From the NCBI GenBank assembly GCA_017347445.1, contig AP021856.1, forward strand, positions 2,550,613-2,614,612: a stretch of 64,000 bases of DNA. The letters are read 5' to 3'. Source of the DNA: Candidatus Brocadia pituitae (lineage in GTDB: Bacteria; Planctomycetota; Brocadiia; Brocadiales; Brocadiaceae). Made by a program: the position numbers and the translations under genes. This document shows, in pieces, positions 1-64,000 of this stretch; the first letter of the stretch is position 1; each line of letters opens with the position of its first letter. The notes under the pieces were generated by a model that worked only from the letters and a program-made list of their open reading frames with translations, had not been told where the DNA came from and searched no databases.

Positions 1-275
1 AAAATCTTGCCGTCTCCAATATTCCCTGTTTTGGCCTCTTTTATAATGCATTCCACAATTTTGTCAACATCCCTGTCTGCAACCACCATTTCCAGCTGTA
101 TTTTTTTCAAAAGTTCTGTTCTGTACGTCCTTCCACGCCACTGCTCGGTAATGCCCTTTTGGTGTCCATGCCCTTTGACCTCGGTTATTGTCATGCCTGG
201 ATATCCGATATCTAATAAGGCGTCCTTCACCATTACAAATCTATCCTCTCTCACAATTGCCACAATTTTTTTCAT
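1..275 (-). CDS. P-II family nitrogen regulatory protein (3' end outside window)
   Basis: The minus strand from an ATG at 273-275 encodes about 91 residues of a P-II signal-transduction protein; the C-terminus lies beyond base 1. It begins MKKIVAIVREDRF and carries the P-II pattern TITEVKGHGHQKGITEQ before the T-loop, then IQLEMVVADRDVDKIVE and TGNIGDGKIF, which is the B-loop that binds ATP. P-II proteins sense ATP/ADP and 2-oxoglutarate and control ammonium transport and assimilation. The T-loop reads RGRTYRTELLKK and lacks the usual Tyr51 context of GlnB, so uridylylation may not apply. It is the last visible gene of the larB-nnrD-PLD run, 17 bases after the PLD-like gene. No amtB or glnA is visible, so its partner is unknown. 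Confidence 0.9.
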   Translation of the reverse strand, partial: MKKIVAIVREDRFVMVKDALLDIGYPGMTITEVKGHGHQKGITEQWRGRTYRTELLKKIQLEMVVADRDVDKIVECIIKEAKTGNIGDGKI

Positions 276-292
276 ATGTTTGTTCTCCAATA

Positions 293-1429
293 CTATTCTA
301 TATCCCCGTCTTCTAAACGATAAGGAGCATCGAAACCCGCACGTGACACCAATTTGCCGCTATAGGTAATCGTGCTTCCTGTTCTTATATTTAATACTTT
401 TTCAAACAACCGCCAGTCAAACAAGATCTCTACCTCAGCCTTTTTACCCGGCTGACGGCTTACCCCGACACGGTTCCAGTCTACCCGCCCCATCCCCTTA
501 TACAGTACAATTCCCTGCCAGCGAACATATTTACCCTTATATTTTTTCCACAAGCTTTTTTTTTCCGCGCGCGATAACGTACTTTGCCTACTGAATTGCT
601 TGTCCAGTTCTTCAAAAGAGATATCAAGTGAGTCTTTTGTTTGTGCCGGTACGATGGTTTCCAAAGGCCTCTCAGAAACGCCTGTTTCCCCCGGAAAGTT
701 TTGATGCAGAATGTTTTGTCCACCTTTCTGATTATCAGAAAAATATGCCGGTGCAGGGGGATTTTTCATGGCAACGACTTTTCCTTGATTCTCGCCAAAG
801 GGAACAGGCTCACCCTCCGCAAACAAACGGTAAAAAGCATTCTTGTACCTGCGGATTCTATCCTGATCGTAATGAAACAGCACTTCATTGTCAATCTTCC
901 GGTTGCGGTAGGCAAGCCAGTTGTATGTCCCGGTTATCAACACCCTGTCGTCTAGTAAAATAAAGTCCTGCACCCGGTTCTTGCTTGTTGAAGTTCTGTG
1001 TACTCTGATATCAAAGCCTTGTCCAATCAAGGCTCCTGCCAGTAAACCACATTCCTTGCCAGGGAGGTATTCCAGGATTACGATACGCATCCGAACGCCC
1101 CGATCCCTTGCGGCCACTAATTCCTTTTCAACGTCTATGGCAGCAAAGTTGTGAATACATATGTCTATCCCTTGCTGTGCATATTCAATCCCTTCTCTCA
1201 ATCGCTCTTCAACCGTGCCGTGAGGGACATAACTAACAGAATCTCCCGCATGCAGGGAAACAAAAGTCCACATAAGCATTCCTAGAGTAAAAACAAAAAG
1301 GAACTTATTTCTGTGTACACAGCGAAGCAATCCAAACTTTGGAGATTGCTTCGGGTTACCACCCTCGCAATGGCACGTACCGGTATCTTTATGTATTACA
1401 CCTCCCAATACCATGCATATTCTTTTCAT
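293..1429 (-). CDS. secreted phospholipase D-like protein with degenerate HKD motif and C-terminal OB-like domain
   Basis: 378 residues. One PLD-like domain lies at about residues 70-205. The expected HxKxxxxD catalytic motif reads VQDFILLD followed by DRVLITGTYNW, so the fold signature (D, G-T-x-N) is kept while the catalytic His and Lys are Val and Asp. The protein is therefore probably not an active phosphodiesterase, or it relies on a partner. Residues about 285-378 (KYVRWQGIVLYKG to the end) look like an OB-fold tRNA_anti-like domain. The start ATG overlaps the nnrD stop (ATGA), supporting translational coupling. A hydrophobic signal sequence (FLFVFTLGMLMWTFVSLHA) only appears after about 40 residues, because the N-terminus includes translated dispersed-repeat DNA (1315-1385). 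A later TTG start cannot be excluded. Confidence 0.7.
   Translation of the reverse strand: MKRICMVLGGVIHKDTGTCHCEGGNPKQSPKFGLLRCVHRNKFLFVFTLGMLMWTFVSLHAGDSVSYVPHGTVEERLREGIEYAQQGIDICIHNFAAIDVEKELVAARDRGVRMRIVILEYLPGKECGLLAGALIGQGFDIRVHRTSTSKNRVQDFILLDDRVLITGTYNWLAYRNRKIDNEVLFHYDQDRIRRYKNAFYRLFAEGEPVPFGENQGKVVAMKNPPAPAYFSDNQKGGQNILHQNFPGETGVSERPLETIVPAQTKDSLDISFEELDKQFSRQSTLSRAEKKSLWKKYKGKYVRWQGIVLYKGMGRVDWNRVGVSRQPGKKAEVEILFDWRLFEKVLNIRTGSTITYSGKLVSRAGFDAPYRLEDGDIE
1315..1385. repeat. REP-like palindromic repeat inside the N-terminal coding part of the PLD-like gene
   Basis: The stretch contains an inverted repeat around GCGAAGCAATCC / GGAGATTGCTTCG, flanked by CCACCCTCGCAATG. This resembles the widespread 'cattgcgag...gaagcaatc' interspersed palindromes of environmental bacteria (recognised from memory). 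It is read in frame as CHCEGGNPKQSPKFGLLRC, between the start codon and the hydrophobic signal sequence of the gene at 293-1429. Confidence 0.6.
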
Positions 1430-2304
1430 CGATCATTATTTTTCTGGTAAGCCAAAAGAGCTTTTGGCAATTTATCCAAAATATCTGAGGCGATCAGAGA
1501 TATTTCACCCGTTTCCTGTGCCGCAAGATCCCCGGCTAAACCGTGTAAATATACTCCCAACTGAGCGGCGTCAAAAGATGAATACTTTTGTCCTAAAAAG
1601 GCTGCAATCATGCCAGTCAGGATGTCTCCCACCCCTGCGGTAGCCATACCAGGATTACCCGTCTTATTTACATAGAATTTCTCTTCATTGACTACAAGGG
1701 TCCGATGTCCTTTCAGGACAAGGGTTACCTTATCCCTTCCTCTTATAAACATCTGTGATATTTCCAGCCGTTTCGATTGAATCTCCTGAGTTGAGGACAC
1801 CCCCATAAGTCGTGCCATTTCACCAGGATGTGGCGTAAGGATAATCTGTTTTTTTATCTGACGTAATACATCGGGATTGTCGGCAAGCGCATTAATACCA
1901 TCTGCATCCAATACGATGGGACAATCCAAAGATTGCAACAACCACAAGATCAACCGTTTTGTTTCTAAGCATTGAGAGAGGCCCGGGCCAACAGCGACAA
2001 CGTCAAACCGTTGCGAAAAGTCTAGGATATCCTGGCGTCCCAGGTCAGACAGGGTCTTCAGATGGGTTTCCGGAAGGGGGTGCGTCATAACACAGGTCAG
2101 TTTGGATGCCACAATTCCCTGTAAACTCTCCGGGATAGCCAAGGTTACCAATCCTGCGCCGGCGCGCAGCGCTGCACTGCTGCAAAGGCACGCGGCGCCA
2201 GTCATCCCACAGGAACCTGCCAGCACAAGGATTCTTCCATAATCTCCTTTGTGAGTATCAGGTTTCCGGGGAAAAATTTTTGGCAATGCTTTTACTTCGT
2301 ACAC
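1426..2304 (-). CDS. nnrD: ADP-dependent NAD(P)H-hydrate dehydratase (NnrD)
   Basis: 292 residues of the ribokinase-like NnrD/YjeF C-terminal family, which repairs damaged NAD(P)HX using ADP or ATP. Visible signatures are an early glycine-rich segment GSCGMTGAACLCS, AVGPGLSQ, VLDADGINAL, ILTPHPGEMARLMG, LKGHRTLV, and the phosphate-binding/catalytic GNPGMATAGVGDILTG near residue 220. The length fits the dehydratase domain alone; the NnrE epimerase domain often fused to it is absent here. It sits 76 bases after larB and overlaps the next gene by ATGA, so these genes are very probably cotranscribed. Confidence 0.93.
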   Translation of the reverse strand: MYEVKALPKIFPRKPDTHKGDYGRILVLAGSCGMTGAACLCSSAALRAGAGLVTLAIPESLQGIVASKLTCVMTHPLPETHLKTLSDLGRQDILDFSQRFDVVAVGPGLSQCLETKRLILWLLQSLDCPIVLDADGINALADNPDVLRQIKKQIILTPHPGEMARLMGVSSTQEIQSKRLEISQMFIRGRDKVTLVLKGHRTLVVNEEKFYVNKTGNPGMATAGVGDILTGMIAAFLGQKYSSFDAAQLGVYLHGLAGDLAAQETGEISLIASDILDKLPKALLAYQKNNDR

Positions 2305-2380
2305 AAAAGTGTATTCTTCAATTCTAAAAGTTTAAGTGCTGGGCCGGAGGTTAGTGATCGTTTTTTCCTGACACCTGAAA

Positions 2381-3133
2381 TCACTTCTTCTTCCGATTGA
2401 TCAGCGAGGCAACATAAGCCGCTCCGAAGCCATTGTCAATATTCACAACGGAAACACCGGAGGCGCAACTATTCAGCATAGACAAAAGAGGCGCAACGCC
2501 ATAAAAACAAGCGCCATAACCGATACTCGTTGGCACGCCAATGACAGGACAATCCACCAAGCCGCCCACAACGCTAGCCAATGCACCTTCCATTCCTGCA
2601 ACAACAATGATTACCTTGGCCTTAAGTAATTCGTTATGATTTTTCATGAGCCGGTGTATACCCGCAACACCAACATCATACAACACCCGTACATTATTGC
2701 CCATGATCTCCGCCGTCACCCTTGCCTCCTCGGCAACAGGAATATCAGAGGTACCCGCTGTTATGATTAATATCAAACCTTTATGGGGTTTTCGACGGGT
2801 CTTTCGTATGGTAATGGTTCTTGCCTGTTCGTGATACATGGCCTCCGGAAATTTTCCGGAAACAGCCAGGTAAATTTCCTTTGTTGCGCGGGTCGCAAGC
2901 ATATCATTCTCACCCGCAACAATATGCCCTGCAATCTTTACCACCTGTTCAGGGGTCTTGCCCAGGCAAAAGATGACCTCCGGAAAACCGCAGCGAATCT
3001 TGCGATGACTGTCCACCTTGGCAAAGCCAATGTCCTTGTAAGGTAGTTCCCGGATCTTTCCCAGAACATCAGGCATTGACACCTTCCCGGTCTTATAATC
3101 TTCCAATAATTGTTTTATGACATCAATATCCAT
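2381..3133 (-). CDS. larB: nickel-pincer cofactor biosynthesis protein LarB
   Basis: 250 residues of the LarB family, PurE-like carboxylases that turn nicotinate adenine dinucleotide into pyridinium-3,5-biscarboxylate mononucleotide, the first step of nickel-pincer nucleotide synthesis. Typical segments are ATRATKEIYLAV, ITAGTSDIPVAEEA, YDVGVAGIHRL, VVAGMEGALASVVGGLVD, PVIGVPTSIGYG and VVNIDNGFGAA, the last parts being the PurE-like active-site loops. Length is normal. LarE, the sulfur-insertion enzyme of the same pathway, is encoded 11 kb away at 14015. LarC and a LarA-type racemase are not in the window. Confidence 0.93.
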   Translation of the reverse strand: MDIDVIKQLLEDYKTGKVSMPDVLGKIRELPYKDIGFAKVDSHRKIRCGFPEVIFCLGKTPEQVVKIAGHIVAGENDMLATRATKEIYLAVSGKFPEAMYHEQARTITIRKTRRKPHKGLILIITAGTSDIPVAEEARVTAEIMGNNVRVLYDVGVAGIHRLMKNHNELLKAKVIIVVAGMEGALASVVGGLVDCPVIGVPTSIGYGACFYGVAPLLSMLNSCASGVSVVNIDNGFGAAYVASLINRKKK

Positions 3134-3632
3134 TGCTCTCTTACAAATTCCAGGTTAAGAGCCTGTACAAAAGTTTTTTACCAATAAAAAACAGATATAT
3201 GATAAATCGTAACAATTTAGTTTTTTGAAAATTTTCAATAATTGCAATATTTATCGTACAGGGTAGGGGCGAAGCATTTGCCCGTTTTGAGATAAATGTG
3301 TTCATGACAATTATGGCAAATGCTTCGCCCCTATTTTTTCAAAAAACTAAATTGTTACGATAAATCATGATTTGTTACTACCTTTAGGATGGCAATTAGG
3401 TTGTTGAGTGGCCAATCCATAGAAAAAGCCACAAATGAAAGGGAGTTTAGCACATACCCTATGGGAATGCAAGCATCATATTGCGCAGGCAGGGAGGAAA
3501 AAGATAAAAAACGCAACAAAACAAGTCGTTTATCCTCACTGCTCGTCAAAAGAGAATAGATGTTACCACTCAGGGTAATCCCCGCATCTATAGCACATGA
3601 GTAGTTTGTCGGTATGCCAAGGCATTACTGCC
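3134..3632. other. intergenic region with MITE-like palindrome, no supported gene
   Basis: About 500 bases between larB and the transporter-acyltransferase gene, both read leftward. The only clear structure is the palindromic element at 3201-3367. The remaining short open frames (for example a 64-residue frame at 3355-3549 on the minus strand) run into the repeat and show no family signature, so I do not call a gene. Confidence 0.6.
3201..3367. repeat. MITE-like palindromic element, copy A1
   Basis: The outer arms GATAAATCGTAACAATTTAG at 3201-3220 and its near-perfect reverse complement at 3348-3367 continue inward through TTTTTTGAAAA. An inner pair TAGGGGCGAAGCATTTGCC (3264-3282) and GGCAAATGCTTCGCCCCTA (3315-3333) is also inverted. 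The ~167 bp sequence folds on itself and carries no ORF. A diverged copy lies at 5705-5855 and a single arm near 26437. Confidence 0.85.
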
Positions 3633-5435
3633 TTATTCCATAACAGCCAGCCAAACCTCTTGCGTCGTGGCAAAAGATGGGAGGGGTTGGCCAAAAGAAA
3701 CCGTAACAGGACAGAGAAGTTTTTCCGGCCACTTCCGGAAGAACTTCTCCCCCTTGAAGCTGAAGACCGATTCCCACATACCATCGAGATGAACAGGAAT
3801 AACCGGAACATTCATTCCTTCAACAACTTTTCCAAAGTCACTGTTGAAGGGTGGAAGATTACCGATACGGCTTGTGGTACCCTCTGCAAAGATGCAGACC
3901 ATGTGTCCCTGACGAAGTTCCTCGCGGGCACGAGATATTGATTCAAGCGTCTCCTTTTGATCGCTGTTTAAGTATGGAATGACTCTCATAAGCCGAAAGA
4001 GCCAATAAAATGCCCTATGATCATAATAAGGTTTATAAATCATAAATCGGATAAACCGTTGGACGCATGAACCTACCAGCAGCGCGTCAACAAAACTCAT
4101 ATGATTACAGACCAGGAGCGCCGGCCCATGAAATGGAACATTCTCCTGTCCCACAATACGAATCTTGTAAATCGTGTGGGTAAGCATCCAGAGGCAGAAC
4201 CGGATCATAAAGTCAGGTAATTTCTTCATAATATACACCGTTGCTCCGATCGTGAGAAATCCAAAGATCAGGATAATCCTGTCAGCAGAAATAGGGAGGT
4301 GTTTCTGTAAAAGCCAGAGAACTCCCGACGCCAGAAGTATTCCTATGGTGCTCAAAAAATTGCTGGTTGCGATCAACCTGCCTTTTTCATCCTGATTACT
4401 TTTCTGCTGGAGAAGGGCATTCAAGGGGACGATAAACAACCCTCCGGAAAATCCAAGGAAGGACAGGGCAATAGCCGTTTGCACATAAGACGATCCGAAA
4501 AAGGAGAGACAGAGTGAGAACAATCCCATACCTATGGAACCCAATGGCACTAATCCCAATTCTACCTTATCACCAGACAGACGGCCAGCAACAAGACTGC
4601 CAATTCCAATACCAACAGCCATAAATGTCCCCAGAAAACCAATCAATAAATCGCTCAATCCCAAAATTTCTTTACCAAAGAGAATGATAACCATTTGGAG
4701 CATTGCCCCCATAAACCAGAAGTAAGAAATACCAAGAACTGTGAGAAAAAGTATCTTATAAGCATAGAGACACCGTATGCCGGCAATCACCTCTGCCCAG
4801 GGATTCAATCGAAACGGCTTTTTGGTTCCTGAGTAAGCAACCCTTGGTATTCTCAGGCTGGTAGCCGTTCCAGCGACAGCGATCAGTATCAAAATGAGAT
4901 TGATGTAGACCAGATTGTCTTTCCAGGCAGAAAACATTATGCTACCAACCGTTGTCCCCAGGATGATCGCCATGAATGTGGTCATCTCCATAAGGCCATT
5001 TACTCGGGAAAGGTCCTTGTCGGCAAACATCTCTGGAACAATTCCATATTTTGCAGGGCTAAATAGCGCAGACTGCAAGGCCATAAGAAACAAGACCACC
5101 ATCATGAAATTCACCCCCCCTGACAAAGTAGCTATCAATCCAAGAGACATAGCTGCGATTTCGAGGGACTTTGTTACGATAAGCACGCTTCGTTTATTGA
5201 AGACGTCGGCCAGATAGCCTGCATAGCCGGAAAAGAGAACAAAAGGAAGGATGAAGACCGCACCTATCAGAGAGAGGCAGCCACCTCCGCTACCGGGCAC
5301 TGGCGAAACGTTTATCACCAGTAATGAGAGGGTTATCTTGTAAGCGCTGTCATTAAATGCCCCCAGATACTGTGTCCATAAAAAACACTGAAAGCCAAAA
5401 GATTTCATAGTATTCTTGTCTTTTACCGGAGGCAT
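3633..5435 (-). CDS. LplT-like MFS lysophospholipid transporter fused to PlsC-type acyltransferase
   Basis: 600 residues in two modules. Residues about 10-405 are a 12-helix MFS transporter opening with FLWTQYLGAFNDSAYKITLS, the LplT-type start (QFLGAFNDN-like). Residues about 410-600 are a 1-acyl-glycerol-3-phosphate acyltransferase domain with the catalytic HX4D box in CNHMSFVDALLVG (His near 444) and the substrate-binding FAEGTTSRIG (near 513), a variant of FPEGTRS. LplT flips lysophospholipids across the inner membrane and an acyltransferase re-esterifies them. In related LplT-Aas fusions an AMP-ligase domain follows, but here the protein stops after PlsC. Acyl donor would therefore be acyl-ACP, acyl-phosphate or acyl-CoA supplied by other enzymes. 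AAGGA precedes the ATG by about ten bases. Confidence 0.88.
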   Translation of the reverse strand: MPPVKDKNTMKSFGFQCFLWTQYLGAFNDSAYKITLSLLVINVSPVPGSGGGCLSLIGAVFILPFVLFSGYAGYLADVFNKRSVLIVTKSLEIAAMSLGLIATLSGGVNFMMVVLFLMALQSALFSPAKYGIVPEMFADKDLSRVNGLMEMTTFMAIILGTTVGSIMFSAWKDNLVYINLILILIAVAGTATSLRIPRVAYSGTKKPFRLNPWAEVIAGIRCLYAYKILFLTVLGISYFWFMGAMLQMVIILFGKEILGLSDLLIGFLGTFMAVGIGIGSLVAGRLSGDKVELGLVPLGSIGMGLFSLCLSFFGSSYVQTAIALSFLGFSGGLFIVPLNALLQQKSNQDEKGRLIATSNFLSTIGILLASGVLWLLQKHLPISADRIILIFGFLTIGATVYIMKKLPDFMIRFCLWMLTHTIYKIRIVGQENVPFHGPALLVCNHMSFVDALLVGSCVQRFIRFMIYKPYYDHRAFYWLFRLMRVIPYLNSDQKETLESISRAREELRQGHMVCIFAEGTTSRIGNLPPFNSDFGKVVEGMNVPVIPVHLDGMWESVFSFKGEKFFRKWPEKLLCPVTVSFGQPLPSFATTQEVWLAVME

Positions 5436-5842
5436 AATTTCAATCCTTGATTGATAAACGAAAAAAACCTTGAAATTATTGGTCTGTCCTCTGCCCGATT
5501 TACCTTTAACCGAATATCTCCAGACATCTCTTCATCGAAAGTACCTTCTGGTGAGGCGGTTAATCTTCCTGCTGACATCCGGGGAGACAAATACGTGGAA
5601 AGACACATCTATACGTTTGGAGAGATAATGGATTATACAAAAATGAAGTTTACTATCAATGGTTGCTGGCAATCGTAATAGAAAAGACCGGTTTTCGCTA
5701 CGCGGGTAACAGTTTATTTTTTGAAAAATCCACTTAATGGTGCTGTTTACCGCGCAGTGCAGGGGCGAGGAATACGCTATCGTGGAGTAACATGCTTCCA
5801 CACACAAGCCGGCAAATGCCTCGCCCTTACCCTTTTAAAAAA
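5436..5842. other. intergenic region between pheT and the transporter-acyltransferase gene
   Basis: About 400 bases. The pheT-proximal 140 bases are the palindromic element A2 (5705-5855), probably acting as transcript end for the pheT operon. The rest (5436-5700) contains only short overlapping frames on both strands with no family signature. Confidence 0.55.
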
Positions 5843-5855
5843 CTAAACTGTTACC
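5705..5855. repeat. MITE-like palindromic element, copy A2, overlapping the pheT 3' end
   Basis: The arms GGTAACAGTTTATTTTTTGA at 5705-5724 and TTTTAAAAAACTAAACTGTT plus ACC ending at 5855 are inverted and match the arms of copy A1 at 3201-3367. An inner AGGGGCGAGG (5761) pairs with GGCAAATGCCTCGCCC (5811-5826). The right arm enters the pheT reading frame and supplies its last codons (V-T-V) and TAG stop. Confidence 0.8.
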
Positions 5856-7855
5856 GCTTTTCTTAATTCGGCGCCAAGTGTTCTGTTTAGGGTATCGACG
5901 ATCATTTGCTGCGCATCATCGACTTCTTCACCCGTTAATGTCCGGTCTTTGGTTTGAAAACAGAGGCCAAATGCAACACTCTTCTTTCCAGCGGGAATCT
6001 GTTTACCACGATATACGTCAAAAAATTTCAATTCCTTTAAAAAATCGACCCTGGTACCGATAATGCATTTCTCAAGAGATGACCACGTCACCTCCTCATT
6101 CACAAGAAGGGCAAGATCGCGGAATACTGCGGGATACTGCGGCAGGTCCAGATATTTTTTGGCAAAATTTACCTTTTCTACCAACACATCAAGATCGATT
6201 TCAACGAGGCAGAGTATCTCTTTGAATCCTAATTCCTGACTGGCTTCTCCAAAATATCCAACCAGATCATTTCCCATCTGAATCCTTGCTGCCCTTCCGT
6301 CCCTGAACAATCTGGATTCGTTGAAGGGAATCCATTCACAGAGTGAGACGACGCCGAGATTTCTAAGTAATGCCTCAAAAACCCCTTTTAACGTTAAAAA
6401 ATCCGCATCTGACAACAGGGATAAACAGTTCTTTTCCAGTGGCAATTTATTCCCCGCAAGATATACTTTTGCAATTTCGAATATTTTTATCTGCTCTGTG
6501 CCATGATTCAGATTATACAACTTGACATTAATAAGACTGGGCAGGAGTGAAGTCCGTAACCGGCTCTCTTCCTGTCTCAGAGGATTGACAATTTCTATGC
6601 CTGTCCTATCCAGCCATAAATTTATCGATTGTAAAGGAGAGGCATCAACAATACTAAAAGTTTTTACTTCATAAAAACCAAGACCAATGAGAAATTGACG
6701 AACATGATCTTCTACGATCTCATATCTGTTCTTCGTATGCCCACGAATGCTGATAGAAGTCTTTATGGGCATCTTGTTATAACCATAAATCCTGGCGACT
6801 TCTTCGATCAGATCGATCTCGCGACAGACATCGCTTCGAAAACTTGGGACCTCCACGTCAATAAAGTTTTCCGTGTCATTGAGAATTTTAAAGGAAAGTT
6901 TTTTTAAGATGTCAAGGACACGGTCACTCTTTATCTCTGTCCCCAGAACCTTGTGAAGCCATTCCATACGCAGGGTAATTTTTTTCGTTTCGTGCCTTCC
7001 CGATGTTATATGAATCGCGCCGTTGGCAATTTCCCCGCCCGAGCAGTCCTTGATAAGTCTTGAGGCCCTTTGGGATACGCGGTCTATACCGTCATAATCT
7101 GTGCCTCTTTCAAAGCGATATGAGGAATCTGAAGCAATACCTAACGCCCTCGACGTACGCCGTACTTGCCTTGGCTCAAACTGGGCACATTCCAGAAGGA
7201 TATTTCTGGTTACCTCAGAAACCTCCGTCTCCTTGCCACCCATAACGCCGGCAATGGCAACAGGTTTTTTGCCATCAGCTATGACCAGCATGTCGTGAAA
7301 AAGCGCCCTTCTGGCGCCATTAAGTGCAACAATTTCCTCCCCACTCATTGCCCTCCTCACCAGGATCTTGTGTGCTGTTATCTTATCCAGATCGAATGCA
7401 TGCAGCGGTTGCCCTGTCTCCATCATCACATAATTGGTGATATCAACGATATTGTTTACCGGCCGAAGTCCAATGCACTGCAATCTCTTTTGCATCCATT
7501 CCGGAGAGGGCGCAACGGTTATATGACGAATTACCCGGGCTGAATAACAGGGGCACAATATCGGTTCCTCAACGGTAACCGTGATTAGCGGTGATATGCT
7601 GGTATCAGCGGTAACAAAATTCGTTTCCGGAAAATGCACACTACCTCCGGCTATTGCAGCTACCTCACGAGCAATACCAATAATGCCGAGGCAATCAGGG
7701 CGGTTGGAGGTAACTTCTATATCAAGGCAGAAATCGTCTTCCACAGGTTTTATATCAGCGACTACCAACCCAACGCTAGTCAGCTCATCAGCCAGTTCCT
7801 GCGGAGATAATTGAAAAGCGACATATTCTTTTAACCAGTGGTAGCTGATCTTCAT
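5843..7855 (-). CDS. pheT: phenylalanine--tRNA ligase beta subunit, lacking the EMAPII-like tRNA-binding domain
   Basis: 670 residues, against about 790-800 for typical bacterial PheT. It starts MKISYHWLKEYVAF, as normal, but runs from GLVVADIKPVEDD straight into LDIEVTSNRPDCLGIIG. The ~110-residue OB-fold tRNA_bind domain normally inserted there is missing. B3/B4 editing (TGQPLHAFDLDKI, VMGGKETEVS), B5 (EIDLIEEVARIYGYNKMP) and the C-terminal anticodon-binding FDX-ACB domain (LPQYPAVFRDLALLVNEEV) are present. PheT forms the alpha2beta2 enzyme with PheS, encoded 7 bases upstream. The stop codon lies inside a palindromic repeat arm, so the extreme C-terminus may have been altered by that insertion. 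Confidence 0.95.
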   Translation of the reverse strand: MKISYHWLKEYVAFQLSPQELADELTSVGLVVADIKPVEDDFCLDIEVTSNRPDCLGIIGIAREVAAIAGGSVHFPETNFVTADTSISPLITVTVEEPILCPCYSARVIRHITVAPSPEWMQKRLQCIGLRPVNNIVDITNYVMMETGQPLHAFDLDKITAHKILVRRAMSGEEIVALNGARRALFHDMLVIADGKKPVAIAGVMGGKETEVSEVTRNILLECAQFEPRQVRRTSRALGIASDSSYRFERGTDYDGIDRVSQRASRLIKDCSGGEIANGAIHITSGRHETKKITLRMEWLHKVLGTEIKSDRVLDILKKLSFKILNDTENFIDVEVPSFRSDVCREIDLIEEVARIYGYNKMPIKTSISIRGHTKNRYEIVEDHVRQFLIGLGFYEVKTFSIVDASPLQSINLWLDRTGIEIVNPLRQEESRLRTSLLPSLINVKLYNLNHGTEQIKIFEIAKVYLAGNKLPLEKNCLSLLSDADFLTLKGVFEALLRNLGVVSLCEWIPFNESRLFRDGRAARIQMGNDLVGYFGEASQELGFKEILCLVEIDLDVLVEKVNFAKKYLDLPQYPAVFRDLALLVNEEVTWSSLEKCIIGTRVDFLKELKFFDVYRGKQIPAGKKSVAFGLCFQTKDRTLTGEEVDDAQQMIVDTLNRTLGAELRKAVTV

Positions 7856-7862
7856 TTACTGT

Positions 7863-8879
7863 TTAGAATTGTGATAAAAACCGCAGATCATTCTCGTAGA
7901 AAAGGCGAATGTCATTAATGCCATACTTCAGCATGGTAATCCGTTCGACACCCATCCCAAAGGCAAAACCCGTATATTTTTCTGGATCGTAATGCACCGC
8001 TTTAAATACATTTGGGTCAACCATGCCGGCACCCAAAATTTCCACCCATCCGCTATAGGAACAGACACTACAGCCCTTGCCTCCACAGAGAGAGCATGAA
8101 ATATCAACCTCTGCACTTGGCTCAGTGAAAGGGAAAAATGATGGCCGAAAGCGCATCTGAACGTTTTGGCCAAAATAGCCCTTGATAAATTGGTAGAGCA
8201 CCCCTTTCAGATCTGCAAAGCTCACCCCTTCGTCTACCAGCAGGCCTTCCACCTGGTGAAACATAAAGGAGTGTCGCGCATCAACGGTATCTGGCCGATA
8301 TACCCTGCCCGGTGCAATAATACGAATGGGCGGTTTTTGTTTTTCCATAATACGAATCTGAACGGTTGATGTCTGGCTTCTTAAAAGCACATCATCTTTG
8401 ATATAAAAAGTATCAAAATCTGTTCGTGAAGGATGGTCAGCAGGGATATTTAATGCTTCAAAATTATAATACTCCAATTCCACTTCCGGGCCGTAAGCAA
8501 CTTCAAACCCCAGGTTTGCGAATACCTCTTTCATATCATCAATCGTTTGCGTCAGCGGATGTTTTTTTCCTCCGGACAGAGGTTTACCCGGTAATGTAAT
8601 ATCAAATAATTCAGCCTTGACTGCGGGAACTGCTTGCACAGACATTTTTTGTAAAAGCGTTTCGATACTATTGGTAAATTCACTTTTGAGAGAATTAACC
8701 CGTTGTCCAAAATCAGCACGCCTATCGATTGGCAACGTGGGAATAAGTTTCATCAGATCGTTGATAATGCCCTTTCTTCCTAAGTATTTTATCCTCAGTT
8801 GCTCCGCTTCTTTCCGTGTATCAATGGAGCAGATTTCTTCGTGCAAATTCCTTGTTACCGCTTCTAATTTATCTACCAT
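7863..8879 (-). CDS. pheS: phenylalanine--tRNA ligase alpha subunit
   Basis: 338 residues of the class II synthetase catalytic subunit that activates phenylalanine and charges tRNA-Phe. It has the N-terminal coiled-coil region (RIKYLGRKGIINDLMK), HPLTQTIDDMKEVFANLGF, motif 2 (RPDTVDARHSFMFHQVEG), and motif 3 in GFAFGMGVERITMLKYGI near the end. SCSLCGGKGCSVCSYSGW, before VEILGAGMVDPNVF, is the family's cysteine-rich loop. It is the first gene after the hairpin at 8898-8955 and is followed closely by pheT. Confidence 0.97.
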   Translation of the reverse strand: MVDKLEAVTRNLHEEICSIDTRKEAEQLRIKYLGRKGIINDLMKLIPTLPIDRRADFGQRVNSLKSEFTNSIETLLQKMSVQAVPAVKAELFDITLPGKPLSGGKKHPLTQTIDDMKEVFANLGFEVAYGPEVELEYYNFEALNIPADHPSRTDFDTFYIKDDVLLRSQTSTVQIRIMEKQKPPIRIIAPGRVYRPDTVDARHSFMFHQVEGLLVDEGVSFADLKGVLYQFIKGYFGQNVQMRFRPSFFPFTEPSAEVDISCSLCGGKGCSVCSYSGWVEILGAGMVDPNVFKAVHYDPEKYTGFAFGMGVERITMLKYGINDIRLFYENDLRFLSQF

Positions 8880-8897
8880 ATCATCGAATTTCTCAAA

Positions 8898-8955
8898 GAC
8901 ATAAAAAACGCAGGCACGTTCTCTACCGTTCTGTTTCCAGAAAAGAACGTGCCTT
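8898..8955 (-). terminator. rho-independent terminator or attenuator between rplT and pheS
   Basis: On the minus strand AGGCACGTTCT (8954-8944) pairs with AGAACGTGCCT (8921-8911) around a 22-base loop, followed by GCG and six T residues. It lies after rplT and just before pheS, so it would end the thrS-infC-rpmI-rplT transcript or set pheST levels by attenuation. I see no Phe-rich leader peptide and no T-box motif in the short leader. Confidence 0.75.
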
Positions 8956-9012
8956 CTGTTTCAAAAATACCCTATTCTATGCAAATGATCGGCGCTGTTA
9001 AGGTGCAAGGTC

Positions 9013-9366
9013 TTACATTGCCGCTTTCACTTGCTCGACTAATTGATCGAATGCAGGTTTATCGTTAACCGCCATCTCAGCCAGCATTTTTCTGTTAAGA
9101 TCTACCTTCGTCTTGATCAATCCACTCATAAAACGGCTATATGATATCCCTCTTTCCCTGGCCGCTGCACTGATTCGGGAAATCCAGAGTTCTCTAAATT
9201 TTCTCTTTCGTGCTTTCCGGTCTCTGAACGAAAAAACCATGGCGCGAATATAGGTTTCCATGGCCTTACGGTACAAATTACCCCTGCCACCCCAATAACC
9301 TTCCGTCTTGTTTAATAATCTTTTTCTCGATCTTTTTCTTGCACAACCTTTTGTTGCTCTTGGCAT
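9013..9366 (-). CDS. rplT: 50S ribosomal protein L20
   Basis: 117 residues, the standard L20 length. It begins MPRATKGCARKRSRKRLL, and the assembly-critical basic N-terminal tail is followed by GYWGGRGNLYRKAMETYIRA and FRDRKARKRKFRELWISRIS. L20 binds 23S rRNA early in assembly of the large subunit and in several bacteria represses its own operon through the mRNA. It lies in the canonical infC-rpmI-rplT order, 91 bases after rpmI. Confidence 0.97.
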   Translation of the reverse strand: MPRATKGCARKRSRKRLLNKTEGYWGGRGNLYRKAMETYIRAMVFSFRDRKARKRKFRELWISRISAAARERGISYSRFMSGLIKTKVDLNRKMLAEMAVNDKPAFDQLVEQVKAAM

Positions 9367-9457
9367 GTTACAACTCTTTCATCAAAAAATTTTACCTTAA
9401 GCCTTCGGCGACTACCTGCTTGAAATCCCCATACATATATCGACACATACTTTTACC

Positions 9458-9655
9458 CTAAGACCCTCTTAATGCCCTCGTCATGATTTTATTGAAGGCG
9501 GATGAGACCCCTGTTTTTTTTCTCAGATGCTGAAGTCGCCTTCCAGACTTTCCAGACATCAGATGGCCCTTCCCTGCCTTTGGTCTCTTAACCTTTCCTC
9601 TGGCACTTATTTTTATTCTTTTTTTAAGCCCCTTATGGGTTTTCAACTTTGGCAT
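9458..9655 (-). CDS. rpmI: 50S ribosomal protein L35
   Basis: 65 residues, MPKLKTHKGLKKRIK, as usual for L35. An in-frame ATG five codons upstream belongs to the sequence ATGGAGGTTGTACAG, whose GGAGG sits eight bases before the ATG at 9655. That motif is the ribosome-binding site, so 9655 is the likely start. The protein is small and very basic and belongs to the large subunit. It lies between infC and rplT in the conserved order. Confidence 0.96.
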   Translation of the reverse strand: MPKLKTHKGLKKRIKISARGKVKRPKAGKGHLMSGKSGRRLQHLRKKTGVSSAFNKIMTRALRGS

Positions 9656-9741
9656 CTGTACAACCTCCATTCAACAAATTAATTTACCTTCAATCCGCAC
9701 TGAATAACAAGAAGCGGGTTTCGATTGTCACTGAAACTTTT

Positions 9742-10239
9742 TTATTTAGGCGATAAAATGATACCCATTCTGCGCTCATCAGATATTTTTTCTTTCTCCA
9801 CTTTGGCAATATCCTCAAGTGCATCAGCAATTTGCTTTAGCATGCCCTCCCCGACCTCTGTATGAGCACGCTCTCTTCCCTTAAACATTATGCTGATGAG
9901 AACACGATCTCTATTTTCTAAAAATTTTCTGGCCTGCCGGATCTTTGTTTGTATATCGTGTTCACCAGTTTTTGGCCTCAGCCTTAATTCTTTTAACTGC
10001 ACCACATGTTGCTTCTGATGCAACTTTTTCTTTTGCCTATATTTAAACTTACCATAATTCATAATCCGGCATACCGGTGGATTTGCATCAGGAGCTACCT
10101 CTACAAGGTCGAGTTCCACAGTCCTTGCTTTTGCGATAGCGTCTTCTTTGCTAATTACTCCCACCTGAACACCGTTCTCATCAATTAACCGTACCGTTGA
10201 GGAACGGATCCGTTCGTTAATCCTTAATTCTTGTGAAAT
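9742..10239 (-). CDS. infC: translation initiation factor IF-3, AUU start codon
   Basis: With a start at 10239 the protein has 165 residues, the normal IF-3 length, opening with (M)SQELRINERIRSSTVRLID. An ATG-only call would begin at 10164 and lose the conserved N-terminal domain. The codon at 10239-10237 is ATT, preceded after seven bases by GGGAGGAG. AUU initiation of infC is known from Escherichia coli and other bacteria, where IF-3 represses its own translation by discriminating against non-canonical starts. The C-domain carries RIMNYGKFKYRQKKK and KIRQARKFLENRDRVLISIM. thrS ends 27 bases upstream. Confidence 0.95.
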   Translation of the reverse strand: MSQELRINERIRSSTVRLIDENGVQVGVISKEDAIAKARTVELDLVEVAPDANPPVCRIMNYGKFKYRQKKKLHQKQHVVQLKELRLRPKTGEHDIQTKIRQARKFLENRDRVLISIMFKGRERAHTEVGEGMLKQIADALEDIAKVEKEKISDERRMGIILSPK

Positions 10240-10254
10240 GTATATTCTCCTCCC
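10237..10254 (-). promoter_or_regulatory. infC ribosome-binding site and AUU start
   Basis: Minus-strand GGGAGGAG (10254-10247), spacer AATATAC, then ATT (10239-10237). There is no ATG, GTG or TTG in this frame at a suitable distance, and the conserved IF-3 N-terminus begins here. A strong Shine-Dalgarno sequence with a rare AUU start fits IF-3 autoregulation. Confidence 0.85.
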
Positions 10255-10266
10255 AAAAAGTTACGA

Positions 10267-12189
10267 TTACCCTTTTGCTATGATTTCTGATTCCATCTTT
10301 CTGATGCACTCTTCCATAGGAATGGTCCCTTCATTCCCTTTCTTTCTGCTCCTGACAGAAACGGTGCCGCCTTCCACTTCTTTATCCCCCACAATGAGTA
10401 AATAGGGAATTTTTTCCAAGGTTCCTTCCCGTATCTTGTAATTAATTTTAGCGCTGCTCGTATCACATTCTGCCCTAAAATTCTTCGCGAGCAACAAGGT
10501 CTCTATTTTTTTTGCATAATCAATGTGTGCGTCGGTAATCGGCAATATCCTTACCTGAACGGGTGCAATCCATAAAGGAAAATCACCTGCATAATGTTCT
10601 ATCAAACACCCGATAAAACGCTCCATGGCCCCTAGTACCGTACGATGCACCATAACCACCCGGTGATGAAACCCATCAGAACCGACATAATTGACATCAA
10701 ATCTCTCCGGCAGATTAAAGTCCACCTGAATCGTAGGGCCCTGCCAACCGCGTCCTATAGCATCCTTGACCTTGATATCAATTGCCGGGCCGTAAAACTT
10801 TGCCTCTCCCTCCATCCGTGTATATTTCAATCCCTTTTTTTCCAGGGCAATTCTCAGGGCATCCTCAGCATGTTCCCAAACTTCATCCCGGCCGATGTAT
10901 TTTTCTTTTTCTCCTTTACCCCGAACGCTTAATTCTATCTCATATTCATGAAATCCAAAACTTGACAACATAAACTGAGCCAGATCAATTACCCCCAGGA
11001 TTTCTCGTTCCAGTTGATCTGGGGTACAAAAGATATGCGCATCATCCTGAGTAAATCCCCGCACCCGTAACAATCCATGCAAGACACCCGATCGTTCATA
11101 CCGGTACACGGTCCCCAATTCCCCCCACCGTAACGGTAAATCTCGGTAGCTGTGCAGCTTTGTCTTGTACATCAGCACAGCAAAAGGACAATTCATGGGT
11201 TTTAAGATATATTCATGCCCATCTACCTCAATGGGTGAATACATGCTTTCACGGTAAAAATTCCAGTGACCGCTGGTTTTCCATAAATTGATCTTTGCAA
11301 TATGAGGACTGTAGAGAATATCATATCCACGTTTGAAATGCTCTTCTCTCCAAAAATTCTCAATGATATTCCGTATCCTTGCACCCTTCGGATGCCAGAA
11401 GGTTAGTCCAGGCCCCCCCTCTTCATGAAAACTGAAAAGATCTAAATCTCTTCCTATTTTACGGTGATCACGTTTTTCCGCCTCTTCAAGGAATTTTAGA
11501 TATTTCGTGAGTTCTGCCTGCGTAAAAAATGCCGTCCCATAAATACGCTGCAGCATGGGATTTGTTTCCTTCCCACGCCAATAAGCACCGGCCACACTCA
11601 GGAGTTTAAATGTTCTCCCCCTGCCCGTCCTCTGAATATGGGGACCCCGGCACAGGTCGGTAAAATCTCCTTGCGTATAAAACGACACCGTTTCATCTTC
11701 AATATCTTTAATCAGCTCTGCCTTAAATGGCTGACCAGACGCTTCCATCTTTTTTATCGCTGTATCGCGGGGTAATTCCATCCTCGTGATATGAATATCC
11801 TCGCGAATGATTTTTGCCATTTCGTCTTCAATCTTCCTGAGATCCTCTTCAGACAGGCTGTGCTGGAGGCTAAAGTCATAATAAAACCCATTTTCAATCG
11901 TAGGCCCTATCCCAAGTTTTACACCAGGAAAGAGCCGGCTGACTGCCTGAGCCATAATGTGCGCCATGCTGTGACGGAGAATTTCCAGCCCCTCGTCCGT
12001 ATCTTCAGTAATTACCGACAAAGAGATATCTTCTGTAATAGGATAACTCAGGTCCACAAGCACACCACCAGCTTTTCCCGCCAGCGCCCTTTCGCTCAAA
12101 CGGTTACCAATATTGCAGGCAACTTCGCCAATGGTTGTATTTTCTTTATACTCTTTTTTCGTCCCGTCAGGTAAGGTAATCTTAACCAT
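10267..12189 (-). CDS. thrS: threonine--tRNA ligase
   Basis: 640 residues, standard length. Domains in order are TGS (residues 1-62, ITLPDGTKKEYKENTTIGEV), the editing/SAD domain with HSMAHIMAQAVSRLFPGVK and SVAGAYWRG, the class II catalytic core (MNCPFAVLMYK with the zinc-binding Cys, YRYERSGVLHGLLRVRGFTQ, VMVHRTVLGAMERFIG motif 3) and the C-terminal anticodon domain (PLWIAPVQVRILPIT). It charges tRNA-Thr and edits Ser-tRNA-Thr. It leads the translation operon that continues with infC. No T-box was found upstream. Confidence 0.97.
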   Translation of the reverse strand: MVKITLPDGTKKEYKENTTIGEVACNIGNRLSERALAGKAGGVLVDLSYPITEDISLSVITEDTDEGLEILRHSMAHIMAQAVSRLFPGVKLGIGPTIENGFYYDFSLQHSLSEEDLRKIEDEMAKIIREDIHITRMELPRDTAIKKMEASGQPFKAELIKDIEDETVSFYTQGDFTDLCRGPHIQRTGRGRTFKLLSVAGAYWRGKETNPMLQRIYGTAFFTQAELTKYLKFLEEAEKRDHRKIGRDLDLFSFHEEGGPGLTFWHPKGARIRNIIENFWREEHFKRGYDILYSPHIAKINLWKTSGHWNFYRESMYSPIEVDGHEYILKPMNCPFAVLMYKTKLHSYRDLPLRWGELGTVYRYERSGVLHGLLRVRGFTQDDAHIFCTPDQLEREILGVIDLAQFMLSSFGFHEYEIELSVRGKGEKEKYIGRDEVWEHAEDALRIALEKKGLKYTRMEGEAKFYGPAIDIKVKDAIGRGWQGPTIQVDFNLPERFDVNYVGSDGFHHRVVMVHRTVLGAMERFIGCLIEHYAGDFPLWIAPVQVRILPITDAHIDYAKKIETLLLAKNFRAECDTSSAKINYKIREGTLEKIPYLLIVGDKEVEGGTVSVRSRKKGNEGTIPMEECIRKMESEIIAKG

Positions 12190-12474
12190 AGTAAACTTTT
12201 CTATTCTTCGTTACCATTCATAGCGCAGCAAGGCCACAACTAAAAGAGTTTAACCACAAAGGAAACAAAAAAACTTAGCCGCATGAAAATGGGGAAAGAT
12301 GTTTTTATAGGACAATACTATGTGCTTTAAAATCACTTTTCTTTCCTGTACATGAACCATATTCTTCTATTTCCTTGATACAATAACAATATTCCCGTGG
12401 TACTAATCGCTATGAATGAGTTAATGTCATTGAAAGATTCAGAGAAATTCTTGAGACGTGGTTAACCAGGTCTA

Positions 12475-12551
12475 TGGTGGGCGATACTGGGCTCGAACCA
12501 GTGACCTCTTGCTTGTCGAGCAAGCGCTCTAGCCAACTGAGCTAATCGCCC
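12475..12551 (-). tRNA. tRNA-Val (GAC), CCA encoded
   Basis: The minus strand folds as a complete cloverleaf: acceptor GGGCGAT/ATCGCCC, D-arm GCTC/GAGC, anticodon stem CTTGC/GCAAG with loop TCGACAA, five-base variable region, and T-arm ACTGG/CCAGT with TTCGAGC. Discriminator A is followed by encoded CCA. The middle of the anticodon loop is GAC, giving valine. Position 33 is C instead of the nearly invariant U. Confidence 0.92.
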
Positions 12552-12793
12552 TAAGTATTTTAGTGATGGATGACACTCAATCTTCTCCCGAAATCTCTAG
12601 GAATATCATACTTAGGCGGAAATATGCTATCAGATAGACTTTTTTTTGTCAAGCAAAAATGGCTCTCAGTAAAAATGGATGGCAGGCATTCATACAATTT
12701 TAAAAAAATATTTAAAAACACCGGATGCTCTGCTATGATTAACCCGTAAAAGAATAACGTTCATTAATCGCTTGTTAATATGGAAACCCGGCA

Positions 12794-13699
12794 GTGTCAA
12801 CGATAATAGAAAAAATTAAGGATTTAAAAACAAAAAGAAATGCTGTAATCCTTGCGCATAACTACCAGCGTGGTGATGTGCAGGATATCGCCGATTTCGC
12901 CGGCGATTCTTTAGGACTTTCCCAGCAGGCGGCCAATACCAAAGCCGATATTATTGTATTCTGTGGTGTACACTTCATGGCAGAAACGGCTTCGATCCTT
13001 TGTCCTGACAAAGTGGTGCTCTTGCCCGATGAACATGCAGGGTGTCCCATGGCAAACATGATAACCCTGAAACAACTCAGGATAAAGAAGAACGAACACC
13101 CCCATGCCAAAGTCGTCTGTTATGTAAACAGCACGGCCGCCATAAAAGCAGAGAGTGACATATGCTGCACTTCTTCCAACGCAATGAAAATTGTATCATC
13201 CATTCCAAAAGACCAGGAAATCATTTTTATACCAGATAAGAGCCTCGGAGGCTACGTGTCCTCCAAACTGAATCGGCCTATGATACTGTGGGAAGGTTAT
13301 TGCCCCACCCATCACAGGATCTTATCAGAACACATTATCATTTTAAAGACAAAGCACCCGGAAGCAAAGGTCGTCGTCCATCCGGAATGTACACCGGATG
13401 TAATTGCCCTTGCAGACCATGTTGCCAGCACTACCGGTATCGCCAAGTATTGTAAAGAAACCGATGCAAAAGAATTTATCATAGGCACGGAAACAGGCAT
13501 CCTTCATCGTTTAAAGAAAGAGAATCCACAAAAAACCTTTTATGCTATTACCCTTCTTGCTGATTGCTCTAATATGAAGCTTATTAGTCTTGAAAAGGTG
13601 TTGTGGTCGCTAGAGGATCTCGTTTACCAGATAAAGGTACCCGATGACATTGCCGCAAAAGCACGGCTGGCTATTCAAAAAATGCTTGATTTGTCATAA
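12794..13699 (+). CDS. nadA: quinolinate synthase NadA
   Basis: 301 residues from a GTG start. NadA condenses iminoaspartate with dihydroxyacetone phosphate to quinolinate in NAD synthesis and carries one [4Fe-4S] cluster. The three conserved cluster cysteines are visible in ETASILCPDKVVLLP, VVHPECTPDVI and LADCSNMKLISLEKV. Substrate-binding segments AHNYQRGDVQDIADF, FCGVHFMAE, YVNSTAAIKAESD and STTGIAKYC are also present. No nadB or nadC lies next to it, so quinolinate supply and use are encoded elsewhere. The next 300 bases hold a dispersed hairpin element. Confidence 0.96.
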   Translation: MSTIIEKIKDLKTKRNAVILAHNYQRGDVQDIADFAGDSLGLSQQAANTKADIIVFCGVHFMAETASILCPDKVVLLPDEHAGCPMANMITLKQLRIKKNEHPHAKVVCYVNSTAAIKAESDICCTSSNAMKIVSSIPKDQEIIFIPDKSLGGYVSSKLNRPMILWEGYCPTHHRILSEHIIILKTKHPEAKVVVHPECTPDVIALADHVASTTGIAKYCKETDAKEFIIGTETGILHRLKKENPQKTFYAITLLADCSNMKLISLEKVLWSLEDLVYQIKVPDDIAAKARLAIQKMLDLS

Positions 13700-13743
13700 A
13701 TATACTCAAGAGGCTCATACTTTGTGATTTTTAAACCCGTTAC

Positions 13744-13978
13744 ATCGCCGTCATGATCTAACGGGGTGGCACGGACAAGCATAGCTTGTCCGTGTTTTTG
13801 CAATACTGCTTGATGCCTTGTGCTTGCGTGGTCTGCCTGGCATTGTCTATCCAAATGTTAAAATGAATACTTCGTAAACGTAAACAATGTCGTGCAAGTC
13901 CAACACGGACAAACGGAGTTTGTCCGTGCCACCCTGTTGCCAATGTAAAATTCATCTTTTATGAACATCTTGAGTATA
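13744..13978. repeat. dispersed hairpin element, copy C1
   Basis: GGTGGCACGGACAAGCATAG near the left end is the partial inverse of CGGAGTTTGTCCGTGCCACC on the right. A ~220-base, diverged copy in the opposite orientation is at 53783-54015; both copies share the ends (CATCGCCGTCATGATCTAAC / its counterpart, and TGAACATCTTGAGT) and the middle (TTGTCTATCCAAAT). No ORF spans it. It behaves like a non-autonomous mobile repeat. Confidence 0.85.
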
Positions 13979-14014
13979 GCCCTGCAAAAAGGCTGACGGT
14001 ATTAAAAAGACCTC

Positions 14015-14836
14015 ATGAATACGGAAGAAAAACTGAAAAAATTGAGAGATACGATAAAGTCCTTAGAAAGTGTGGTGGTGGCCTTCTCCGGGGGGGTGGA
14101 TAGTTCCCTGGTAGCAAAGGTCTGTTATGATGTACTGGGAGACAAGGCCATTGCCGTTACTGCACGGTCAGAGACGTACCCCGAGTATGAATACGAAGAG
14201 GCCAGAAAGATTGCTCAAGAAATTGGTATCCCCCACATGACCATTGATACCAGCGAACTCGGCATCGATGGCTTTGCCCAAAATCCTCCCAACCGCTGCT
14301 ATTTCTGCAAATCAGAATTATTCGGGAAACTCAGGGAAATTGCCCGGGAAAAGGGCTATAAGCATGTTGCAGACGGCGCTAATCTTGATGATACAGGTGA
14401 ATACAGACCAGGCCTGGATGCAGCAAAAGAACTTGAAGTACGTAGCCCTTTAAAAGAAACTGGCCTGAGAAAATCAGACATTCGTGAGATATCAAAGCAC
14501 CTGAAACTTTCCAACTGGGATAAACCTCCCTATGCATGCATGTCTTCCAGGTTTCCTTATGGAAATGTAATAACCGAGGAAAAACTGGCGATCGTTGCCG
14601 CAGCAGAAAATTATTTAAGAAGTATAGGGTTGCGACAATTCCGCGTCCGACATCATGATACCATTGCACGAATTGAAGTGCTGCCTGACGATATCCCTGC
14701 ACTCTTGCAGAATGATAAGCGCAAAGAGCTTATTAAAAAATTCAAGGAAATTGGTTATAAATATGTCACTATCGATATGGAAGGATACCGGAGTGGTAGT
14801 ATGAATGAGGTGCTTAAAACTACGAATATCATTTAA
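14015..14836 (+). CDS. larE: ATP-dependent sacrificial sulfur transferase LarE
   Basis: 273 residues of the PP-loop LarE family, which adenylates the carboxylates of the pyridinium mononucleotide made by LarB and inserts sulfur for the nickel-pincer cofactor. The PP-loop is AFSGGVDSSLVAKV (residues 23-36). NRCYFCKSELF (Cys 94 and 97) plus YACMSSRFPYG (Cys about 174) give three cysteines. That matches the cluster-binding type of LarE, which carries a [4Fe-4S], as opposed to the single-sacrificial-Cys type. The motif assignment is from family knowledge. The last 42 bases of the gene are repeated at 15382-15424, beyond the toxin-antitoxin-like pair. Confidence 0.92.
   Translation: MNTEEKLKKLRDTIKSLESVVVAFSGGVDSSLVAKVCYDVLGDKAIAVTARSETYPEYEYEEARKIAQEIGIPHMTIDTSELGIDGFAQNPPNRCYFCKSELFGKLREIAREKGYKHVADGANLDDTGEYRPGLDAAKELEVRSPLKETGLRKSDIREISKHLKLSNWDKPPYACMSSRFPYGNVITEEKLAIVAAAENYLRSIGLRQFRVRHHDTIARIEVLPDDIPALLQNDKRKELIKKFKEIGYKYVTIDMEGYRSGSMNEVLKTTNII
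14774..14815 (+). repeat. direct repeat, copy 1 (larE 3' end)
   Basis: The larE tail beginning GATATGGAAGGATACCGGAG is repeated with a few differences at 15382-15424. The two copies bracket the small antitoxin-like and PIN-domain genes. Confidence 0.8.
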
Positions 14837-14853
14837 ATTATGGAGAATTAGGA

Positions 14854-15027
14854 ATGAGTACGGTAGTGATAAAAGACTCTTTAGATGAAACCAAAAAGAA
14901 AGAAGTACACGATATTGAAAAGAAACGTTTATTTAATGCTTATAAGTATTGTGGCATTCTTAAATGGAAGTTAAAGCCAATAAACTATCAAAAGGAATTA
15001 AGGAATGAATGGAAGCATCCTGATTGA
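14854..15027 (+). CDS. small antitoxin-like protein
   Basis: 57 residues, [20 protein letters not shown] with a basic C-terminal half. It begins 18 bases after larE behind GGAG, and its 3' end overlaps the PIN-domain reading frame by 23 bases. That overlapping small-then-PIN order is the usual antitoxin-toxin layout. No DNA-binding fold is obvious by eye, and the protein is shorter than most VapB antitoxins, so the antitoxin role is inferred from position only. Confidence 0.55.
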
Positions 15028-15375
15028 TACGAATATTGCTCTCTATCTTTTGACAGGAAACAAAAAAGTAGCAGACTTATTAGATAGCAAAAGAGTTTTT
15101 GCCTCCTTCATAACCGAAGTGGAAATCCTGAGTTATCCTAAAATTACAACTGAAGAACAATCCAAAATAAAGAAATTTTTAAATGAGATAACCGTCGTTG
15201 GGTGGAATGATACGATACGGGTCAGACTATACATCTTAAAAAGAATTATAAAATCAAGCTTCCTGATGCAATTATTTCTGCCACGTCTCTTTATTTAAAA
15301 ATTCCCCTTTTTACTGCAGACAAAGAATTCTTTGAAATTTCCGAGGAAATAGATTTGATAGTATATGAGATTTGA
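15005..15375 (+). pseudogene. VapC-like PIN-domain toxin with one frameshift
   Basis: The first frame (15005 to about 15240) reads [20 protein letters not shown], with the first PIN acidic residue (D in LIDTN) and a conserved Glu in [10 protein letters not shown]. After an A5 run at about 15237-15241 the protein continues in another frame as [20 protein letters not shown] and ADKEFFEI, which hold the remaining PIN acidic residues (LPDAIIAA-like and TADKEF). Adding one A to the run restores an intact ~122-residue VapC-type endoribonuclease. Without that the product is a 97-residue truncated protein with a foreign tail. Either a genuine mutation, a slippage site or a sequencing error explains it. 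Confidence 0.8.
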
Positions 15376-15381
15376 ACATTT

Positions 15382-15424
15382 GATTATGGAAGGAGACCGG
15401 AGTGGCAGTATGAATAAGGTGCTT
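15382..15424 (+). repeat. direct repeat, copy 2 (duplicated larE tail)
   Basis: GATTATGGAAGGAGACCGGA and the following bases repeat the larE 3' end at 14774-14815, including the ATGAATRAGGTGCTTA segment. It lies seven bases after the PIN-domain stop codon. Confidence 0.8.
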
Positions 15425-15438
15425 ACCCAACAAAAATT

Positions 15439-15475
15439 AAAAGGGTAATATCCTTTTTGAAAATATTACCCTTTT
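15439..15475. terminator. bidirectional hairpin terminator
   Basis: AAAAGGGTAATAT (15439-15451) is perfectly complementary to ATATTACCCTTTT (15463-15475). A/T runs on both sides let it serve the prepilin gene on the minus strand and the module on the plus strand. Confidence 0.8.
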
Positions 15476-15494
15476 AAAAAATAATAAAACCACG

Positions 15495-16148
15495 TTATTG
15501 CAATATTGATGTATCGGTTCCTATCGTACTAACTGCACGTGCACCTAAACTTCCACCTGTTTCAAACCAGATGTTATCATAACCGGCACCATAGTAACCG
15601 CATTCAGCGGTGCCCTTCCATTCAACATGACCATCGATAAAGAGCACATTCTGTCCTTTATGACTATGATTATTTGAAAGTCCCGTATTTGCAAGATCGG
15701 TTCCAAGCCTATCTGCAACGACAACTACACCCGGGTCGTTACTTGCTGTGTGGTTATCATCATAACCATAGCTAGTTGTGGTTCCAGTGAAAGAAGTATT
15801 CGTCGTTGTTAACGCTAACACACCGGCTTCGGTTACGACGGTGTCACTCGGACATCTGAAGACCTTCCTATCGGTAATATACACATCAAACAATTTTCCC
15901 AATGAGTGCCGTTCTGTATCTGCAGTATTACTACCAACCGTCGTGGGAAGCGCCTCGCTATTATCATTGGCATACATATTAAGGGCCAAACCGATCTGTT
16001 TCAGGTTTGAGGCACACTGTGTCCTGCGTGCCGATTCCCGTGCCTTTCCTAATACCGGCAAAAGAATACCGGCAAGGATACCAATAATAGCGACAACAAC
16101 CAGCAATTCTATTAAGGTAAAGCCTGCATTACTCCTTTTCCTCATCAT
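15495..16148 (-). CDS. prepilin-type pseudopilin with H-X9-DG-like C-terminus
   Basis: 217 residues. The class III signal is [20 protein letters not shown] (cleavage after Gly, Phe+1, Glu+5), followed by a hydrophobic helix and [20 protein letters not shown], the hallmark of the pseudopilin family expanded in planctomycetes. The C-terminal part has [15 protein letters not shown], the DG-type motif used to recognise H-X9-DG/DUF1559-like proteins. Such proteins assemble into type II secretion-like or type IV pilus-like fibres after cleavage by a prepilin peptidase. GGAG precedes the ATGATG start by nine bases. No assembly ATPase or peptidase gene lies nearby. Confidence 0.88.
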
Positions 16149-16833
16149 AATTAATTCTCCTTTTTCTTTTATTCATCTGTTTTTCTTATGCCTTATTTTT
16201 CACATTCTCAAAACCAATGCGTTTTTTTTTGATTACCTCCTTTGTTTTGTATCTTTTTTAGCAGTTTTCAATGTTCAGAAATTTCAATCAGGCAGCCGCA
16301 TCCCTTTAGGGTGTGTGCCTGCAATGTATAAAAATTTTAAAGCTTGTATTATGACAACCAAACAACCTACTGAATCCCCTTTTCTAAGCGTAACTTGAGG
16401 CAATCCCCCTTAATAAATGGGGTAAGGGGGTTGTGTTTTTTTTGCTGATATTACCATGCATCAAAAAGTCGCTGCCAGATGTGGACTAATTCAATGTTAT
16501 GTTAAGGAATTTCAATCACCCCCCATAATTCCCCCGTTTAAGGGGGAGGAAATAAGGGAAAAAAGTCGCCAAAAGCCTAATTTATGTACAGGATTTTCAA
16601 TCTTTTTGACTTATGTAAAGCGACCAGCCTGGTCGCCCTACAATGAGAGAAGCATAAAGTCGTTATCAAAGGCAGCCTAATTCAACATTTTAATGGTTAT
16701 TTATCGGAAGAATTAATGAATAGTTTAGCAATAATTTTTAATTTATGTGCATTCTGGTTTCTTAAGGCCAATGAAATAGCTCAATAACGATAAATACTTG
16801 CCATAGTAACCATAAAACGGTAAGATAAAAATC
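16149..16833. other. non-coding region with dispersed repeats
   Basis: About 680 bases between the divergent prepilin and amrS genes. It contains GC-rich short palindromes (CCCCCTTAATAAATGGGGTAAGGGGG region at about 16400 and CCCCCGTTTAAGGGGG at about 16530) and repeat family B (16505-16680). Small open frames over the repeats have no family signature. Confidence 0.6.
16505..16680. repeat. dispersed repeat family B, copy B1
   Basis: Shares with 61690-61870 the ordered blocks CCCCGTTTAAGGGGGAGGAA, a variant of TTTATGTACAGGATTTTCAA, CTTTTTGACTTATGTA, the palindrome CGACCAGCCTGGTCGCC, TACAATGAG and AAAGGCAGC. No ORF. Part of the same GC-rich-hairpin style recurs at 39600-39740. Confidence 0.75.
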
Positions 16834-17844
16834 ATGAAAGAAGCTATGTTTTATGAAAAACTCGGAGATAGCAAGGTAAAATGCAATCTTTGTCGTCATC
16901 ATTGCATGATCAACGAAGGGAAGAATGGCATTTGCCGGGTCAGACAAAATCGTGGCGGAACACTCTGCTCCCTTGTGTATAGAAAACTTATATCAGAAAA
17001 TAGTGATCCTATCGAAAAGAAACCACTTTTCCATTTTTACCCTGGTAGCACTGCACTTTCTGTGGCAACGGCGGGATGTAATTTCAGGTGTATGAACTGC
17101 CAAAATTATGATATATCCCAACTGCCGAAGGATCAAGACCAAATTGTGGGTAAAGACACTGCACCGGAGAAGATTGTTGAGGATACCATTCATCATCATT
17201 GTAAAAGCATTGCATATACGTATACAGAACCTACCATTTTTTTTGAATACGCCTATGAAATTGCTAAAATAGCATCACAGAAATCTATCAAAAACGTATT
17301 CGTAACAAATGGGTACATAACACGTGAAGCTTTAGCAACAATAAAACCGTATCTGCACGCCGCCAATATTGATTTAAAAAGCTTTTCCGGCGAAACATAT
17401 AAAAAAATCTGTGGTGCACGACTGGAAGAGGTGCTCGACTGTATCCGTTCCTATAAAGAGATGGGCATCTGGATAGAAATTACCACCCTGGTCATTCCTG
17501 AAATGAATGATTCAGCATCGGAATTAAGACAGATTGCGGAGTTTATCAGGAGTGTCGGACCTGAAATTCCCTGGCATGTAAGTCGTTTTTATCCGCAGTA
17601 CCGGCTCATGGAAAAACCACCAACTCCGGTAGAGACGCTGAGAATGGCTCGTGATATAGGTCTGGAGTCAGGTCTCCGCTATGTTTACGAGGGCAATGTT
17701 CCTGGCGAAGGCGGCGAAAATACGTATTGCTACACATGCAAAACGGCGCTTATCAAAAGATACGGATATCAGATCATCGAAAACAACGTTGTCAATGCGA
17801 GATGTCCATCATGCGACACAGCCATTGACGGAGCAGGTATTTAG
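16834..17844 (+). CDS. amrS: AmmeMemoRadiSam system radical SAM enzyme (AmrS-like)
   Basis: 336 residues. It starts with two N-terminal CxxC-type pairs (CNLCRHHCMINEGKNGIC), then the radical SAM cluster motif in ATAGCNFRCMNCQNYDISQ (CxxxCxxC, residues about 87-94). YTYTEPTIFFEYAYEIAK, FVTNGYITREAL and HAANIDLKSF follow, as in PflA/AmrS proteins. A C-terminal CYTCK...CPSC pair may bind zinc. AmrS proteins belong to a conserved but poorly defined set with AmrA and AmrB; neither is adjacent here. The gene is followed by a uspA-like gene 24 bases later, which suggests cotranscription. Confidence 0.88.
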   Translation: MKEAMFYEKLGDSKVKCNLCRHHCMINEGKNGICRVRQNRGGTLCSLVYRKLISENSDPIEKKPLFHFYPGSTALSVATAGCNFRCMNCQNYDISQLPKDQDQIVGKDTAPEKIVEDTIHHHCKSIAYTYTEPTIFFEYAYEIAKIASQKSIKNVFVTNGYITREALATIKPYLHAANIDLKSFSGETYKKICGARLEEVLDCIRSYKEMGIWIEITTLVIPEMNDSASELRQIAEFIRSVGPEIPWHVSRFYPQYRLMEKPPTPVETLRMARDIGLESGLRYVYEGNVPGEGGENTYCYTCKTALIKRYGYQIIENNVVNARCPSCDTAIDGAGI

Positions 17845-17868
17845 GTTAATAACTTATTGGGAGACCGT

Positions 17869-18327
17869 ATGATTGTATTAAAGAAAATTCTCTGTCCTGT
17901 AGACCACTCCGAATGTTCGTACCGCGCCTTAAAGTATGCCATTTCTCTGGCATTAAAGGATGAAGCAAAACTATACCTTATGCATGTAATAGATATTCGC
18001 TTATACGATACGGAGATCTACAAATTCAGCCCCTATAAACTGAATGAGATTGATTTAACGAAAATCCGGGAAGATTTGATAAAAAGCCTTCCGGAAGGGA
18101 CATCAGACGTCCTGGAGATAGAAACAATCGTCGTAAAGGGAGTGCCTTTTAAAGAGATAATTACTGCGGCAGCCTCCATTGAAGCGGATCTTATTGTGAT
18201 TGGCACCCATGGCAGAACCGGCCTTTCTCACACAGTTATGGGCAGCGTGGCAGAAAAAGTGGTACGGGATGCCCCGTGTCCGGTGCTTACCGTTAGAATG
18301 CCCCCTCCTGTTCCAGGCAAAGACTAA
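17869..18327 (+). CDS. universal stress protein UspA family
   Basis: 152 residues from the ATG at 17869, chosen because GGGAG lies six bases before it; an in-frame TTG at 17857 overlaps that site. It starts MIVLKKILCPVDHSECSYRA and has the ATP-binding signature GTHGRTGLSHTVMGSVAEKV (G-x2-G-x9-G-S/T) followed by CPVLTVR. USPs of this MJ0577 type bind ATP, dimerise and act under starvation or oxidative stress. A rho-independent terminator follows at 18354-18395. Confidence 0.93.
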   Translation: MIVLKKILCPVDHSECSYRALKYAISLALKDEAKLYLMHVIDIRLYDTEIYKFSPYKLNEIDLTKIREDLIKSLPEGTSDVLEIETIVVKGVPFKEIITAAASIEADLIVIGTHGRTGLSHTVMGSVAEKVVRDAPCPVLTVRMPPPVPGKD

Positions 18328-18353
18328 GGATAAATGTGAGCAACTCAAAAAAC

Positions 18354-18395
18354 GAGCCATTGCAGCGCAATATTCACGCCGCAATGGCTCTTTTA
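18354..18395 (+). terminator. rho-independent terminator after the uspA-like gene
   Basis: GAGCCATTGC (18354-18363) pairs with GCAATGGCTC (18381-18390), extended by GGCG/CGCC-type pairs, and is followed by TTTTATTA. Confidence 0.85.
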
Positions 18396-18438
18396 TTACA
18401 AAGGGGGTTTCTTGGGAGAAATTTACCTTTGATTATAT

Positions 18439-18834
18439 TTATCTGACTGAATACCTTCCCATATGCCTATCATGTAATTCACCAATTTTCGACTTATTCC
18501 AATTAGATACCCGGCTGTAATATCCCACGATTCGCGTAACTCCATAGAGACGCGTTGTTATGCCCGTCTCAAGAGCGTGAATCACCGATTCTACATCCTG
18601 ACGAATTACCGAATCAACATCTATGACAAACGCACTTTCTAATTTATGATTAATAATCTTTATGCCATCTTCTTTCGGAATATTTCCTGGAATATCGCCA
18701 TCGATCTCCAAAAATTCATGTCCTGCTATTGCTGCATCAAAGGCATTCAGTTTCTCTTCAATTAGTAATTGTATATCCTCTTTAACGCTAATGCTGTTCC
18801 TTACCATAGGACTTTCCAATGTTGCTGTTGTCAT
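18439..18834 (-). CDS. stand-alone NrdD-like glycyl-radical domain protein
   Basis: 131 residues. The C-terminus RLYGVTRIVGYYSRVSNWNK and SKIGELHDRHMGRY matches the end of class III anaerobic ribonucleotide reductase (NRDD family), where the Gly of the GY motif carries the radical. The full enzyme is about 600-700 residues; here only the tail and a ~90-residue N-terminal part of unknown fold are present, and no nrdG is adjacent. It may be a spare glycyl-radical subunit, by analogy with GrcA for pyruvate formate-lyase, or a split-NrdD partner. AAGGAG lies nine bases before the ATG, so this looks like a real start and not a decayed gene. Confidence 0.65.
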   Translation of the reverse strand: MTTATLESPMVRNSISVKEDIQLLIEEKLNAFDAAIAGHEFLEIDGDIPGNIPKEDGIKIINHKLESAFVIDVDSVIRQDVESVIHALETGITTRLYGVTRIVGYYSRVSNWNKSKIGELHDRHMGRYSVR

Positions 18835-19261
18835 TCTCTATGTCTCCTTATGTACTGTTAATCGTTCACTGTCCTCAATCTTACTCACTCTGTCAACACA
18901 AACCCGCCATATTTTTATTCTATGGCTATACAATCAACGCGAGAGCCTTCTTCCTTGAAATATTTTTCCCGACCACCTCCATTTCTTTAAAATTTTTAAA
19001 TAATTTCCCCTGCCATATGTTGTATATCGAATGTTTGCGTATTTATATCAAAAAAAATTATCTTGTCAAGAGTAAAACACAATATTTTGTATACAATTTT
19101 AAAATCAATACAACCTATTGATTTATAAACACCCTAATTATTTGCACTTACGATTTCACAAAAATATTCGTAACAAATCAACTAATTGTATAGACAAGAT
19201 ATCGATAATTCCGTAAGTTTTTCATTGAAAGAGATTCGGATACTTTGTAAAATCGAAAACT
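18835..19261. other. AT-rich divergent intergenic region
   Basis: About 430 AT-rich bases between the NrdD-like gene (minus) and the HAD phosphatase gene (plus). It must hold two divergent promoters, but no single -10/-35 pair stands out enough to call. No repeat copy or RNA gene was seen. Confidence 0.5.
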
Positions 19262-19912
19262 ATGAATAAAGCGGCTATATTTGATATTGATGGCACCATC
19301 ATTAGAGACATCTCGTCCGAGAGGGTTTTTTTCCGATACCTTTTAGAAAAAGGACTTGTTACTTTTCGGGATCTCTTGAAATTTGCGAATGTATTTTTTT
19401 ATAACCTTTTGTTTTTCAAAGGGTTATATGTTAGAAAAAACAAATATTATTTGAAAAATAAAGAATACAAAAAGATCGTTGCCAGCATAAGCGAGTGTTT
19501 CAGAGAGCGGATTTCCCCCTATATCTCACTAGCTGCCTTAGAAGAGATAAAGATGCTGAAAGATTCGGGGTATATGATCATATTGTTATCAGGAACCCTA
19601 AGTCCTTTTGTAGAATGTTTTAGGAAATATTGTAATGCAGATGTTGGTATAGGAACGAACCTTGCCATCGATGACAACGGCATAATAACCGGGGAAATTA
19701 ATGGTATACATTCTTACAGCGGTGGAAAAGCAAAGATTGTGAACCAACTCGAGGCGGAGTATAAGCTTGATCTGGCGTCTTCTTGTGCCTATGCAAATCA
19801 ATATGTAGACGTGAAATATATGCGAATGGTTGGATATCCGGTAGCGGTAAACGCAAGTCCTTTACTCAGATTGTATGCAAAGATTAATCATTGGAAAATT
19901 ATAGAATTTTAA
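19262..19912 (+). CDS. HAD-superfamily IB phosphatase (SerB-like)
   Basis: 216 residues. Motif I is AAIFDIDGTIIRDIS with the nucleophile Asp and acid/base Asp, motif II is IILLSGTLSPFVE, and the motif III Lys lies in SGGKAKIVNQLEAEY. Motif IV reads AYANQYVDVKYMRMVGYPVA where family members have AYGDSxSDLPML; the first acidic metal ligand is Asn, but the second Asp is kept. Family IB includes phosphoserine phosphatase and phosphatidylglycerophosphatase C-like enzymes; the substrate cannot be told. The nitroreductase gene starts ten bases after the stop. Confidence 0.82.
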   Translation: MNKAAIFDIDGTIIRDISSERVFFRYLLEKGLVTFRDLLKFANVFFYNLLFFKGLYVRKNKYYLKNKEYKKIVASISECFRERISPYISLAALEEIKMLKDSGYMIILLSGTLSPFVECFRKYCNADVGIGTNLAIDDNGIITGEINGIHSYSGGKAKIVNQLEAEYKLDLASSCAYANQYVDVKYMRMVGYPVAVNASPLLRLYAKINHWKIIEF

Positions 19913-19922
19913 AAGGAAGATC

Positions 19923-20426
19923 ATGGATATATACGAAATCGTGAAAAAAAGGCGAAGTGTTCGTTCTTATAAACCGGAACCCGTTGAAGACGAAAAGCTC
20001 AGACGAATATTGGAAGCCGCTCTGTCTGCCCCCAGCGCAGCGAATAGACAGCCTGTCTATTTTGTGGTAATAAAGGAGGAAAAAATAAAACATCAATTGA
20101 AAAATGCATACAATGCAGTATGGTTTTACACAGCGCCAATAATTATCTGCGTCTGTAGTATCCCTGAAAAAGGATGGAAGCGGGGTGACGGTAAAAACTA
20201 TGCAGACATTGATGCCACAATCGCAATGGACCATCTCATCCTTGCCGCAACAGCGGAGGGACTAGCTACCTGCTGGGTTGCAGCCTTTAAAGTACCTGAC
20301 GTGAAATCTGTTTTAAACCTTCCACAGGGAATTGAACCGGTAGCATTGACTCCCCTTGGATATCCCCTGGATCATCCTGCACCAACCTATCGTAAACCCC
20401 TGGAGGAGTTCGCACACATCATCTAA
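19923..20426 (+). CDS. nitroreductase family protein (FMN oxidoreductase)
   Basis: 167 residues, the short nitroreductase type. It opens MDIYEIVKKRRSVRSYKPEP with the FMN-binding RRSVR, followed by ALSAPSAANRQPVYFVVI. The C-terminal half has ATAEGLATCWVAAFK and PVALTPLGYP, the usual FMN phosphate and dimer segments. These enzymes reduce quinones, nitro compounds or flavins with NAD(P)H; the physiological substrate is unknown. Spacing suggests an operon with the upstream HAD phosphatase. Its 3' end overlaps the convergent PEGA gene by four bases. Confidence 0.9.
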   Translation: MDIYEIVKKRRSVRSYKPEPVEDEKLRRILEAALSAPSAANRQPVYFVVIKEEKIKHQLKNAYNAVWFYTAPIIICVCSIPEKGWKRGDGKNYADIDATIAMDHLILAATAEGLATCWVAAFKVPDVKSVLNLPQGIEPVALTPLGYPLDHPAPTYRKPLEEFAHII

Positions 20427-20875
20427 TGTACGGCAGGACTCGCCAACCGTTCCCGTAATTCTTCAGCATTTTTCATAATCTCTGCCTGGCGTTCTGCCTG
20501 AGAGATCTCTTGTATGGGGTCCAACTGATAGACAAAATGATGCTCGTCCTTCAGTTTTGCAGGAATTATCAATTCAGAGAAAAAATCCAGTGGTAAAATC
20601 TGATAGAAAGGTGGTTTTATCTTTTCGTAGGCAATTTTTCTTTCGCAGACAAGACGGCCTTCCGCATCTACCTTTTCTAAAGTGATCTTTCGAACTCCAT
20701 AATAGGTGAACGTAGTCGTTACGGGTGTTTCACCAATCAGTTCATCATCCAAATAAACCATTGCCCCGGACGGTTGAGAATCGATGGTGAGAGATCGCAA
20801 AACACAACCTCCGAGCATCGGACAGCAGAGAAGCCATAACGAAATAAAAACTGCTTTACAAAATCCTTGAGCCAC
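20423..20875 (-). CDS. PEGA-domain lipoprotein
   Basis: 150 residues. The N-terminus has a hydrophobic signal ending in a lipobox, CCPMLGGC, so Cys would be lipidated. Residues about 27-75 form a PEGA domain (LTIDSQPSGAMVYLDDELIG, ETPVTTTFTYYG, RKITLEK). The C-terminus is charged and helical. PEGA domains are small surface-associated beta modules. The gene follows the phosphodiesterase gene by two bases, probably in one transcript. No specific function can be given. Confidence 0.85.
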   Translation of the reverse strand: MAQGFCKAVFISLWLLCCPMLGGCVLRSLTIDSQPSGAMVYLDDELIGETPVTTTFTYYGVRKITLEKVDAEGRLVCERKIAYEKIKPPFYQILPLDFFSELIIPAKLKDEHHFVYQLDPIQEISQAERQAEIMKNAEELRERLASPAVH

Positions 20876-20877
20876 GG

Positions 20878-21372
20878 CTAACCTCTATCCCGGGATATTA
20901 CTGATAGGTCAATAATATCTGCCTGAAATGCCTTAAGGTCAAGTACTGCAACCGTACTTTTCCCGTTTAACCACCCGCCACACTCACCGGGATTGATGTA
21001 CAGAGGAGTTCCTGGTACAATTTTCGGCACATGCGTATGGGCATGAATAATGATATCCGTATTCATCGTAGACCTTTTTGAAAGACTCTCAAGCATATGG
21101 GTAACTATAATGTGTTTCCCGTCCAGAATAAGGTCATAAGGAGGTTCATGCAGATTTTTGCATACTGCCTGCAATCCCATTCGCTCGCCATCATTGTTCC
21201 CAAATACCCCTAAAAACTTTGCACTCACGCCCATTAATTCTTTCAGGGAAAAAGGGGCAACATAATCACCGGCATGAATGACGTATCTCAAATCCTGGGA
21301 GTTAAAAAAGGAAACGGCAGTTTTAATCGCATGGATATTATCGTGAGTGTCTGCAAGAATTCCAATTTTCAT
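20878..21372 (-). CDS. YfcE/MJ0936-type metallophosphodiesterase
   Basis: 164 residues of the small calcineurin-like phosphoesterase family. Metal-binding motifs are visible in order: ILADTHDN (D-x-H), HAGDYVAP (GD), GVFGNNDGERM (GN-D/H), IVTHMLES (H) and IIHAHTHVP (GHTH-like, here HAHTH). LYINPGECGGW is the usual closing segment. Members hydrolyse phosphodiesters with two metal ions; the natural substrate is not known. It precedes the PEGA lipoprotein gene. Confidence 0.92.
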   Translation of the reverse strand: MKIGILADTHDNIHAIKTAVSFFNSQDLRYVIHAGDYVAPFSLKELMGVSAKFLGVFGNNDGERMGLQAVCKNLHEPPYDLILDGKHIIVTHMLESLSKRSTMNTDIIIHAHTHVPKIVPGTPLYINPGECGGWLNGKSTVAVLDLKAFQADIIDLSVISRDRG

Positions 21373-21582
21373 TGAAGTATTTTTTTGATTCCCCCCGAAT
21401 TTACCACGAAAGCAGGCATTCTCTTTCTTGGCCTTTTTATTCTCTATAAGAGTTTCACGTTCTTTGTCTCTGTGTGTTCCTGTGAAGATACGATATTATC
21501 TCGCGTCTTGTCAAGATTTTTATGTTTTGTTCATCACCCTAATAAGGTAAATTCAGAATTGCAGGTGTATCAATTCAGGAAA

Positions 21583-22263
21583 TCACCGGCTCCTTGTCAC
21601 CCCCACCCTTTTACAATACCCCCTGACAGGACAGATGCTGCATTTCGGAGAGACAGGGAGGCAGATGTTTTGGCCAAACGTAACGAGGAGATCATTTATG
21701 GTAAGCCAATATTTTGCCGGAAGTTTTTCACGAAGGGCAAATTCTGTCTCATAAGGATTCCTTGTCTTTACATATCCCCAGCGGTTGGTAATCCGGTGAA
21801 CGTGCGTATCCACACAGATACCGGGTTTTTGGTATCCCAACGTTACCACGAGATTTGCTGTTTTGCGGCCAACACCATTGAGTTTTAATAATTCATCAAT
21901 TTCATCCGGTACTTTGCCAAAGTAGGACTTTATCAAGACCTCACAAATCTCTTTGATCTTCCTTGCCTTTGTCCGATAAAATCCTACCGGATAGATAATT
22001 TTTTCCAATCTCTCAACCGGAATCTTTACCATTTCTTCCGGATTATCGGCCAGGACAAAGAGCCGGTTTGAGGCCTCACGGGTGGTCTGGTCTTTTGTTC
22101 TGAGGCTTAAAATACAGGAAATAAGTACATGAAATGGCGTACGCTCCCGGGAGATGGTTGTAACGATGGGCTCAACAAACCGTTTGTTTTCCTGCGCAAG
22201 AATCCTGAGCACTTTATGAATGTCAAACAAAGCAATCCTCTCAACAAAAACGGCAACATGCAA
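21583..22263 (-). CDS. nth: endonuclease III
   Basis: 226 residues, slightly longer than usual at the N-terminus. It has the helix-hairpin-helix LLKLNGVGRKTANLV with the catalytic Lys, then the catalytic Asp in GICVDTHVHRITNRWGYV. The [4Fe-4S] loop CLPVSPKCSICPVRGYC has C-x6-C-x2-C-x5-C spacing. The enzyme removes oxidised pyrimidines and nicks the abasic site in base excision repair. The first ~12 residues may not belong; an internal start is possible. Confidence 0.95.
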   Translation of the reverse strand: MHVAVFVERIALFDIHKVLRILAQENKRFVEPIVTTISRERTPFHVLISCILSLRTKDQTTREASNRLFVLADNPEEMVKIPVERLEKIIYPVGFYRTKARKIKEICEVLIKSYFGKVPDEIDELLKLNGVGRKTANLVVTLGYQKPGICVDTHVHRITNRWGYVKTRNPYETEFALREKLPAKYWLTINDLLVTFGQNICLPVSPKCSICPVRGYCKRVGVTRSR

Positions 22264-22338
22264 ATTACGTTTACACGTTGCCGCTTATTTTTCAATTTCT
22301 GTCTTATAACAACAGAATTTATATGCCGTTCGTTGTTC

Positions 22339-23025
22339 TTATTTTTTCACATCAGCAAAGAGTTGATCATACACAAAGCCACCGGCAACTCCACCTAGAA
22401 TTGGGCCAATCCACCAGACATAATGATGAGTAAACTGCCCTGATGCAATAGCGGGACCAAAAACACGGGCAGGATTCATTGCACCGCCACTGATAGTGCC
22501 GCCAATCATTGCCCCAAAGAGTACTACCAGACCAACAGCAACCCCTGCAAACCCTGCGGTAGCTCTTTTGTCTACCAATGTCCCATAGATCGTAAATACC
22601 AGGAGAAAGGAAATGATAAACTCCATCAAGATTCCGCGTCCTATCGAAACACCGGGCGATAACATACATGTGCCTAAATATACCGTCTTCAGCGCATCAG
22701 GAAAGAGCGTTTTCAGCGCCAATCCCGCAATTGTTGCACCAGCAATTTGGGAGATAATATACATGATTGCCGTGTTGGGGTCCATCCTTTTACTGATCCA
22801 AAATGAGATCGTCACCGCCGGGTTTACATGGGAACCAGACACGTAACTCGTTGCGTAAATAACGGCAATCACTACCACACCATACGCGATAGAAATACCC
22901 AGCAGACCTAGTCCTTGCCCACCCTCCTGCCTCAAATAAAAATCGGCGCATACAGAGCCAGCCGCTATAAATACCAGCGCAAAGGTCCCCACTAACTCTG
23001 CTAAATACTTTTTGTACGATTTCAT
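22339..23025 (-). CDS. MIP-family aquaporin/glycerol facilitator
   Basis: 228 residues with six predicted membrane helices and two NPA half-helices: SGSHVNPAVTISFWISKR and SGGAMNPARVFGPAIASG. The N-terminus KYLAELVGTFALVFIAAGS is typical. The arginine after the second NPA is conserved (selectivity filter). The channel conducts water, and in some members glycerol or ammonia; selectivity cannot be assigned by eye. The preceding 575 bases hold no gene, so it has its own promoter. Confidence 0.93.
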   Translation of the reverse strand: MKSYKKYLAELVGTFALVFIAAGSVCADFYLRQEGGQGLGLLGISIAYGVVVIAVIYATSYVSGSHVNPAVTISFWISKRMDPNTAIMYIISQIAGATIAGLALKTLFPDALKTVYLGTCMLSPGVSIGRGILMEFIISFLLVFTIYGTLVDKRATAGFAGVAVGLVVLFGAMIGGTISGGAMNPARVFGPAIASGQFTHHYVWWIGPILGGVAGGFVYDQLFADVKK

Positions 23026-23600
23026 TTCGCTTTCTCCCGTATATTTTATCTAAATTTTTCTGCTATCCTCAGCAAGAACATTTATGAATTAACTACTTCT
23101 GATACTGCAAACCTGTAAAAATAAATACTAAACTTATTTATCATTATTCTATAACCTTCATTGCATTCCTTTGCCAACCGAAAACGACCTCCTTTCATAA
23201 TTGCAATTTATGCATAACTACGCTAAAGACATAAATTTGTAACAAACTAACACAATCAATGAACACTGTCAAGCAAAAAGATTTGTTCCCTGTTTTCTTC
23301 AGTATAAACTGTATAGTATTAGCCACTTTTTCGTTTTTTTGTGTCTTGATGCATTGATTTAATAAACACAACAAAAGCTATAGCGCAGAAGGTTTTTCAA
23401 GAGAGTGAAATGGATAATCCCTGAAGAAATGATAACCGGTCAGTATGAACGTACAGCAACGATGATATTACGGGAAAGTCAGATCCATCATCTGGTCAAA
23501 AAAACGATATTGATTCGCATCACATTATTTTCGTTTTAAACTGCAGAACGTGTTTGAACGACAACAACTCTGACAAACAAAAGCAACAATCACCCATCGC
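23026..23600. other. AT-rich intergenic region without supported gene
   Basis: 575 bases between aquaporin (minus, starting at 23025) and the end of the repeat-protein gene (23601). It is rich in A/T with stop codons in all frames; the part next to 23025 must hold the aquaporin promoter. No RNA gene or repeat copy was recognised. Confidence 0.5.
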
Positions 23601-25040
23601 TTAGTTTCCCCCTAATGAACCATCACCATTGATCTTTTGGGCATAGATGTCCCAATAATTCTTATCTTTCTGCCGGCCGTCCTGCCAGGTAATAATCGCC
23701 CCACCCGTTCCATCTCCAACCACCATTGGGAAACATTGGGTATCGGGAGCTCTCGAAATAGCTATACCGTTTTTACCCCACAAGGAAGCGCCTTTCCGGT
23801 CAATCCGTTGTGCGTATATGTCAAAATCAGCCGGGGCAACTCTGTTGTCGTTCCACACCAATATTGCACCATTATCGCCATCATTGACTATCGACACACG
23901 ATTTTGAATACCAGATTCGATACATATGGGTACACCATTGTCTTCCCACTGAACGCAACCAGAAAGGTCTATATGTTGTGCATAAATATTGAAATCACCA
24001 CTGCGCATATCCCACCATGTACCAATAGCACCGCCGGCTCCATCAGGAGCAATTACAGGATAGTTTTGATTTCCTGGTGCAGTACATAACGGTACTCCGT
24101 CGGTTAACCACAGCACCGTCCCATTCCCATCGATCTGCTGAATGAAGACATCGTTGTTATTAACGCCGTTACGGGTATCTATCCAGGTGACAATTGCCCC
24201 TTCAGCCCCATTACTTACTGCAACGGCAAAACTCTCGTGTCCCTGAGCTCTGCATACCGCCGCCCCCCATTTGTCCCAGAGAATAGTTCCGCTTCCGTCT
24301 ATGCGTTGAGCATAAATGTCTGCGTAATTTCTCCGAAAGTCCTGCCACACTACGATGGCCCCGCTTGCCCCGTCAGATATTATTTCTGGTGCGTTTTGTG
24401 CACTTAATACGCCACAAACAAGCACCCCGTTTTTTTTCCAAAGCAATTCTCCGCTTTTATTAATTCGCTGGCCATAAAGATCGGCATAGTTTGTCCGAAA
24501 ATCTTCCCAAACAATAATCCCCCCCCCGGCGCCATCCGATGCAATGCAGGGACTGTTCTGTTCTTTCACCTCATCACAGACTGGTATGCCATCCTTCATC
24601 CATACGGTATTTCCCTCTGCATCAACTCGCTGGGCATAGATATCGTAATTACCATTACCGCTTCGCATATCGTGCCACACAATAATTGCGCCACCGTTCC
24701 CGTCACTAACCATCCTTGGTCGTTTCTGATTCTCGGGTACGGTACAAACCGGGACCCCATCTTTTTGCCATAAGACCCTTCCCTGGGCGTCAATACGTTG
24801 AACATAGATATCAAAATGGACATCTCTCGCATCTTCCCACGCAATGATTGCGCCACCAGCACCATCACTCATTATCTGAGGCGAACTCTGCTGGCCTGAA
24901 GCCGTACAGATCGCAGTATTTTCCCGTACATTTGAAGACCACGAAGCTACGGACTGCTGCTGACATGCCAAGATGCCGGAAAAACCGAACAGGAAAGAAA
25001 CGAATATTGACTGTAACATTGTCTTGAGAGTGGTATTCAT
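23601..25040 (-). CDS. secreted eight-repeat protein, probable beta-propeller
   Basis: 479 residues. A signal peptide (FVSFLFGFSGILACQQQ) is followed by eight tandem repeats of about 52 residues with the pattern SDGxGGAIIxWxDxR...DIYAQRID..G..LW..DGV.VC. Each unit looks like one four-strand blade, so an eight-bladed propeller is plausible. No catalytic motif is visible. It lies ten bases downstream of the TPR gene on the same strand, and both are exported, so they may be cotranscribed. A ligand-binding or surface role is inference only. Confidence 0.8.
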   Translation of the reverse strand: MNTTLKTMLQSIFVSFLFGFSGILACQQQSVASWSSNVRENTAICTASGQQSSPQIMSDGAGGAIIAWEDARDVHFDIYVQRIDAQGRVLWQKDGVPVCTVPENQKRPRMVSDGNGGAIIVWHDMRSGNGNYDIYAQRVDAEGNTVWMKDGIPVCDEVKEQNSPCIASDGAGGGIIVWEDFRTNYADLYGQRINKSGELLWKKNGVLVCGVLSAQNAPEIISDGASGAIVVWQDFRRNYADIYAQRIDGSGTILWDKWGAAVCRAQGHESFAVAVSNGAEGAIVTWIDTRNGVNNNDVFIQQIDGNGTVLWLTDGVPLCTAPGNQNYPVIAPDGAGGAIGTWWDMRSGDFNIYAQHIDLSGCVQWEDNGVPICIESGIQNRVSIVNDGDNGAILVWNDNRVAPADFDIYAQRIDRKGASLWGKNGIAISRAPDTQCFPMVVGDGTGGAIITWQDGRQKDKNYWDIYAQKINGDGSLGGN

Positions 25041-25050
25041 AAATAATATT

Positions 25051-25956
25051 TTACTTTTTTACTCCAGCGTACAAGAGAGGGTCTAACTCCACAGCCTTAT
25101 TGTAATATTTCATAGACTCATCGTACTTTCCCAAATTATACAAACTATTTGCCTTGTTGTGCCACGCCCTTGCGTTCTTTGGATTGATTTCAATTGCCTT
25201 ATTAAACGCCTTTATTGCATCATCGTGCATCCCCAACCGGTTTAAGATGATCCCCATATTATTCCATGCCCATGCCCTTTTTGGATTTTTCTCAACTGCC
25301 TTGCTGAAGAGTTGCAGGGCTTCCTGGTACCGTTCAAAGAGAATTAAGATATATCCCTTTCCATGCCATGCCAAATCATCGCCCGGATTAATTTCCATTG
25401 CCTTATCAAATGCATACATTGCATCGTTGTATCTGAATAGCGCAATCAGGGCAACGCCTTTATTATACCAGGCAGATGCAAATCCCGGTTCCGACTTAAT
25501 GACCTTATTGTACAGCTCTAAAGCTTCTTCGTATTTGCCTTGTTTATAGAGGGCAATTCCCTTGTTCACCCACGTGGATTTAACGTTGGGATTAATATTC
25601 AGTGCTTTCTCATAAGCTTGAATAGCCAAATCATAGTTCCCCATACAATAGAGCGCATTACCCAGACCGTCCCACGCTTCAAAAAAACCCGGATACCGTG
25701 CTATGGAATTATTATATGCCTTGACTGCGCGTTCATATTTGCCTCGTTTATAAAACGCATTTCCATTTTTAATTAACTTCCGTGCACTGTGTTTTTTCGA
25801 TGTCGTTTTATAAATTTTTCCCTGCATCGTGACAGCCCGGGTACTTTGACAAGGAAGAAGGAGAAAGGAGACCATGAAGAAAAACACCCCCTTGTACAAA
25901 CATCCCCGCATAACTGCGAAGAATACACAAGCTGTCGTATTGAATCTATGATACAT
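25051..25956 (-). CDS. exported tetratricopeptide repeat protein
   Basis: 301 residues. A hydrophobic N-terminus (CLYKGVFFFMVSFLLLPC) precedes about seven canonical 34-residue TPR units, for example AWDGLGNALYCMGNYDLAIQ, AWYNKGVALIALFRYNDAMY and AWHNKANSLYNLGKYDESMK, covering residues 65-300. TPRs make a protein-binding superhelix. The start is uncertain because in-frame methionines follow at about residues 16 and 28. It precedes the eight-repeat secreted protein and may scaffold it at the envelope. Confidence 0.88.
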   Translation of the reverse strand: MYHRFNTTACVFFAVMRGCLYKGVFFFMVSFLLLPCQSTRAVTMQGKIYKTTSKKHSARKLIKNGNAFYKRGKYERAVKAYNNSIARYPGFFEAWDGLGNALYCMGNYDLAIQAYEKALNINPNVKSTWVNKGIALYKQGKYEEALELYNKVIKSEPGFASAWYNKGVALIALFRYNDAMYAFDKAMEINPGDDLAWHGKGYILILFERYQEALQLFSKAVEKNPKRAWAWNNMGIILNRLGMHDDAIKAFNKAIEINPKNARAWHNKANSLYNLGKYDESMKYYNKAVELDPLLYAGVKK

Positions 25957-26494
25957 ATTTTAAGATTACCAGATAAGCCATGCCAGCATCCGTTAAACAA
26001 TACCCCGCATAATAGATTTAAAATCTTATAAAAATCATCCTTCAAAATCAAACAATTAATATAACATACCCTTAATGCAGCACAACCACAAAAAATCAAC
26101 CGTCTCTCTTTCTCCATCCTTTGCAAGGAGGGAAGAACTTGCAAAGGAATGCCTAATCTTAGACAAAACTACCCGTATCTATAAAAGTGAAAAGAATTAC
26201 CGTGACTTTTCTCATTCATTTTTTATAAAATAAAGTTATGGCATTGATACGAAAATACCCACTAACCCTCTCCCGCAAGAGGCGAGGAAACACCCCCTTC
26301 CTTGACGGATTACGGGAGAGTGGCGTATTTTCATGCCCTTTTGTGAGCATTTGGCTCATGAATATTACCCTGTAAAAATGCTTCTTTTGTAAGGCATTCT
26401 CTATACCTTTCATTTTTATTGTGATTAAATTCTTTGTAACAATTTAGTTTTTTATTGAGGCGTTGCGGCATTATGCCTTAAAGAAAAAGTATTT
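25957..26494. other. intergenic region with a solo MITE arm and an inverted repeat
   Basis: About 540 bases between divergent genes. Near 26260-26320 CCCTCTCCCGCAAGAGG and ACGGGAGAG form a degenerate palindrome of a repeat type common in such genomes. At 26437-26455 TTTGTAACAATTTAGTTTTT matches one arm of the A-type element at 3201-3367, with no partner arm. No gene is supported. Confidence 0.55.
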
Positions 26495-27178
26495 ATGAAA
26501 TTACTCGTTGTTACAGCAACCGTCACTGAGATTAAACCGCTTTTATTATCTCTGGGACAGAGTAAAGCCAAAGAATTCAGCATGAACACGGTTCACTACC
26601 ACCACGTGGACATCGATATCCTTATTACCGGGGCAGGACTGATGCATACGGCCTATTTCATGGGAAAGTCACTGGCAAACAATACCTATAATCTGGCATT
26701 ACAATTGGGAATTGCAGGCAGTTTCAGAAAAGACCTTTTACCAGGTATGGCAGTACATGTCGTGGAAGAGGTCGTGGCGGATTTCGGCGCAGAGGATAAA
26801 GAAAATTTTTTGGATGCTATAGAACTACACCTGTTGACCCCAGATCAATTCCCCTATCATGCTGGTAAATTGTTGAATAAAACCCCAGATTCGGCGTATG
26901 GAGTATCAGCGCTCAAAAAGGTAAAAGGTATTAGCGTCAATAAAGTTCACGGTTACCAATACAGCATTGATAAAATTATTTCAAAATATGATCCTGATAT
27001 TGAAAGCATGGAAGGGGCGGCTTTTTTTTATGCCTGCTTGATGGAGCATGTCCCCTGTCTTCAAATCAGGGCCATTTCAAATTATATAGAGGACAGGAAT
27101 AAAGACCGGTGGAAGATTCCTTTGGCTATCGACAATCTCAATAAAATCGCTTTAAAAATTATTCATCATCTCATCTAA
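26495..27178 (+). CDS. mqnB: futalosine hydrolase (MqnB)
   Basis: 227 residues of the nucleoside phosphorylase/hydrolase fold. It opens MKLLVVTATVTEIKPLL, has ITGAGLMHTAYFMG and LALQLGIAGSFRKDLLPGMA, and ends with the base/ribose-binding ESMEGAAFFYACL and IRAISNYIEDRN. MqnB cleaves futalosine to dehypoxanthinylfutalosine in the alternative menaquinone pathway. The placement 90 bases before mqnD makes the pathway assignment strong. Other genes of the route (mqnA, mqnC, mqnE) are not in the window. Confidence 0.93.
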   Translation: MKLLVVTATVTEIKPLLLSLGQSKAKEFSMNTVHYHHVDIDILITGAGLMHTAYFMGKSLANNTYNLALQLGIAGSFRKDLLPGMAVHVVEEVVADFGAEDKENFLDAIELHLLTPDQFPYHAGKLLNKTPDSAYGVSALKKVKGISVNKVHGYQYSIDKIISKYDPDIESMEGAAFFYACLMEHVPCLQIRAISNYIEDRNKDRWKIPLAIDNLNKIALKIIHHLI

Positions 27179-27268
27179 CACTGATGCAACCGTAAAGAGT
27201 TCTCGTGAAGATTCTCCATAAACAAAAACCGGCAAAAAGGCATTTTTTACAAAGTACAACCTGACCTT

Positions 27269-28096
27269 ATGAAATTAACCCTTGGTATTTCTCCCTGTCC
27301 CAACGACACCTTTATCTTTGATGCTATGGTAAATAAAAAAATTGATACGGAAGGATTGTCGTTTAAATTAGTCGTGAACGACGTGGAAAAACTCAATATA
27401 CTCGCCCTTCAGCATGCATTAGACATCACAAAACTCAGCTACCACGCCTATGCTCATGTAATAAGCCATTATCTTTTACTAGATGCAGGGAGTGCCTTGG
27501 GTAAGAATTGCGGACCATTATTCATTACAAAACCAGAAAAACAAAAAAGTGACTTCAAAGGTCTGAGTATCGCAATTCCCGGGAAATATACTACCGCTAA
27601 TTTTTTATTGAGCATGGCATTTCCCCTGATAACAAATAAAGTAGAAATGCTCTTTTCAGATATCGAAAATGCAATCGTACACGACAAGGTAGATGCAGGC
27701 GTCATTATCCACGAGAACCGGTTTACCTATCAGGAAAAAGGACTGGTCAAAATTATGGATCTGGGGGCATATTGGGCAACAGAAACAGGGCTCCCCATCC
27801 CTTTGGGTGGAATCGCCATAAAACGAAGCATCCCCGCTGAAATCGCACGAAAAGTGAATCGCATGGTAAGAAGAAGCGTGGAATATGCTCTTGCCCATCC
27901 TGCAGCATCAAGGGACTTTGTCAGATGCCATGCCCAGGAGATGGACGAAATCGTTCGAAATCAGCACATCCAGTTATACGTTAATAACTACAGTGTTGAT
28001 TTGGGTGAAATCGGAAGGGAAGCAGTCAAATCACTTTTTGCATGGGCAAGAAGAAATAAATTGATCCATGATACGCACGAAAACACCTTTCTTTAA
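27269..28096 (+). CDS. mqnD: 1,4-dihydroxy-6-naphthoate synthase (MqnD)
   Basis: 275 residues, standard length. It opens with the family hallmark LGISPCPNDTFIFDAM, followed by DITKLSYHAYAHV, LDAGSALGKNCGPLF, AIPGKYTTANFLL, VDAGVIIHENRFTYQ, and GLPIPLGGIAIKR. The protein has a periplasmic-binding-protein-like fold and converts cyclic dehypoxanthinylfutalosine to 1,4-dihydroxy-6-naphthoate. Together with mqnB upstream it shows that the host makes menaquinone by the futalosine route, fitting an anaerobic respiratory planctomycete. Confidence 0.95.
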   Translation: MKLTLGISPCPNDTFIFDAMVNKKIDTEGLSFKLVVNDVEKLNILALQHALDITKLSYHAYAHVISHYLLLDAGSALGKNCGPLFITKPEKQKSDFKGLSIAIPGKYTTANFLLSMAFPLITNKVEMLFSDIENAIVHDKVDAGVIIHENRFTYQEKGLVKIMDLGAYWATETGLPIPLGGIAIKRSIPAEIARKVNRMVRRSVEYALAHPAASRDFVRCHAQEMDEIVRNQHIQLYVNNYSVDLGEIGREAVKSLFAWARRNKLIHDTHENTFL

Positions 28097-28306
28097 TTGG
28101 CTGAATAATTTTCTGAGGTAGCTACTTGCCGGTTTTGGGTAGATACATTCCCAATTTTTTGTAAATGTTCGTATCTGCCTGCCAGATGGCGTATTGTATC
28201 GCAAATACTTATGTGATCAAGCTTGACAGTGTTGTTTTTTCCGATTCCACTACGGTTGCAAAAAAACGGAAATGCTCCCTTTTGGGCACAAATTGCAAAA
28301 GTCAGG

Positions 28307-29020
28307 TTAACTTGGTTTGGTCGCGCGAACCCACAGTATCGCCTCTTCTTTACCTTGAATTTGCTTGTTATCCCAAAAGTGAATATATCTTTGTCCATCC
28401 GGGCCTTTGGGCGATACTCGATAGGACTTGATATGAAGATGCCTGAGGAGATGATGGTTAATAAGTTCCTCATTCAAAGTCTGAGGTTCACACGGAGTTG
28501 TCGGCTCATGAAGGTTAAAACTACCAATGAAATCGCCACCGGGCTTTACGATGCGTAACAATTCTTTGCACATGCATTCGAAGTTGTCAACGTGGTCAAC
28601 GGCGTTGACGGTATACAGGATATCCACGGAATTTGATGGCAGAGGGATCGCATTCTCCGAACTCTTGACATATCGCATCGAGTGCATTGAGAGATCGAAT
28701 GTCGACATGTATGCATCAGCCAATACATCTATTCCAATTCTTTCCTTCGCTGAAGTAGCCCACTCTAAGCTTCCCCGTGGTCCGCAACCGAAGTCGGCAA
28801 CGATCTTGTCGTGCAGGAATGTTTCGTCTCCCTCGCCTGCCATGGCAAGCATTGTCTTCTGATACCAGGAGTTCTTGAACTTCCCACCATCCTGCTCATA
28901 TTGCTTCTTCCAATAATAAAGTTCCGCAGAGCTCTTGTCTGGCACTGAATAAGGTACGATCTTCCGATAAACGGGACCGAACAGTGACTTGATGCTCTTT
29001 GCAATGCAGTTAATACCCAT
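28307..29020 (-). CDS. class I SAM-dependent methyltransferase
   Basis: 237 residues from the ATG at 29020; AAGGGAG sits about six bases before it, while a possible TTG at 29038 overlaps that site. Motif I is KIVADFGCGPRGSLEWA, the acidic loop is RIGIDVLADAYM, and post-motif SVDILYTVNAVDHVDNFECM with LRIVKPGGDFIGSFNLHEP completes a Methyltransf_11-type fold. Substrate unknown. It is the last gene of a minus-strand group with a frameshifted PqqD-like gene and an asparagine-synthetase-like gene, so it may methylate the product of that cluster. The 155-base gap to the PqqD-like gene allows an own promoter. Confidence 0.88.
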   Translation of the reverse strand: MGINCIAKSIKSLFGPVYRKIVPYSVPDKSSAELYYWKKQYEQDGGKFKNSWYQKTMLAMAGEGDETFLHDKIVADFGCGPRGSLEWATSAKERIGIDVLADAYMSTFDLSMHSMRYVKSSENAIPLPSNSVDILYTVNAVDHVDNFECMCKELLRIVKPGGDFIGSFNLHEPTTPCEPQTLNEELINHHLLRHLHIKSYRVSPKGPDGQRYIHFWDNKQIQGKEEAILWVRATKPS

Positions 29021-29175
29021 ATGAGTCTCCCTTGGCAAAACGAAACATGAATTAGGTGTAATTATTCAGCGTATTTTCAAACACGGCCATCCATAGCAAA
29101 CAAAACAGAAAATGAACACAGAAATCCAGGCCGGAAAGGCACGATTTAATTTCTTAATTAAGATATAAAACGCAA

Positions 29176-29449
29176 TCATCGTTTTATACGGCATATCTCA
29201 AAGAATTTCTCCACATGCGGACAAAAGGTCTCTCCATCGTGGACCGCTGCATCCATTACCGCCTGTGCACCGGAGGTATTCAACAGTTCCATGTCGTCTT
29301 CGTGAATAACAGGGAATAACGGTTTTTACCGGCTTTCGTTTCGTAACCATGGTAACATGTTCTTTGTGCCCACCCTTGTATAGTATTCCGGTTTTTTTTG
29401 CTGGACAAAATTTTTCTAATGAACAACCACTTTCTCTCCCATCCGTCAT
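29176..29449 (-). pseudogene. PqqD-like (RRE-type) small protein, frameshifted
   Basis: The start ATG overlaps the stop of the asparagine-synthetase-like gene (ATGA). The first frame gives about 47 residues (MTDGRESGCSLEKFCPAKKT and onward); after roughly 29305-29320 a +1/-1 shift opens a second frame reading HEDDMELLNTSGAQAVMDAA and then GETFCPHVEKFFEICRIKR to a TGA at 29176. The second part has the PqqD hallmark LNxxGA and the following helix. PqqD-like proteins are RiPP recognition elements or chaperones for peptide-modifying enzymes. In the first frame alone an 83-residue protein ends at 29198 with a tail lacking any PqqD feature. The family assignment is by eye from a short motif. Confidence 0.55.
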
Positions 29450-30969
29450 TTCTTAGATCCACACTGATATCGGGAAGACAGCTTTGCTACTGACCATTGG
29501 AATAAGAGCGCCCTTTCGTCCGTCGACCTGGAACCAGACAATCGTAGATCACGGGGGATCACGCAAGGTAAACTAACCTTTATGCCAAAATGGCGGGCAA
29601 GGCGATTTGTAATGCGGTCGTTCCATGCAGCGTGCGATTCATTTAACCATCGTATCGCATCAATGAATTTGTGTTGCGTTGCAATCCTGAGCCTCGAGAT
29701 TTCATTACAGAATGTTCTGAAATCCTGGTATGATTCAGGAGTCATCCAATGATCCCAACTCCCTTCGGTTTGTGGATTGACAACTGCTACTCTCTTTTCA
29801 TTACCGAAAAGAATACGTTCGATGCCAGCAGACTCAACAATTCTTCTTGGAATAGGTCTATCATACCATCCACCAATGCTCCATGGTTTCATCTCTAAGG
29901 ATTGTGAGATTTTATTAATTGACAAATAACTGGTACACCCAATAAATGGCACAGCCATGTGAATCCAACCCACCCGTAATCGGAATTCTTCCAGAGAGTT
30001 TCCTGATGCGCCTGTTCTTACAAAATTTTCACAACCTTTCCGATATGTTCTATCCCACACCGCGTCTCCATGATGTCCCGTGAAAACCGCCTTTGCTTCT
30101 AATCGGCTGGCCAAGGGGTACATCATGGCATTTGACGTACCATAAAATTCCACCTCAGGAAACCCCGCTTCTTGCAAATAATCTCTTCTATCGATGACCG
30201 TAACAGCCATCCCCAGGCGTTCAGCTATCTGCTGCCCAGAATCCTCGATCCCTCCTGCAGTGTCCCTGGCTTTCACAAAGGTCAGTGCTTGTTCACATCC
30301 GTTCTCACGAGCAAAAACAGCACAGGTCGGTGAATCATATCCTGATGAAATGGTAACAATAGGTTCATATTTCACCCGACGCCTTGAATCCCTTGCGTTA
30401 GAAATAATAGCCGCAATTTGATTGGCGAGAAAGTCCCTGTAATCCTGAAAGTCGACAAAGTCTTTCACGGCAGGCTTTGGCTGCTCAATGACCTCTAGTC
30501 TTTGATTGATAATCAAATTACAGTAGTTATACAGACGAATGCGGTTGCCATTTTTCGTAGGCAAGTACCGTGGATAAGATTTCAGCCCTTGTATAATACT
30601 TGCGAACACAATCTTGTAACGCAATGAATGCGGGTGTGGCTCATCCTCTGCCTTGCACAATAAGAAGACAATCGAGTTAGATACAAATAGATAGTCACGG
30701 TTTCTCAAAAGATGGAGACGTTCCATTGCATGCGATGGACTAGCAATGATCAGATTGTCGCTGTCAATTCTTCCACCTGATCCCATCAAGATCGCCCTTT
30801 CAATCTCTTCATTCCCGTAATCGCTGTTCCATGCACCTTCACAAAAAAAATTCGTACGGGATTCAACCCAGGGCCCATGCCACACATCGACCTCTTCACT
30901 ATGGCGGGAGACTCGCAGACACCACGACAATCTCGGTAAGGAATCAATCTTGTGAAAACACAACTTCAT
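29446..30969 (-). CDS. asparagine-synthetase-like amidoligase/cyclase without glutaminase domain
   Basis: 507 residues from the ATG at 30969, which GGAGGG precedes by four bases. The C-terminal two thirds form an Asn_synthase domain: PP-loop variant IVTISSGYDSPTCAV (SGxDS type), VTVIDRRDYL, and AVFTGHHGDAVWD in place of the GDGGDE loop. There is no N-terminal Cys2, so no glutaminase activity; the first 190 residues are only distantly like the amidotransferase fold. Such proteins adenylate a carboxylate and join an amine, as in lasso-peptide cyclases, beta-lactam synthetases, or nucleotide-sugar amidation. The adjacent PqqD-like gene supports a peptide-tailoring role, but no peptidase or precursor gene was identified. 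Confidence 0.8.
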   Translation of the reverse strand: MKLCFHKIDSLPRLSWCLRVSRHSEEVDVWHGPWVESRTNFFCEGAWNSDYGNEEIERAILMGSGGRIDSDNLIIASPSHAMERLHLLRNRDYLFVSNSIVFLLCKAEDEPHPHSLRYKIVFASIIQGLKSYPRYLPTKNGNRIRLYNYCNLIINQRLEVIEQPKPAVKDFVDFQDYRDFLANQIAAIISNARDSRRRVKYEPIVTISSGYDSPTCAVFARENGCEQALTFVKARDTAGGIEDSGQQIAERLGMAVTVIDRRDYLQEAGFPEVEFYGTSNAMMYPLASRLEAKAVFTGHHGDAVWDRTYRKGCENFVRTGASGNSLEEFRLRVGWIHMAVPFIGCTSYLSINKISQSLEMKPWSIGGWYDRPIPRRIVESAGIERILFGNEKRVAVVNPQTEGSWDHWMTPESYQDFRTFCNEISRLRIATQHKFIDAIRWLNESHAAWNDRITNRLARHFGIKVSLPCVIPRDLRLSGSRSTDERALLFQWSVAKLSSRYQCGSKK

Positions 30970-31013
30970 AAAACCCTCCAATTAAAAATACAAAGCTTTC
31001 ATTTCAGGCTCAC

Positions 31014-31571
31014 TCACGGCAACTGGTTCGAATTAGACTGAGTATTTGTCGAAGCGTTTTTACTCTGAGGGTTCTTTTCCATCTGTCCGGATTCCGATTT
31101 TTTAAACAATTTACCGAACGTTTTAAAGAAGCCACTCCCGGACTCCTTAGGCACTGCCTTTTCACTCGCGGACGCTGCTTTCCTGGCCAATTCTTCACTC
31201 AACTCGGAATTATACGCTTTCGCTTCATCATAAATTTTTTGTTGTGCTTCTGCGGAATGATTCAAAGTGTCCTCTATGACTCCACGAACGACTTCACTTC
31301 CCGCAGTTTCCACGCCTTCCACCTTTTTCTTTGCCGCCTCTACAGTCCCAGAGACAGGTTCAGTTACGGTTTGAGTAACATCACGGACTTTTGCATGTGA
31401 TTCTCCGATTGCATCTTGCCCTTTCGAAGAGAGATCGAGTTTTAACACATTAAAAACGCCTGTTCCCTGCCACTTACCAAACAACCGTTTATCAAAATCT
31501 TGTGCAACCAATACTCGCATCACAAGCATGAGGGGAAGGGCTATAAGCAAACATAAAACTTTTTGTTTCAT
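31014..31571 (-). CDS. secreted alanine/glutamate/lysine-rich protein of unknown function
   Basis: 185 residues from the ATG at 31571, which is preceded by GGAGGCGGTC; a non-preferred in-frame start lies four codons earlier. A signal peptide (KVLCLLIALPLMLVMRVLVA) is followed by a low-complexity helical region rich in Ala, Glu, Lys and Ser and a polar C-terminus ending in Asn/Gln/Ser. LFKKSESG and TVEAAKKKVEGVETAG suggest amphipathic helix. No family was recognised. It lies 44 bases upstream of the asparagine-synthetase-like gene on the same strand and may be cotranscribed. Confidence 0.6.
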   Translation of the reverse strand: MKQKVLCLLIALPLMLVMRVLVAQDFDKRLFGKWQGTGVFNVLKLDLSSKGQDAIGESHAKVRDVTQTVTEPVSGTVEAAKKKVEGVETAGSEVVRGVIEDTLNHSAEAQQKIYDEAKAYNSELSEELARKAASASEKAVPKESGSGFFKTFGKLFKKSESGQMEKNPQSKNASTNTQSNSNQLP

Positions 31572-31740
31572 GACCGCCTCCATGATTAACTGTTTTTCAT
31601 TCGTGTTAATTAAAACTCAATAATAAATTATTGCATTTAGAACGTGAAATAACAGCATAAAAAAATATTTGCATTTATATATTAAATGGTAATAAAAGTC
31701 AATAGATTATTGAAATCCTGACTCAAAGTTTAGTAGATTG

Positions 31741-31890
31741 GTGAAGCAAGACGTACCCAACAAGACCACGAAGCTGAAGGAATTTGGTTTAAAAGACCAT
31801 GATAAAGTTATAATAAAAACACCCATAGAGGAAATAACCATAATTGCTATGCACTATGAAAGACTGGAAAAACTCTTGAAATCGTATTAA
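31741..31890 (+). CDS. very short hypothetical ORF (49 residues)
   Basis: GTG-started frame reading KQDVPNKTTKLKEFGLKDHD and ending ERLEKLLKSY. Its composition (Lys, Glu, Ile) is protein-like, but no ribosome-binding site is visible and no family was recognised. It could be a remnant of a larger gene, because the frame is closed by a stop just upstream. Confidence 0.3.
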   Translation: MKQDVPNKTTKLKEFGLKDHDKVIIKTPIEEITIIAMHYERLEKLLKSY

Positions 31891-31901
31891 CTCCATAAAC
31901 T

Positions 31902-32054
31902 TTACCAGCGATAACCCCCACAAAATGGGCTTAGCCGCTCACTGCAAAAATTGTATGCTGTAGAAGACCCTATTTTATCCGCCTGTGCTGGGCACTCTGC
32001 TTTTCCTTGATTTTCACGCTTTTTAACGGTATCCTTATCTCGCTCTTTAACCAT
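31902..32054 (-). CDS. short ORF, possible transposase N-terminal remnant (50 residues)
   Basis: ATG at 32054, reading MVKERDKDTVKKRENQGKAE, then CPAQADKIGSSTAYNFCSER and LSPFCGGYRW. The CSERLSPFCGG part reminds me of the N-terminus of transposases found in planctomycete genomes, which would continue further; here a stop cuts it. The match is from memory and weak. Confidence 0.35.
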   Translation of the reverse strand: MVKERDKDTVKKRENQGKAECPAQADKIGSSTAYNFCSERLSPFCGGYRW

Positions 32055-32104
32055 TTGAGTTACCTACTCTTGTCATTAGAGTAATCTCACTAACCCGATT
32101 ATAA

Positions 32105-32180
32105 TGAGGTATTCCTTGTAGTTTCACCTCCTTTTTTCCTGCACGAGTGCAAGATTCAGATATTATATCGGAATACCTCA
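32105..32180. repeat. inverted repeat / hairpin upstream of tsaE
   Basis: TGAGGTATTCC at 32105-32115 is the exact reverse complement of GGAATACCTCA at 32170-32180. An inner GTTTCACC (32121) and outer GGTGAAAT (32182) add a second inverted pair in reversed nesting, and CTGCACGAGTGCAAG forms a small inner stem. Confidence 0.65.
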
Positions 32181-32313
32181 TGGTGAAATTAAATTCTGTA
32201 ATCATAAATTTTATAGAACAGGTGAATTAGTCAGGTTTTCTACCAAGGAAGCAAATTTGTTATTTTCTTAAAAGGGTGAATTTTTAATTCTATAATAAAA
32301 GATATTCGCTGGC

Positions 32314-32784
32314 ATGAAAGAGAGTAAACGAACTTTTAAAACTGATGGCGTGGATGAAACCATAAAGTTTGGTGAAAGGCTTGGCATGCTACTATTGCCA
32401 GGAGCCGTTCTCGCGCTTATCGGTGAACTTGGCGCGGGAAAGACTGCGCTGGCAAAGGGTATTGTCCGGGGATTAGGCGTTACGGACATGCGTGCTGTGA
32501 AAAGTCCCACCTTTGCATTAGTTCACAAATATGAAGGTCGTATCCCGATTTATCATTTCGATGCGTACAGGCTGAAAGGTAGCGAAGAGATGCTGCATAT
32601 CGGGAGTGATGAGATGATCTACGGAAATGGCGTTGCTCTCGTGGAGTGGGCAGATAACGTATCCGGATGTCTGCCGCAGGAGTATCTGAAAATAACGTTA
32701 ACCGCTGTTTCTGAAAATGAGAGAAATATTGAGATATGTGGTTATGGAAACCGCTATGATGAAATAATAAATAATCTATCATAG
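32314..32784 (+). CDS. tsaE: tRNA threonylcarbamoyladenosine biosynthesis ATPase TsaE
   Basis: 156 residues, standard length. The P-loop is IGELGAGKTALAKGIVRGLG (residues about 35-54), followed by the switch-like KSPTFALVHKYEG, PIYHFDAYRL and GVALVEWADNV. TsaE works with TsaB and TsaD to place threonylcarbamoyl on A37 of ANN-decoding tRNAs. It stands alone here, with long non-coding stretches on both sides. Confidence 0.96.
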   Translation: MKESKRTFKTDGVDETIKFGERLGMLLLPGAVLALIGELGAGKTALAKGIVRGLGVTDMRAVKSPTFALVHKYEGRIPIYHFDAYRLKGSEEMLHIGSDEMIYGNGVALVEWADNVSGCLPQEYLKITLTAVSENERNIEICGYGNRYDEIINNLS

Positions 32785-33221
32785 TCCGGTGAGGAGATCG
32801 GATTCGTCTGAGCAAAGATAATGGGAGAAAGGAGTACGAATAGATTCAACGAGTTGGAGCTGGATCTACCTCTTCTTACTATTTGCTTTTTAGATTTTTC
32901 ACGGATAAACGTAACACTAGCCGGAAAAACACCGCAAAGTAATAAAAATATATTATTCAGACACTACATTGAAATCCCCACATTTAATTTCTAACCATAT
33001 CAAAGGGTTACGACTTTTGCTTGCCTAATTTTTACCCTTTTTCCACCTTTTCTATGACGATTTTTTTGAAGTTGGGTTAAGACTTCCCTGTAAGAAATAC
33101 CTCAAAATTAGAAATTGACAATCCGCTTTTTTGCACCTATAATTCTTAAATATTAGTTTGTTACCTATTTAAACTATTTGCTACATTCCCTAATTGTGGC
33201 AATTTATTTGAGGAGTTTGCG
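32785..33221. other. intergenic region upstream of the siroheme-decarboxylase operon
   Basis: 437 AT-rich bases with stops in all frames. It must contain the promoter for the operon beginning at 33222. No repeat copy, RNA structure or clear promoter box could be supported. Confidence 0.45.
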
Positions 33222-34112
33222 TTGGAGTGGGATAAGTCCGCATCTTCGTTGTTGGAGAAAGTTCCTCCCTTTGTGCAAAAGACTGTTCGTGAAAAGGTAG
33301 AAACCCTTGCCCGTGAACGCGGGAAAACCATGATAACCGAGGCGGAAGTTATGGCCGCACGCGAGTCGTTTATGAGCAGGCAGCAGAACACCACCCCAAC
33401 TCAGGGTATTGCTGCTGCACATAAACCTACAGACAATAAAAAACTCGCTATCCTCAAAAAATATCCTAAGTATTTCAATAAAGACGGTAACCCCGTACTC
33501 TATCAAATAAATTCCTGCAGGGGTGCAGAGGTACATTGCCCTTTTCTTATTACTGATTCTCATGTCCTCGCTGATGCAATCAGGAACCGGCTGGAAAAGC
33601 TGAAATTTACTGAAAAACTCATAAATAAAATTGAAGGTCAAATCCTTCCTCATCATACCATGAAACTTGCCGTATCAGGATGTCCGAACAGTTGCTCCAT
33701 GCCGCAAATTAAGGATTTTGGCGCTCACGCCATTGAACCTGTTTGTGTAGACCCTGAATCCGAATGTATTGAGTGCATGAAATGCGTGGAAACCTGCAGG
33801 GAGGATGCAATTACGGTAAAGGACCGTCAGGTATCCATTGATATGGAAAAATGTGTGCACTGCGGACTGTGCGCTAAGGTATGCCCCAGTGGGTCAATAA
33901 AGTCCGGAATGAAAAAATACCGGGTGATGATCGGCGGAAAAGTGGGACGTCATCCTAAATTTGCCGTAGAAATATTACCCCAAGCAGATGAAACCATGAC
34001 CCTGAAGGCTTTAGATGTCTGCGTGGACATAATCGTTTCGAGCAAGACTGAACGTCGCTTTCGAACTCTGATAGAACAACAAGGAATTGAGGAAATTAAA
34101 AAAAGAATATGA
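33222..34112 (+). CDS. PCP_red / sulfite-reductase-like iron-sulfur protein of the ahb operon
   Basis: 296 residues from TTG at 33222, with GAGGAG six bases upstream. Residues 1-50 (DKSASSLLEKVPPFVQKTVR, ITEAEVMAARESF) look like a PCP_red domain, the small helical module at the end of light-independent protochlorophyllide reductase and some siroheme proteins. Residues about 95-170 are half of a nitrite/sulfite reductase: CRGAEVHCPF and LAVSGCPNSCSMP give the CX6C...CX3C siroheme/[4Fe-4S] pattern. Residues about 180-225 are a 2x[4Fe-4S] ferredoxin (CIECMKCVETCRED, CVHCGLCAKVCPSG). Its last bases overlap the ahbA-like start (ATGA). I infer an electron-transfer or siroheme-handling role in heme or heme d1 synthesis; a full reductase seems unlikely because the other half is missing. 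Confidence 0.8.
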   Translation: MEWDKSASSLLEKVPPFVQKTVREKVETLARERGKTMITEAEVMAARESFMSRQQNTTPTQGIAAAHKPTDNKKLAILKKYPKYFNKDGNPVLYQINSCRGAEVHCPFLITDSHVLADAIRNRLEKLKFTEKLINKIEGQILPHHTMKLAVSGCPNSCSMPQIKDFGAHAIEPVCVDPESECIECMKCVETCREDAITVKDRQVSIDMEKCVHCGLCAKVCPSGSIKSGMKKYRVMIGGKVGRHPKFAVEILPQADETMTLKALDVCVDIIVSSKTERRFRTLIEQQGIEEIKKRI

Positions 34113-34576
34113 TACTCTCCGATACCGACAGAAAGATACTGCACCGCTTGCAATCCAACCTGCCTCTTGTAACAAGACCATTCCTGGAGCTCAGCAAAGA
34201 GCTTGACATCGATGAGGATACCATCATCGAACGCATCAAATTCATGATTGCAAAGGGATACGTGAGGAGGCTTGCACCCATTATTAATACCCAGGCCATG
34301 GGCAGAGAGGCGACCCTTGCCGCGGTAAAGGTTCCGGAAGATCGCATTGATGAGGTGAGTGCGATCATCAATGAATACAGTGGCGTTTCCCACAATTACC
34401 TGCGGAAAGGCAGAGACAAACATATTCCTTACAATATGTGGTTTACCATGTCGGCTAAGGACGACGAGGAACTCCACAGCAGATTAAAAGAGATTGAAAA
34501 CCGGACGGGACTCACCGTTCGAAGTATGCCTACAACAAAGAAATTTAAAATTGGCGTTCGTTTTAAAATATACTAA
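34109..34576 (+). CDS. ahbA: siroheme decarboxylase subunit, AhbA/NirD-like (AsnC fold)
   Basis: 155 residues of the Lrp/AsnC-like siroheme decarboxylase family. The N-terminal winged helix (DTDRKILHRLQSNLPLVTRP) is followed by an AsnC ligand domain with GYVRRLAPIINTQAMGREAT, SGVSHNYLRKG and YNMWFTMSA, the active-site regions that bind siroheme. AhbA/AhbB convert siroheme to 12,18-didecarboxysiroheme, on the way to heme (Ahb pathway) or heme d1 (Nir pathway). The start overlaps the upstream gene and the next paralogue begins three bases after the stop. A versus B, and Ahb versus Nir, is not certain. Confidence 0.88.
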   Translation: MILSDTDRKILHRLQSNLPLVTRPFLELSKELDIDEDTIIERIKFMIAKGYVRRLAPIINTQAMGREATLAAVKVPEDRIDEVSAIINEYSGVSHNYLRKGRDKHIPYNMWFTMSAKDDEELHSRLKEIENRTGLTVRSMPTTKKFKIGVRFKIY

Positions 34577-34579
34577 ACT

Positions 34580-35050
34580 ATGAAAAATAAAAAAGAAGAC
34601 ATCGACGTTAAACTCATTAAACACATACAGGAAGGTCTGCCTGTCACAAAAACCCCGTATAAAGACATTGGGCAGGCGCTGGGAATGTCAGAAGATGAAA
34701 TAATACAAAGGCTCAAAAAACTCTTAGAGGATGGAAAGATCAGGCGTCTTGCCGCCTCTATTGCCCACCGGAAGATCGGTATCAATGCCAACGCCATGTG
34801 TGTATGGAAGGTACCAAAAGAGCAGGTTGATGAAGTAGGTGAGATCATGGCCAGCTTCGAAGAGGTAACACACTGTTACGAACGCCCCACCTATCCCGAC
34901 TGGGAATACAACGTCTTTACCATGATCCACGGTTACACTGACGCTGAATGCGAAGCCGTAATTCAAGCTATTAAGGAAAAGACAAAGTTAAATGATTACG
35001 TCGTCCTTTACAGCGAAAAGGAATTCAAAAAGGTCGGGGTAAGGATATAG
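34580..35050 (+). CDS. ahbB: siroheme decarboxylase subunit, AhbB/NirL-like (AsnC fold)
   Basis: 156 residues, paralogue of the preceding gene. The N-terminus has a winged helix (VKLIKHIQEGLPVTKTPYKD, EIIQRLKKLLEDGKIRRLAA), and the C-terminal domain has HCYERPTYPDWEYNVFTMIH, the AhbB-type signature whose His/Tyr residues line the siroheme pocket. With the neighbour it should form the heterodimeric decarboxylase. The genes that complete the pathway (ahbC/nirJ radical SAM) do not follow; an ABC exporter does, five bases later. Confidence 0.9.
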   Translation: MKNKKEDIDVKLIKHIQEGLPVTKTPYKDIGQALGMSEDEIIQRLKKLLEDGKIRRLAASIAHRKIGINANAMCVWKVPKEQVDEVGEIMASFEEVTHCYERPTYPDWEYNVFTMIHGYTDAECEAVIQAIKEKTKLNDYVVLYSEKEFKKVGVRI

Positions 35051-35055
35051 TTGGA

Positions 35056-36834
35056 TTGGTGATACAACGATTATGCAAGCGGCTGCAACTGCTTTGGGAT
35101 AATAGCATTATTTATCGGGTATTTGTAAAGAAGTATAAACGTTACTTCATTTTCGGTACCCTATCGCTGATCGCCGTGGACATCATCAATATCTTCCCCC
35201 CCCTTATTATCAAGAAGACCATAGATATCCTTCCAAACGAGACGAATCTTACCCGGATTGCTACCTTTGCGGGACTTTTTCTTCTTGTGAGCTTTTGCCA
35301 GGGAGTATGCCGGTATCTGTGGCGGATGTACTTTATTGGTACGTCTTTCCGGTGCGATTACGACCTTCGCATGTCCTTCTTTGAGCATATCGAGACGCTT
35401 TCCCAAAAATTTTTTCAAAAATACAAGACGGGCGACCTCATGTCAAGGGCCACCAATGATATCGGCGCTGTCCGCATGGCCGTGGGGCCAGGACTGCTGA
35501 TCGGACTCGACGCTATATTCTATTTTTTTGTGATACCGCCGATCATTATCTCCCTCTCTCCAAAATTGTCTTTCTATACGTTCCTGCTAATGCCGCTGAC
35601 CCCCTTTATTGCATATAAAATCAAGGATATCATTGACAGACGGTTCCGTGACGTACAGGAACACTTTTCGAGGATCAGTGAAAAGGTACAGGAAAATATA
35701 TCGGGCATCCGTGTGGCAAAGTCATTTAATATGTCCCGGCAGGAAGAAGGGAGATTCCTTGGGCTGGGCACAGATTTTGTTAAGAAAAATCTAAAACTCG
35801 CCATCCCCCAATCCCTCCTCGGTCCTACGTTCGAGTATATTACCTACATGGGCATTATTATTTTGCTCTTCATTGGCGGCAAGATGGTCATCGGTGGGGT
35901 AATTACCCTGGGTACCCTTGTTGCATTTCAGCGGTATATCTCAATGATGGTCTGGCCGATGACTGCCATTGGGTGGTGTTTGTCTCTTCTGCAGCGCGGG
36001 AAGGCATCTATGAAACGTATTGATGAGATAATGGAAGAACGGACAGAAATCATCACAAGCGGTACTGTTCGAAAACAATTTGTCCCTGCCGGCAATATCG
36101 AATTCAGAGATGTACATTTTCGTTACGATCCCCAAAAAGCATGGGTATTAAAGGGAGTAGATCTCAAGATCTCTGCCGGACAGCGCATCGCCATTGTAGG
36201 CCCTATCGGAAGTGGGAAATCGACCCTGGTAAATATGCTTACCCGCATTATTCCGGCAGACAATCAGAGCATCTTCATCGATGACGTTGATATTAATACG
36301 ATAGATATCAAGATATTGAGGCAGCATATTGGTTTTGTCCCGCAGGATACCTTTCTGTTCTCCGAGCGGATTACCGACAATATATTATTTGGAGCCGACA
36401 GAGAAGGTGACGATAACACCTCACGACAATTTGCCAGTTTTGCCGGTGTTGAAAGCGAGATTCAGGAACTCTCACAAAAATTTGAAAGTTATCTGGGTGA
36501 ACGGGGCATCAACTTGTCAGGTGGACAAAAACAACGGATAACCATAGCACGGGCACTGGCTATCAATCCCTCAATTATTATTTTGGATGATTGCCTTTCT
36601 GCCGTAGATGCAAGGGTAGAAGATACCATCATGAAAAATATCCTGAGAAATTTTCCCGGAAAGACCTTAATCGTTGTCACTCACCGATTACCTGCAGTCA
36701 GAGGGTTTGACCTGATTGTAGTCATGAAAGATGGTAGGATCGCTGAAAGTGGCATACACGAACAGCTTATCGCCGCCAATGGATTGTATACCTCCTTATA
36801 CACAAAAGAAGTGCTGGAGGAAAGGCTTGGCTAG
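35056..36834 (+). CDS. ABC-type exporter, fused membrane and ATPase half-transporter
   Basis: 592 residues; TTG (35056) or the next codon GTG starts it. Six membrane helices occupy residues about 25-320 with the coupling region TGDLMSRATNDIGAVRMAVG. The ATPase domain (about 350-585) has Walker A VGPIGSGKSTLVNML, a Q-loop in FVPQDTFLF, signature NLSGGQKQRITIARAL, Walker B IIILDDCLSAVD and H-loop VVTHRL. It resembles YheI/BmrC or MsbA-type half-transporters, which dimerise to export lipids, drugs or peptides. It sits directly behind ahbB, so export of a tetrapyrrole or heme precursor is conceivable, but there is no direct evidence. Confidence 0.93.
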   Translation: MVIQRLCKRLQLLWDNSIIYRVFVKKYKRYFIFGTLSLIAVDIINIFPPLIIKKTIDILPNETNLTRIATFAGLFLLVSFCQGVCRYLWRMYFIGTSFRCDYDLRMSFFEHIETLSQKFFQKYKTGDLMSRATNDIGAVRMAVGPGLLIGLDAIFYFFVIPPIIISLSPKLSFYTFLLMPLTPFIAYKIKDIIDRRFRDVQEHFSRISEKVQENISGIRVAKSFNMSRQEEGRFLGLGTDFVKKNLKLAIPQSLLGPTFEYITYMGIIILLFIGGKMVIGGVITLGTLVAFQRYISMMVWPMTAIGWCLSLLQRGKASMKRIDEIMEERTEIITSGTVRKQFVPAGNIEFRDVHFRYDPQKAWVLKGVDLKISAGQRIAIVGPIGSGKSTLVNMLTRIIPADNQSIFIDDVDINTIDIKILRQHIGFVPQDTFLFSERITDNILFGADREGDDNTSRQFASFAGVESEIQELSQKFESYLGERGINLSGGQKQRITIARALAINPSIIILDDCLSAVDARVEDTIMKNILRNFPGKTLIVVTHRLPAVRGFDLIVVMKDGRIAESGIHEQLIAANGLYTSLYTKEVLEERLG

Positions 36835-36981
36835 TTTTTTTCTCGTGGGTCAAATGGGTGATCCTATAACTCCATAATCTTAGCAAACCCAAGGGTAATC
36901 AGGAAAAAGAGAAAATGCCGTGACTCTTTCAAATCGTTTTTTAGAAAATAGCGCCATATTTATGGAAAAGAATTTATGTAG

Positions 36982-37125
36982 ATTGTGGCGCTGCGGTTGA
37001 TCCGTGTTGCAGGGAAATTGACAAAAGGAAGCAGGCAGTTGACCTTGAAGTTACCGGAGAAGTTTCTCTATCAGGAAGAATGGCGGGCGTGGGAAGGTAT
37101 GTCGCTGAGTGTAGCGTTTGGATAA
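36982..37125 (+). pseudogene. transposase C-terminal fragment
   Basis: In-frame stretch of 47 residues: IVALRLIRVAGKLTKGSRQL, TLKLPEKFLYQEEWRAWEGM, SLSVAFG and a stop. A stop codon directly precedes it. The pattern LIRVAGKL...LKLP..FLYQ..W resembles the end of DDE transposases (IS1380- or IS4-like). Only the tail remains; no terminal inverted repeat was recognised. Confidence 0.55.
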
Positions 37126-37401
37126 AAAGGGATTTTCTTCTTTGATTCAGGGTATTCTGAGCGCTAAAAATACAGTGCAGGGAGATGGTATGTTTCCATC
37201 CCGGTTTTTGTTGCTCCGAATGGTTAAATCAGGACTATTTCCCAGTTCTTTTTGTTCATGATGAAACTGAGTAGCTCAGAAAATCGCTAAAAAATTGAGG
37301 TTTATTATTGATTTTTGTCCGGCAAGGGTATTATTGAAGGGCGATTTTCGCTGCGCGAAAATCATTTGCAGAATTTAGGTTTTATTATTTTGGTTTATTA
37401 G

Positions 37402-37429
37402 TTGACATTTGAGGATTTTGTGCTATTTT
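37402..37429 (+). promoter_or_regulatory. sigma-70-like promoter candidate for the sigma-54 activator gene
   Basis: TTGACA (37402-37407), a 16-base spacer, then TATTTT (37424-37429). It would leave a ~230-base leader before the gene at 37667. The gene itself has GGAGG five bases before its ATG. Confidence 0.4.
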
Positions 37430-37666
37430 TCATTAATGCCGCTTTTCTTTAACCATGAATAAATAAAGACATTCCGGATAAAGGCAATCTCTGCGCGATC
37501 AGGGAGCGCAGAGTAAAGGGTCTTTAAACTCACAAGGAAGTAGTTTGTATAAGATAGCCTTACCGCCGAAGGTATTTCTATGGATACCGTGCAGTAAGGC
37601 TTTGTTGTTTTCAGGATATTCGGAAGAGAAAAGATAATTGTAGGCAGTTACCAAAATGGAGGAAAA

Positions 37667-39067
37667 ATGACATCTTATCGCATTTTGGTTTTGGATTTTA
37701 ACCCAATTTCTTCTCTGGAAGACAACTGTAAGCAACTTCCGGAACTGATCAGGAAGATTCTCCCTTCAAGAGAGATTTATTTACAAATCATTACACACTT
37801 TCCGCCCAGGCCAGTAGACTTCTTGCCCGATCTCATTTTTCTTCGGTCCACCGCTGGGTCTTTTGCAACAGTCCTCCTCCATCTTAGAAAACATTGGAAC
37901 AATGCCTCTATTATTGGTATTTTCTCTGAAGAGATAGATTATCCAAGGGATGTTTTTCAATCCCTCGTCAGTGGACTGGATGACTTTGTCTCTTGCCCCC
38001 TCAAAGAGATCGACCTGTACCCGCGTATATTGCGACTTTGTCAACGAAAGGATGAGAAGGCCGCTTTTCCAAATGCCCGGACGATTATAGAAACGTTTCA
38101 CCAAGAACGACTGGTGGGGGAATCCCGGTGCTTCCTTAGTGTGATCGAGAAAATTTCGCATCTTGCCCGGTCTGATGCGACGGTCACGGTTTTTGGGGAG
38201 ACGGGAACCGGGAAGGATCTTATCGCCCGGGCAATCCACTATAATAGCTCCAGGCATGGCAAACCGTTTGTTCCAGTTAATTGCGGTGCCCTACCGGATT
38301 CCCTCATTGAAAATGAGCTTTTCGGACATGAAAGGGGGGCCTATACCGGTGCCTCTTTTGCCGAGAAAGGACTCATAGCGGAAGCCGAAGGTGGCTCCAT
38401 CTTCTTCGATGAGATAGACACACTTAGTCTTTCTGCGCAGAGCAAACTCCTTCGTTTCTTACAGGACAAACAGTATCGTCACCTGGGATCCTCTACCATC
38501 AGGAATGCAAACGTCAGGATCATCGTTGCCACCAATAAAGATCTGAAACAGATGGTAGAAGCAAAGGCCTTCCGTGAAGACCTCTATCACCGTTTGAATG
38601 TCCTCTCTGTCGCACTTCCTTCCCTTCGTGATCGGGTTAGTGATATTCCCCTCCTTGCTAATCATTTTCTTGCCCGATATGCGAGTCAGTACAATCGCAG
38701 TCCTCTCCGTCTCTCCGGGGAAGCATTGCAAAAGCTCATGGTCTATCCCTGGTCTGGGAATGTACGGGAGCTGGAAGGGGTAATACATCGGGCTGTACTT
38801 TTATCCGCTTCTTCCATCATTCAAGCAGCGGACATCGATCTTCACTTGCAACACCAGAAAGAGTCGTTGGAAAGCAGCTCATTTCAAGCAACTAAGGCGC
38901 GAGTCATCAGTCAGTTCGAACAGTCCTATCTAACGAATCTTCTTATTGCCCACAGGGGAAACGTCACCCATGCCGCAAAAACAGCGGGAAAGGAACGTAA
39001 GGCTTTTCAGAGACTTCTCCTGAAATATAATCTGATTGGGCACAACTTCCGCACCCAATTGGGTTAA
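37667..39067 (+). CDS. sigma-54-dependent transcriptional activator (NtrC family)
   Basis: 466 residues. The first ~140 residues resemble a receiver domain but lack a clear phospho-acceptor arrangement. The AAA+ core has Walker A VFGETGTGKDLIARAIHYNS (near 176), the sigma-54 contact loop ELFGHERGAYTGA (GAFTGA with Tyr for Phe), Walker B EGGSIFFDEIDTL and RIIVATNKDL. The C-terminal Fis-type HTH is GNVTHAAKTAGKERKAFQRL. No sensor kinase is adjacent. The next well-formed -24/-12 element is at 39571-39585, upstream of the surface-protein locus, which makes that locus a plausible target. ATG follows GGAGG by a short spacer. Confidence 0.92.
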   Translation: MTSYRILVLDFNPISSLEDNCKQLPELIRKILPSREIYLQIITHFPPRPVDFLPDLIFLRSTAGSFATVLLHLRKHWNNASIIGIFSEEIDYPRDVFQSLVSGLDDFVSCPLKEIDLYPRILRLCQRKDEKAAFPNARTIIETFHQERLVGESRCFLSVIEKISHLARSDATVTVFGETGTGKDLIARAIHYNSSRHGKPFVPVNCGALPDSLIENELFGHERGAYTGASFAEKGLIAEAEGGSIFFDEIDTLSLSAQSKLLRFLQDKQYRHLGSSTIRNANVRIIVATNKDLKQMVEAKAFREDLYHRLNVLSVALPSLRDRVSDIPLLANHFLARYASQYNRSPLRLSGEALQKLMVYPWSGNVRELEGVIHRAVLLSASSIIQAADIDLHLQHQKESLESSSFQATKARVISQFEQSYLTNLLIAHRGNVTHAAKTAGKERKAFQRLLLKYNLIGHNFRTQLG

Positions 39068-39089
39068 CCGTTTTCTTTCTGAAGTAGAA

Positions 39090-39359
39090 TATTTCTTCTT
39101 TAAGAAATTCTCTTTCAAATGAGAGTAACCCCATCTTAAAGAATCGGTGTACCGGGAAACGTTTATTGCCAGTTTTCCACTTTCTCGAAAACCTGAAGCA
39201 TTGAAGCCTCATCCGTACCCAGCAGTCTAACGAGCGATATACCTTTTGTACATCGCCCAGCCGAAAATAGTTGACATGTCCCAGACTTACAGGGTTTAAG
39301 GTATCAATGATGGCTTGCAGAGGTGGTATTTTCAACCACTCAGGTTTTCCATACTTCAA
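39090..39359 (-). pseudogene. group II intron reverse transcriptase/maturase C-terminal fragment
   Basis: Minus-strand frame with LNPVSLGHVNYFRLGDVQKV, YRSLDCWVRMRLQCFRFSRK and FKMGLLSFEREFL. This matches the GIIM maturase domain (LNPVLRGWxNYFR... LDxWVRxRLR) at the end of intron-encoded RTs. Only the tail is present; no RT catalytic YADD and no intron domain V was seen. The frame continues antisense into the end of the sigma-54 activator gene, so the fragment's own 3' end has been lost. Confidence 0.75.
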
Positions 39360-39570
39360 GGCACGCCCAATCTCAATAATTCTCCAGTGTGAAAAATATG
39401 GGGCAAAATTACCGCAAAAAATGCGACATATTTGCCTCGGTCTTTATCTCATTAATTCTCAGGATGTTAGCAAAAATTAACTTGCAAGTCCTGGTGGTAA
39501 AAAAGCCTCACATCTTCATAAGAAGGTCAAAAAACCCTGAAAAATTAAGGAGATGAAGAAATAATTCTTT

Positions 39571-39585
39571 TGGTATTTTTCTTGC
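39571..39585 (+). promoter_or_regulatory. sigma-54 (-24/-12) promoter candidate
   Basis: TGGTATTTTTCTTGC has the GG-N10-GC spacing and the TGGYAY...TTGC pattern of sigma-54 promoters. It is 0.5 kb downstream of a sigma-54 activator gene and about 410 bases upstream of the surface-protein gene at 39994, in the same direction. Confidence 0.5.
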
Positions 39586-39599
39586 GTTTAGCGTTAAAC

Positions 39600-39745
39600 A
39601 TTAAATTAGGCTGCCTTCGGTAGCTACTTTAAATCTCCCCTCTAAAAAGAGGGGCCGGGGGTGTGTTATGACATTATGTACACACCCCTTAATCCCCGCT
39701 TTCTAGAGGGGAATCAAAAAGTTTGAAATTCCTATACATCAAGGT
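39600..39745. repeat. GC-rich hairpin repeat region
   Basis: CCCCTCTAAAAAGAGGGG (39638-39655) and TCCCCGCTTTCTAGAGGGGA (39693-39712) are short palindromes within a block opening TTAGGCTGCCTTCGGTAGC and ending GAAATTCCTATACATCAAGG. Its ends resemble the B-type repeats at 16505 and 61690 (GGCAGC and GGAATTTC motifs) read in the opposite sense. Confidence 0.5.
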
Positions 39746-39993
39746 AAAAGGGTTATCTATGACGGCTGAATTCTTGTACGGTTGTAATAGCACAGTAATC
39801 AAGGCGTTTCAGGCATTTCTTGTGTGAAAGCGAGAAGTGGGCGCGGTAAGGGATTGTCTGGGGTGAGGATGAGTCGAATTCATAAAACTTTATTGCGATG
39901 CACTATTCCAAAAATCTTTGTGATCTTTACTATAGGTACTACAGTGATGTCCATAGCTTACCGTGTTATTTCTCTTAAAGGGGGGGTATTAAA

Positions 39994-42900
39994 ATGAAAA
40001 GGTTGAGCAAGTTCTCGGTGACACCTGCAATCCTCTTATTGGCAATGTCTTTAGCACCGGCTCTTTTTGCTGAACAGAGCGGTACAACCAAATCAACCAG
40101 GCCAGAGGTTGTTCAAAAGACAAAGGGACTCCATATACCCTTTATAGCCAATAAAGGACAGGTAAATAAAAGGGTAAAGTTTTATGCCAGCACCTTTGGA
40201 GGAACTGTTTTTGTGACGAAAGATGGGCAAATCATTTATTCTTTGCCTGTATTTTCCGGGGGAAAAGAGATAATCCCGGAAGATCCAAAGGGAAATGATC
40301 AAAAAAGGCGCGCTAACGATGGTGTTCATGATGAAAAAACCAGAAGGGGAGTGGTCATAAAAGAGAAGTTTGTAGGCGGAAATATCATTAATACTACGAT
40401 AGCAGGGGAAGGAAAAGCCATAACAAATGTGAATTATTTTAAAGGGGGAGCACCATCCCGGTGGAAGACCAATGTTCCAACGTATAATATGGTAAGTCTT
40501 GGTGATGTATATCAGGGAATAGAGCTAAAATTGAAGGCTTATGGAAATAACATTGAAAAGCTTTTTTTTGTAAAACCATATGCAAATCCTGAAAAGATAA
40601 AAATATCGTTACGTGGTACAAAAACTTTGAGGGTGAATGCGGAAGGCCAGCTTGATGTAGAGACAGATTTGGGAAGTGTGCAGTTTACAAAACCGCTTGC
40701 CTATCAGGAAATAGAGGGTAAGCGGGTTGAGGTAGCTGTTGAATATCAAATTCAGAAGGCAGAAAGTAGAAGAAAATCTCTTAAATCCAAAAACAGAAAT
40801 TCGAATCCGGAAATCGAAAATGTATATGGTTTCAAGGTTTCAAACTATGATAAAAAAAGAGATCTTATAATTGACCCCTTCCTGGCATCCACCTATTTGG
40901 GAGGAAGTGATAGTGATAGTGGCTATTCTGTTGCAATAGACCCAGGTGGAAATGTTTATGTAACTGGTAATACCTGGTCATCAGATTTTCCAGCAACGAA
41001 TACCTATGGTACTTCCTATAATACTATTTATGAAGGTTCTGTGGATGCCTTTATATCAAAACTCAATGAGGATTTAACGAGTCTTCTTGCCTCCACCTAC
41101 CTGGGCGGATCTGACTTTGACAGCTCTAATTCTCTTGCCATAGATTCAGGTGGGAATATCTATGTGGCAGGTAATACATTTTCTACAGATTTTCCAGTGA
41201 GCGGTTCTCCTTATGATACCTCTCCTAATGGTTCTGATGATGCCTTTGTGTCAAAACTCAATGGGGAATTAACAAGTCTTCTTGCATCTACGTATCTGGG
41301 AGGTACTGACAGTGACAGTATCAATTCTCTGGCGATAGACTCAGGTGGAAATATCTATGCAGGTGGTGGGACTTGGTCGTCTGACTTTCCAACTACAACA
41401 ATTCCTCTCGCCTACGATGGTGTTCTTGGTGGTAATATTGATGCCTTTGTATCAAAGCTCAACGGGAATTTAACAAGCCTTCTTGCTTCCACTTATTTAG
41501 GAGGAACTGACTTTGAAAACGCCAGTTCTCTGGCAGTAGGTTCCGGTGGGAATATCTATGTGACGGGTGACACGGGATCGTCAGACTTTCCAACTACGAC
41601 GATTCCTCTCGCTTACGACGCCGCTCTCAATGGTTTTAGCGATGTCTTTGTATCAAAGCTTAATGGGGATTTAACAGGCATTCTTGCATCCACCTATGTG
41701 GGAGGATCGGGCACTGATTACGGGTATTCTGTTGCCATAGGTTCTGGTGGAAATATTTATGTGGCAGGCGAGACCGGGTCATCGAACTTTCCAACAAATA
41801 ATACTTCTGGTATTTCGTATGATACAACGATTAATGGTGATATTGATGCCTTTGTATTAAAACTCAACGGTGATTTATCAAGCCTTCTTGCCTCCACGTA
41901 TCTGGGAGGAGATTTCTGGGAATATTGCTCTTCTCTTGCCATAGATTCAGACGGAAATATCTATGTGGCAGGTGGTACTGCGTCTTCAACCTTTCCAACA
42001 ACCCTTGGTGCTCATGATTCCACTTATAATGGTGTTATTGATAGTGGCGATATTGACACCTTTGTATCAAAGTTGCGTGGGGATTTAACAGCCCTTCTTA
42101 CATCTACGTATCTGGGAGGATCTCAGTACGATCCAGGCTATTCTATAGCTCTGGATACAGATGGAAATATCTATGTGGCTGGTGAGACTCTGTCATCAAA
42201 TTTTCCAACAACCAATGGTGCTTATGACAGGAATTACAATGAGAGTGAAATATTTGTGACAAAGTTTGACCTTAACCCGCCGACGGTAAGTTCGACGAAT
42301 CCTGCGAATAATGCGACCGGTGTGGCGATTACCAGTAACCTTACGGCCACGTTCAGTGAGGCGATGGCTCCCGCCACCATCAACAGTACCACATTTACCG
42401 TAAACGGGGTAGCCGGAGCGGTGAGTCTCTCAGCCGATGGTTTGACGGCAACCTTCAATCCAAACGTAGATCTGGCTAATTCCACCCTCTACACGGCAAC
42501 GATTACGACAGGGGCGAAGGATTTGAACAACAATGCCATGGCCACCAATTTCGTCTGGAGCTTTACCACGGCTGCAACGCAGGATACGACACCGCCGACG
42601 GTAAGTTCAACGAATCCGGCGAATAATGCGACCGGTGTGGCAGTTGCCAGCAACCTTACGGCCACATTCAGTGAGGCGATGGCTCCCGCCACCATCAACA
42701 GTACCACATTTACCGTAAACGGGGTAGCCGGAGTGGTGAGTCTCTCAGCCGATGGTATAACGGCAACCTTCAATCCAAACGTAGATCTGGCCAACTCCAC
42801 CCTCTACACGGCAACGATTACGACAGGGGCGAAGGATGCGAACAACAATGCCATGGCCGCCAATTTCGTCTGGAGCTTTACCACGGCTGCAACGGGGCCA

Positions 42901-43515
42901 ATTAGTGGGCAGCAGGCATTCTACGCCTTCGATGAAGGAAGCGGGACGATTGCAAACGATTCATCCGGTAACGGCAATAATGGCAACATTATAGGGGCGA
43001 CATGGACAACGGGGAAGAGTGGAGGCGGGTTAAGCTTTGATGGGAATGATTATGTCAGCAGAACGACCCCTTCCGCAGGACTGAAACCTTCGCTGGAAGT
43101 TACAACGGCGGTATGGATCAGAACGAGCGCTACAGACACAGGAGGAGCGGAGATAGTATCTATGGGAGATAGCTATGCCATGCGGGTTCGAACAAATGGG
43201 AATATACAGTTCTTCTATTACACCGGCACGACGTGGAGAGGTATTATAACAACAGGTGTCAATGTACGGGACGGTGTGTGGCACCATATCGTTGGACAGA
43301 AGAGCAGTACCGCCTTGCAAATATACGTGGACGGGGTCTCCAGGGCAAGTACCCCAACTACGGGTACAATTGCCTATACGCTGGGAACGGGCTTATCTGT
43401 CGGCAGGCATGGGAATGGTGAGACAATCTATGATTTTGTCGGCGCCATCGATGATGTCCGCATCTACAATCGAGCCTTGAGCGCCCAGGAAGTACAGACG
43501 TTATATGTTCCTTAG
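39994..43515 (+). CDS. giant secreted SBBP beta-propeller protein with Big_5 and LamG-like domains (paralogue 1)
   Basis: 1173 residues, preceded by a purine-rich AAAGGGGGGG region. Order: signal peptide (ITEILLLAMSLAP-type start, ending near ALFAEQ); N-terminal domain about 40-300 with PFIANKGQVNKRVKFYAST, VNYFKGGAPSRWKTNVPTYN and AYQEIEGKRVEVAVEYQI; seven SBBP repeats about 300-765 (each LLASTYLGGSDxDSxxSLAI, then GGNIYVxGxTxSSDFP and DAFVSKLNGDLT); two Ig-like Big_5 domains about 765-965 (PPTVSSTNPANNATGVA); and a LamG/concanavalin-like domain 970-1173 (QQAFYAFDEGSGTIANDSSG, DDVRIYNRALSAQEV). Seven SBBP units suggest one seven-bladed propeller. Exported surface or matrix protein, possibly glycan-binding through LamG; function not shown. 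Confidence 0.88.
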   Translation: MKRLSKFSVTPAILLLAMSLAPALFAEQSGTTKSTRPEVVQKTKGLHIPFIANKGQVNKRVKFYASTFGGTVFVTKDGQIIYSLPVFSGGKEIIPEDPKGNDQKRRANDGVHDEKTRRGVVIKEKFVGGNIINTTIAGEGKAITNVNYFKGGAPSRWKTNVPTYNMVSLGDVYQGIELKLKAYGNNIEKLFFVKPYANPEKIKISLRGTKTLRVNAEGQLDVETDLGSVQFTKPLAYQEIEGKRVEVAVEYQIQKAESRRKSLKSKNRNSNPEIENVYGFKVSNYDKKRDLIIDPFLASTYLGGSDSDSGYSVAIDPGGNVYVTGNTWSSDFPATNTYGTSYNTIYEGSVDAFISKLNEDLTSLLASTYLGGSDFDSSNSLAIDSGGNIYVAGNTFSTDFPVSGSPYDTSPNGSDDAFVSKLNGELTSLLASTYLGGTDSDSINSLAIDSGGNIYAGGGTWSSDFPTTTIPLAYDGVLGGNIDAFVSKLNGNLTSLLASTYLGGTDFENASSLAVGSGGNIYVTGDTGSSDFPTTTIPLAYDAALNGFSDVFVSKLNGDLTGILASTYVGGSGTDYGYSVAIGSGGNIYVAGETGSSNFPTNNTSGISYDTTINGDIDAFVLKLNGDLSSLLASTYLGGDFWEYCSSLAIDSDGNIYVAGGTASSTFPTTLGAHDSTYNGVIDSGDIDTFVSKLRGDLTALLTSTYLGGSQYDPGYSIALDTDGNIYVAGETLSSNFPTTNGAYDRNYNESEIFVTKFDLNPPTVSSTNPANNATGVAITSNLTATFSEAMAPATINSTTFTVNGVAGAVSLSADGLTATFNPNVDLANSTLYTATITTGAKDLNNNAMATNFVWSFTTAATQDTTPPTVSSTNPANNATGVAVASNLTATFSEAMAPATINSTTFTVNGVAGVVSLSADGITATFNPNVDLANSTLYTATITTGAKDANNNAMAANFVWSFTTAATGPISGQQAFYAFDEGSGTIANDSSGNGNNGNIIGATWTTGKSGGGLSFDGNDYVSRTTPSAGLKPSLEVTTAVWIRTSATDTGGAEIVSMGDSYAMRVRTNGNIQFFYYTGTTWRGIITTGVNVRDGVWHHIVGQKSSTALQIYVDGVSRASTPTTGTIAYTLGTGLSVGRHGNGETIYDFVGAIDDVRIYNRALSAQEVQTLYVP

Positions 43516-43763
43516 TAGAATATGCACGATAGCGTGTTGCGAAGCGTCGCCAGAGGTTTCAGTTGAAGGCATTCGCCAAGAGAGGAATTGGCGGATGCCA
43601 GAATACCTGTCATGTGCAATTGAGCATGAATGAATTATCGGAAAACAATAAGTATTATGCAGAGGCTTGTCAGGCATGGTGGTAAAGAAATTAAAAGGTG
43701 AGAATGGAATGTGACAGAAACTGTTGCGATTTAAATAATTGCAGATCTCAAAGGGAGGGGATT

Positions 43764-45311
43764 ATGAAAACGAAAGATAACAAAGGAAAAGGAGTCAGGG
43801 TGATGGTTAGGGGAATGAAGTATGCGCTATTGATAGCGCTGTTGTTAGTTTCAATAAAGCCCGCCTATGCAAATTTGGCTGAAGTTGGGCCGAATCATCC
43901 GATTAGTGGTTTTCCCGTTTATTATGGGGATGGAAGCGTAAGATTAGAAATTGGTTTGGACCCGGTTTTGAATTTTTTTGATCCTCCAGTTGTGGGAAAC
44001 ACCTATTCTGAGCAGATTGGATTTGGGGCTGAAGCGTTTTATTGGCTCTGTGAAGCTCTGATTGATTTACCCGCTGGAAACAGGTTTAGATATGTTACGG
44101 CATTGGAAGCAGCCTTTGCTACCGAAGATCCTGTATATGGTGACCAACTTGTCTTTACGCGTATCCGCTTTGTAATGGATGCCCCTGTTGCCGGAACCTA
44201 TACAATAACGCATCCTTTTGGTGTCGATGTCTTTAACAATGTTGCGGCAGGGGCAAGAACGATTTTTCATACCATAGACAAAGGAACTTTTTTCCCTGAT
44301 TTTACCGGGGCTCTTACTTCCCGCGTCGGGCCTCTTTTCCTTAAAGCAGTGAATCCGGCTCCACCAGCCGGCTTTTTAGGTGACCCGAATATTGAACAAA
44401 CAATAACCGGCAGCCCGTTTAATACGAACTTTGTCAGGATTGAAGGCCCTGTTGGTTCAAACCTCGATGGCAATGGAAACAACTCTGTCCAGACAAATCT
44501 ATTTTCAGTTTCGGGTAAGATATTTAGTGGTATAGCGCCCACACCGCTGTTCGTTAGACGCGCTGAGTATCAACGTGCCGTTACAGGAAATATTGATATT
44601 TTTATAACCTCTGCTTTGGACGCGGTGGCTTCGTTCACCGGTACCGGCCTTCCGGTAACTCCTATGAATGGTGACGGTACTGGCAAATTTTTTGGTCAGC
44701 TTAACTTGAATGACGCAAGTAATCTTCCTCCGACAGTGAGTATTACCACTGTGCGTGCACCCGACATGTCAGCTACAACAAAAATACAAGATCTCACTGA
44801 TGCAGTTACCATAACCAGAGCCGATTATGATGTAACAGCGGGAACTCTGGCAATTCATGCAAATTCCAGCGATGCATTTGCACCGCCAACGTTGACAGCT
44901 ACAGGGTATGGTAATTTAACGAATGGGAACGTGGTGGTGAACAATGTCCTTGTCCCACCACCGGATGTAACGGTTACTTCCTCTGCAGGAGGTTCCTCAA
45001 CAAAGACCGTGCAGGTAATTAATCCGCCTTCAGAGGTTTTAACGGTGACAAGGGCCTTTTTCAGGACCGTTGGTAACGCATGGCTGGTCAGTGGAACTGA
45101 TTCGGTTACTACCACGGGAAATATTATAACAATTCATTTGGGAGGTCTTGGCGGCCCTGTTATTGGTACGGTACAGTCCACGCTGACGGGTGTGTGGAAC
45201 ATTATTTCCCAAAATTCCGGCATAATCCCCAATCAGGGAGACACGATTACTCTGGAATCTACGGCTGGTGCATTATTGACGGCCATTCCAATTACCATTA
45301 TAAGGCGATAA
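43764..45311 (+). CDS. secreted protein of unknown function between the two SBBP paralogues
   Basis: 515 residues from the ATG at 43764, which GGGAGGGG precedes by a few bases; an upstream in-frame start adds an unlikely Cys-rich leader. A signal peptide (MKYALLIALLLVSIKPAYAN) is followed by a ~300-residue beta-rich region with HPISGFPVYYGDGSVRLEIG and PVAGTYTITHPFGVDVFNN, then a C-terminal part of Ig-like segments (PPTVSITTVRAPDMSATTKI, ITRADYDVTAGTLAIHANSS). I do not recognise a family. Its tight place between two paralogous surface proteins and the 26-base gap to the next gene suggest cotranscription and an envelope or extracellular role. Confidence 0.75.
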   Translation: MKTKDNKGKGVRVMVRGMKYALLIALLLVSIKPAYANLAEVGPNHPISGFPVYYGDGSVRLEIGLDPVLNFFDPPVVGNTYSEQIGFGAEAFYWLCEALIDLPAGNRFRYVTALEAAFATEDPVYGDQLVFTRIRFVMDAPVAGTYTITHPFGVDVFNNVAAGARTIFHTIDKGTFFPDFTGALTSRVGPLFLKAVNPAPPAGFLGDPNIEQTITGSPFNTNFVRIEGPVGSNLDGNGNNSVQTNLFSVSGKIFSGIAPTPLFVRRAEYQRAVTGNIDIFITSALDAVASFTGTGLPVTPMNGDGTGKFFGQLNLNDASNLPPTVSITTVRAPDMSATTKIQDLTDAVTITRADYDVTAGTLAIHANSSDAFAPPTLTATGYGNLTNGNVVVNNVLVPPPDVTVTSSAGGSSTKTVQVINPPSEVLTVTRAFFRTVGNAWLVSGTDSVTTTGNIITIHLGGLGGPVIGTVQSTLTGVWNIISQNSGIIPNQGDTITLESTAGALLTAIPITIIRR

Positions 45312-45337
45312 CAATGAGATTTCGGAGGATAATAAAC

Positions 45338-48300
45338 ATGAATAAGACACGTAAGGTTTTTACACTACCTGTGATTCTTATGCTGGCAGTGTCTCTCATA
45401 TCGCCTCTTCTGGCCGATCAGGAAGGCGTAAGTAAGACACCAAAAGCAGAAGTCATTCAAAAGACACAAAAACTCCAAATGCCTTTCATAGCCAATGCAG
45501 GTCAAATCAATGGACGGGTAAAGTATTATGTCAGAACCTTTGGAGGCAGTGTGTATGTGACGAAAGACGGGGAGATAGTCTATTCTCTCCCAAAATTTGA
45601 AGGGAAAAAAGAGTCTCTCCCTGATCCACAACCTGCAATCCGGAATCTGAAATCTGATGCCAGGGGACTGGTGCTTAAGGAGGAGGTTATAGGTGGAAAA
45701 GTCAGTAAGATCCGTGGTGAAGAAAAAGGCATTGCCCGGGTGAATTATTTTAAAGGAAACACCCCATCCAGGTGGAAGAGAAACATCCCATCATACAACA
45801 TCGTGAATCTTGGCGAGGTGTATAAGGGTGTGGAACTCAAGCTGAAGGCTTACGGGAACAATGTCGAAAAGCTCTTTTGTGTGAAACCGGATACTGATCC
45901 ATCTTCGATAAAGATAAAACTAAGTGGGGCAAGGTCTTTAAAGGTAAATGAAAAGGGACAGCTTGAAGTAGAAACAGAATTGGGACCGGTTAAATTTACA
46001 AAACCGCTGGCCTATCAGGAAATTGAGGGTAAGAGGGTTGATGTAGCTGTTGAATATCAAATTCTGAAGCCAGAAGGTAGAAAGAAATCTCTTAAATCAG
46101 AAATCCGAAATCCGAATTCTGAAATCGAAAATGTTTATGGTTTCAAAGTTGCATCCTATGAAAAAACAAAGGAACTCATTATTGATCCCCTGCTTGCGTC
46201 TACTTATCTGGGGGGAGCAGGCTCTGATTACGGATATTCTATGGGAATTGATCCAGATGGAAATGTCTATGTTTCCGGGGAAACGGTATCAACCGATTTC
46301 CCGGCAACGAATACCTATGGCGTTTCTTATGATACCGGCCTGGGCGGCGATGTTGATGCCTTTATAGCAAAATTCAATGGAAATTTAACTACCCTTCTTG
46401 CTTCTACCTATTTTGGAGGAACGGGCTTTGACAGCGTCAGTTCCCTGGTCGTGGGTTCAGGGGGAAATATCTATGTAACCGGCGGAACACAATCATCTGA
46501 TTTTCCCGTATTTAACGGTGTTGATACCTCACATGGTGGATTCAATGACGCCTTTGTTTCAAAATTCAATGGGCAATTAACAAATCTCCTTGCTTCTACG
46601 TATCTGGGAGGGTCCGGAAATGATCACGGTTATTCTTTAGCCACGGATCAGAGTGGAAATATCTGCGTGAGTGGCGAGACCGGGTCTTCTGATTTCCCAA
46701 CGGCAAACATAAACGGGACTTCCTATGATACCACCCGTGGTGGGGATATTGATGCCTTTATAACAAAACTTAATGGAGATTTAACGGGTGTGCTCGCTTC
46801 CACCTATTTGGGAGGTTCTGATTTTGACAGCAGCAGTTCTCTATCTATAGACTTAGATGGAAATCTATTTGTAAGTGGTGGGACTGGATCGTCAGATTTT
46901 CCAATCCTGGCTAACCCTGTTCCTTATAAGGGTGCTTTTGCAGGTTCTCTTGATGCCTTTATAGCAAAACTCAATGGAAATTTAACTACCCTTCTTGCCT
47001 CTACCTATCTGGGAGGCTCTGGCTCTGATTACGCGTATTCCCTTATCGCATCTGCTGGAAATATCTATGTGTCCGGTGAAGCCGGTACTGGTACAACAAA
47101 TTTTCCAACAACTCCAGGAGCTCATGATCAAATTCTTGAAGGTGATATGGATGCCTTCGTGGCAAAACTTAGTGGAGATTTAACAGGCCTTCTTGCCTCT
47201 ACCTATCTGGGAGGCGCCTTCTGGGAATATAGTTCTTCTATAGATATAGATTCAGCAGGAGACGTGTATGTAGCTGGTGGGACAGCATCAGATGATTTTC
47301 CAACAATCCCGGTCGCTTATGATACAACTTTTAATGGCACTTTTGGCGGCGGTGATATTGACACCTTTGTATCGAAGCTTAATGGAGAATTAACGAACCT
47401 TCTTGCTTCAACGTATCTGGGTGGATTTAACTACGATACTTTGCATGATATGGCCAGAGGTGCGGATGGCAATGTTTATGTCATTGGTGAAACACTTTCA
47501 GATAACTTTCCTATGACCCTTAATGTTTATGATAATTCTTTTTCGTATCATGAGGTATTTGTTTCAAGGTTCGATAGTGATTTATCTGCCGATACGACAC
47601 TGCCGACGGTAATTTCAACGAATCCTGCAAACAATGCGACCGGTGTGGCGGTTGCCAGTGACCTTACGGCCACGTTCAGCGAGGCGATGGCTCTCGCCAC
47701 CATCAACAGTACCACATTTACCGTAAACGGGGTAGCCGGAGTGGTGAGTCTCTCAGCCGATGGTCTGACAGCAACCTTCAATCCAGGCGTTGATCTGGCC
47801 AACTCCACCCTTTACACGGCAACGATTACGACAGGGGCGAAGGATTTGAATAACAATGCCATGGCCACCAATTTCGTCTGGAGCTTTACCACCGGTGCTG
47901 CGCCTGATATAACGCCGCCGACGGTAAGTGCAACGAATCCTGCAAACAATGCGACCGGTGTGGCGGTTGCCAGTGACCTTACGGCCACGTTCAGCGAGGC
48001 GATGGCTCCCGCCACCATCAACAGTACCACATTTACCGTAAACGGGGTAGCCGGAGTGGTGAGTCTCTCAGCCGATGGTCTGACAGCAACCTTCAATCCA
48101 GGCGTTGATCTGGCCAACTCCACCCTTTACACGGCAACGATTACGACAGGGGCGAAGGATTTGAATAACAATGCCATGGCCACCAATTTCGTCTGGAGCT
48201 TTACCACCGGTGCTGCGCCTGATATAACGCCGCCGACGGTAAGTGCAACGAATCCTGCAAACAATGCGACCGGTGTGGCGGTTGCCAGTGACCTTACGGC

Positions 48301-48373
48301 CACATTCAGTGAGGCGATGGATCCCACCACCATCAACAGTACCACTTTACGTAAACGGGGTAGCCGGTGGTGA
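45338..48373 (+). CDS. SBBP beta-propeller surface protein, paralogue 2 (5' intact part)
   Basis: ATG at 45338 with CGGAGG nine bases upstream; the open frame extends earlier but overlaps the previous gene. It is a close paralogue of 39994-43515: signal peptide (VILMLAVSLISPLLA), N-terminal domain (MPFIANAGQINGRVKYYVRT, VNYFKGNTPSRWKRNIPSYN), seven SBBP repeats, and two and a half Big_5 domains. Around 48343 and 48366 two deletions relative to its own repeats (ACCACTTTACGT for ACCACATTTACCGT, and loss of AG) shift the frame, and the protein stops in foreign residues (TTLRKRGSRW) at 48373. The missing C-terminal Big_5/LamG part lies downstream in pieces. Confidence 0.8.
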   Translation: MNKTRKVFTLPVILMLAVSLISPLLADQEGVSKTPKAEVIQKTQKLQMPFIANAGQINGRVKYYVRTFGGSVYVTKDGEIVYSLPKFEGKKESLPDPQPAIRNLKSDARGLVLKEEVIGGKVSKIRGEEKGIARVNYFKGNTPSRWKRNIPSYNIVNLGEVYKGVELKLKAYGNNVEKLFCVKPDTDPSSIKIKLSGARSLKVNEKGQLEVETELGPVKFTKPLAYQEIEGKRVDVAVEYQILKPEGRKKSLKSEIRNPNSEIENVYGFKVASYEKTKELIIDPLLASTYLGGAGSDYGYSMGIDPDGNVYVSGETVSTDFPATNTYGVSYDTGLGGDVDAFIAKFNGNLTTLLASTYFGGTGFDSVSSLVVGSGGNIYVTGGTQSSDFPVFNGVDTSHGGFNDAFVSKFNGQLTNLLASTYLGGSGNDHGYSLATDQSGNICVSGETGSSDFPTANINGTSYDTTRGGDIDAFITKLNGDLTGVLASTYLGGSDFDSSSSLSIDLDGNLFVSGGTGSSDFPILANPVPYKGAFAGSLDAFIAKLNGNLTTLLASTYLGGSGSDYAYSLIASAGNIYVSGEAGTGTTNFPTTPGAHDQILEGDMDAFVAKLSGDLTGLLASTYLGGAFWEYSSSIDIDSAGDVYVAGGTASDDFPTIPVAYDTTFNGTFGGGDIDTFVSKLNGELTNLLASTYLGGFNYDTLHDMARGADGNVYVIGETLSDNFPMTLNVYDNSFSYHEVFVSRFDSDLSADTTLPTVISTNPANNATGVAVASDLTATFSEAMALATINSTTFTVNGVAGVVSLSADGLTATFNPGVDLANSTLYTATITTGAKDLNNNAMATNFVWSFTTGAAPDITPPTVSATNPANNATGVAVASDLTATFSEAMAPATINSTTFTVNGVAGVVSLSADGLTATFNPGVDLANSTLYTATITTGAKDLNNNAMATNFVWSFTTGAAPDITPPTVSATNPANNATGVAVASDLTATFSEAMDPTTINSTTLRKRGSRW

Positions 48374-51281
48374 GTCTCTCAGCCGATGGTCTGACAGCAA
48401 CCTTCATTCCAGGCGTTGATCTGGCCAACTCCACCCTTTACACGGCAACGATTACGACAGGGGCGAAGGATTTGAACAACAATGCCATGGCCACCAATTT
48501 CGTCTGGAGCTTTACCACGGCTGCAACGGGGCCAATTAGTGGGCAGCAGGCATTCTACGCCTTCGATGAAGGAAGCGGGACGATTGCAAACGATTCATCC
48601 GGTAACGGCAATAATGGCAACATTATAGGGGCGACATGGACAACGGGGAAGAGTGGAGGCGGGTTAAGCTTTGATGGGAGATTATGTCAGCAGAACGACC
48701 CCTTCCGCAGGACTGAAACCTTCGCTGGAATTACAACGGCGGTATGGATCAGAACGAGCGCTACAGACACAGGGGAGCGGAGATAGTATCTATGGGAGAT
48801 AGCTATGCCATGCGGGTTCGAACAAATGGGAACATACAGTTCTTCTATTACACGGCACGGTGTGGAGAGGTATTATAACAACAGGTGTCAATGTACAGGA
48901 CGGTGTGTGGCACTATCGTTGGACAGAAGACCAGTACCGCTTTGCAAATATACGTGGACGGGTCTCCAGGGCAAGTACCCCAACTACGGGTACAATTGCC
49001 TATACGCTGGGAACGGGCTTATCTGTTCGGCAGGCATGGGAATGGTGAGACAATCTATGATTTTGTCGGCGCCATCGATGATGTCCGCATCTACAATCGA
49101 GCCTTGAGCGCCCAGGAGGTATCGAACCTGTATACTCCGGGACCAGATACGACACCGCCGACGGTAAGTTCAACGAATCCGGCGAATAATGCGACGGTGT
49201 GGCGGTTACCAGCCTTACGGCCACGTTCAGCGAGGCGATGGCTCCCGCCACGATCAAGTACCACATTTACCGTAAACGGGGTAGCCGGAGTGGTGAGTCT
49301 CTCAGCCGATGGTCTGACAGCAACCTTCAATCCAAACGTTGATCTGGCCAACTCCACCCTTTACACGGCAACGATTACGACAGGGGCGAAGGATGCGAAA
49401 CAATGCCATGGCCGCCAATTTCGTCTGGAGCTTTACCACGGCTGCAACGCAGGATACGACACCGCCGACGGTAAGTTCAACGAATCGGCGAATAATGCGA
49501 CCGGTGTGCGGGTTACCAGTAACCTTACGGCCACGTTCAGTGAGCGATGGACCCCACCACAATCACAGTACCACATTTACCGTAAACGGGGTAGCCGGAG
49601 TGGTGAGTCTCTCAGCCGATGGTCTGACGCAACCTTCAATCCAAACGTTGATCTGGCCAACTCCACCCTTTACCGCAACGATTACGGGCGAGGGGGAATG
49701 CGAACACAATGCAATGGCCGCCAATTTCGTCTGGAGCTTTACCACGGCTGCAACGGGGCCAATTAGTGGGCAGCAGGCATTCTACGCCTTCGATGAAGGA
49801 AGCGGGACGATGCAAACGATTCATCCGGTAACGGCAATAATGGCAACATTATAGGGGCGACATGGCAAACGGGGAAGAGTGGAGGCGGGTTAAGCTTTGA
49901 TGGGAATGATTATGTCAGCAGAACGACCCCTTCCGCAGGACTGAAACCTTCGCTGGAAGTTACAACGGCGGTATGGATCAGAACGCCTACAGACACAGGG
50001 GTACGGAGATATACTATGGGAGATAGCTTGCCATCGCGGTTCGAACAATGGGAATATACAGTTCTTCTATTACACGGCACGGAGAGGTATTAACACAGGT
50101 GTCAATGTACGGGACGGTGTGTGGCACCATATCGTTGGACAGAAGCTACCCGCTTGCAAATATACGTGGACGGGTCTCCAGGGCAAGTACCCAATACGGG
50201 TACAATTGCCTATACGCTGGGAACGGGCTTATCTATCGGCAGGCATGGGAATGGTGAGACAATCTATGATTTTGTCGCGCGCATCGTGTGTCCGCATCTA
50301 CAATCGAGCCTTGAGCGCCAGGAGGTATCGAACTGTATACTCCGGGACCAGATACGACACCGCCGACGGTAAGTTCAACGAATCCGGCGAATAATGCGAC
50401 CGGTGTGGCGGTTGCCAGCAACCTTACGGCCACGTTCAGTGAGGCGATGGATCCCATCACAATCAACAGTACCACATTTACCGTAAACGGGGTAGCCGGA
50501 GTGGTGAGTCTCTCAGCCGATGGTCTGACGGCAACCTTCAATCCAAACGTTGATCTGGCCAACTCCACCCTTTACACGGCAACGATTACGACAGGGGCGA
50601 AGGATGCGAACAACAATGCCATGGCGCCAATTTCGTCTGGAGCTTTACCACGGCTGCAACGGGGCCAATTAGTGGGCAGCAGGATTCTACGCCTTCGATG
50701 AAGGAAGCGGGACGATTGCAAACGATTCATCCGGTAACGGCAATAATGGCAACATTATAGGGGCGACATGGACAACGGGGAAGAGTGGAGGCGGGTTAAG
50801 CTTTGATGGGAATGATTATGTCAGCAGAACGACCCCTTCCGCAGGACTGAAACCTTCGCTGGAAGTTACAACGGCGGTATGGATCAGAACGAGCGCTACA
50901 GACACAGGGGGAGCGGAGATAGTATCTATGGGAGATAGCTATGCCATGCGGGTTCGAACAAATGGGAATATACAGTTCTTCTATTACACCGGCACGGTGT
51001 GGAGAGGTATTATAACAACAGGTGTCAATGTACGGGACGGTGTGTGGCACCATATCGTTGGACAGAAGAGCAGTACCGCCTTGCAAATATACGTGGACGG
51101 GGTCTCCAGGGCAAGTACCCCAACTACGGGTACAATTGCCTATACGCTGGGAACGGGCTTATCTGTCGGCAGGCATGGGAATGGTGAGACAATCTATGAT
51201 TTTGTCGGCGCCATCGATGATGTCCGCATCTACAATCGAGCCTTGAGCGCCCAGGAGGTATCGAACTTATATACACCTTAA
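48374..51281 (+). pseudogene. 3' continuation of SBBP paralogue 2: broken Big_5/LamG array
   Basis: This stretch repeats the end modules of the preceding genes: rest of a Big_5, LamG (48530-49130), two Big_5 (49140-49750), LamG (49750-50340), Big_5 (50350-50660) and a nearly intact LamG (50660-51281) ending in SAQEVSNLYTP and a stop. Compared with intact copies it carries dozens of one- to four-base changes in length, nearly all deletions, and few substitutions (examples: 48681 loses two bases, 48730 loses G, 49190 loses C, 49990-50060 several). Restoring them gives a single frame continuous with 45338, which would make a protein of roughly 1,980 residues. Real decay and consensus or assembly error in a tandem repeat are both possible; the pattern favours the latter. 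Confidence 0.75.
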
Positions 51282-51464
51282 CTACGTGAGATACCACAGC
51301 ATCTGATTGGGAACTTTTATGTGCCTCATGCCCGTTGCGGTTTGGGGCACATAAAGGAGCATGAAATAGGGAAAAAGTTATTGCGTGGTCTGGGTCATGT
51401 AGCCAAAAGATACACCAATTAACCGTGTTACCCTGGTTTATGAATTATTAAATTGGAGATAGTC

Positions 51465-53744
51465 ATGATGAAGTATCCGATCTTTTGTAACCACATGAGA
51501 ATGTTTCTTTTCGGGTTTCTTTTACTTGTTTGTTTACCCGGATGGACCATTGCACAGGTGCAAGATCAAACGCCACCTACCGTGACTTCCACTTCTCCCG
51601 CTAACGGGGAAAGTGATGTGACTACCAGCCGCTTCATTACGGCCATATTCAGTGAACCGATGGATTCTTCCACGATTACCGCAAACACGTTTACCGTGAA
51701 CGATATTAACAGTAATAGCCTTGAAGGCACGGTTTCTTACAATGACACAACAAACACAGCCATCTTTACGCCATCCGTTGTTATGGCCCTTGCCACTACG
51801 TACACGGCGACGATTACCACGGGTGCAAGAGATATCGCTGGCAATAATATGGCCTCTGACTATTCCTGGAGTTTTAGCACGATTGAACCCGATCCGCCAG
51901 ACCCCCTTGTTTCTCTGAAAACGGTGCCGGTACCTCTTCCTCCTAATCTTGATGAATTTGTAAAGGACAGAACCGCTGCTATCCAGTTGGGCAAGGCACT
52001 GTTCTGGGATATGCAGGTGGGGAGTGATGGCGTTCAGGCATGTGCCAGTTGCCACTTCCATGCCGGAGCGGATAACCGCGCTAAAAACCAATTGGCCCCG
52101 GGTTTCGATACTATCTTCGATGGGATTACGGGACCAAACTACACCCTGACGACCGTTGATTTCCCTCGGGCAAAAGTGAATAACGACATCACGGGATCTC
52201 AGGGTATATTCAATACTCGCTTTAACGGAATCCTCCTTTCCCAGGCAGAAGATGACGGTACCCTTCTGGGAGACACAATATTTAACGAGAATGGTGCCCA
52301 GACTCGCCGTGTAACGGGACGAAATTCTCCCAGTGCGATTAATGCTATTTTCAATTTCCGGAACTTCTGGGATGGACGAGCCAACAATGTCTTTAATGGG
52401 GTAGATCCATTTGGACCAAGGAATGCAAATGCTAAAATCCATGTGGTGGCGGGTCTGTTTAAATCAGGGGTTGGTCAGATTGTGAGAATGGTAAACGCAA
52501 GCGCTGCATCCCAGGCGGTAGGTCCACCAAATAATTCAACAGAAATGGCTTACGATGGACGAACATTTCCTGATATCGCCAGAAAATTGTTTCATCTCAC
52601 ACCATTAGGAAAACAAGCTGTGCATCAGGATGACAGCGTGTTGGGTAGCCTCGCTAATCCTGTGGGCACCGGACTTAATACGACGTATCAGAAAATGATT
52701 CTCAATGCCTTTCATCCAAAGTATTGGAGATCGGCCCGGTTGAAAAATGGATATACCTTAATGGAAAACAACTTCTCTCTCTTCTGGGGAATATCAATCA
52801 TGCTTTACGAATCTACCCTGGTCTCTGATGACAGCCCATTTGATAAATACATGGATGGCGACCTGAATGCCATGACTCAGCAGCAAAAGAATGGGATGGT
52901 GATCTTTCAAAACAAGGCCAGGTGTATTGGATGCCACGATGGAGCAGAGTTTACGAACGCCGCGGTTCCTAACGCATTAGAAGGCCAGCGAGAATTCTTT
53001 ATGGAACGAATGCTCACAGCTGATAGAACGCTGAGTCCAGCACTTTACGACATTGGCTTTTATAATGTCGGGGTAAGGCAAACCAATGAGGATCTGGGCG
53101 TGGGGGGAAATGACCCCTTTGGCAATCCGCTCAATTACTCACGACAGTACATAAAAATGTTGCTGGGCTTGCCTGTACCCGATCAATTTCAGATTAATCC
53201 TTGTTTTTTTGAGGCGCCATTCCTTCCGTTTGAGTTTCCGGGTGGCTTCAATGCCATTGATTGTGATGGAGATGGTTTCATCGATACGGGTTTACCCACC
53301 GATCCAAACGAGATACGGAATTTGAGGGTAGCTGTGGATGGCGCGTTTAAGGTCCCGTCACTTCGCAACGTGGAGCTTACTGGCCCCTATTTCCACAATG
53401 GCGGCCGGGCAACCTTGCGGCAGGTGGTTGAATTCTATGACGACGGTGCGGACTTTAGGAACGAGAACCTGGCCCTTATACCCCCTGATATTCTGCCCCG
53501 TCTTAACTTAACTGAACAGGAAATAGTGGATTTGGTGGCCTTTATGCTGGCATTGACTGACGACCGCGTTCGCTACCAGAGAGCGCCATTTGATCATCCA
53601 CAGTTATTTATCCCAAATGGACATCCTGAACCAGTTACAAGCGATGGCACCGGCAAGGCTACGGATGATTTGCTGGAGATACCAGGTGTGGGAAGAGACG
53701 GTGGGGCTGCGATTCAACCATTTTTAAATCTTTCACATTTTTAG
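51465..53744 (+). CDS. MauG/CcpA-type di-heme cytochrome c peroxidase with N-terminal Big_5 domain
   Basis: 759 residues from the ATG at 51465 (GGAG six bases upstream). Signal peptide MFLFGFLLLVCLPGWTIAQ, then one Ig-like Big_5 domain (PPTVTSTSPANGESDVTTSR, residues about 30-140) of the type found in the SBBP proteins next door. The peroxidase/MauG module follows with two c-type heme sites: ACASCHFHAG near 192 and RCIGCHDGAEF near 486. VPSLRNVELTGPYFHNGG is the conserved region of the C-terminal heme domain. Such enzymes reduce H2O2 or perform oxidative protein modification in the periplasm or at the surface. The region around 570-620 is an insertion. Placed just before two multicopper oxidases. 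Confidence 0.92.
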   Translation: MMKYPIFCNHMRMFLFGFLLLVCLPGWTIAQVQDQTPPTVTSTSPANGESDVTTSRFITAIFSEPMDSSTITANTFTVNDINSNSLEGTVSYNDTTNTAIFTPSVVMALATTYTATITTGARDIAGNNMASDYSWSFSTIEPDPPDPLVSLKTVPVPLPPNLDEFVKDRTAAIQLGKALFWDMQVGSDGVQACASCHFHAGADNRAKNQLAPGFDTIFDGITGPNYTLTTVDFPRAKVNNDITGSQGIFNTRFNGILLSQAEDDGTLLGDTIFNENGAQTRRVTGRNSPSAINAIFNFRNFWDGRANNVFNGVDPFGPRNANAKIHVVAGLFKSGVGQIVRMVNASAASQAVGPPNNSTEMAYDGRTFPDIARKLFHLTPLGKQAVHQDDSVLGSLANPVGTGLNTTYQKMILNAFHPKYWRSARLKNGYTLMENNFSLFWGISIMLYESTLVSDDSPFDKYMDGDLNAMTQQQKNGMVIFQNKARCIGCHDGAEFTNAAVPNALEGQREFFMERMLTADRTLSPALYDIGFYNVGVRQTNEDLGVGGNDPFGNPLNYSRQYIKMLLGLPVPDQFQINPCFFEAPFLPFEFPGGFNAIDCDGDGFIDTGLPTDPNEIRNLRVAVDGAFKVPSLRNVELTGPYFHNGGRATLRQVVEFYDDGADFRNENLALIPPDILPRLNLTEQEIVDLVAFMLALTDDRVRYQRAPFDHPQLFIPNGHPEPVTSDGTGKATDDLLEIPGVGRDGGAAIQPFLNLSHF

Positions 53745-54113
53745 GGCAGAAGAGGTGGAATATCCGTTCTTATAGAACAGAATTACACTCAAGATGTTCA
53801 TAAAAGGTGAATTTTAAATTGGCAACAGGGTGGCACGGACAAACTTCCGTTTGTCCGTGTTGGACGTACGCGACGTTGTTTATGAAGTATTCGTTTTCAT
53901 ATTTGGATAGACAATACAAGGCAGGCCACACAAGCACAAGGCATGAAGTAGTATTGCAAAAACACGGACAAGCATAGCTTGTCCGTGCCACCCTGTCAGA
54001 TTATGGCGGCAATGTTAAAGATACTGTTAATCTGCCTAAAAATATGAAAATTGCTGTACCAATTTGTGAAAAATATATTCTATCAATCTAATCCACAAAA
54101 GAAGGAGGATGTT
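53745..54113. other. intergenic region filled by hairpin element C2
   Basis: About 370 bases between the MauG-type gene and the first multicopper oxidase gene. Nearly all of it is the dispersed element at 53783-54015. The last 100 bases carry the ribosome-binding site AAGGAGG of the oxidase gene. Confidence 0.6.
53783..54015. repeat. dispersed hairpin element, copy C2 (inverted relative to C1)
   Basis: Begins ACTCAAGATGTTCATAAAAG, includes GGTGGCACGGACAAACTTCC and CAAGCATAGCTTGTCCGTGC, and ends with CAGATTATGGCGGCAATG. Read in reverse complement it aligns along its length with 13744-13978. The two ends are inverted repeats of each other (GGTGGCACGGACAA / TTGTCCGTGCCACC). Confidence 0.85.
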
Positions 54114-55316
54114 ATGAAAGGAATAGACAGGCGCGAATTTATGAAAACAGGTGCGCGCAATCTGGCCGCCGTAGCACTGGGCTCTGCCATCGGCATACCT
54201 CAGATATTCAGGCAGACCGAGGTTCTGGCCGCTAATCAATCTTTAACATTGGAGATAACGGAAGTATTACATCAGATGGTGGACAAGACGCTAGTCTATA
54301 GTTGGGCATTCATAAATCCATCTTTGGGACCTCAACCTACTATCCCTGGACCGGTTATCTATGCCATTGAAGGCGATCAGATAACTATTACCGTCAGAAA
54401 CAGGCATAATAAGGCTGGTGCAATTCATGCCTTCGCCATTACCGGTACAGTACCAGGAACTTACTTAGCAAACACACAAACAGGTCCCATTGCTCCAAAC
54501 CGTGAAGTTACGATAACTTTTACAGCGCCGCCAGCCGGTACCTACATGTATCTTGATCCTACCAACGATCCGGTAAGCCGGGTATTGGGATTGCATGGCA
54601 TGATGATCATTCGGCCGGCAACGTCAACAGGGGCGGCAGTAACCCCCTATGGGCCGTCCAATATTACCCCCAATGTTCAGGCCCTGTTTGATGACCTGGG
54701 AAATACTACTCATTTCCCTGGCCTTCCCTGGGATCCAGCGAGGGAACATATTTGGATACTGAGTCAGATCGACCCTACCTTTAATAAACTGGCGCAGGAT
54801 AATGAACCCATCAACCCCAGTGACATGGTGAATAATTTCCTGCCACGTTATTATACGATGAATGGCCGATCAGGATACTTCTCTGCTCATGACCCTGATA
54901 TTCAGTTAATAGGCAGGGCGGGAGAGCCAAGGCTGATACGCTGTATGAATGTTGGTCTGGCTGTCCATTCTAATCATGTCCACGCTAATCACGCTTACAG
55001 GATTTCATATGATGGAGTTGTCCAGAATAACGTGTGGTGGGTTGATACATGGACTACAAGAGGCGGGGATATATACGATATCCTCTATCCCATGGTAATG
55101 CCGCCTGATATCCCCCTGGATACCTGGAATAAATTAAAGAACGGGACTTCACAGGAAGGATTTGATGACAATCCCATGCACGGAACAAACAAGGGCTTTC
55201 CTATGTGGTATCCTATGCACTGCCATCTGGAGATGTCCCAGACCGCGGCCGGAGGCAATTACCCCCAGGGAATGGTGACGCATATTGTATTTACTGGTGC
55301 GGTACCGGGAGTTTAG
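54114..55316 (+). CDS. Tat-exported multicopper oxidase
   Basis: 400 residues from the ATG at 54114 (AAGGAGG upstream). The Tat signal is DRREFMKTGARNLAAVALGS. Cupredoxin domain 1 has IYAIEGDQITITVRNRHNK and AGTYMYLDPTNDPVSRVLGL; the C-terminal domain has VHSNHVHANHAYRI and PMWYPMHCHLEMSQTAAGGN, with the copper-binding HCH near 368. The usual HCHxxxHxxxM order is not seen after HCH (SQTAAGG follows), so the type 1 site differs from laccase. These proteins oxidise metal ions or phenolics or reduce small nitrogen compounds; substrate unknown. It stands between the MauG-type enzyme and a second multicopper oxidase, suggesting a joint periplasmic redox process. Confidence 0.88.
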   Translation: MKGIDRREFMKTGARNLAAVALGSAIGIPQIFRQTEVLAANQSLTLEITEVLHQMVDKTLVYSWAFINPSLGPQPTIPGPVIYAIEGDQITITVRNRHNKAGAIHAFAITGTVPGTYLANTQTGPIAPNREVTITFTAPPAGTYMYLDPTNDPVSRVLGLHGMMIIRPATSTGAAVTPYGPSNITPNVQALFDDLGNTTHFPGLPWDPAREHIWILSQIDPTFNKLAQDNEPINPSDMVNNFLPRYYTMNGRSGYFSAHDPDIQLIGRAGEPRLIRCMNVGLAVHSNHVHANHAYRISYDGVVQNNVWWVDTWTTRGGDIYDILYPMVMPPDIPLDTWNKLKNGTSQEGFDDNPMHGTNKGFPMWYPMHCHLEMSQTAAGGNYPQGMVTHIVFTGAVPGV

Positions 55317-55518
55317 TCTAAGTGAAGTGAACAAAGTTGTCATTCCGGGCTTAAGGCGTGTTTAATCTTGCAGATTGAACTACAAGTTTTAACTTGGACG
55401 ATAGAGTTTAACTTGTGCTATGAGATTTGAACATACGAACGGACTAACTTTGTTTGTCCGTGACTAACGTGAGAACGTATCGAAATGTATAGAAAAGATA
55501 AATAGGGAGGAAAGGATA

Positions 55519-56655
55519 ATGGCTAATAAATTAAGAATAGTACCACGAGATCCACACCGATTAGTCGACGAACCAGATTTCCAGATGATGTTCGAGGGAT
55601 TTGCTTGTAACGTCCCCAAAGGGAGCCCTGCAACCCCCGATATATTAACACCGGATATTTTCGTTAGACGAGCATTTGAACAATTCGATCTTCTCATGCC
55701 GGATGGGAACATAGTCGAATTCTGGGGCTTTGTCGATCCTCTGGGCCCTAACGCTTTCCTTGGCGCCTTTCCATCGGATATGATTCGTATAAGAGAAGGG
55801 CAACTCTTCCACGGCAGGCTGGAAGATCTTCAAAAAGGTACGCATACCATTCACTGGCATGGCATGGAGCCTACGCCGATGAACGATGGGGTGGGGAAAC
55901 TTTCCTTTGAAGTCAATGGTCAATATACCTATCAGTGGTATGCCAGCGCTGCGGGTACCTATTTCTACCACTGCCATCACAATACCGTCCTGCATTTCGA
56001 ACTGGGCATGTACGGGATGCTCATCATCGATCCTCCTAAACCAGATGGAGCGCCGGGGCCGAATCCGCCGTACCCAACAGGGGGGCCTGGATTTATACGA
56101 AGGACAAATGATATCATCCCTTACGACAAGGAGGCCATTTGGGTCACTGACGACGTGGATCCTCTGTGGCACATGCATGGACACGACGCCGGCTTTTGCG
56201 AAGTAGGCCAGTCTTTTGGGCCGGATGTGGGGTTGAATAATTTTAATCCTGTGTACTTCCTGATTACGGGTGTGCCGTCTCCCTGGTGCGCAAATCTGCC
56301 CACAGATCCCACCCATCCCGGCGTGGCTGTGACTGTAGGAGTGGGGCAGACACTTCTCGTCCGTCTTCTCTGCGCGGGTTACACGGTGCACCGATATACC
56401 ATTGAAGATCTGGATGCGGAGGTCATTGCCATGGACGGTCGGGTGATGGGAGACTCATCTTTTAACCAATACTCTCAACCTTTTATACTACCTGCAAATC
56501 AGCCCTTTGAGCTTACAGCAGCGAGGCGCTTTGATTTGATCATCAGTCCCACTGCAAGTGATATTGGTTCACATAGAGTGTTGGTGGATGTCTTTGATGC
56601 CGATAAAAAAGACAAAAAGCTGGGAACGATGGAAACCTTCATTCATGTTGTTTAG
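55519..56655 (+). CDS. second multicopper oxidase (HWHG/HCHH type), no obvious signal peptide
   Basis: 378 residues. First domain: THTIHWHGMEPTPMNDG (HWHG near 111) and GTYFYHCHHNTVLHFELGMY, giving a C-x6-H-x4-M type 1 copper arrangement next to the type 2/3 His set. Second domain: DPLWHMHGHDAGFCEVGQSF and HRYTIEDLDAEVIAMDGRVM. The C-terminus RVLVDVFDADKKDKKLGTME is a normal cupredoxin edge. No hydrophobic leader follows the ATG, so it either works inside, is exported with the Tat-type partner encoded 200 bases upstream, or is read from an unrecognised start. GGGAGG precedes the ATG. Confidence 0.87.
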   Translation: MANKLRIVPRDPHRLVDEPDFQMMFEGFACNVPKGSPATPDILTPDIFVRRAFEQFDLLMPDGNIVEFWGFVDPLGPNAFLGAFPSDMIRIREGQLFHGRLEDLQKGTHTIHWHGMEPTPMNDGVGKLSFEVNGQYTYQWYASAAGTYFYHCHHNTVLHFELGMYGMLIIDPPKPDGAPGPNPPYPTGGPGFIRRTNDIIPYDKEAIWVTDDVDPLWHMHGHDAGFCEVGQSFGPDVGLNNFNPVYFLITGVPSPWCANLPTDPTHPGVAVTVGVGQTLLVRLLCAGYTVHRYTIEDLDAEVIAMDGRVMGDSSFNQYSQPFILPANQPFELTAARRFDLIISPTASDIGSHRVLVDVFDADKKDKKLGTMETFIHVV

Positions 56656-56664
56656 TACTACTAA

Positions 56665-57621
56665 ATGAGAGAAATAGTTATGCAAAACCATTTTAAAATT
56701 GTCGTTTGTTTTATGTTTGTACTATGGATGATGTGTATAAACGCAAGTGTGGTACATGCAAATTCTAGTGGCCCTCCCTTTGGTCGTACAGGCTCTCCAG
56801 CCGATGGTTTCAAAACGTGCAAAGATACAGACTGTCATAATACCTATCCGCTGAATGCGGGGGCGGCAACGTTTTCGATTTCTACACCTGGCAGGTATAC
56901 CCTGGGTGAGGTTTTAACCGTGACCGTTTCTTTTAAAAATTCTCATGCCTCTAAACACGGCTTTGAACTTTCGGCACTCGATGCAAACAACAACCATGCT
57001 GGCATATTCAGTAGTTTTTCAGGCGATAATAAAACCCAAACCAGTACTGATGGGAATTATATCGAGCACACCTTCAAGGGGTGCAATCAATCTGGAAATG
57101 CTCGTTGGAAAGTAAAATGGACTGCACCCTCTTCTGAAGTACAGGATCCGGTGACCTTCTATGCAGCCGGGAATGAGGCAGACGGGGATCACAAACACGG
57201 GCATGAACATGGTGTATATCCTAAACATGGCGGTGATACACATGACGGTGATTATATTTATACAGCCATTGCTCAGATAAGCAGAACTTCAATTACACCA
57301 ACTCCAACGCCGGTGGGTTGTGAAACAACGGCAATATCGGCGTCTGCGAACGATCTTACCCTCAAAAAGGGAGAGGAAGGTGAAGTGATTATAACCTTGA
57401 TATTACCTGAAGGTTGTAGTCCGAAAGAAGGAGAGACGATAACAGCAAAGATTAATAAGGTTGATAAGAATCGCATGTCGGTGTCGCCACAAAGCACACA
57501 TACCGACGGCAACGGTCAGGCCAGGTTTACCGTTACAGCAAAGCAGAAAACCGGAAAGGCGAGGGTCAAATTCAGATACGAAGATTTTAAAACGACGGTA
57601 AAAGCCAATGTAATAGAATGA
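56665..57621 (+). CDS. exported protein with CX4CH heme-type motif and Reeler-like domain
   Basis: 318 residues. Signal peptide IVVCFMFVLWMMCINASVVH is followed by GPPFGRTGSPADGFKTC and KDTDCHNTYPLNAG: a C-x4-C-H motif near residue 51 in the context typical of 'choice-of-anchor V' or Reeler-domain proteins, which often carry a heme-binding CXXCH there. Residues about 60-210 form the Reeler-like beta domain (STPGRYTLGEVLTVTVSF, His-rich HKHGHEHGVYPKHGGDTHDG). The C-terminal 100 residues are an Ig-like invasin-type domain (LTLKKGEEGEVIITLILPEG). It is nine bases downstream of the second multicopper oxidase gene. A metal- or heme-binding surface role is inferred. Start could be the later ATG at 56680. 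Confidence 0.75.
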   Translation: MREIVMQNHFKIVVCFMFVLWMMCINASVVHANSSGPPFGRTGSPADGFKTCKDTDCHNTYPLNAGAATFSISTPGRYTLGEVLTVTVSFKNSHASKHGFELSALDANNNHAGIFSSFSGDNKTQTSTDGNYIEHTFKGCNQSGNARWKVKWTAPSSEVQDPVTFYAAGNEADGDHKHGHEHGVYPKHGGDTHDGDYIYTAIAQISRTSITPTPTPVGCETTAISASANDLTLKKGEEGEVIITLILPEGCSPKEGETITAKINKVDKNRMSVSPQSTHTDGNGQARFTVTAKQKTGKARVKFRYEDFKTTVKANVIE

Positions 57622-57736
57622 CATTGTTTGGATATGATAGGATATGATATGAAGTATAAAGTATCTGCGTAATTTACGTAATGGGCTTAATCCATCGAAA
57701 AATTTGGTTAAGCATTTTTAGAAAGGGAAAAGTAAG

Positions 57737-58330
57737 ATGAAAAAGATTTTTAGAAACGTGACGAAAATAAAATTCATTGTTTCAATTATGTCCATACTAG
57801 TCCTGACTATTTCGATAGCTTCTCTTTATGCTCATAATGATAAAAGGAGAGGCGATGGTGAATTACGAGTATTTACTGCCCTGTTGACTGGTGGACAGGA
57901 AGTTCCTGAAAATGACAGCAATGCCTTTGGGGTTGCATTTTTGACCTTCAACGAAAAAACAGAAGAACTCTGCTATTCAATAACCTTCACTGATGAAAAA
58001 CTGGTTGGGACAGAGACCGCAGCACACTTCCATGCCCCCGCAGTGCCTGGTGAGAATGCACCGGTTGTATTTACGATAACACCAGATGTCAGTCCTCTTG
58101 GCAGTCCAAAAAATGGATGCGTTGGACCGCTCAGTAATGATCAGAGAAAACAATTAAGAAAGGGGTTGTTTTACATCAATATTCACAGCGAGGCCTTCTC
58201 TGGAGGGGAGATCAGAGGCCAGGTCATACCGGAAAAAGTACATTTCGAAATCGATGATGAGGACGACGACGATAATAATGGTGATGACAATGGTCATGGT
58301 GATGACGACGGTGATCGCGGCCATCGCTAG
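57737..58330 (+). CDS. CHRD-domain protein with acidic C-terminal tail
   Basis: 197 residues. A hydrophobic N-terminus (IVSIMSILVLTISIASLYAH) is followed by one CHRD domain at about 45-165: LLTGGQEVPENDSNAFGVAF, ETAAHFHAPAVPGENAPVVF, GLFYINIHSEAFSGGEIRGQ. These features are typical of bacterial CHRD proteins, often found near copper proteins. The last 35 residues are nearly all Asp, Asn, Gly and His, so they may bind metal. The stop codon TAG is formed at the left end of an IS630-type insertion; without the insertion the same position would read TAA, so the protein is unchanged. Confidence 0.88.
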   Translation: MKKIFRNVTKIKFIVSIMSILVLTISIASLYAHNDKRRGDGELRVFTALLTGGQEVPENDSNAFGVAFLTFNEKTEELCYSITFTDEKLVGTETAAHFHAPAVPGENAPVVFTITPDVSPLGSPKNGCVGPLSNDQRKQLRKGLFYINIHSEAFSGGEIRGQVIPEKVHFEIDDEDDDDNNGDDNGHGDDDGDRGHR

Positions 58331-59481
58331 TGTGGTGTCCCGTAAATAACTAGACATATCATACTTCCCTTTTTTGGCGCCGGGGCTGCGTGCAACCAGA
58401 CTGGATGGTCTCCAGTTTGGCCCGAGCCCGAGCCCGCTCGATCTTACGGAGGATATCCTCCAACTTGGCCGTCCAGACAAACGGCTGCGGGTTGGCATTC
58501 CAGGCGGCGAGAAAGGTTTCGATGGCCTGCACCAATTCTGGAACGCTGACAAAAGCACCGCGCCGGCTCGCTTTCTCTGTTAACTCCCCAAACCACCGCC
58601 CCACCAGGTTCAGCCAACTCGAACTGGTGGGAATGAAGTGGGGCACAAACCGCCGATGGGTTCTCAGCCAGGCTTGCACCTGCGGTGTCTTGTGCGTGCC
58701 GTAATTGTCCAGCACCAGATGCAGTTGCTGCTCCCCAGGAAACTCCCGGTCCAACCGCCGCAGGAATTTCAGAAACTCTTGATGGCGGTGTCTGGCTTGG
58801 CACTGTCCGATCACTTTGCCGTCCAACAAACTTAAAGTGGCAAATAGCGTAGTCGTGCCGTGGCGCTTGTAGTCGTGGGTTATCGTGCCACACCGACCCT
58901 TCTTCAACGGCAGTCCTGGCTGTGTCCAATCCAACGCCTGAATCTGGCTCTTCTCATCGACACACAGTACCAGTGCCTTCTGCGGCGGATTCAGATACAA
59001 ACCCACCACGTCGGTCAGCTTCTCCACAAACTTCGAATCCCGCGACAGCTTGAAGGTTCGGCTGAGATGCGGCTTGAGATTATGCAATTGCCAGAGCCGG
59101 TTGACCGTGTTCTTGCTCACGCCTTGGGCCTTGGCCATCAGTCGGCAACTCCAGTGGGTCATTCCCTTGGGCTTGGTCTGCAAGGTGGCGGCAATCAGCG
59201 CATCGCGCTGGGACAGGTCATACTGCGGTTTACGACCCCGACCGGCTTTTGTCTCCCAGACCGCGTCGATCCCGGCTTCCAGGACTCGCCCCCGCCGCAG
59301 CGGCCAAGACCAACCGACACCGCGACGCGACCTGCTGCGGCGTGCCGTGAGCCGACTGCCACTACTGCAGCCGCATTTGATCCGCAGCCGACAATTCCAC
59401 TGAGGGACTGGTTCTCGCCATGCCACAAATCATAGCATCTTTTCTCCAAATATGTCTAGCTATTTACGGGACACTGCGCTA
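58328..59481 (-). mobile_element. IS630-family insertion sequence, defective
   Basis: Terminal inverted repeats: left TAGTGTGGTGTCCCGTAAAT and right, in reverse, TAGCGCAGTGTCCCGTAAAT, both continuing into a CTAGACATA block. A TA dinucleotide flanks each end (58328-58329 and 59480-59481), the target duplication of IS630/Tc1 elements. The left TA is inside the CHRD stop codon. The single transposase gene inside is damaged. Confidence 0.85.
58359..59421 (-). pseudogene. IS630-family transposase with stop codon, deletion and frameshift
   Basis: Starting at the ATG 59421 the frame reads MARTSPSVELSAADQMRLQ, then an amber TAG, then continues as HGTPQQVASRCRLVLAAAAG. About 25 residues covering the recognition helix-turn-helix are then missing and the frame changes to LEAGIDAVWETKAGRGRKPQ. 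From there to 58359 the catalytic DDE domain is complete: VLCVDEKSQIQALDWTQPGL (first Asp), HLVLDNYGTHKTPQVQAWL (second Asp) and TSSSWLNLVGRWFGELTEKA (Glu). A GTG-started frame opens the whole gene but gives a nonsense N-terminus. The protein probably cannot bind its ends, so the copy would depend on another transposase. Confidence 0.85.
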
Positions 59482-60066
59482 ATGCATATCGGGGCGTTAA
59501 AGAAAGAAGCCGGGCAGGACTTTGGGCTGGTTCGTATCTCTCTGCCAAATCCCCAGGAGCCGGCGAGTGAGAATACGTTTCATTTCAGCCTGGACCGTGA
59601 ACGTCTGCGGCGAACGTTGCGGCGCGAGGGACGCTATCTGCTTCGTTCCAACATGCAGGCCTCTTCACCTGAAACCGTCTGGGAATCGTATCTGCTTTTG
59701 ACCCGTAGAGAACAGGCATTTAAGGATTTGAAAGGATCACTTTCCATCCGTCCCCTATGGCACCAAAGGGAAAAGAGAATTGAAGCCCATATTTTTGTCT
59801 CCTTTTTGTCTTTTTGTCTCCACACGACATTGCGAAATCTTGCACGGGGATGAGTCTCAGGGCTAACATCAGAAGCCATTTTGGAAAAAATGTCGACCAT
59901 GCAAATGCTTGATGTTCATCTGCCAACCACGGATGGCCGTCACATTGTCATGAACCGCTATACCCAGCCAGAAAAGGATGTCGCTCTGCTTTTGTCACAA
60001 TTGGGGTTGTCGCTTCCTGAACAACCTCCGCCCAAGGTTTATGCCTCTGGACAGACCGGTCTGTAG
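59482..60066 (+). pseudogene. DDE transposase C-terminal fragment with one internal stop
   Basis: Directly after the IS630 right end one frame reads LRREGRYLLRSNMQASSPET, VWESYLLLTRREQAFKDLKG, SLSIRPLWHQREKRIEAHIF and VSFLSFCLHTTLRNLARG; after a TGA at 59851-59853 it continues in the same frame as SEAILEKMSTMQMLDVHLPT to a stop at 60064-60066. This is the tail of an IS1634/IS4-like transposase. The single internal stop (probably CGA to TGA) and the missing 5' part show that it is dead. Confidence 0.85.
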
Positions 60067-60152
60067 TGCCGACCTTTTTATACGACTCCTTGATTTTACT
60101 GGCTTAGCGGCTTGCCTGCCCCTCGAATTGCGAAGGCCGGGGTAGACTCATT

Positions 60153-60989
60153 TTAGGAAAATTTACGAATCCTTTTCCGAATATAGTTGTTTTGAATTCC
60201 AAGTATTTTAAACAACGGTGTTTTCTTATAATTTGTGACAACGCAGTATATTGAATAAACGATAACGATGGGTGTCAAAAAATCCAGGAATGGAACAATG
60301 ACATGCAGGTCATATTCGGTGATGAATCCTATTGCATTTATGGTAAAAAAATTCCTTATAAAGATAAATGCGTAAAGTATGAAGTTAATAATTTTATTTG
60401 CGGAGACATAACTGCAATAAACATAAGCAAAGATAAGACCGGAACTCAGTTTTATGATGTCGTTGAGAGAATGTAAAACAAACGGTATAGCGTCGTTTTC
60501 AAAAAACAATACCTCCAGGCAGACCGATAAAATATATTTTGAAAAAAGATATAAACCAATTCCAACGATACTTACAAAAAAAATAGCTTTCAACCACCGG
60601 ATATGATTTTTTAGCCGTACTCTTAAGATCTGATGTATTTCTGAATGGATAGACGCAGAGCCTGCCTTAAAGATGGAGCGGTTCAACAACTTGATGACAT
60701 CCAAAGAGCTACTGCCCTGCCGGCCGTGTGTTGTGTAAGAAATATTGGTAGCCGCTCTTTTCATCGGAATTGATGGAACAAACACGTAGGCAATGGCGAA
60801 GACTACCACCATTATTGCATCACCATAGATATTAGGAATACCCGGTGAATGAATATCATACCTTACCGTCGGATCACCCGATTGTAGAATATTAAAAAAA
60901 ATAAGGGCATTTATGATGTTTTCTGTGATAAATCTCAGGTTAATACCAATGAATATTAATATGGTATATATTTTTATCGTTGCTGGCAT
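60153..60989 (-). CDS. integral membrane protein of unknown function
   Basis: 278 residues with about seven hydrophobic segments (for example IKIYTILIFIGINLRFITEN, AIMVVVFAIAYVFVPSI, AIFFVSIVGIGLYLFSKYIL and VIVPFLDFLTPIVIVYSIYC) separated by charged loops. A longer cytoplasmic loop lies at about residues 80-125. No transporter or enzyme motif was recognised. It stands alone, read toward the transposase fragment, with about 900 non-coding bases upstream. Its AT-rich sequence differs from the GC-richer IS630 next door. Confidence 0.65.
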   Translation of the reverse strand: MPATIKIYTILIFIGINLRFITENIINALIFFNILQSGDPTVRYDIHSPGIPNIYGDAIMVVVFAIAYVFVPSIPMKRAATNISYTTHGRQGSSSLDVIKLLNRSIFKAGSASIHSEIHQILRVRLKNHIRWLKAIFFVSIVGIGLYLFSKYILSVCLEVLFFENDAIPFVLHSLNDIIKLSSGLIFAYVYCSYVSANKIINFILYAFIFIRNFFTINAIGFITEYDLHVIVPFLDFLTPIVIVYSIYCVVTNYKKTPLFKILGIQNNYIRKRIRKFS

Positions 60990-61924
60990 AGTAAAAAATA
61001 ATTCTATGATTTAAGATATTGAAAATTTTTTCACATTTATTGCGAATCATTGGGGGGTAAGAGGAGGGAGGCCTTGCACAATAGGCGCGTTTATTGACTA
61101 CATTGCGGGCAATTATCGGCAGTTTTAAAAAATATTTTAATAAAAATCCGAATAATTCCTGTTCAGTTGCTTTTAAAACCAGGGAAAGAGATTATGTTTG
61201 ACTTGAATTGAAAAATGCTTATACTTTATTTCAATTAAGACTCAATTTCGGTAATTTAAAGGATAGGAATTTCAATTACCTCCCCTGTCTTCCATAGGTG
61301 CAAAGTTAAACGATTTTCCGATGGCATGGGCAAACCCCGTTTGTCCATGCTTGCCTCTTGTGACTAACAATGGAATGAAAACAATTGGGAATGCGGCGAG
61401 GCGTGTCCACTGTGACATCTTCTTGTTGTCCCTTGCTGCCGAGGGTATAGGGGGTGAATTGGACTTCTTTTATCGCTTCAAATGTCTCTTTATTATGGAC
61501 ACGAATTTTCGCCTTTCCCTTGGAGTTAATTCGCCAATCATTGCAAGTGCGGTGTAGTTCAAAAATGCTTTATAGATATTCAGCTTATGAGCCTACCGAA
61601 ATTCCTAATACTGCCAATCCACCCCCCTGATCCCCCGCCAGCGGGGGACAGACGTATGCAGTACGCATAAGGGAGTATCGGTGATTGTCGTTCCTTACTT
61701 AACCTATATGCCCTGTTTTTCCCCGTTTACGGGGAGGAAACAGGAGGAAAAATCGACAAAGGCGTGATTTATGTATAGGAATTTCCATCTTTTTGGCTCA
61801 TGTAGGGTGACCAGCCTGGTCGCCTTACAATGAGGAGGGCTTATTGTTGCTGCCAAAGGCAGCATAATCTACTCCAAAATGCTGAATTGATTTGTACGAT
61901 AAATTAACGGTTGGGATGAAATGG
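60990..61924. other. long intergenic region with repeats, no supported gene
   Basis: About 935 bases. It contains a short frame at 61321-61557 whose reverse strand reads HNKETFEAIKEVQFTPYTLG without a start (possible remnant of a mobile-element protein), and repeat family B (61690-61870). It contains GC-rich palindromes such as CCCCCGCCAGCGGGGG at about 61634. The feoB promoter must lie within the last 60 bases or in the repeat. Confidence 0.5.
61690..61870. repeat. dispersed repeat family B, copy B2
   Basis: Aligned with 16505-16680: CCCCGTTTACGGGGAGGAAA, GATTTATGTATAGGAATTTC, CATCTTTTTGGCTCATGTAG, the palindrome TGACCAGCCTGGTCGCC, TTACAATGAG and CCAAAGGCAGC, in the same order and orientation. 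Non-coding. Confidence 0.75.
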
Positions 61925-64000
61925 ATGTCAAAACTGAATAGCAACGCTTATAAAATTGCCCTGGTAGGAAACCCAAATGTCGGGAAGAGCGTAATTTTTG
62001 GTTTGTTAACCGGGAAATATGTAACGGTATCAAACTATCCGGGGACAACCGTAGAGGTTACCCGCGGAGTCTGCCATGGCCTGGATGGCGGGGTTGAAGT
62101 AGTAGATACACCAGGGGCAAATAGTCTCATTCCTCTTTCTGAAGATGAGTGCGTTGCAAGGGATATGCTGCTAGAAGAGAACAATAAGCACGTTGTTCAG
62201 GTAGTGGATGCAAAGAATCTTCGGCGCGGTCTCTTGATTACCACTCAGCTTGCAGAGATGGGGCTGCCTGTTGTAATAACATTGAATATGTGGGATGAGC
62301 TCTTAGACAAGGGAATGAATATTGATGTCAATGTATTGCAGGAAAAATTGAATATCCCTGTTATAAAAACGATTGCTACTCATCGGGTAGGAATAAGTGC
62401 ATTATTCAGCTCTATCCCGAATGCAAAAGTGCCGAATCTTCATATTCATTACGGTACTCTGATCGAAGAAGGAATCTCAAAGATAGAGAAGCTATTGCAG
62501 GGTAAAACGGTCGTGTATGGACGGGCATTGGCCATAATGCTCTTATCAGGAGATAATAGCCTTGAAGAAAAATTACGTCAGGAACTTTCTGATCATGTCA
62601 TTGATGAAGTTCAGAGGATTCGGGTAAACATACAGGAGCACTTTAGTAGTCCGTTGAGTTATGCGATCAACATCAAACGGGCAAATTATGTAGATGCGTT
62701 GATTGAGGGAGTAGTCTCCACCCTGAAAAAAGAAAAGGAAACTCATCCGGCACTAAGGAAGATATTTTTTTATTTTCTTGTGCCATTGGCATCTTTTTTC
62801 ATGGGATATAAACTTATGGCATTAGTATTGTATCTCATTTCATCACGACTTGCCTTCAGTAGTATGACGATGTCTGTTATCCCTTGTATCGTTGGTTGTG
62901 CATCATCTCTCTGGTTTTCATTGAACTTTTCTATAAAAGAATTTAAGACGAAGAGTACCGTCACAGAGGTATTGGGGCGTATTACCATGCATCCGGTTGC
63001 GGCCTTTCCACTTTTATTTATTATTTTATGGATTGTTTATAAGCTGGTGGGTGAGTTTGGGGCAGGAACTTGCGTGGATTTCTTTGAGGAAAAGATCTTC
63101 GGACGATCCTCAATGCCTTCAGGTGGCTTTGATGTAAGCATTTATATTCCGTTCGCACAGAAGACATATGTTCTTACTCATGTAAATTTTCAGGGGTTTA
63201 ATTATTATTTTGGCCTGCTTGCACAAAAAGTGGTAAATAAAGACAATATCATCTTTGAGTTGTTTTTTAATGAGCAATCCGGCTTAGTGCAAGTGGGGCT
63301 CACTTATGCAATTGCTATCGTTTTTCCTATTGTGGGCTTTTTCTTTCTGGCATTTGGTATTATGGAAGATAGCGGGTATCTCCCGCGGCTTGCTGTTATG
63401 GTGGATAAGGTATTCAAGCGCATCGGTTTGAATGGGAAGGCTGTTCTCCCAATGGTGCTGGGTTTAGGTTGTGATACCATGGCGACCCTCACCACCCGTA
63501 TCCTGAATACAAAAAAGGAGAGGATTATTGCAACCCTGCTGTTGGCATTGGCCGTCCCGTGCTCTGCGCAATTGGGAGTTATTTCGAGTGTGCTGGGCAG
63601 GGTTTCGGGGATATATTTTGCCATTTACGTTGTTGTCATTTGTTCCCAGCTTCTCCTGGTTGGCTATTTATCGTCCAAGGTATTACCAGGAGCACCCTCG
63701 GATTTTTTGATGGAGATACCTCCGTTCAGGATGCCTAAGCTATCGAATATTTTCATCAAGACCTTTTACAGAATTCATTGGTTTTTAAAGGAGGCGGTGC
63801 CCTTATTTATGCTTGGTACCCTTGCGTTGTTTGTGGCAACAAAGGCAGGGATACTCTCTTTTGTGGAAAGGATGGGGGCGCCAATTACTCAGAATTTTTT
63901 AGGATTGCCTGCAGAAACTACCCATGGGTTCATTTTGGGATTCCTGAGAAGAGATTATGGCGCTGTGAGCATCTTTAAGACATTAGAAGAAAAAGGAGGA
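61925..64000 (+). CDS. feoB: ferrous iron transport protein B (3' end outside window)
   Basis: About 692 residues visible and still open at the window edge. The ATG at 61925 gives MSKLNSNAYKIALVGNPNVG. G-protein motifs follow: G1 GNPNVGKS (residues 16-23), G2 VSNYPGTTVEVTRG, G3 VDTPGANSL, G4 NMWDE. After a helical region (about 175-270) the membrane domain carries the FeoB pore motifs MVLGLGCDTMATLTTRIL and LALAVPCSAQLGVISSVL, where the Cys residues line the pore. The G4 box has Trp in place of the usual NxxD second residue (NMWD), still within the consensus. FeoB takes up Fe2+ across the inner membrane. FeoA is not visible upstream. Confidence 0.93.
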   Translation, partial: MSKLNSNAYKIALVGNPNVGKSVIFGLLTGKYVTVSNYPGTTVEVTRGVCHGLDGGVEVVDTPGANSLIPLSEDECVARDMLLEENNKHVVQVVDAKNLRRGLLITTQLAEMGLPVVITLNMWDELLDKGMNIDVNVLQEKLNIPVIKTIATHRVGISALFSSIPNAKVPNLHIHYGTLIEEGISKIEKLLQGKTVVYGRALAIMLLSGDNSLEEKLRQELSDHVIDEVQRIRVNIQEHFSSPLSYAINIKRANYVDALIEGVVSTLKKEKETHPALRKIFFYFLVPLASFFMGYKLMALVLYLISSRLAFSSMTMSVIPCIVGCASSLWFSLNFSIKEFKTKSTVTEVLGRITMHPVAAFPLLFIILWIVYKLVGEFGAGTCVDFFEEKIFGRSSMPSGGFDVSIYIPFAQKTYVLTHVNFQGFNYYFGLLAQKVVNKDNIIFELFFNEQSGLVQVGLTYAIAIVFPIVGFFFLAFGIMEDSGYLPRLAVMVDKVFKRIGLNGKAVLPMVLGLGCDTMATLTTRILNTKKERIIATLLLALAVPCSAQLGVISSVLGRVSGIYFAIYVVVICSQLLLVGYLSSKVLPGAPSDFLMEIPPFRMPKLSNIFIKTFYRIHWFLKEAVPLFMLGTLALFVATKAGILSFVERMGAPITQNFLGLPAETTHGFILGFLRRDYGAVSIFKTLEEKGG

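Follow-up and report, generated by a model that had tools for sequence, protein, structure and literature searches.

Organisation of the locus, its leader and the heme route

The window (the whole stretch of DNA that was analysed, 64,000 nucleotides) belongs to a 4.08 Mb genome consisting of a single contig, and it carries three genes in a row, here called the trio: gene 1, whose protein has its nearest named relatives in Candidatus Brocadia, followed by ahbA and ahbB (Table 1). The sequence GAGGAG, a candidate ribosome-binding site, stands upstream of the TTG start of gene 1. The initial annotation had described gene 1 as overlapping, and translationally coupled to, both decarboxylase genes. 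For ahbA the overlap was borne out, with the ATGA at 34109-34112 containing both the stop codon of gene 1 and the start codon of ahbA (4 nt overlap), but ahbB begins 3 nt past the ahbA stop and does not overlap. At window positions 26495-28096, a nucleoside phosphorylase-like gene is followed by a menaquinone-biosynthesis gene (PF02621), possibly parts of a futalosine pathway.

Table 1. Features of the trio locus, with coordinates given as positions in the window
Feature	Coordinates	Strand	Remarks
Sigma-70 consensus promoter of the trio, TTGACA-17-TATAAT (predicted)	33115..33143	+	12/12 pattern match
Inverted repeat / leader hairpin directly 5' of the ribosome-binding site	33178..33202	+	Conserved in the Brocadiaceae leaders examined
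Gene 1, PCP_red + half-size NIR_SIR + 2x[4Fe-4S] ferredoxin protein	33222..34112	+	296 aa, TTG start
ahbA, siroheme decarboxylase subunit alpha	34109..34576	+	155 aa; NF040708, 141.3 bits (cut-off 140)
ahbB, siroheme decarboxylase subunit beta	34580..35050	+	156 aa; NF040707, 207.4 bits (cut-off 125)

The predicted promoter ends 78 nt upstream of the gene 1 start codon. All 21 Brocadiaceae leaders examined, the window included, match the consensus at 12/12 positions, upstream of a conserved TTG start codon; the nine Scalindua leaders all match at 11/12. Between the promoter and the ribosome-binding site, the Brocadiaceae leaders share the inverted repeat TTGCCGCAAT-loop-ATTGTGGCAA, a motif confined to the trio leader in the DNA examined (extra matches were the opposite strand of the same leaders). 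Because the arms change on one side at a time, in most cases preserving G-U or A-U pairs, and because the loop varies in length, an RNA hairpin fits better than a fixed protein operator. No compensatory pair change was found among the Brocadiaceae leaders, and the hairpin had no match in Rfam. When compared to shuffled sequences, the copy in the window folds no better than the shuffles (z -0.18), and the copies of relatives gave z values of -1.8 to -2.8. The repeat may possibly act as a regulatory RNA or as an operator.

The AhbA and AhbB proteins agree with the known siroheme decarboxylase in that both pass their family cut-offs and keep the active-site residues, so that this activity is predicted for the pair. 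The structure paper on the Desulfovibrio desulfuricans enzyme (PMC4145669) names His115 and Arg119 of AhbA and His98, Tyr100 and Arg102 of AhbB as the residues that coordinate iron, contact the substrate and take part in catalysis. In the window, AhbA H95 and R99 align with His115 and Arg119, and AhbB retains H98, Y100 and R102 at the aligned positions. The pair is single, its members being the only PF17805 proteins of the genome, and ferrochelatase (PF00762) was not found in any of seven Brocadiales genomes, this one included, by a search that was positive in another planctomycete and in control genomes. These organisms therefore appear to make heme by the siroheme route. AhbC and AhbD were recognised solely by family scores and sequence. 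Anammox bacteria depend on many heme proteins. The siroheme-dependent heme pathway itself is known; what is new, and what sets this operon apart from the known siroheme decarboxylase genes, is that in anammox bacteria they are preceded by a third gene, which in the window overlaps ahbA. No account of a third gene in the ahbAB operon was found in the open-access literature (subscription papers were outside the search), in agreement with the initial annotation, which had placed gene 1 outside the described Ahb and Nir sets.

Domain composition and predicted substrate site of gene 1

The three parts that had been proposed for gene 1, a PCP_red-like N-terminus, a half-size siroheme-[4Fe-4S] region and a 2x[4Fe-4S] ferredoxin, were all recovered by Pfam above the curated cut-offs: PCP_red (PF08369) at residues 3-47 with 47.5 bits, NIR_SIR (PF01077) at residues 95-295 with 45.8 bits, and several Fer4 models at about residues 179-227, which makes the ferredoxin an insert within NIR_SIR. 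The other half-domain, NIR_SIR_ferr (PF03460), gave no match in the Pfam search of the protein. The best NCBIfam match was TIGR02912 (sulfite reductase subunit C), which scored 66.4 bits where the cut-off is 324. An AlphaFold2 model built with 34 homologs (mean pLDDT 87) superposes over residues 83-296 on residues 416-615 of Fsr (Z 14.4, 186 residues aligned, rmsd 3.0), and its N-terminus matches two NMR structures of PCP_red-type domains (Z 8.2-8.6). Gene 1 thus has in common with subunit B of light-independent protochlorophyllide reductase a PCP_red domain, by PF08369 match and by fold, but in gene 1 this 45-aa domain stands alone at the N-terminus of a siroheme-type protein, and no nitrogenase-like BchB core was found by Pfam. 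With the C-terminal part of Fsr and with AsrC, gene 1 shares the siroheme-[4Fe-4S] half-fold carrying a 2x[4Fe-4S] ferredoxin insert; it differs from them in having neither an F420 domain nor the PF03460 half, and in the sulfite-binding positions described below.

In Fsr, sulfite is liganded by R355, R423, K460 and K462, and the cluster motif is CX5CXnCX3C (PMC10229431). These positions were mapped by profile alignment to Fsr and by a 113-row family alignment, with the R423 column located from its distance to the first cluster cysteine together with the sulfite reductase column of the family alignment, in which 11 of 12 sulfite reductases have Arg. All 12 cluster cysteines of gene 1 are retained in the family alignment, among them the four of the siroheme cluster (C99, C106, C154 and C158), although C99 and C106 are separated by x6 as opposed to the x5 reported for Fsr, and the GGKxGRxP segment is retained as well. 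In contrast, the R355 region has no counterpart in gene 1, R423 is replaced by Y94 (Y/F/H across homologs) and K460 by T146 (T/S/R across homologs, with Arg in Scalindua only), leaving K148, at the position of K462, as the sole retained ligand. As judged from these alignments, the sulfite-binding site has lost three of its four positions. In Fsr, one protomer binds the cluster and charged residues of the partner protomer chiefly anchor the siroheme (PMC10229431); part of this anchoring region is absent from gene 1. From its sequence, we infer that gene 1 may bind siroheme.

Conservation of the trio in anammox bacteria and the wider family

In a search of 294 genomes of the phylum, close full-length homologs of gene 1 were found in Brocadiales; outside this order, the phylum yielded weaker matches apart from a single distant homolog of full length, in G029 (32%). 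The initial annotation had proposed looking for the trio in other genomes, and there it was indeed found. AhbA follows gene 1 in all 18 Brocadiales genomes whose neighbourhoods were examined, and AhbB is also present in all but two, both of which are cut by contig ends. Counted by named locus, AhbA adjoins gene 1 in 41 of 42 and both AhbA and AhbB are there in 39, the exceptions (L075, L076 and L102) all stopping at contig ends. The trio is kept in Brocadiaceae, in Scalinduaceae and in a third family (f2), and the flanking gene families differ among the three. From the end of gene 1 to ahbA the distance is mostly 9-428 nt in Scalindua and 14-123 nt in f2, as against -4 nt in most Brocadiaceae. 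The persistence of the trio in changing surroundings is the chief argument for a functional link of gene 1 to AhbAB, and it makes a chance co-location unlikely. Eight comparisons of gene 1, ahbA and ahbB yielded a dN/dS value, all within 0.008-0.12 (one gene 1 comparison was saturated), and all three genes evolve under purifying selection. Since the trio also recurs as a unit in other genomes, gene 1 is no chance ORF.

Two assemblies deserve separate mention. In G248, a single-contig genome among those 18, a frameshift interrupts the homolog of gene 1 (L050:4666-5543), either a sequencing error or real. The same-genus assembly G122 has no gene 1, AhbA or AhbB, and because no close ortholog of an ABC transporter found on the trio's contig in G049 is present there either, an assembly gap is the likely reason.

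Three proteins of the genome carry PCP_red, with five copies of the domain between them. Besides gene 1, these are a UspA-like tandem protein with one copy at its C-terminus (L034:337-1674) and a radical SAM/SPASM protein that resembles AhbD/NirJ2 and bears three copies at its C-terminus (L059:1480-3315, that is G000:C1:1732777-1734612). The last of these occurs in Brocadiaceae and Scalindua, and in families f94 and f95 its gene is adjoined by UspA-like genes amid cytochrome and stress-protein genes. PCP_red stands at the N-terminus of gene 1 in two of the three trio-bearing families. In f2, no PCP_red match was found anywhere in nine of nine genomes, and four genomes searched for a close ortholog of the PCP_red radical SAM protein had none; nonetheless, f2 keeps the trio. 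PCP_red was therefore rejected as the basis of the link to AhbAB, and we regard it as an accessory part of gene 1. A special partnership between gene 1 and the PCP_red radical SAM protein was likewise set aside, as their joint absence from f2 can be a single lineage event and the setting of the radical SAM gene in f94 and f95 is that of cytochrome and stress-protein genes.

Beyond Brocadiales, a profile search of the phylum of G298 found close relatives of gene 1 in 77 of 297 genomes, some with PCP_red and some without. These mini siroheme-ferredoxin proteins of other phyla have the same overall make-up as gene 1 and share H144 with it, a residue found in every family row of the 113-row alignment except one truncated copy and absent from the sulfite reductases; at the position of Fsr R423, the wider family mostly has Y or F. 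Their neighbours differ. Genes for hybrid cluster protein (hcp), an HD-domain protein, a 2x[4Fe-4S] ferredoxin or an Rrf2-type regulator lie near about half of them or somewhat more, the neighbours are otherwise unrelated, and no AhbA/B-like ORF was found beside the relatives in the neighbourhoods checked outside Brocadiales (58 with a callable family member). The link to AhbAB is therefore an anammox feature, and the initial annotation's own counter-indications, occurrence apart from ahbAB or next to sulfite-reduction genes, divide along the same line: within Brocadiales neither was seen, and outside it the relatives do occur apart from ahbAB, in one case upstream of asrABC-looking genes. This case, judged from sequence, is a mini siroheme-ferredoxin protein without PCP_red in Desulfotomaculum copahuensis (L126:2766-3656), directly upstream of the asrABC-like genes.

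Divergent relatives with PCP_red, in at least two copies per genome, were also noted (L288 and L289; G416, G639, G530, G619 and G554); of these five genomes, G554 is the only one with AhbAB. A tree splits the wider family from the sulfite reductases (SH-aLRT 99) and unites all Brocadiales members (SH-aLRT 96), by a quick method with no bootstrap and with some long branches. Within the phylum of G298, the wider family tends to share genomes with AhbAB (odds ratio 2.8-7 depending on score cut-off, significant by a Fisher test that ignores kinship), and 19 of the 77 genomes with it have no AhbAB; because kinship is uncorrected, we give this co-occurrence little weight. On the simplest account, a redox protein family of older origin became tied to ahbAB in the anammox ancestor.

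The proposed role of gene 1 beside AhbAB

We consider that gene 1 probably encodes an accessory protein of AhbAB in anammox bacteria, and put the probability of this reading at roughly 65%. A dedicated role linked to AhbAB, as claimed initially, is well supported within Brocadiales by the trio being kept despite changing flanks and by the conserved promoter and leader hairpin, but it does not extend to the relatives outside the order. Further points against the accessory reading are the absence of PCP_red from f2, the 19 genomes with the wider family and no AhbAB, and the missing part of the region that anchors siroheme in Fsr. A part in siroheme supply or reduction, also suggested at the outset, is plausible from the sequence, since the cluster cysteines are kept and the sulfite site is degraded. 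In the mechanism that we propose, gene 1 would be made together with AhbA and AhbB and would hold siroheme at its siroheme-[4Fe-4S] site (C99, C106, C154 and C158), the siroheme sitting on the face left open by the missing NIR_SIR_ferr half. Its own 2x[4Fe-4S] ferredoxin would supply the electrons that keep the siroheme ferrous, and the reduced siroheme, or electrons, would be passed to AhbAB, which would then decarboxylate siroheme on the only heme route found in the Brocadiales tested. That gene 1 holds siroheme, keeps it ferrous and hands siroheme or electrons to AhbAB has, in our estimate, a little less than an even chance; the contact between the partners, the direction of electron flow and the hand-over of siroheme are what we infer here.

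Two rivals come closest to the accessory reading: gene 1 as a plain electron donor, and gene 1 as a protein concerned with NO. As an electron donor only, gene 1 would carry Fe-S clusters and no siroheme and would feed AhbAB or the radical SAM proteins AhbC/AhbD, the electrons given to AhbAB serving to keep bound haem or siroheme iron reduced. Retention of all 12 cluster cysteines would suit such a donor, as would the loss of the covering half that in sulfite reductases helps to hold siroheme. Both the donor and the accessory reading are favoured by the redox dependence of AhbAB from Methanosarcina barkeri, which needs its bound haem in the reduced state for full activity and is 6.5-fold more active with dithionite; the Desulfovibrio AhbAB, active in vitro without such a third protein and not redox-dependent, speaks against the accessory reading (PMC4145669). 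A plain ferredoxin, however, needs no NIR_SIR fold, no four siroheme-cluster cysteines and no GGKxGRxP segment, and we hold this explanation to be unlikely. Gene 1 might instead be a reductase of NO, nitrite or hydroxylamine, a scavenger or a sensor, guarding or tuning heme synthesis; the relatives beside hcp may be such proteins too. Hcp is an NO-stress protein, and in the phylum to which the L115 genome belongs, genes for Hcp, HD-domain protein, ferredoxin and Rrf2-type regulator lie near the relatives. NO is moreover an established intermediate of anammox metabolism (PMC11897245). Yet gene 1 in Brocadiales always adjoins ahbA and ahbB rather than hcp, and three of four anion-binding positions are gone, which leaves this alternative distinctly unlikely.

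Shared transcription with no functional link, the trio surviving in one order by descent, would account for all trio members belonging to one clade and for the relatives elsewhere being unlinked to ahbAB. It fits poorly with a trio kept in three families while flanks, gaps and domain make-up change, and appears to us very unlikely. Gene 1 could also be a functional sulfite reductase merely co-transcribed with ahbAB, given a NIR_SIR domain above cut-off, a ferredoxin insert like that of Fsr and AsrC, and the distant relative upstream of asrABC-looking genes. Against this stand the missing PF03460 half, the loss of three of four sulfite-binding positions and the separation from sulfite reductases in the tree. 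The same genome also has an ordinary small sulfite reductase with both half-domains (PF03460 scores 70.1 bits there), adjoining genes for a cysteine synthase and for DsrE-like and siroheme-synthesis-type proteins (names read from sequence), so that an assimilatory role for gene 1 is unlikely. An ordinary sulfite reductase was therefore rejected as the leading reading of gene 1, and the sulfite reductase explanation as a whole is extremely improbable.

Returning to the accessory reading, its most far-reaching form is that gene 1 is a third component of siroheme decarboxylation, a reductive siroheme carrier that hands siroheme directly to AhbAB and is encoded in a hairpin-controlled operon. We offer this form tentatively and regard it as doubtful. 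If it is true, siroheme would be passed from cofactor to substrate by a carrier derived from one half of a sulfite reductase. No account of siroheme, elsewhere a bound cofactor, being passed on as a metabolic intermediate was found in the open-access literature. Gene 1, as a conserved partner derived from the siroheme-binding half of sulfite reductase, is a concrete candidate for such a hand-on, and would, if our reading holds, show how a sulfite-reductase fold took up another task after losing its substrate site.

Follow-up and report, generated by a model that had tools for sequence, protein, structure and literature searches.

A multicopper oxidase probably divided between two adjacent genes, next to a MauG-like diheme enzyme gene, in Candidatus Brocadia pituitae

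The adjacent genes MCO1 and MCO2 of the anammox bacterium Candidatus Brocadia pituitae very probably encode, judging from their conserved residues, two subunits of one multicopper oxidase whose active site is shared at the interface and which is exported on the Tat signal of MCO1. In the multicopper oxidases known to us, one gene supplies all copper ligands. The MCO1-MCO2 pair, sometimes with a related MauG gene nearby, recurs in several other bacterial phyla.

Organization of the locus

The window analyzed consisted of 64,000 nucleotides (contig AP021856.1, positions 2,550,613 to 2,614,612). ORF and Pfam scanning revealed five consecutive genes on its forward strand, encoding a MauG-type enzyme, MCO1, MCO2, a Reeler protein and a CHRD-domain protein (Table 1). 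The quoted Pfam scores were all above the Pfam cut-offs and therefore none of them is a chance match; this includes the Ig-like domain (Big_5) previously reported for the MauG-type gene. The sequence-only reading had described five consecutive proteins, exported or of the copper/heme type, and all five genes are indeed present on one strand, but the CHRD gene lies outside the range ending at position 57,621 that had been given, and of the two copper proteins MCO1 has a Tat-type signal whereas MCO2 shows no signal peptide. The MauG and MCO1 genes are separated by 370 bp, a gap that holds a MITE-like element, and the Reeler frame starts only 9 bp past MCO2. The "giant surface protein" upstream of the MauG-type gene (48367-51281) is broken into short frames. 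In addition, a promoter and terminator scan for an operon was uninformative, with fewer sites than the mean of the shuffles.

Table 1. Features of the locus, with positions in the window.
Feature	Position	Strand	Evidence or remarks
Diheme MauG/CCP-like enzyme, N-terminal Big_5	51465-53744	+	Pfam Big_5 79.5 bits, CCP_MauG 76.2 bits
Big_5 domain in MauG-type gene	51564-51881	+	Pfam
Heme motif CASCH in MauG-type gene	52041-52055	+	
Heme motif CIGCH in MauG-type gene	52923-52937	+	
MITE-like element between MauG and MCO1	53825-53996		Inverted ends of 21 bp; another copy at 13760-13938
MCO1	54114-55316	+	Pfam Cu-oxidase_3 38.7 bits
MCO1 domain 2 motif HSNHVHANH	54966-54992	+	Putative half of trinuclear site
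MCO1 domain 2 motif HCH	55218-55226	+	Putative half of trinuclear site
MCO2	55519-56655	+	Pfam Cu-oxidase_3 45.3 bits, Cu-oxidase_2 33.8 bits
MCO2 domain 1 motif HTIHWHG	55843-55863	+	Putative type-1 copper and other half of trinuclear site
MCO2 domain 1 motif HCHHNTVLHFELGM	55969-56010	+	Putative type-1 copper and other half of trinuclear site
CX4CH/Reeler (choice-of-anchor V) protein	56665-57621	+	Pfam Reeler 38.4 bits; motif CKDTDCH (CX4CH)
CHRD-domain protein	57737-58330	+	Pfam CHRD 97.1 bits

Copper ligands and pairing of MCO1 and MCO2

MCO1 most likely starts with the ATG at position 54114, which follows a AGAAGGAGG ribosome site, and the MCO1 residue numbers given below (H306, H309, H311, H390, C391, H392) were counted from 54051. 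Domain 1 of MCO1 had no HxH motif in 82/83 sequences and domain 2 had at least two in 82/83, with the trinuclear ligands conserved in nearly all of them (H309 in 83/83, H311 in 82/83, H390 and H392 each in 81/81). In MCO2, at least two HxH motifs were found in domain 1 of 73/75 sequences and none in domain 2 of 69/75; the ligands of domain 1 were H109 (75/75), H112 (74/75), H114 (75/75) and H151, C152, H153 and H159 (74/74 each), while position 164 was M in 54 and L in 20 of 74. In the window MCO2, no HxH or HCH was present at the equivalent positions of domain 2. These ligand counts left out two loci with the genes in one frame and included some partial sequences. The second type-1 His position of MCO1 was never His (S in 76, T in 5 and A in 1 of 82). 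It must be noted that a partial type-1 site is kept in MCO1 (H306 in 66/83, C391 in 58/81), which counts against the explanation we prefer.

The trinuclear cluster would thus be assembled at the interface from MCO1 domain 2 (H309, H311, H390, H392) and MCO2 domain 1 (H112, H114, H151, H153), and the sole complete type-1 copper site would be that of MCO2 domain 1 (H109, C152, H159, M164). The two genes had been read as two multicopper oxidases, which is very likely wrong since neither protein has more than half of the ligands for the trinuclear site, the half on MCO2 being accompanied by the type-1 copper. In a crude count by halves, six single-gene control oxidases showed at least two HxH per half and so did the window MCO2, in which the second-half pair is due to HMHGH (residues 218-222). 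This motif was discounted because it is sited before the domain-2 position and has no HCH beside it.

Regarding gene pairing, MCO2 begins at most 700 nt downstream of MCO1 in 71 of the 72 loci that extend far enough (1.2 kb), a count that includes two fused loci, and pairing within 2.5 kb was one-to-one for 34/34 MCO1 and 34/34 MCO2 loci in 19 genomes; G078 was left out of one pairing count. Loci L044 (782 aa) and L115, from one draft genome each, carry MCO1 and MCO2 as one open frame. The distances of MCO1 and MCO2 correlated at 0.77, a figure without a control. Five rows judged short or irregular (L080, L083, L091, L093, L098) were set aside for the tree; alignment A4, in which about 40 residues of every MCO2 row are misplaced, was used, and alignment A5 was dropped, its MCO1 rows having been placed on the MCO2 half. 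It is very improbable that MCO1 and MCO2 are independent oxidases, each active by itself, as the Pfam cupredoxin domains in both, the extra HMHGH of the window MCO2 and locus L035, which has MCO1 without MCO2, could suggest, because MCO1 is without a complete type-1 site and without the domain-1 trinuclear half, MCO2 is without the domain-2 half, this pattern extends to 82/83 MCO1 and 69/75 MCO2 sequences, and the two genes are seldom apart.

With respect to export, the window MCO1 starts with a twin-arginine signal (MKGIDRREFMK..., judged by motif and hydrophobicity only), and a signal peptide was sought in the window MCO2 and none was seen. Among MCO1 N-termini, 79/82 had the twin Arg and 81/82 a hydrophobic stretch, versus 5/75 for MCO2. 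The motif RRx[FL] appeared in 7/75 stretches upstream of MCO2, most of which we take as codons 5' of the gene. A signal-like stretch was seen for the MCO2 of L065, beyond the 75 upstream residues counted. Given a Tat signal on MCO1 and none on MCO2, the pair would be exported together in folded form.

Comparison with known oxidases

The structure model of the fused L044 chain reached a pLDDT of 82.4 and a pTM of 0.85. The best match of its MCO2 half was the Nitrosomonas europaea oxidase 3g5w (Z 23.6, 258 residues aligned at rmsd 2.3); over its full length, the chain matched ceruloplasmin with Z 21.9 and rmsd 3.8 (504 aligned residues). Like type C two-domain oxidases, to which the N. europaea blue copper oxidase belongs, MCO1 and MCO2 have two cupredoxin domains per chain (Pfam and the fusion model) and carry type-1 copper in an N-terminal domain, that of MCO2, domain 1 of MCO1 being without type-1 ligands; as in type C, domains from two chains would enclose the trinuclear site. 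Two-domain oxidases have been described as trimeric, with a trinuclear site built by residues of two protomers (PMC13151041). In type C, however, both trinuclear halves are on every chain and all chains are one gene product, whereas here, with few exceptions, MCO1 has only the half of domain 2 and MCO2 only that of domain 1, on different gene products. A likely origin would be the duplication of a type C homotrimeric two-domain oxidase, after which the two copies lost copper ligands in a complementary manner.

The L044 chain, with four domains, resembles MnxG and ceruloplasmin in its consecutive cupredoxin domains and aligns with both, although these have six domains in one polypeptide. MnxG was the Foldseek top match, but the alignment was a loose whole-chain one (rmsd 11.9) that does not point to Mn oxidation, and a Mn oxidase was rejected. 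In Tat hitchhiker complexes such as PaoABC, signal-less subunits are co-translocated with a signal-bearing partner (PMC4273604, PMC10924467). The signal-less MCO2 beside MCO1 with its Tat signal is similar to this, with the differences that the cofactor is copper and that the joint export is deduced from the signals. No split or heteromeric multicopper oxidase was found in the parts consulted of a mostly non-subscription literature (PMC13151041, PMC10732223 and PMC6311187 among others), which extended to MauG with multicopper oxidases and manganese, anammox oxidases, type II secretion and Geobacter, MauG cross-links and MbnH; this is weak evidence of absence.

The diheme enzyme

The MauG-type protein has two CxxCH c-type heme motifs and a CCP_MauG domain (18-sequence alignment and Pfam), features that, together with the PYFHNG motif, are shared with MbnH, MauG and bacterial diheme cytochrome c peroxidases. 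Unlike these, it represents a subfamily with a catalytic part of about 620 residues and its own invariant C-terminal APFDHP motif. The NCBIfam MauG model gave 91.1 bits (cut-off 443.85) and the best NCBIfam match was MbnH with 121.2 bits (cut-off 362.85), both below cut-off. In the MauG and MbnH families the axial ligand of the low-spin heme is Tyr or Met. The structure model of the diheme part was poor (pLDDT 44.7) and was left unused. Ig-like domains were found on the subfamily members of the window, L123 and L126 and occur, therefore, also in other bacteria. A RoxA/RoxB rubber oxygenase was ruled out by the MauG motif, which is PYFHNGGRA in the window versus the PYFHNGSVP type of RoxA (PMC6311187), and RoxA was absent from the 30 PDB profile matches. 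Weak RoxA-like matches, below cut-off, were present in L126 and L129.

Distribution and gene neighbourhood

The putative split-oxidase class was found under eight phylum names, according to the titles given by the submitters. Among its cultured carriers, Skermanella has MauG, MCO1 and MCO2, and Novosphingobium has the oxidase pair. The 80 genome loci were the best 80 of 150 and were found by MCO1 alone. MauG was checked in 50 of them, chosen by hand and including genomes with MauG already at the locus, and therefore the linkage fraction does not come from a random sample. A MauG gene of the window subfamily lay within 10 kb of MCO1 in 10/20 genomes holding both and no MauG was within 10 kb of an MCO1 in the other 10, while at a threshold of E <= 1e-40 no MauG was detected in 30/50 genomes with MCO1. 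In L124, L122, L036 and L043, the gene of an apparently secreted Ig-like protein lies next to MauG and the split oxidase or between the two. The gene orders in two of these loci are MCO1-MCO2-Big_5 protein-MauG (L124) and CHRD/cadherin-like protein-MCO1-MCO2-MauG (L043). The view of an extracytoplasmic redox locus is supported, and clusters of MauG and cupredoxin genes are present elsewhere too.

At the thresholds used, MCO1, MCO2 and the MauG catalytic part were found in G000 alone and not in its 58 order relatives. Reeler matches occurred in 34/59 and CHRD matches in 13/59 order-level genomes (G000 counted), the CHRD relatives lying in genomes of the same family. The C-terminal domain of the Reeler protein is also present in the anammox S-layer protein Kustd1514, and its relatives are common in the lineage. 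As the triplet was found within the order in G000 alone and relatives of the Reeler and CHRD proteins are common there, the MauG-MCO1-MCO2 triplet is probably foreign and lies beside native genes. The five genes had been proposed as one set; one conserved five-gene system was rejected, since outside G000 the Reeler and CHRD relatives occur without the triplet.

Possible functions and significance

Outside the membrane, the substrate would give single electrons to the type-1 site and the shared cluster would reduce O2 to water, while the diheme neighbour may be tethered through Big_5 and act at the same place by peroxide or high-valent heme chemistry. There is about an even chance that the substrates of the oxidase and the diheme peroxidase are small and diffusible (Mn(II), Fe(II), Cu(I), phenols), or that the two enzymes protectively remove extracellular O2 and peroxide. 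This agrees with a second MauG gene of the subfamily in G000, which forms a series on one strand with genes for a three-domain oxidase, CusB and CusA, with SCO1/SenC-type genes 1.7-2.5 kb past the MCO1 start in 16/84 loci, all alphaproteobacterial (one representative was Pfam-tested), with Nramp metal transporter genes near MCO1 on two actinobacterial plasmids, and with the host being an anammox bacterium, for which O2 is a stress; on the other hand, no substrate site could be read and the MnxG match is the loose one mentioned above.

MauG matures methylamine dehydrogenase and MbnH matures MbnP. That the MauG-like enzyme likewise matures a protein partner oxidatively, be it the copper oxidase itself or surface proteins of the Ig-like kind, is possible if doubtful: the MbnH model as best (below cut-off) match, the secreted Ig-like proteins of the four loci named above and the Ig-like domains of the enzyme itself point to it, but in G000 the subfamily is also seen together with CusBA and an oxidase of another kind, and on a Comamonadaceae plasmid its member stands alongside SCO and another oxidase, with no Ig-like protein annotated or found among the scanned proteins, which included part of the hypotheticals. 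We consider it unlikely that a heteromeric oxidase of an unrecognised class, a dedicated diheme enzyme anchored by its Ig-like domain and Ig-like proteins secreted by the cell together act as an oxidative system outside the cell, modifying or cross-linking its surface matrix.

If MCO1 and MCO2 do form one oxidase, some genes annotated as "multicopper oxidase domain-containing" or "hypothetical" would have been misread as separate enzymes. The split oxidase would tie copper oxidases to a large subfamily of diheme enzymes, and a class dividing its O2-reducing cluster between two proteins would be a natural experiment in the passage from homo-oligomeric to heteromeric active sites.

Two probable half sites of one multicopper oxidase

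The trinuclear site of multicopper oxidases comprises eight histidines from four HxH motifs. HxH motifs were absent from domain 1 of MCO1 in 82/83 sequences and numbered at least two in its domain 2 in 82/83, while MCO2 had at least two in domain 1 (73/75) and none in domain 2 (69/75). Each of six single-gene oxidases taken as controls held at least two in either half. The window MCO2 is one of the six domain-2 exceptions, owing to HMHGH at 218-222, and the crude half-count used for the controls gave it two HxH in each half. This motif was dismissed as the missing half site because it precedes the domain-2 motif position, where the window protein reads VHRYT, and no HCH accompanies it. The type-1 copper ligands are complete in MCO2; in MCO1 the second His is replaced by Ser, Thr or Ala in 82/82 sequences, with the Cys retained in 58/81. 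On this reading, neither chain alone would hold a complete copper ligand set, and MCO1 and MCO2 together would hold one.

Gene pairing was examined in 84 loci, consisting of the best 80 of 150 relatives from a genome scan with the MCO1 alignment and four plasmid loci; tblastn against plasmids found MCO1 adjoining MCO2 in Indioceanicola (two copies) and Arthrobacter. At least 1.2 kb of room followed MCO1 in 72/84 loci, and MCO2 started within 700 nt downstream on the same strand in 71 of these 72, two fused loci included, with L035 as the sole exception. Among the 12 shorter loci, a partial MCO2 lay at the contig end in five and not in seven, one of which (L101) gave a weak MCO2 match (49 bits). 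A search for both genes in 19 genomes gave 34 loci of each, and these paired one to one. Loci L044 and L115 encode MCO1-MCO2 as a single open frame, and in L034 the MCO1 frame continues into MCO2-like sequence and then breaks. The sequence-only reading of two multicopper oxidases was thus not borne out, given the complementary half sites indicated by HxH pattern and type-1 ligands and the paired genes. Sequence and pairing together give good support to the proposal that MCO1 and MCO2 are very probably two subunits of one oxidase sharing its trinuclear site. Separately, at least seven MCO1 loci of this kind are present in Skermanella aerolata (L055, L059, L068, L069, L071, L073 and L098), of which one is cut short by the end of its contig.

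The model of the L044 fusion (pLDDT 82.4, pTM 0.85) could be superposed on ceruloplasmin along the whole chain (Z 21.9, 504 residues, rmsd 3.8), and its MCO2 half best matched oxidase 3g5w (Z 23.6, with differences of up to 1 treated as ties). The chain order puts the half sites on adjacent domains 2 and 3. In known two-domain oxidases the trinuclear site forms between chains, where domain 1 of one meets domain 2 of its neighbour (PMC13151041); from domain order, the inter-chain site of the homotrimeric forms is the same kind of junction.

Twin arginines were present at the MCO1 N-terminus in 79/82 sequences and a hydrophobic stretch in 81/82; MCO2 had such a stretch in 5/75, four of them apparently upstream of the probable start as read from the sequences. 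Because signals occur on MCO1 and usually not on MCO2, we infer that the folded pair would be co-exported on the MCO1 signal. Co-export on a partner's signal is described for other Tat complexes (PMC4273604, PMC10924467). An SCO1/SenC-type gene lay 1.7-2.5 kb past the MCO1 start in 16/84 loci, and two families, whose tested members were a type II secretin and an ATPase of the GspE type, occurred in 10/84 and 9/84, respectively.

Genomic setting of the locus

The 4.08 Mb single-contig genome is that of an anammox bacterium, since three of its hydrazine synthase gamma genes exceed the family cut-off. A row of five genes had been read from sequence at 51465-57621: all five are present on the plus strand, but the CHRD gene lies just beyond that range (table below). 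Two CxxCH motifs are present in the MauG-like protein; its nearest named families are MbnH and MauG, whose curated cut-offs it misses by far. The C-terminal domain alone of the Reeler protein matches positions 1485-1592 (of 1596) of the Kustd1514 S-layer model at 71.4 bits, the cut-off of 1400 applying to the whole protein. Heme-like motifs of odd spacing occur in this protein and a paralogue. The broken frames directly before MauG reflect either a decayed gene or assembly indels.

Features of the locus and of related loci
Feature	Location	Strand	Remark
MITE-like element	13760-13938		Related to 53825-53996; 21-bp and 37-bp inverted ends in the pair
Big_5/LamG-like sequence	48367-51281		Several short frames
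MauG-type gene	51465-53744	+	Big_5 + CCP_MauG, diheme
MITE-like element	53825-53996		Between MauG and MCO1
MCO1	54114-55316	+	Cupredoxin protein
MCO2	55519-56655	+	Cupredoxin protein
Reeler gene	56665-57621	+	CX4CH
CHRD gene	57737-58330	+	
DDE_3 transposase gene	58359-59426	-	GC 0.59 vs 0.44 for window
Second DDE_3 gene, same genome	L131:6833-7906		Adjoins second MauG
Multicopper oxidase (three domains, Tat-type), YHS-domain CusB, CusA, second MauG, same genome	L131:7910-17730		Consecutive
Reeler/choice-of-anchor V paralogue, same genome	L132:6584-7474		CX3CH (CRDGCH)
Apparently secreted MauG/MCO neighbours with a common N-terminal stretch like GYPxWYQDxTGLxLxLC	L043:16378-18210, L092:4488-6185, L122:1-2121, L124:5988-8300, L125:7370-8899, L130:1-2008		Zero Pfam matches in two

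Among 59 genomes of the order, this genome alone yielded relatives of MCO1 and MCO2 (E ≤ 1e-10) and of the MauG catalytic part (E ≤ 1e-20), the latter in two genes; the remaining genomes match the window MauG protein essentially at its Big_5 domain. A search of 392 genomes sampled across the phylum likewise gave no MCO1 (E ≤ 1e-15) in any of the 391 besides this one. Relatives of the Reeler and CHRD proteins occur in 34/59 and 13/59 order genomes, this one counted. Third-position GC is 0.48-0.50 in MauG, MCO1 and MCO2 versus 0.39-0.41 in four neighbouring genes, and 0.60 in the transposase gene adjoining CHRD. In the MCO1 tree (80 rows), the window groups with a deltaproteobacterial groundwater MAG (L036; 100/94), in which MCO1, MCO2 and MauG are consecutive, and a planctomycete MAG joins next (100/97). 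The triplet is probably a foreign core amid native surroundings.

A likely diheme partner and candidate function

Among 50 MCO1-carrier genomes, a non-random sample, 20 had a MauG of the same subfamily (E ≤ 1e-40). In 10/20 (carrier G078 included) such a gene and an MCO1 shared a contig and were no more than 10 kb apart, where a rough estimate, taking about 1.6 MauG and 1.8 MCO1 loci in every 3.6 Mb, gives fewer than one such genome by chance. A partnership of MCO1-MCO2 with the diheme enzyme is likely.

Apparently secreted Ig-like proteins occur in some MauG/MCO1 neighbourhoods: Big_5 in L124, four Big_5 in L122, CHRD with a cadherin-like domain in L043, and Big_9 and cadherin-like domains in L036. 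Among four large MauG proteins tested, two (L123, L126) bear Pfam Ig-like domains, that of L129 a Glucodextran_B domain, and that of L122 no recognised domain besides the enzyme. The second MauG of the anammox genome is without Big_5, and an oxidase with three domains, CusB and CusA precede it on the same strand; on a Comamonadaceae plasmid a different oxidase, SCO and MauG are consecutive. In several settings, therefore, the MauG subfamily accompanies copper oxidases and copper handling, and in some it accompanies surface-type proteins. As to function, modification of surface proteins remains the boldest reading, and oxidation of metals or small molecules, or protection against oxygen or copper, seems likelier.
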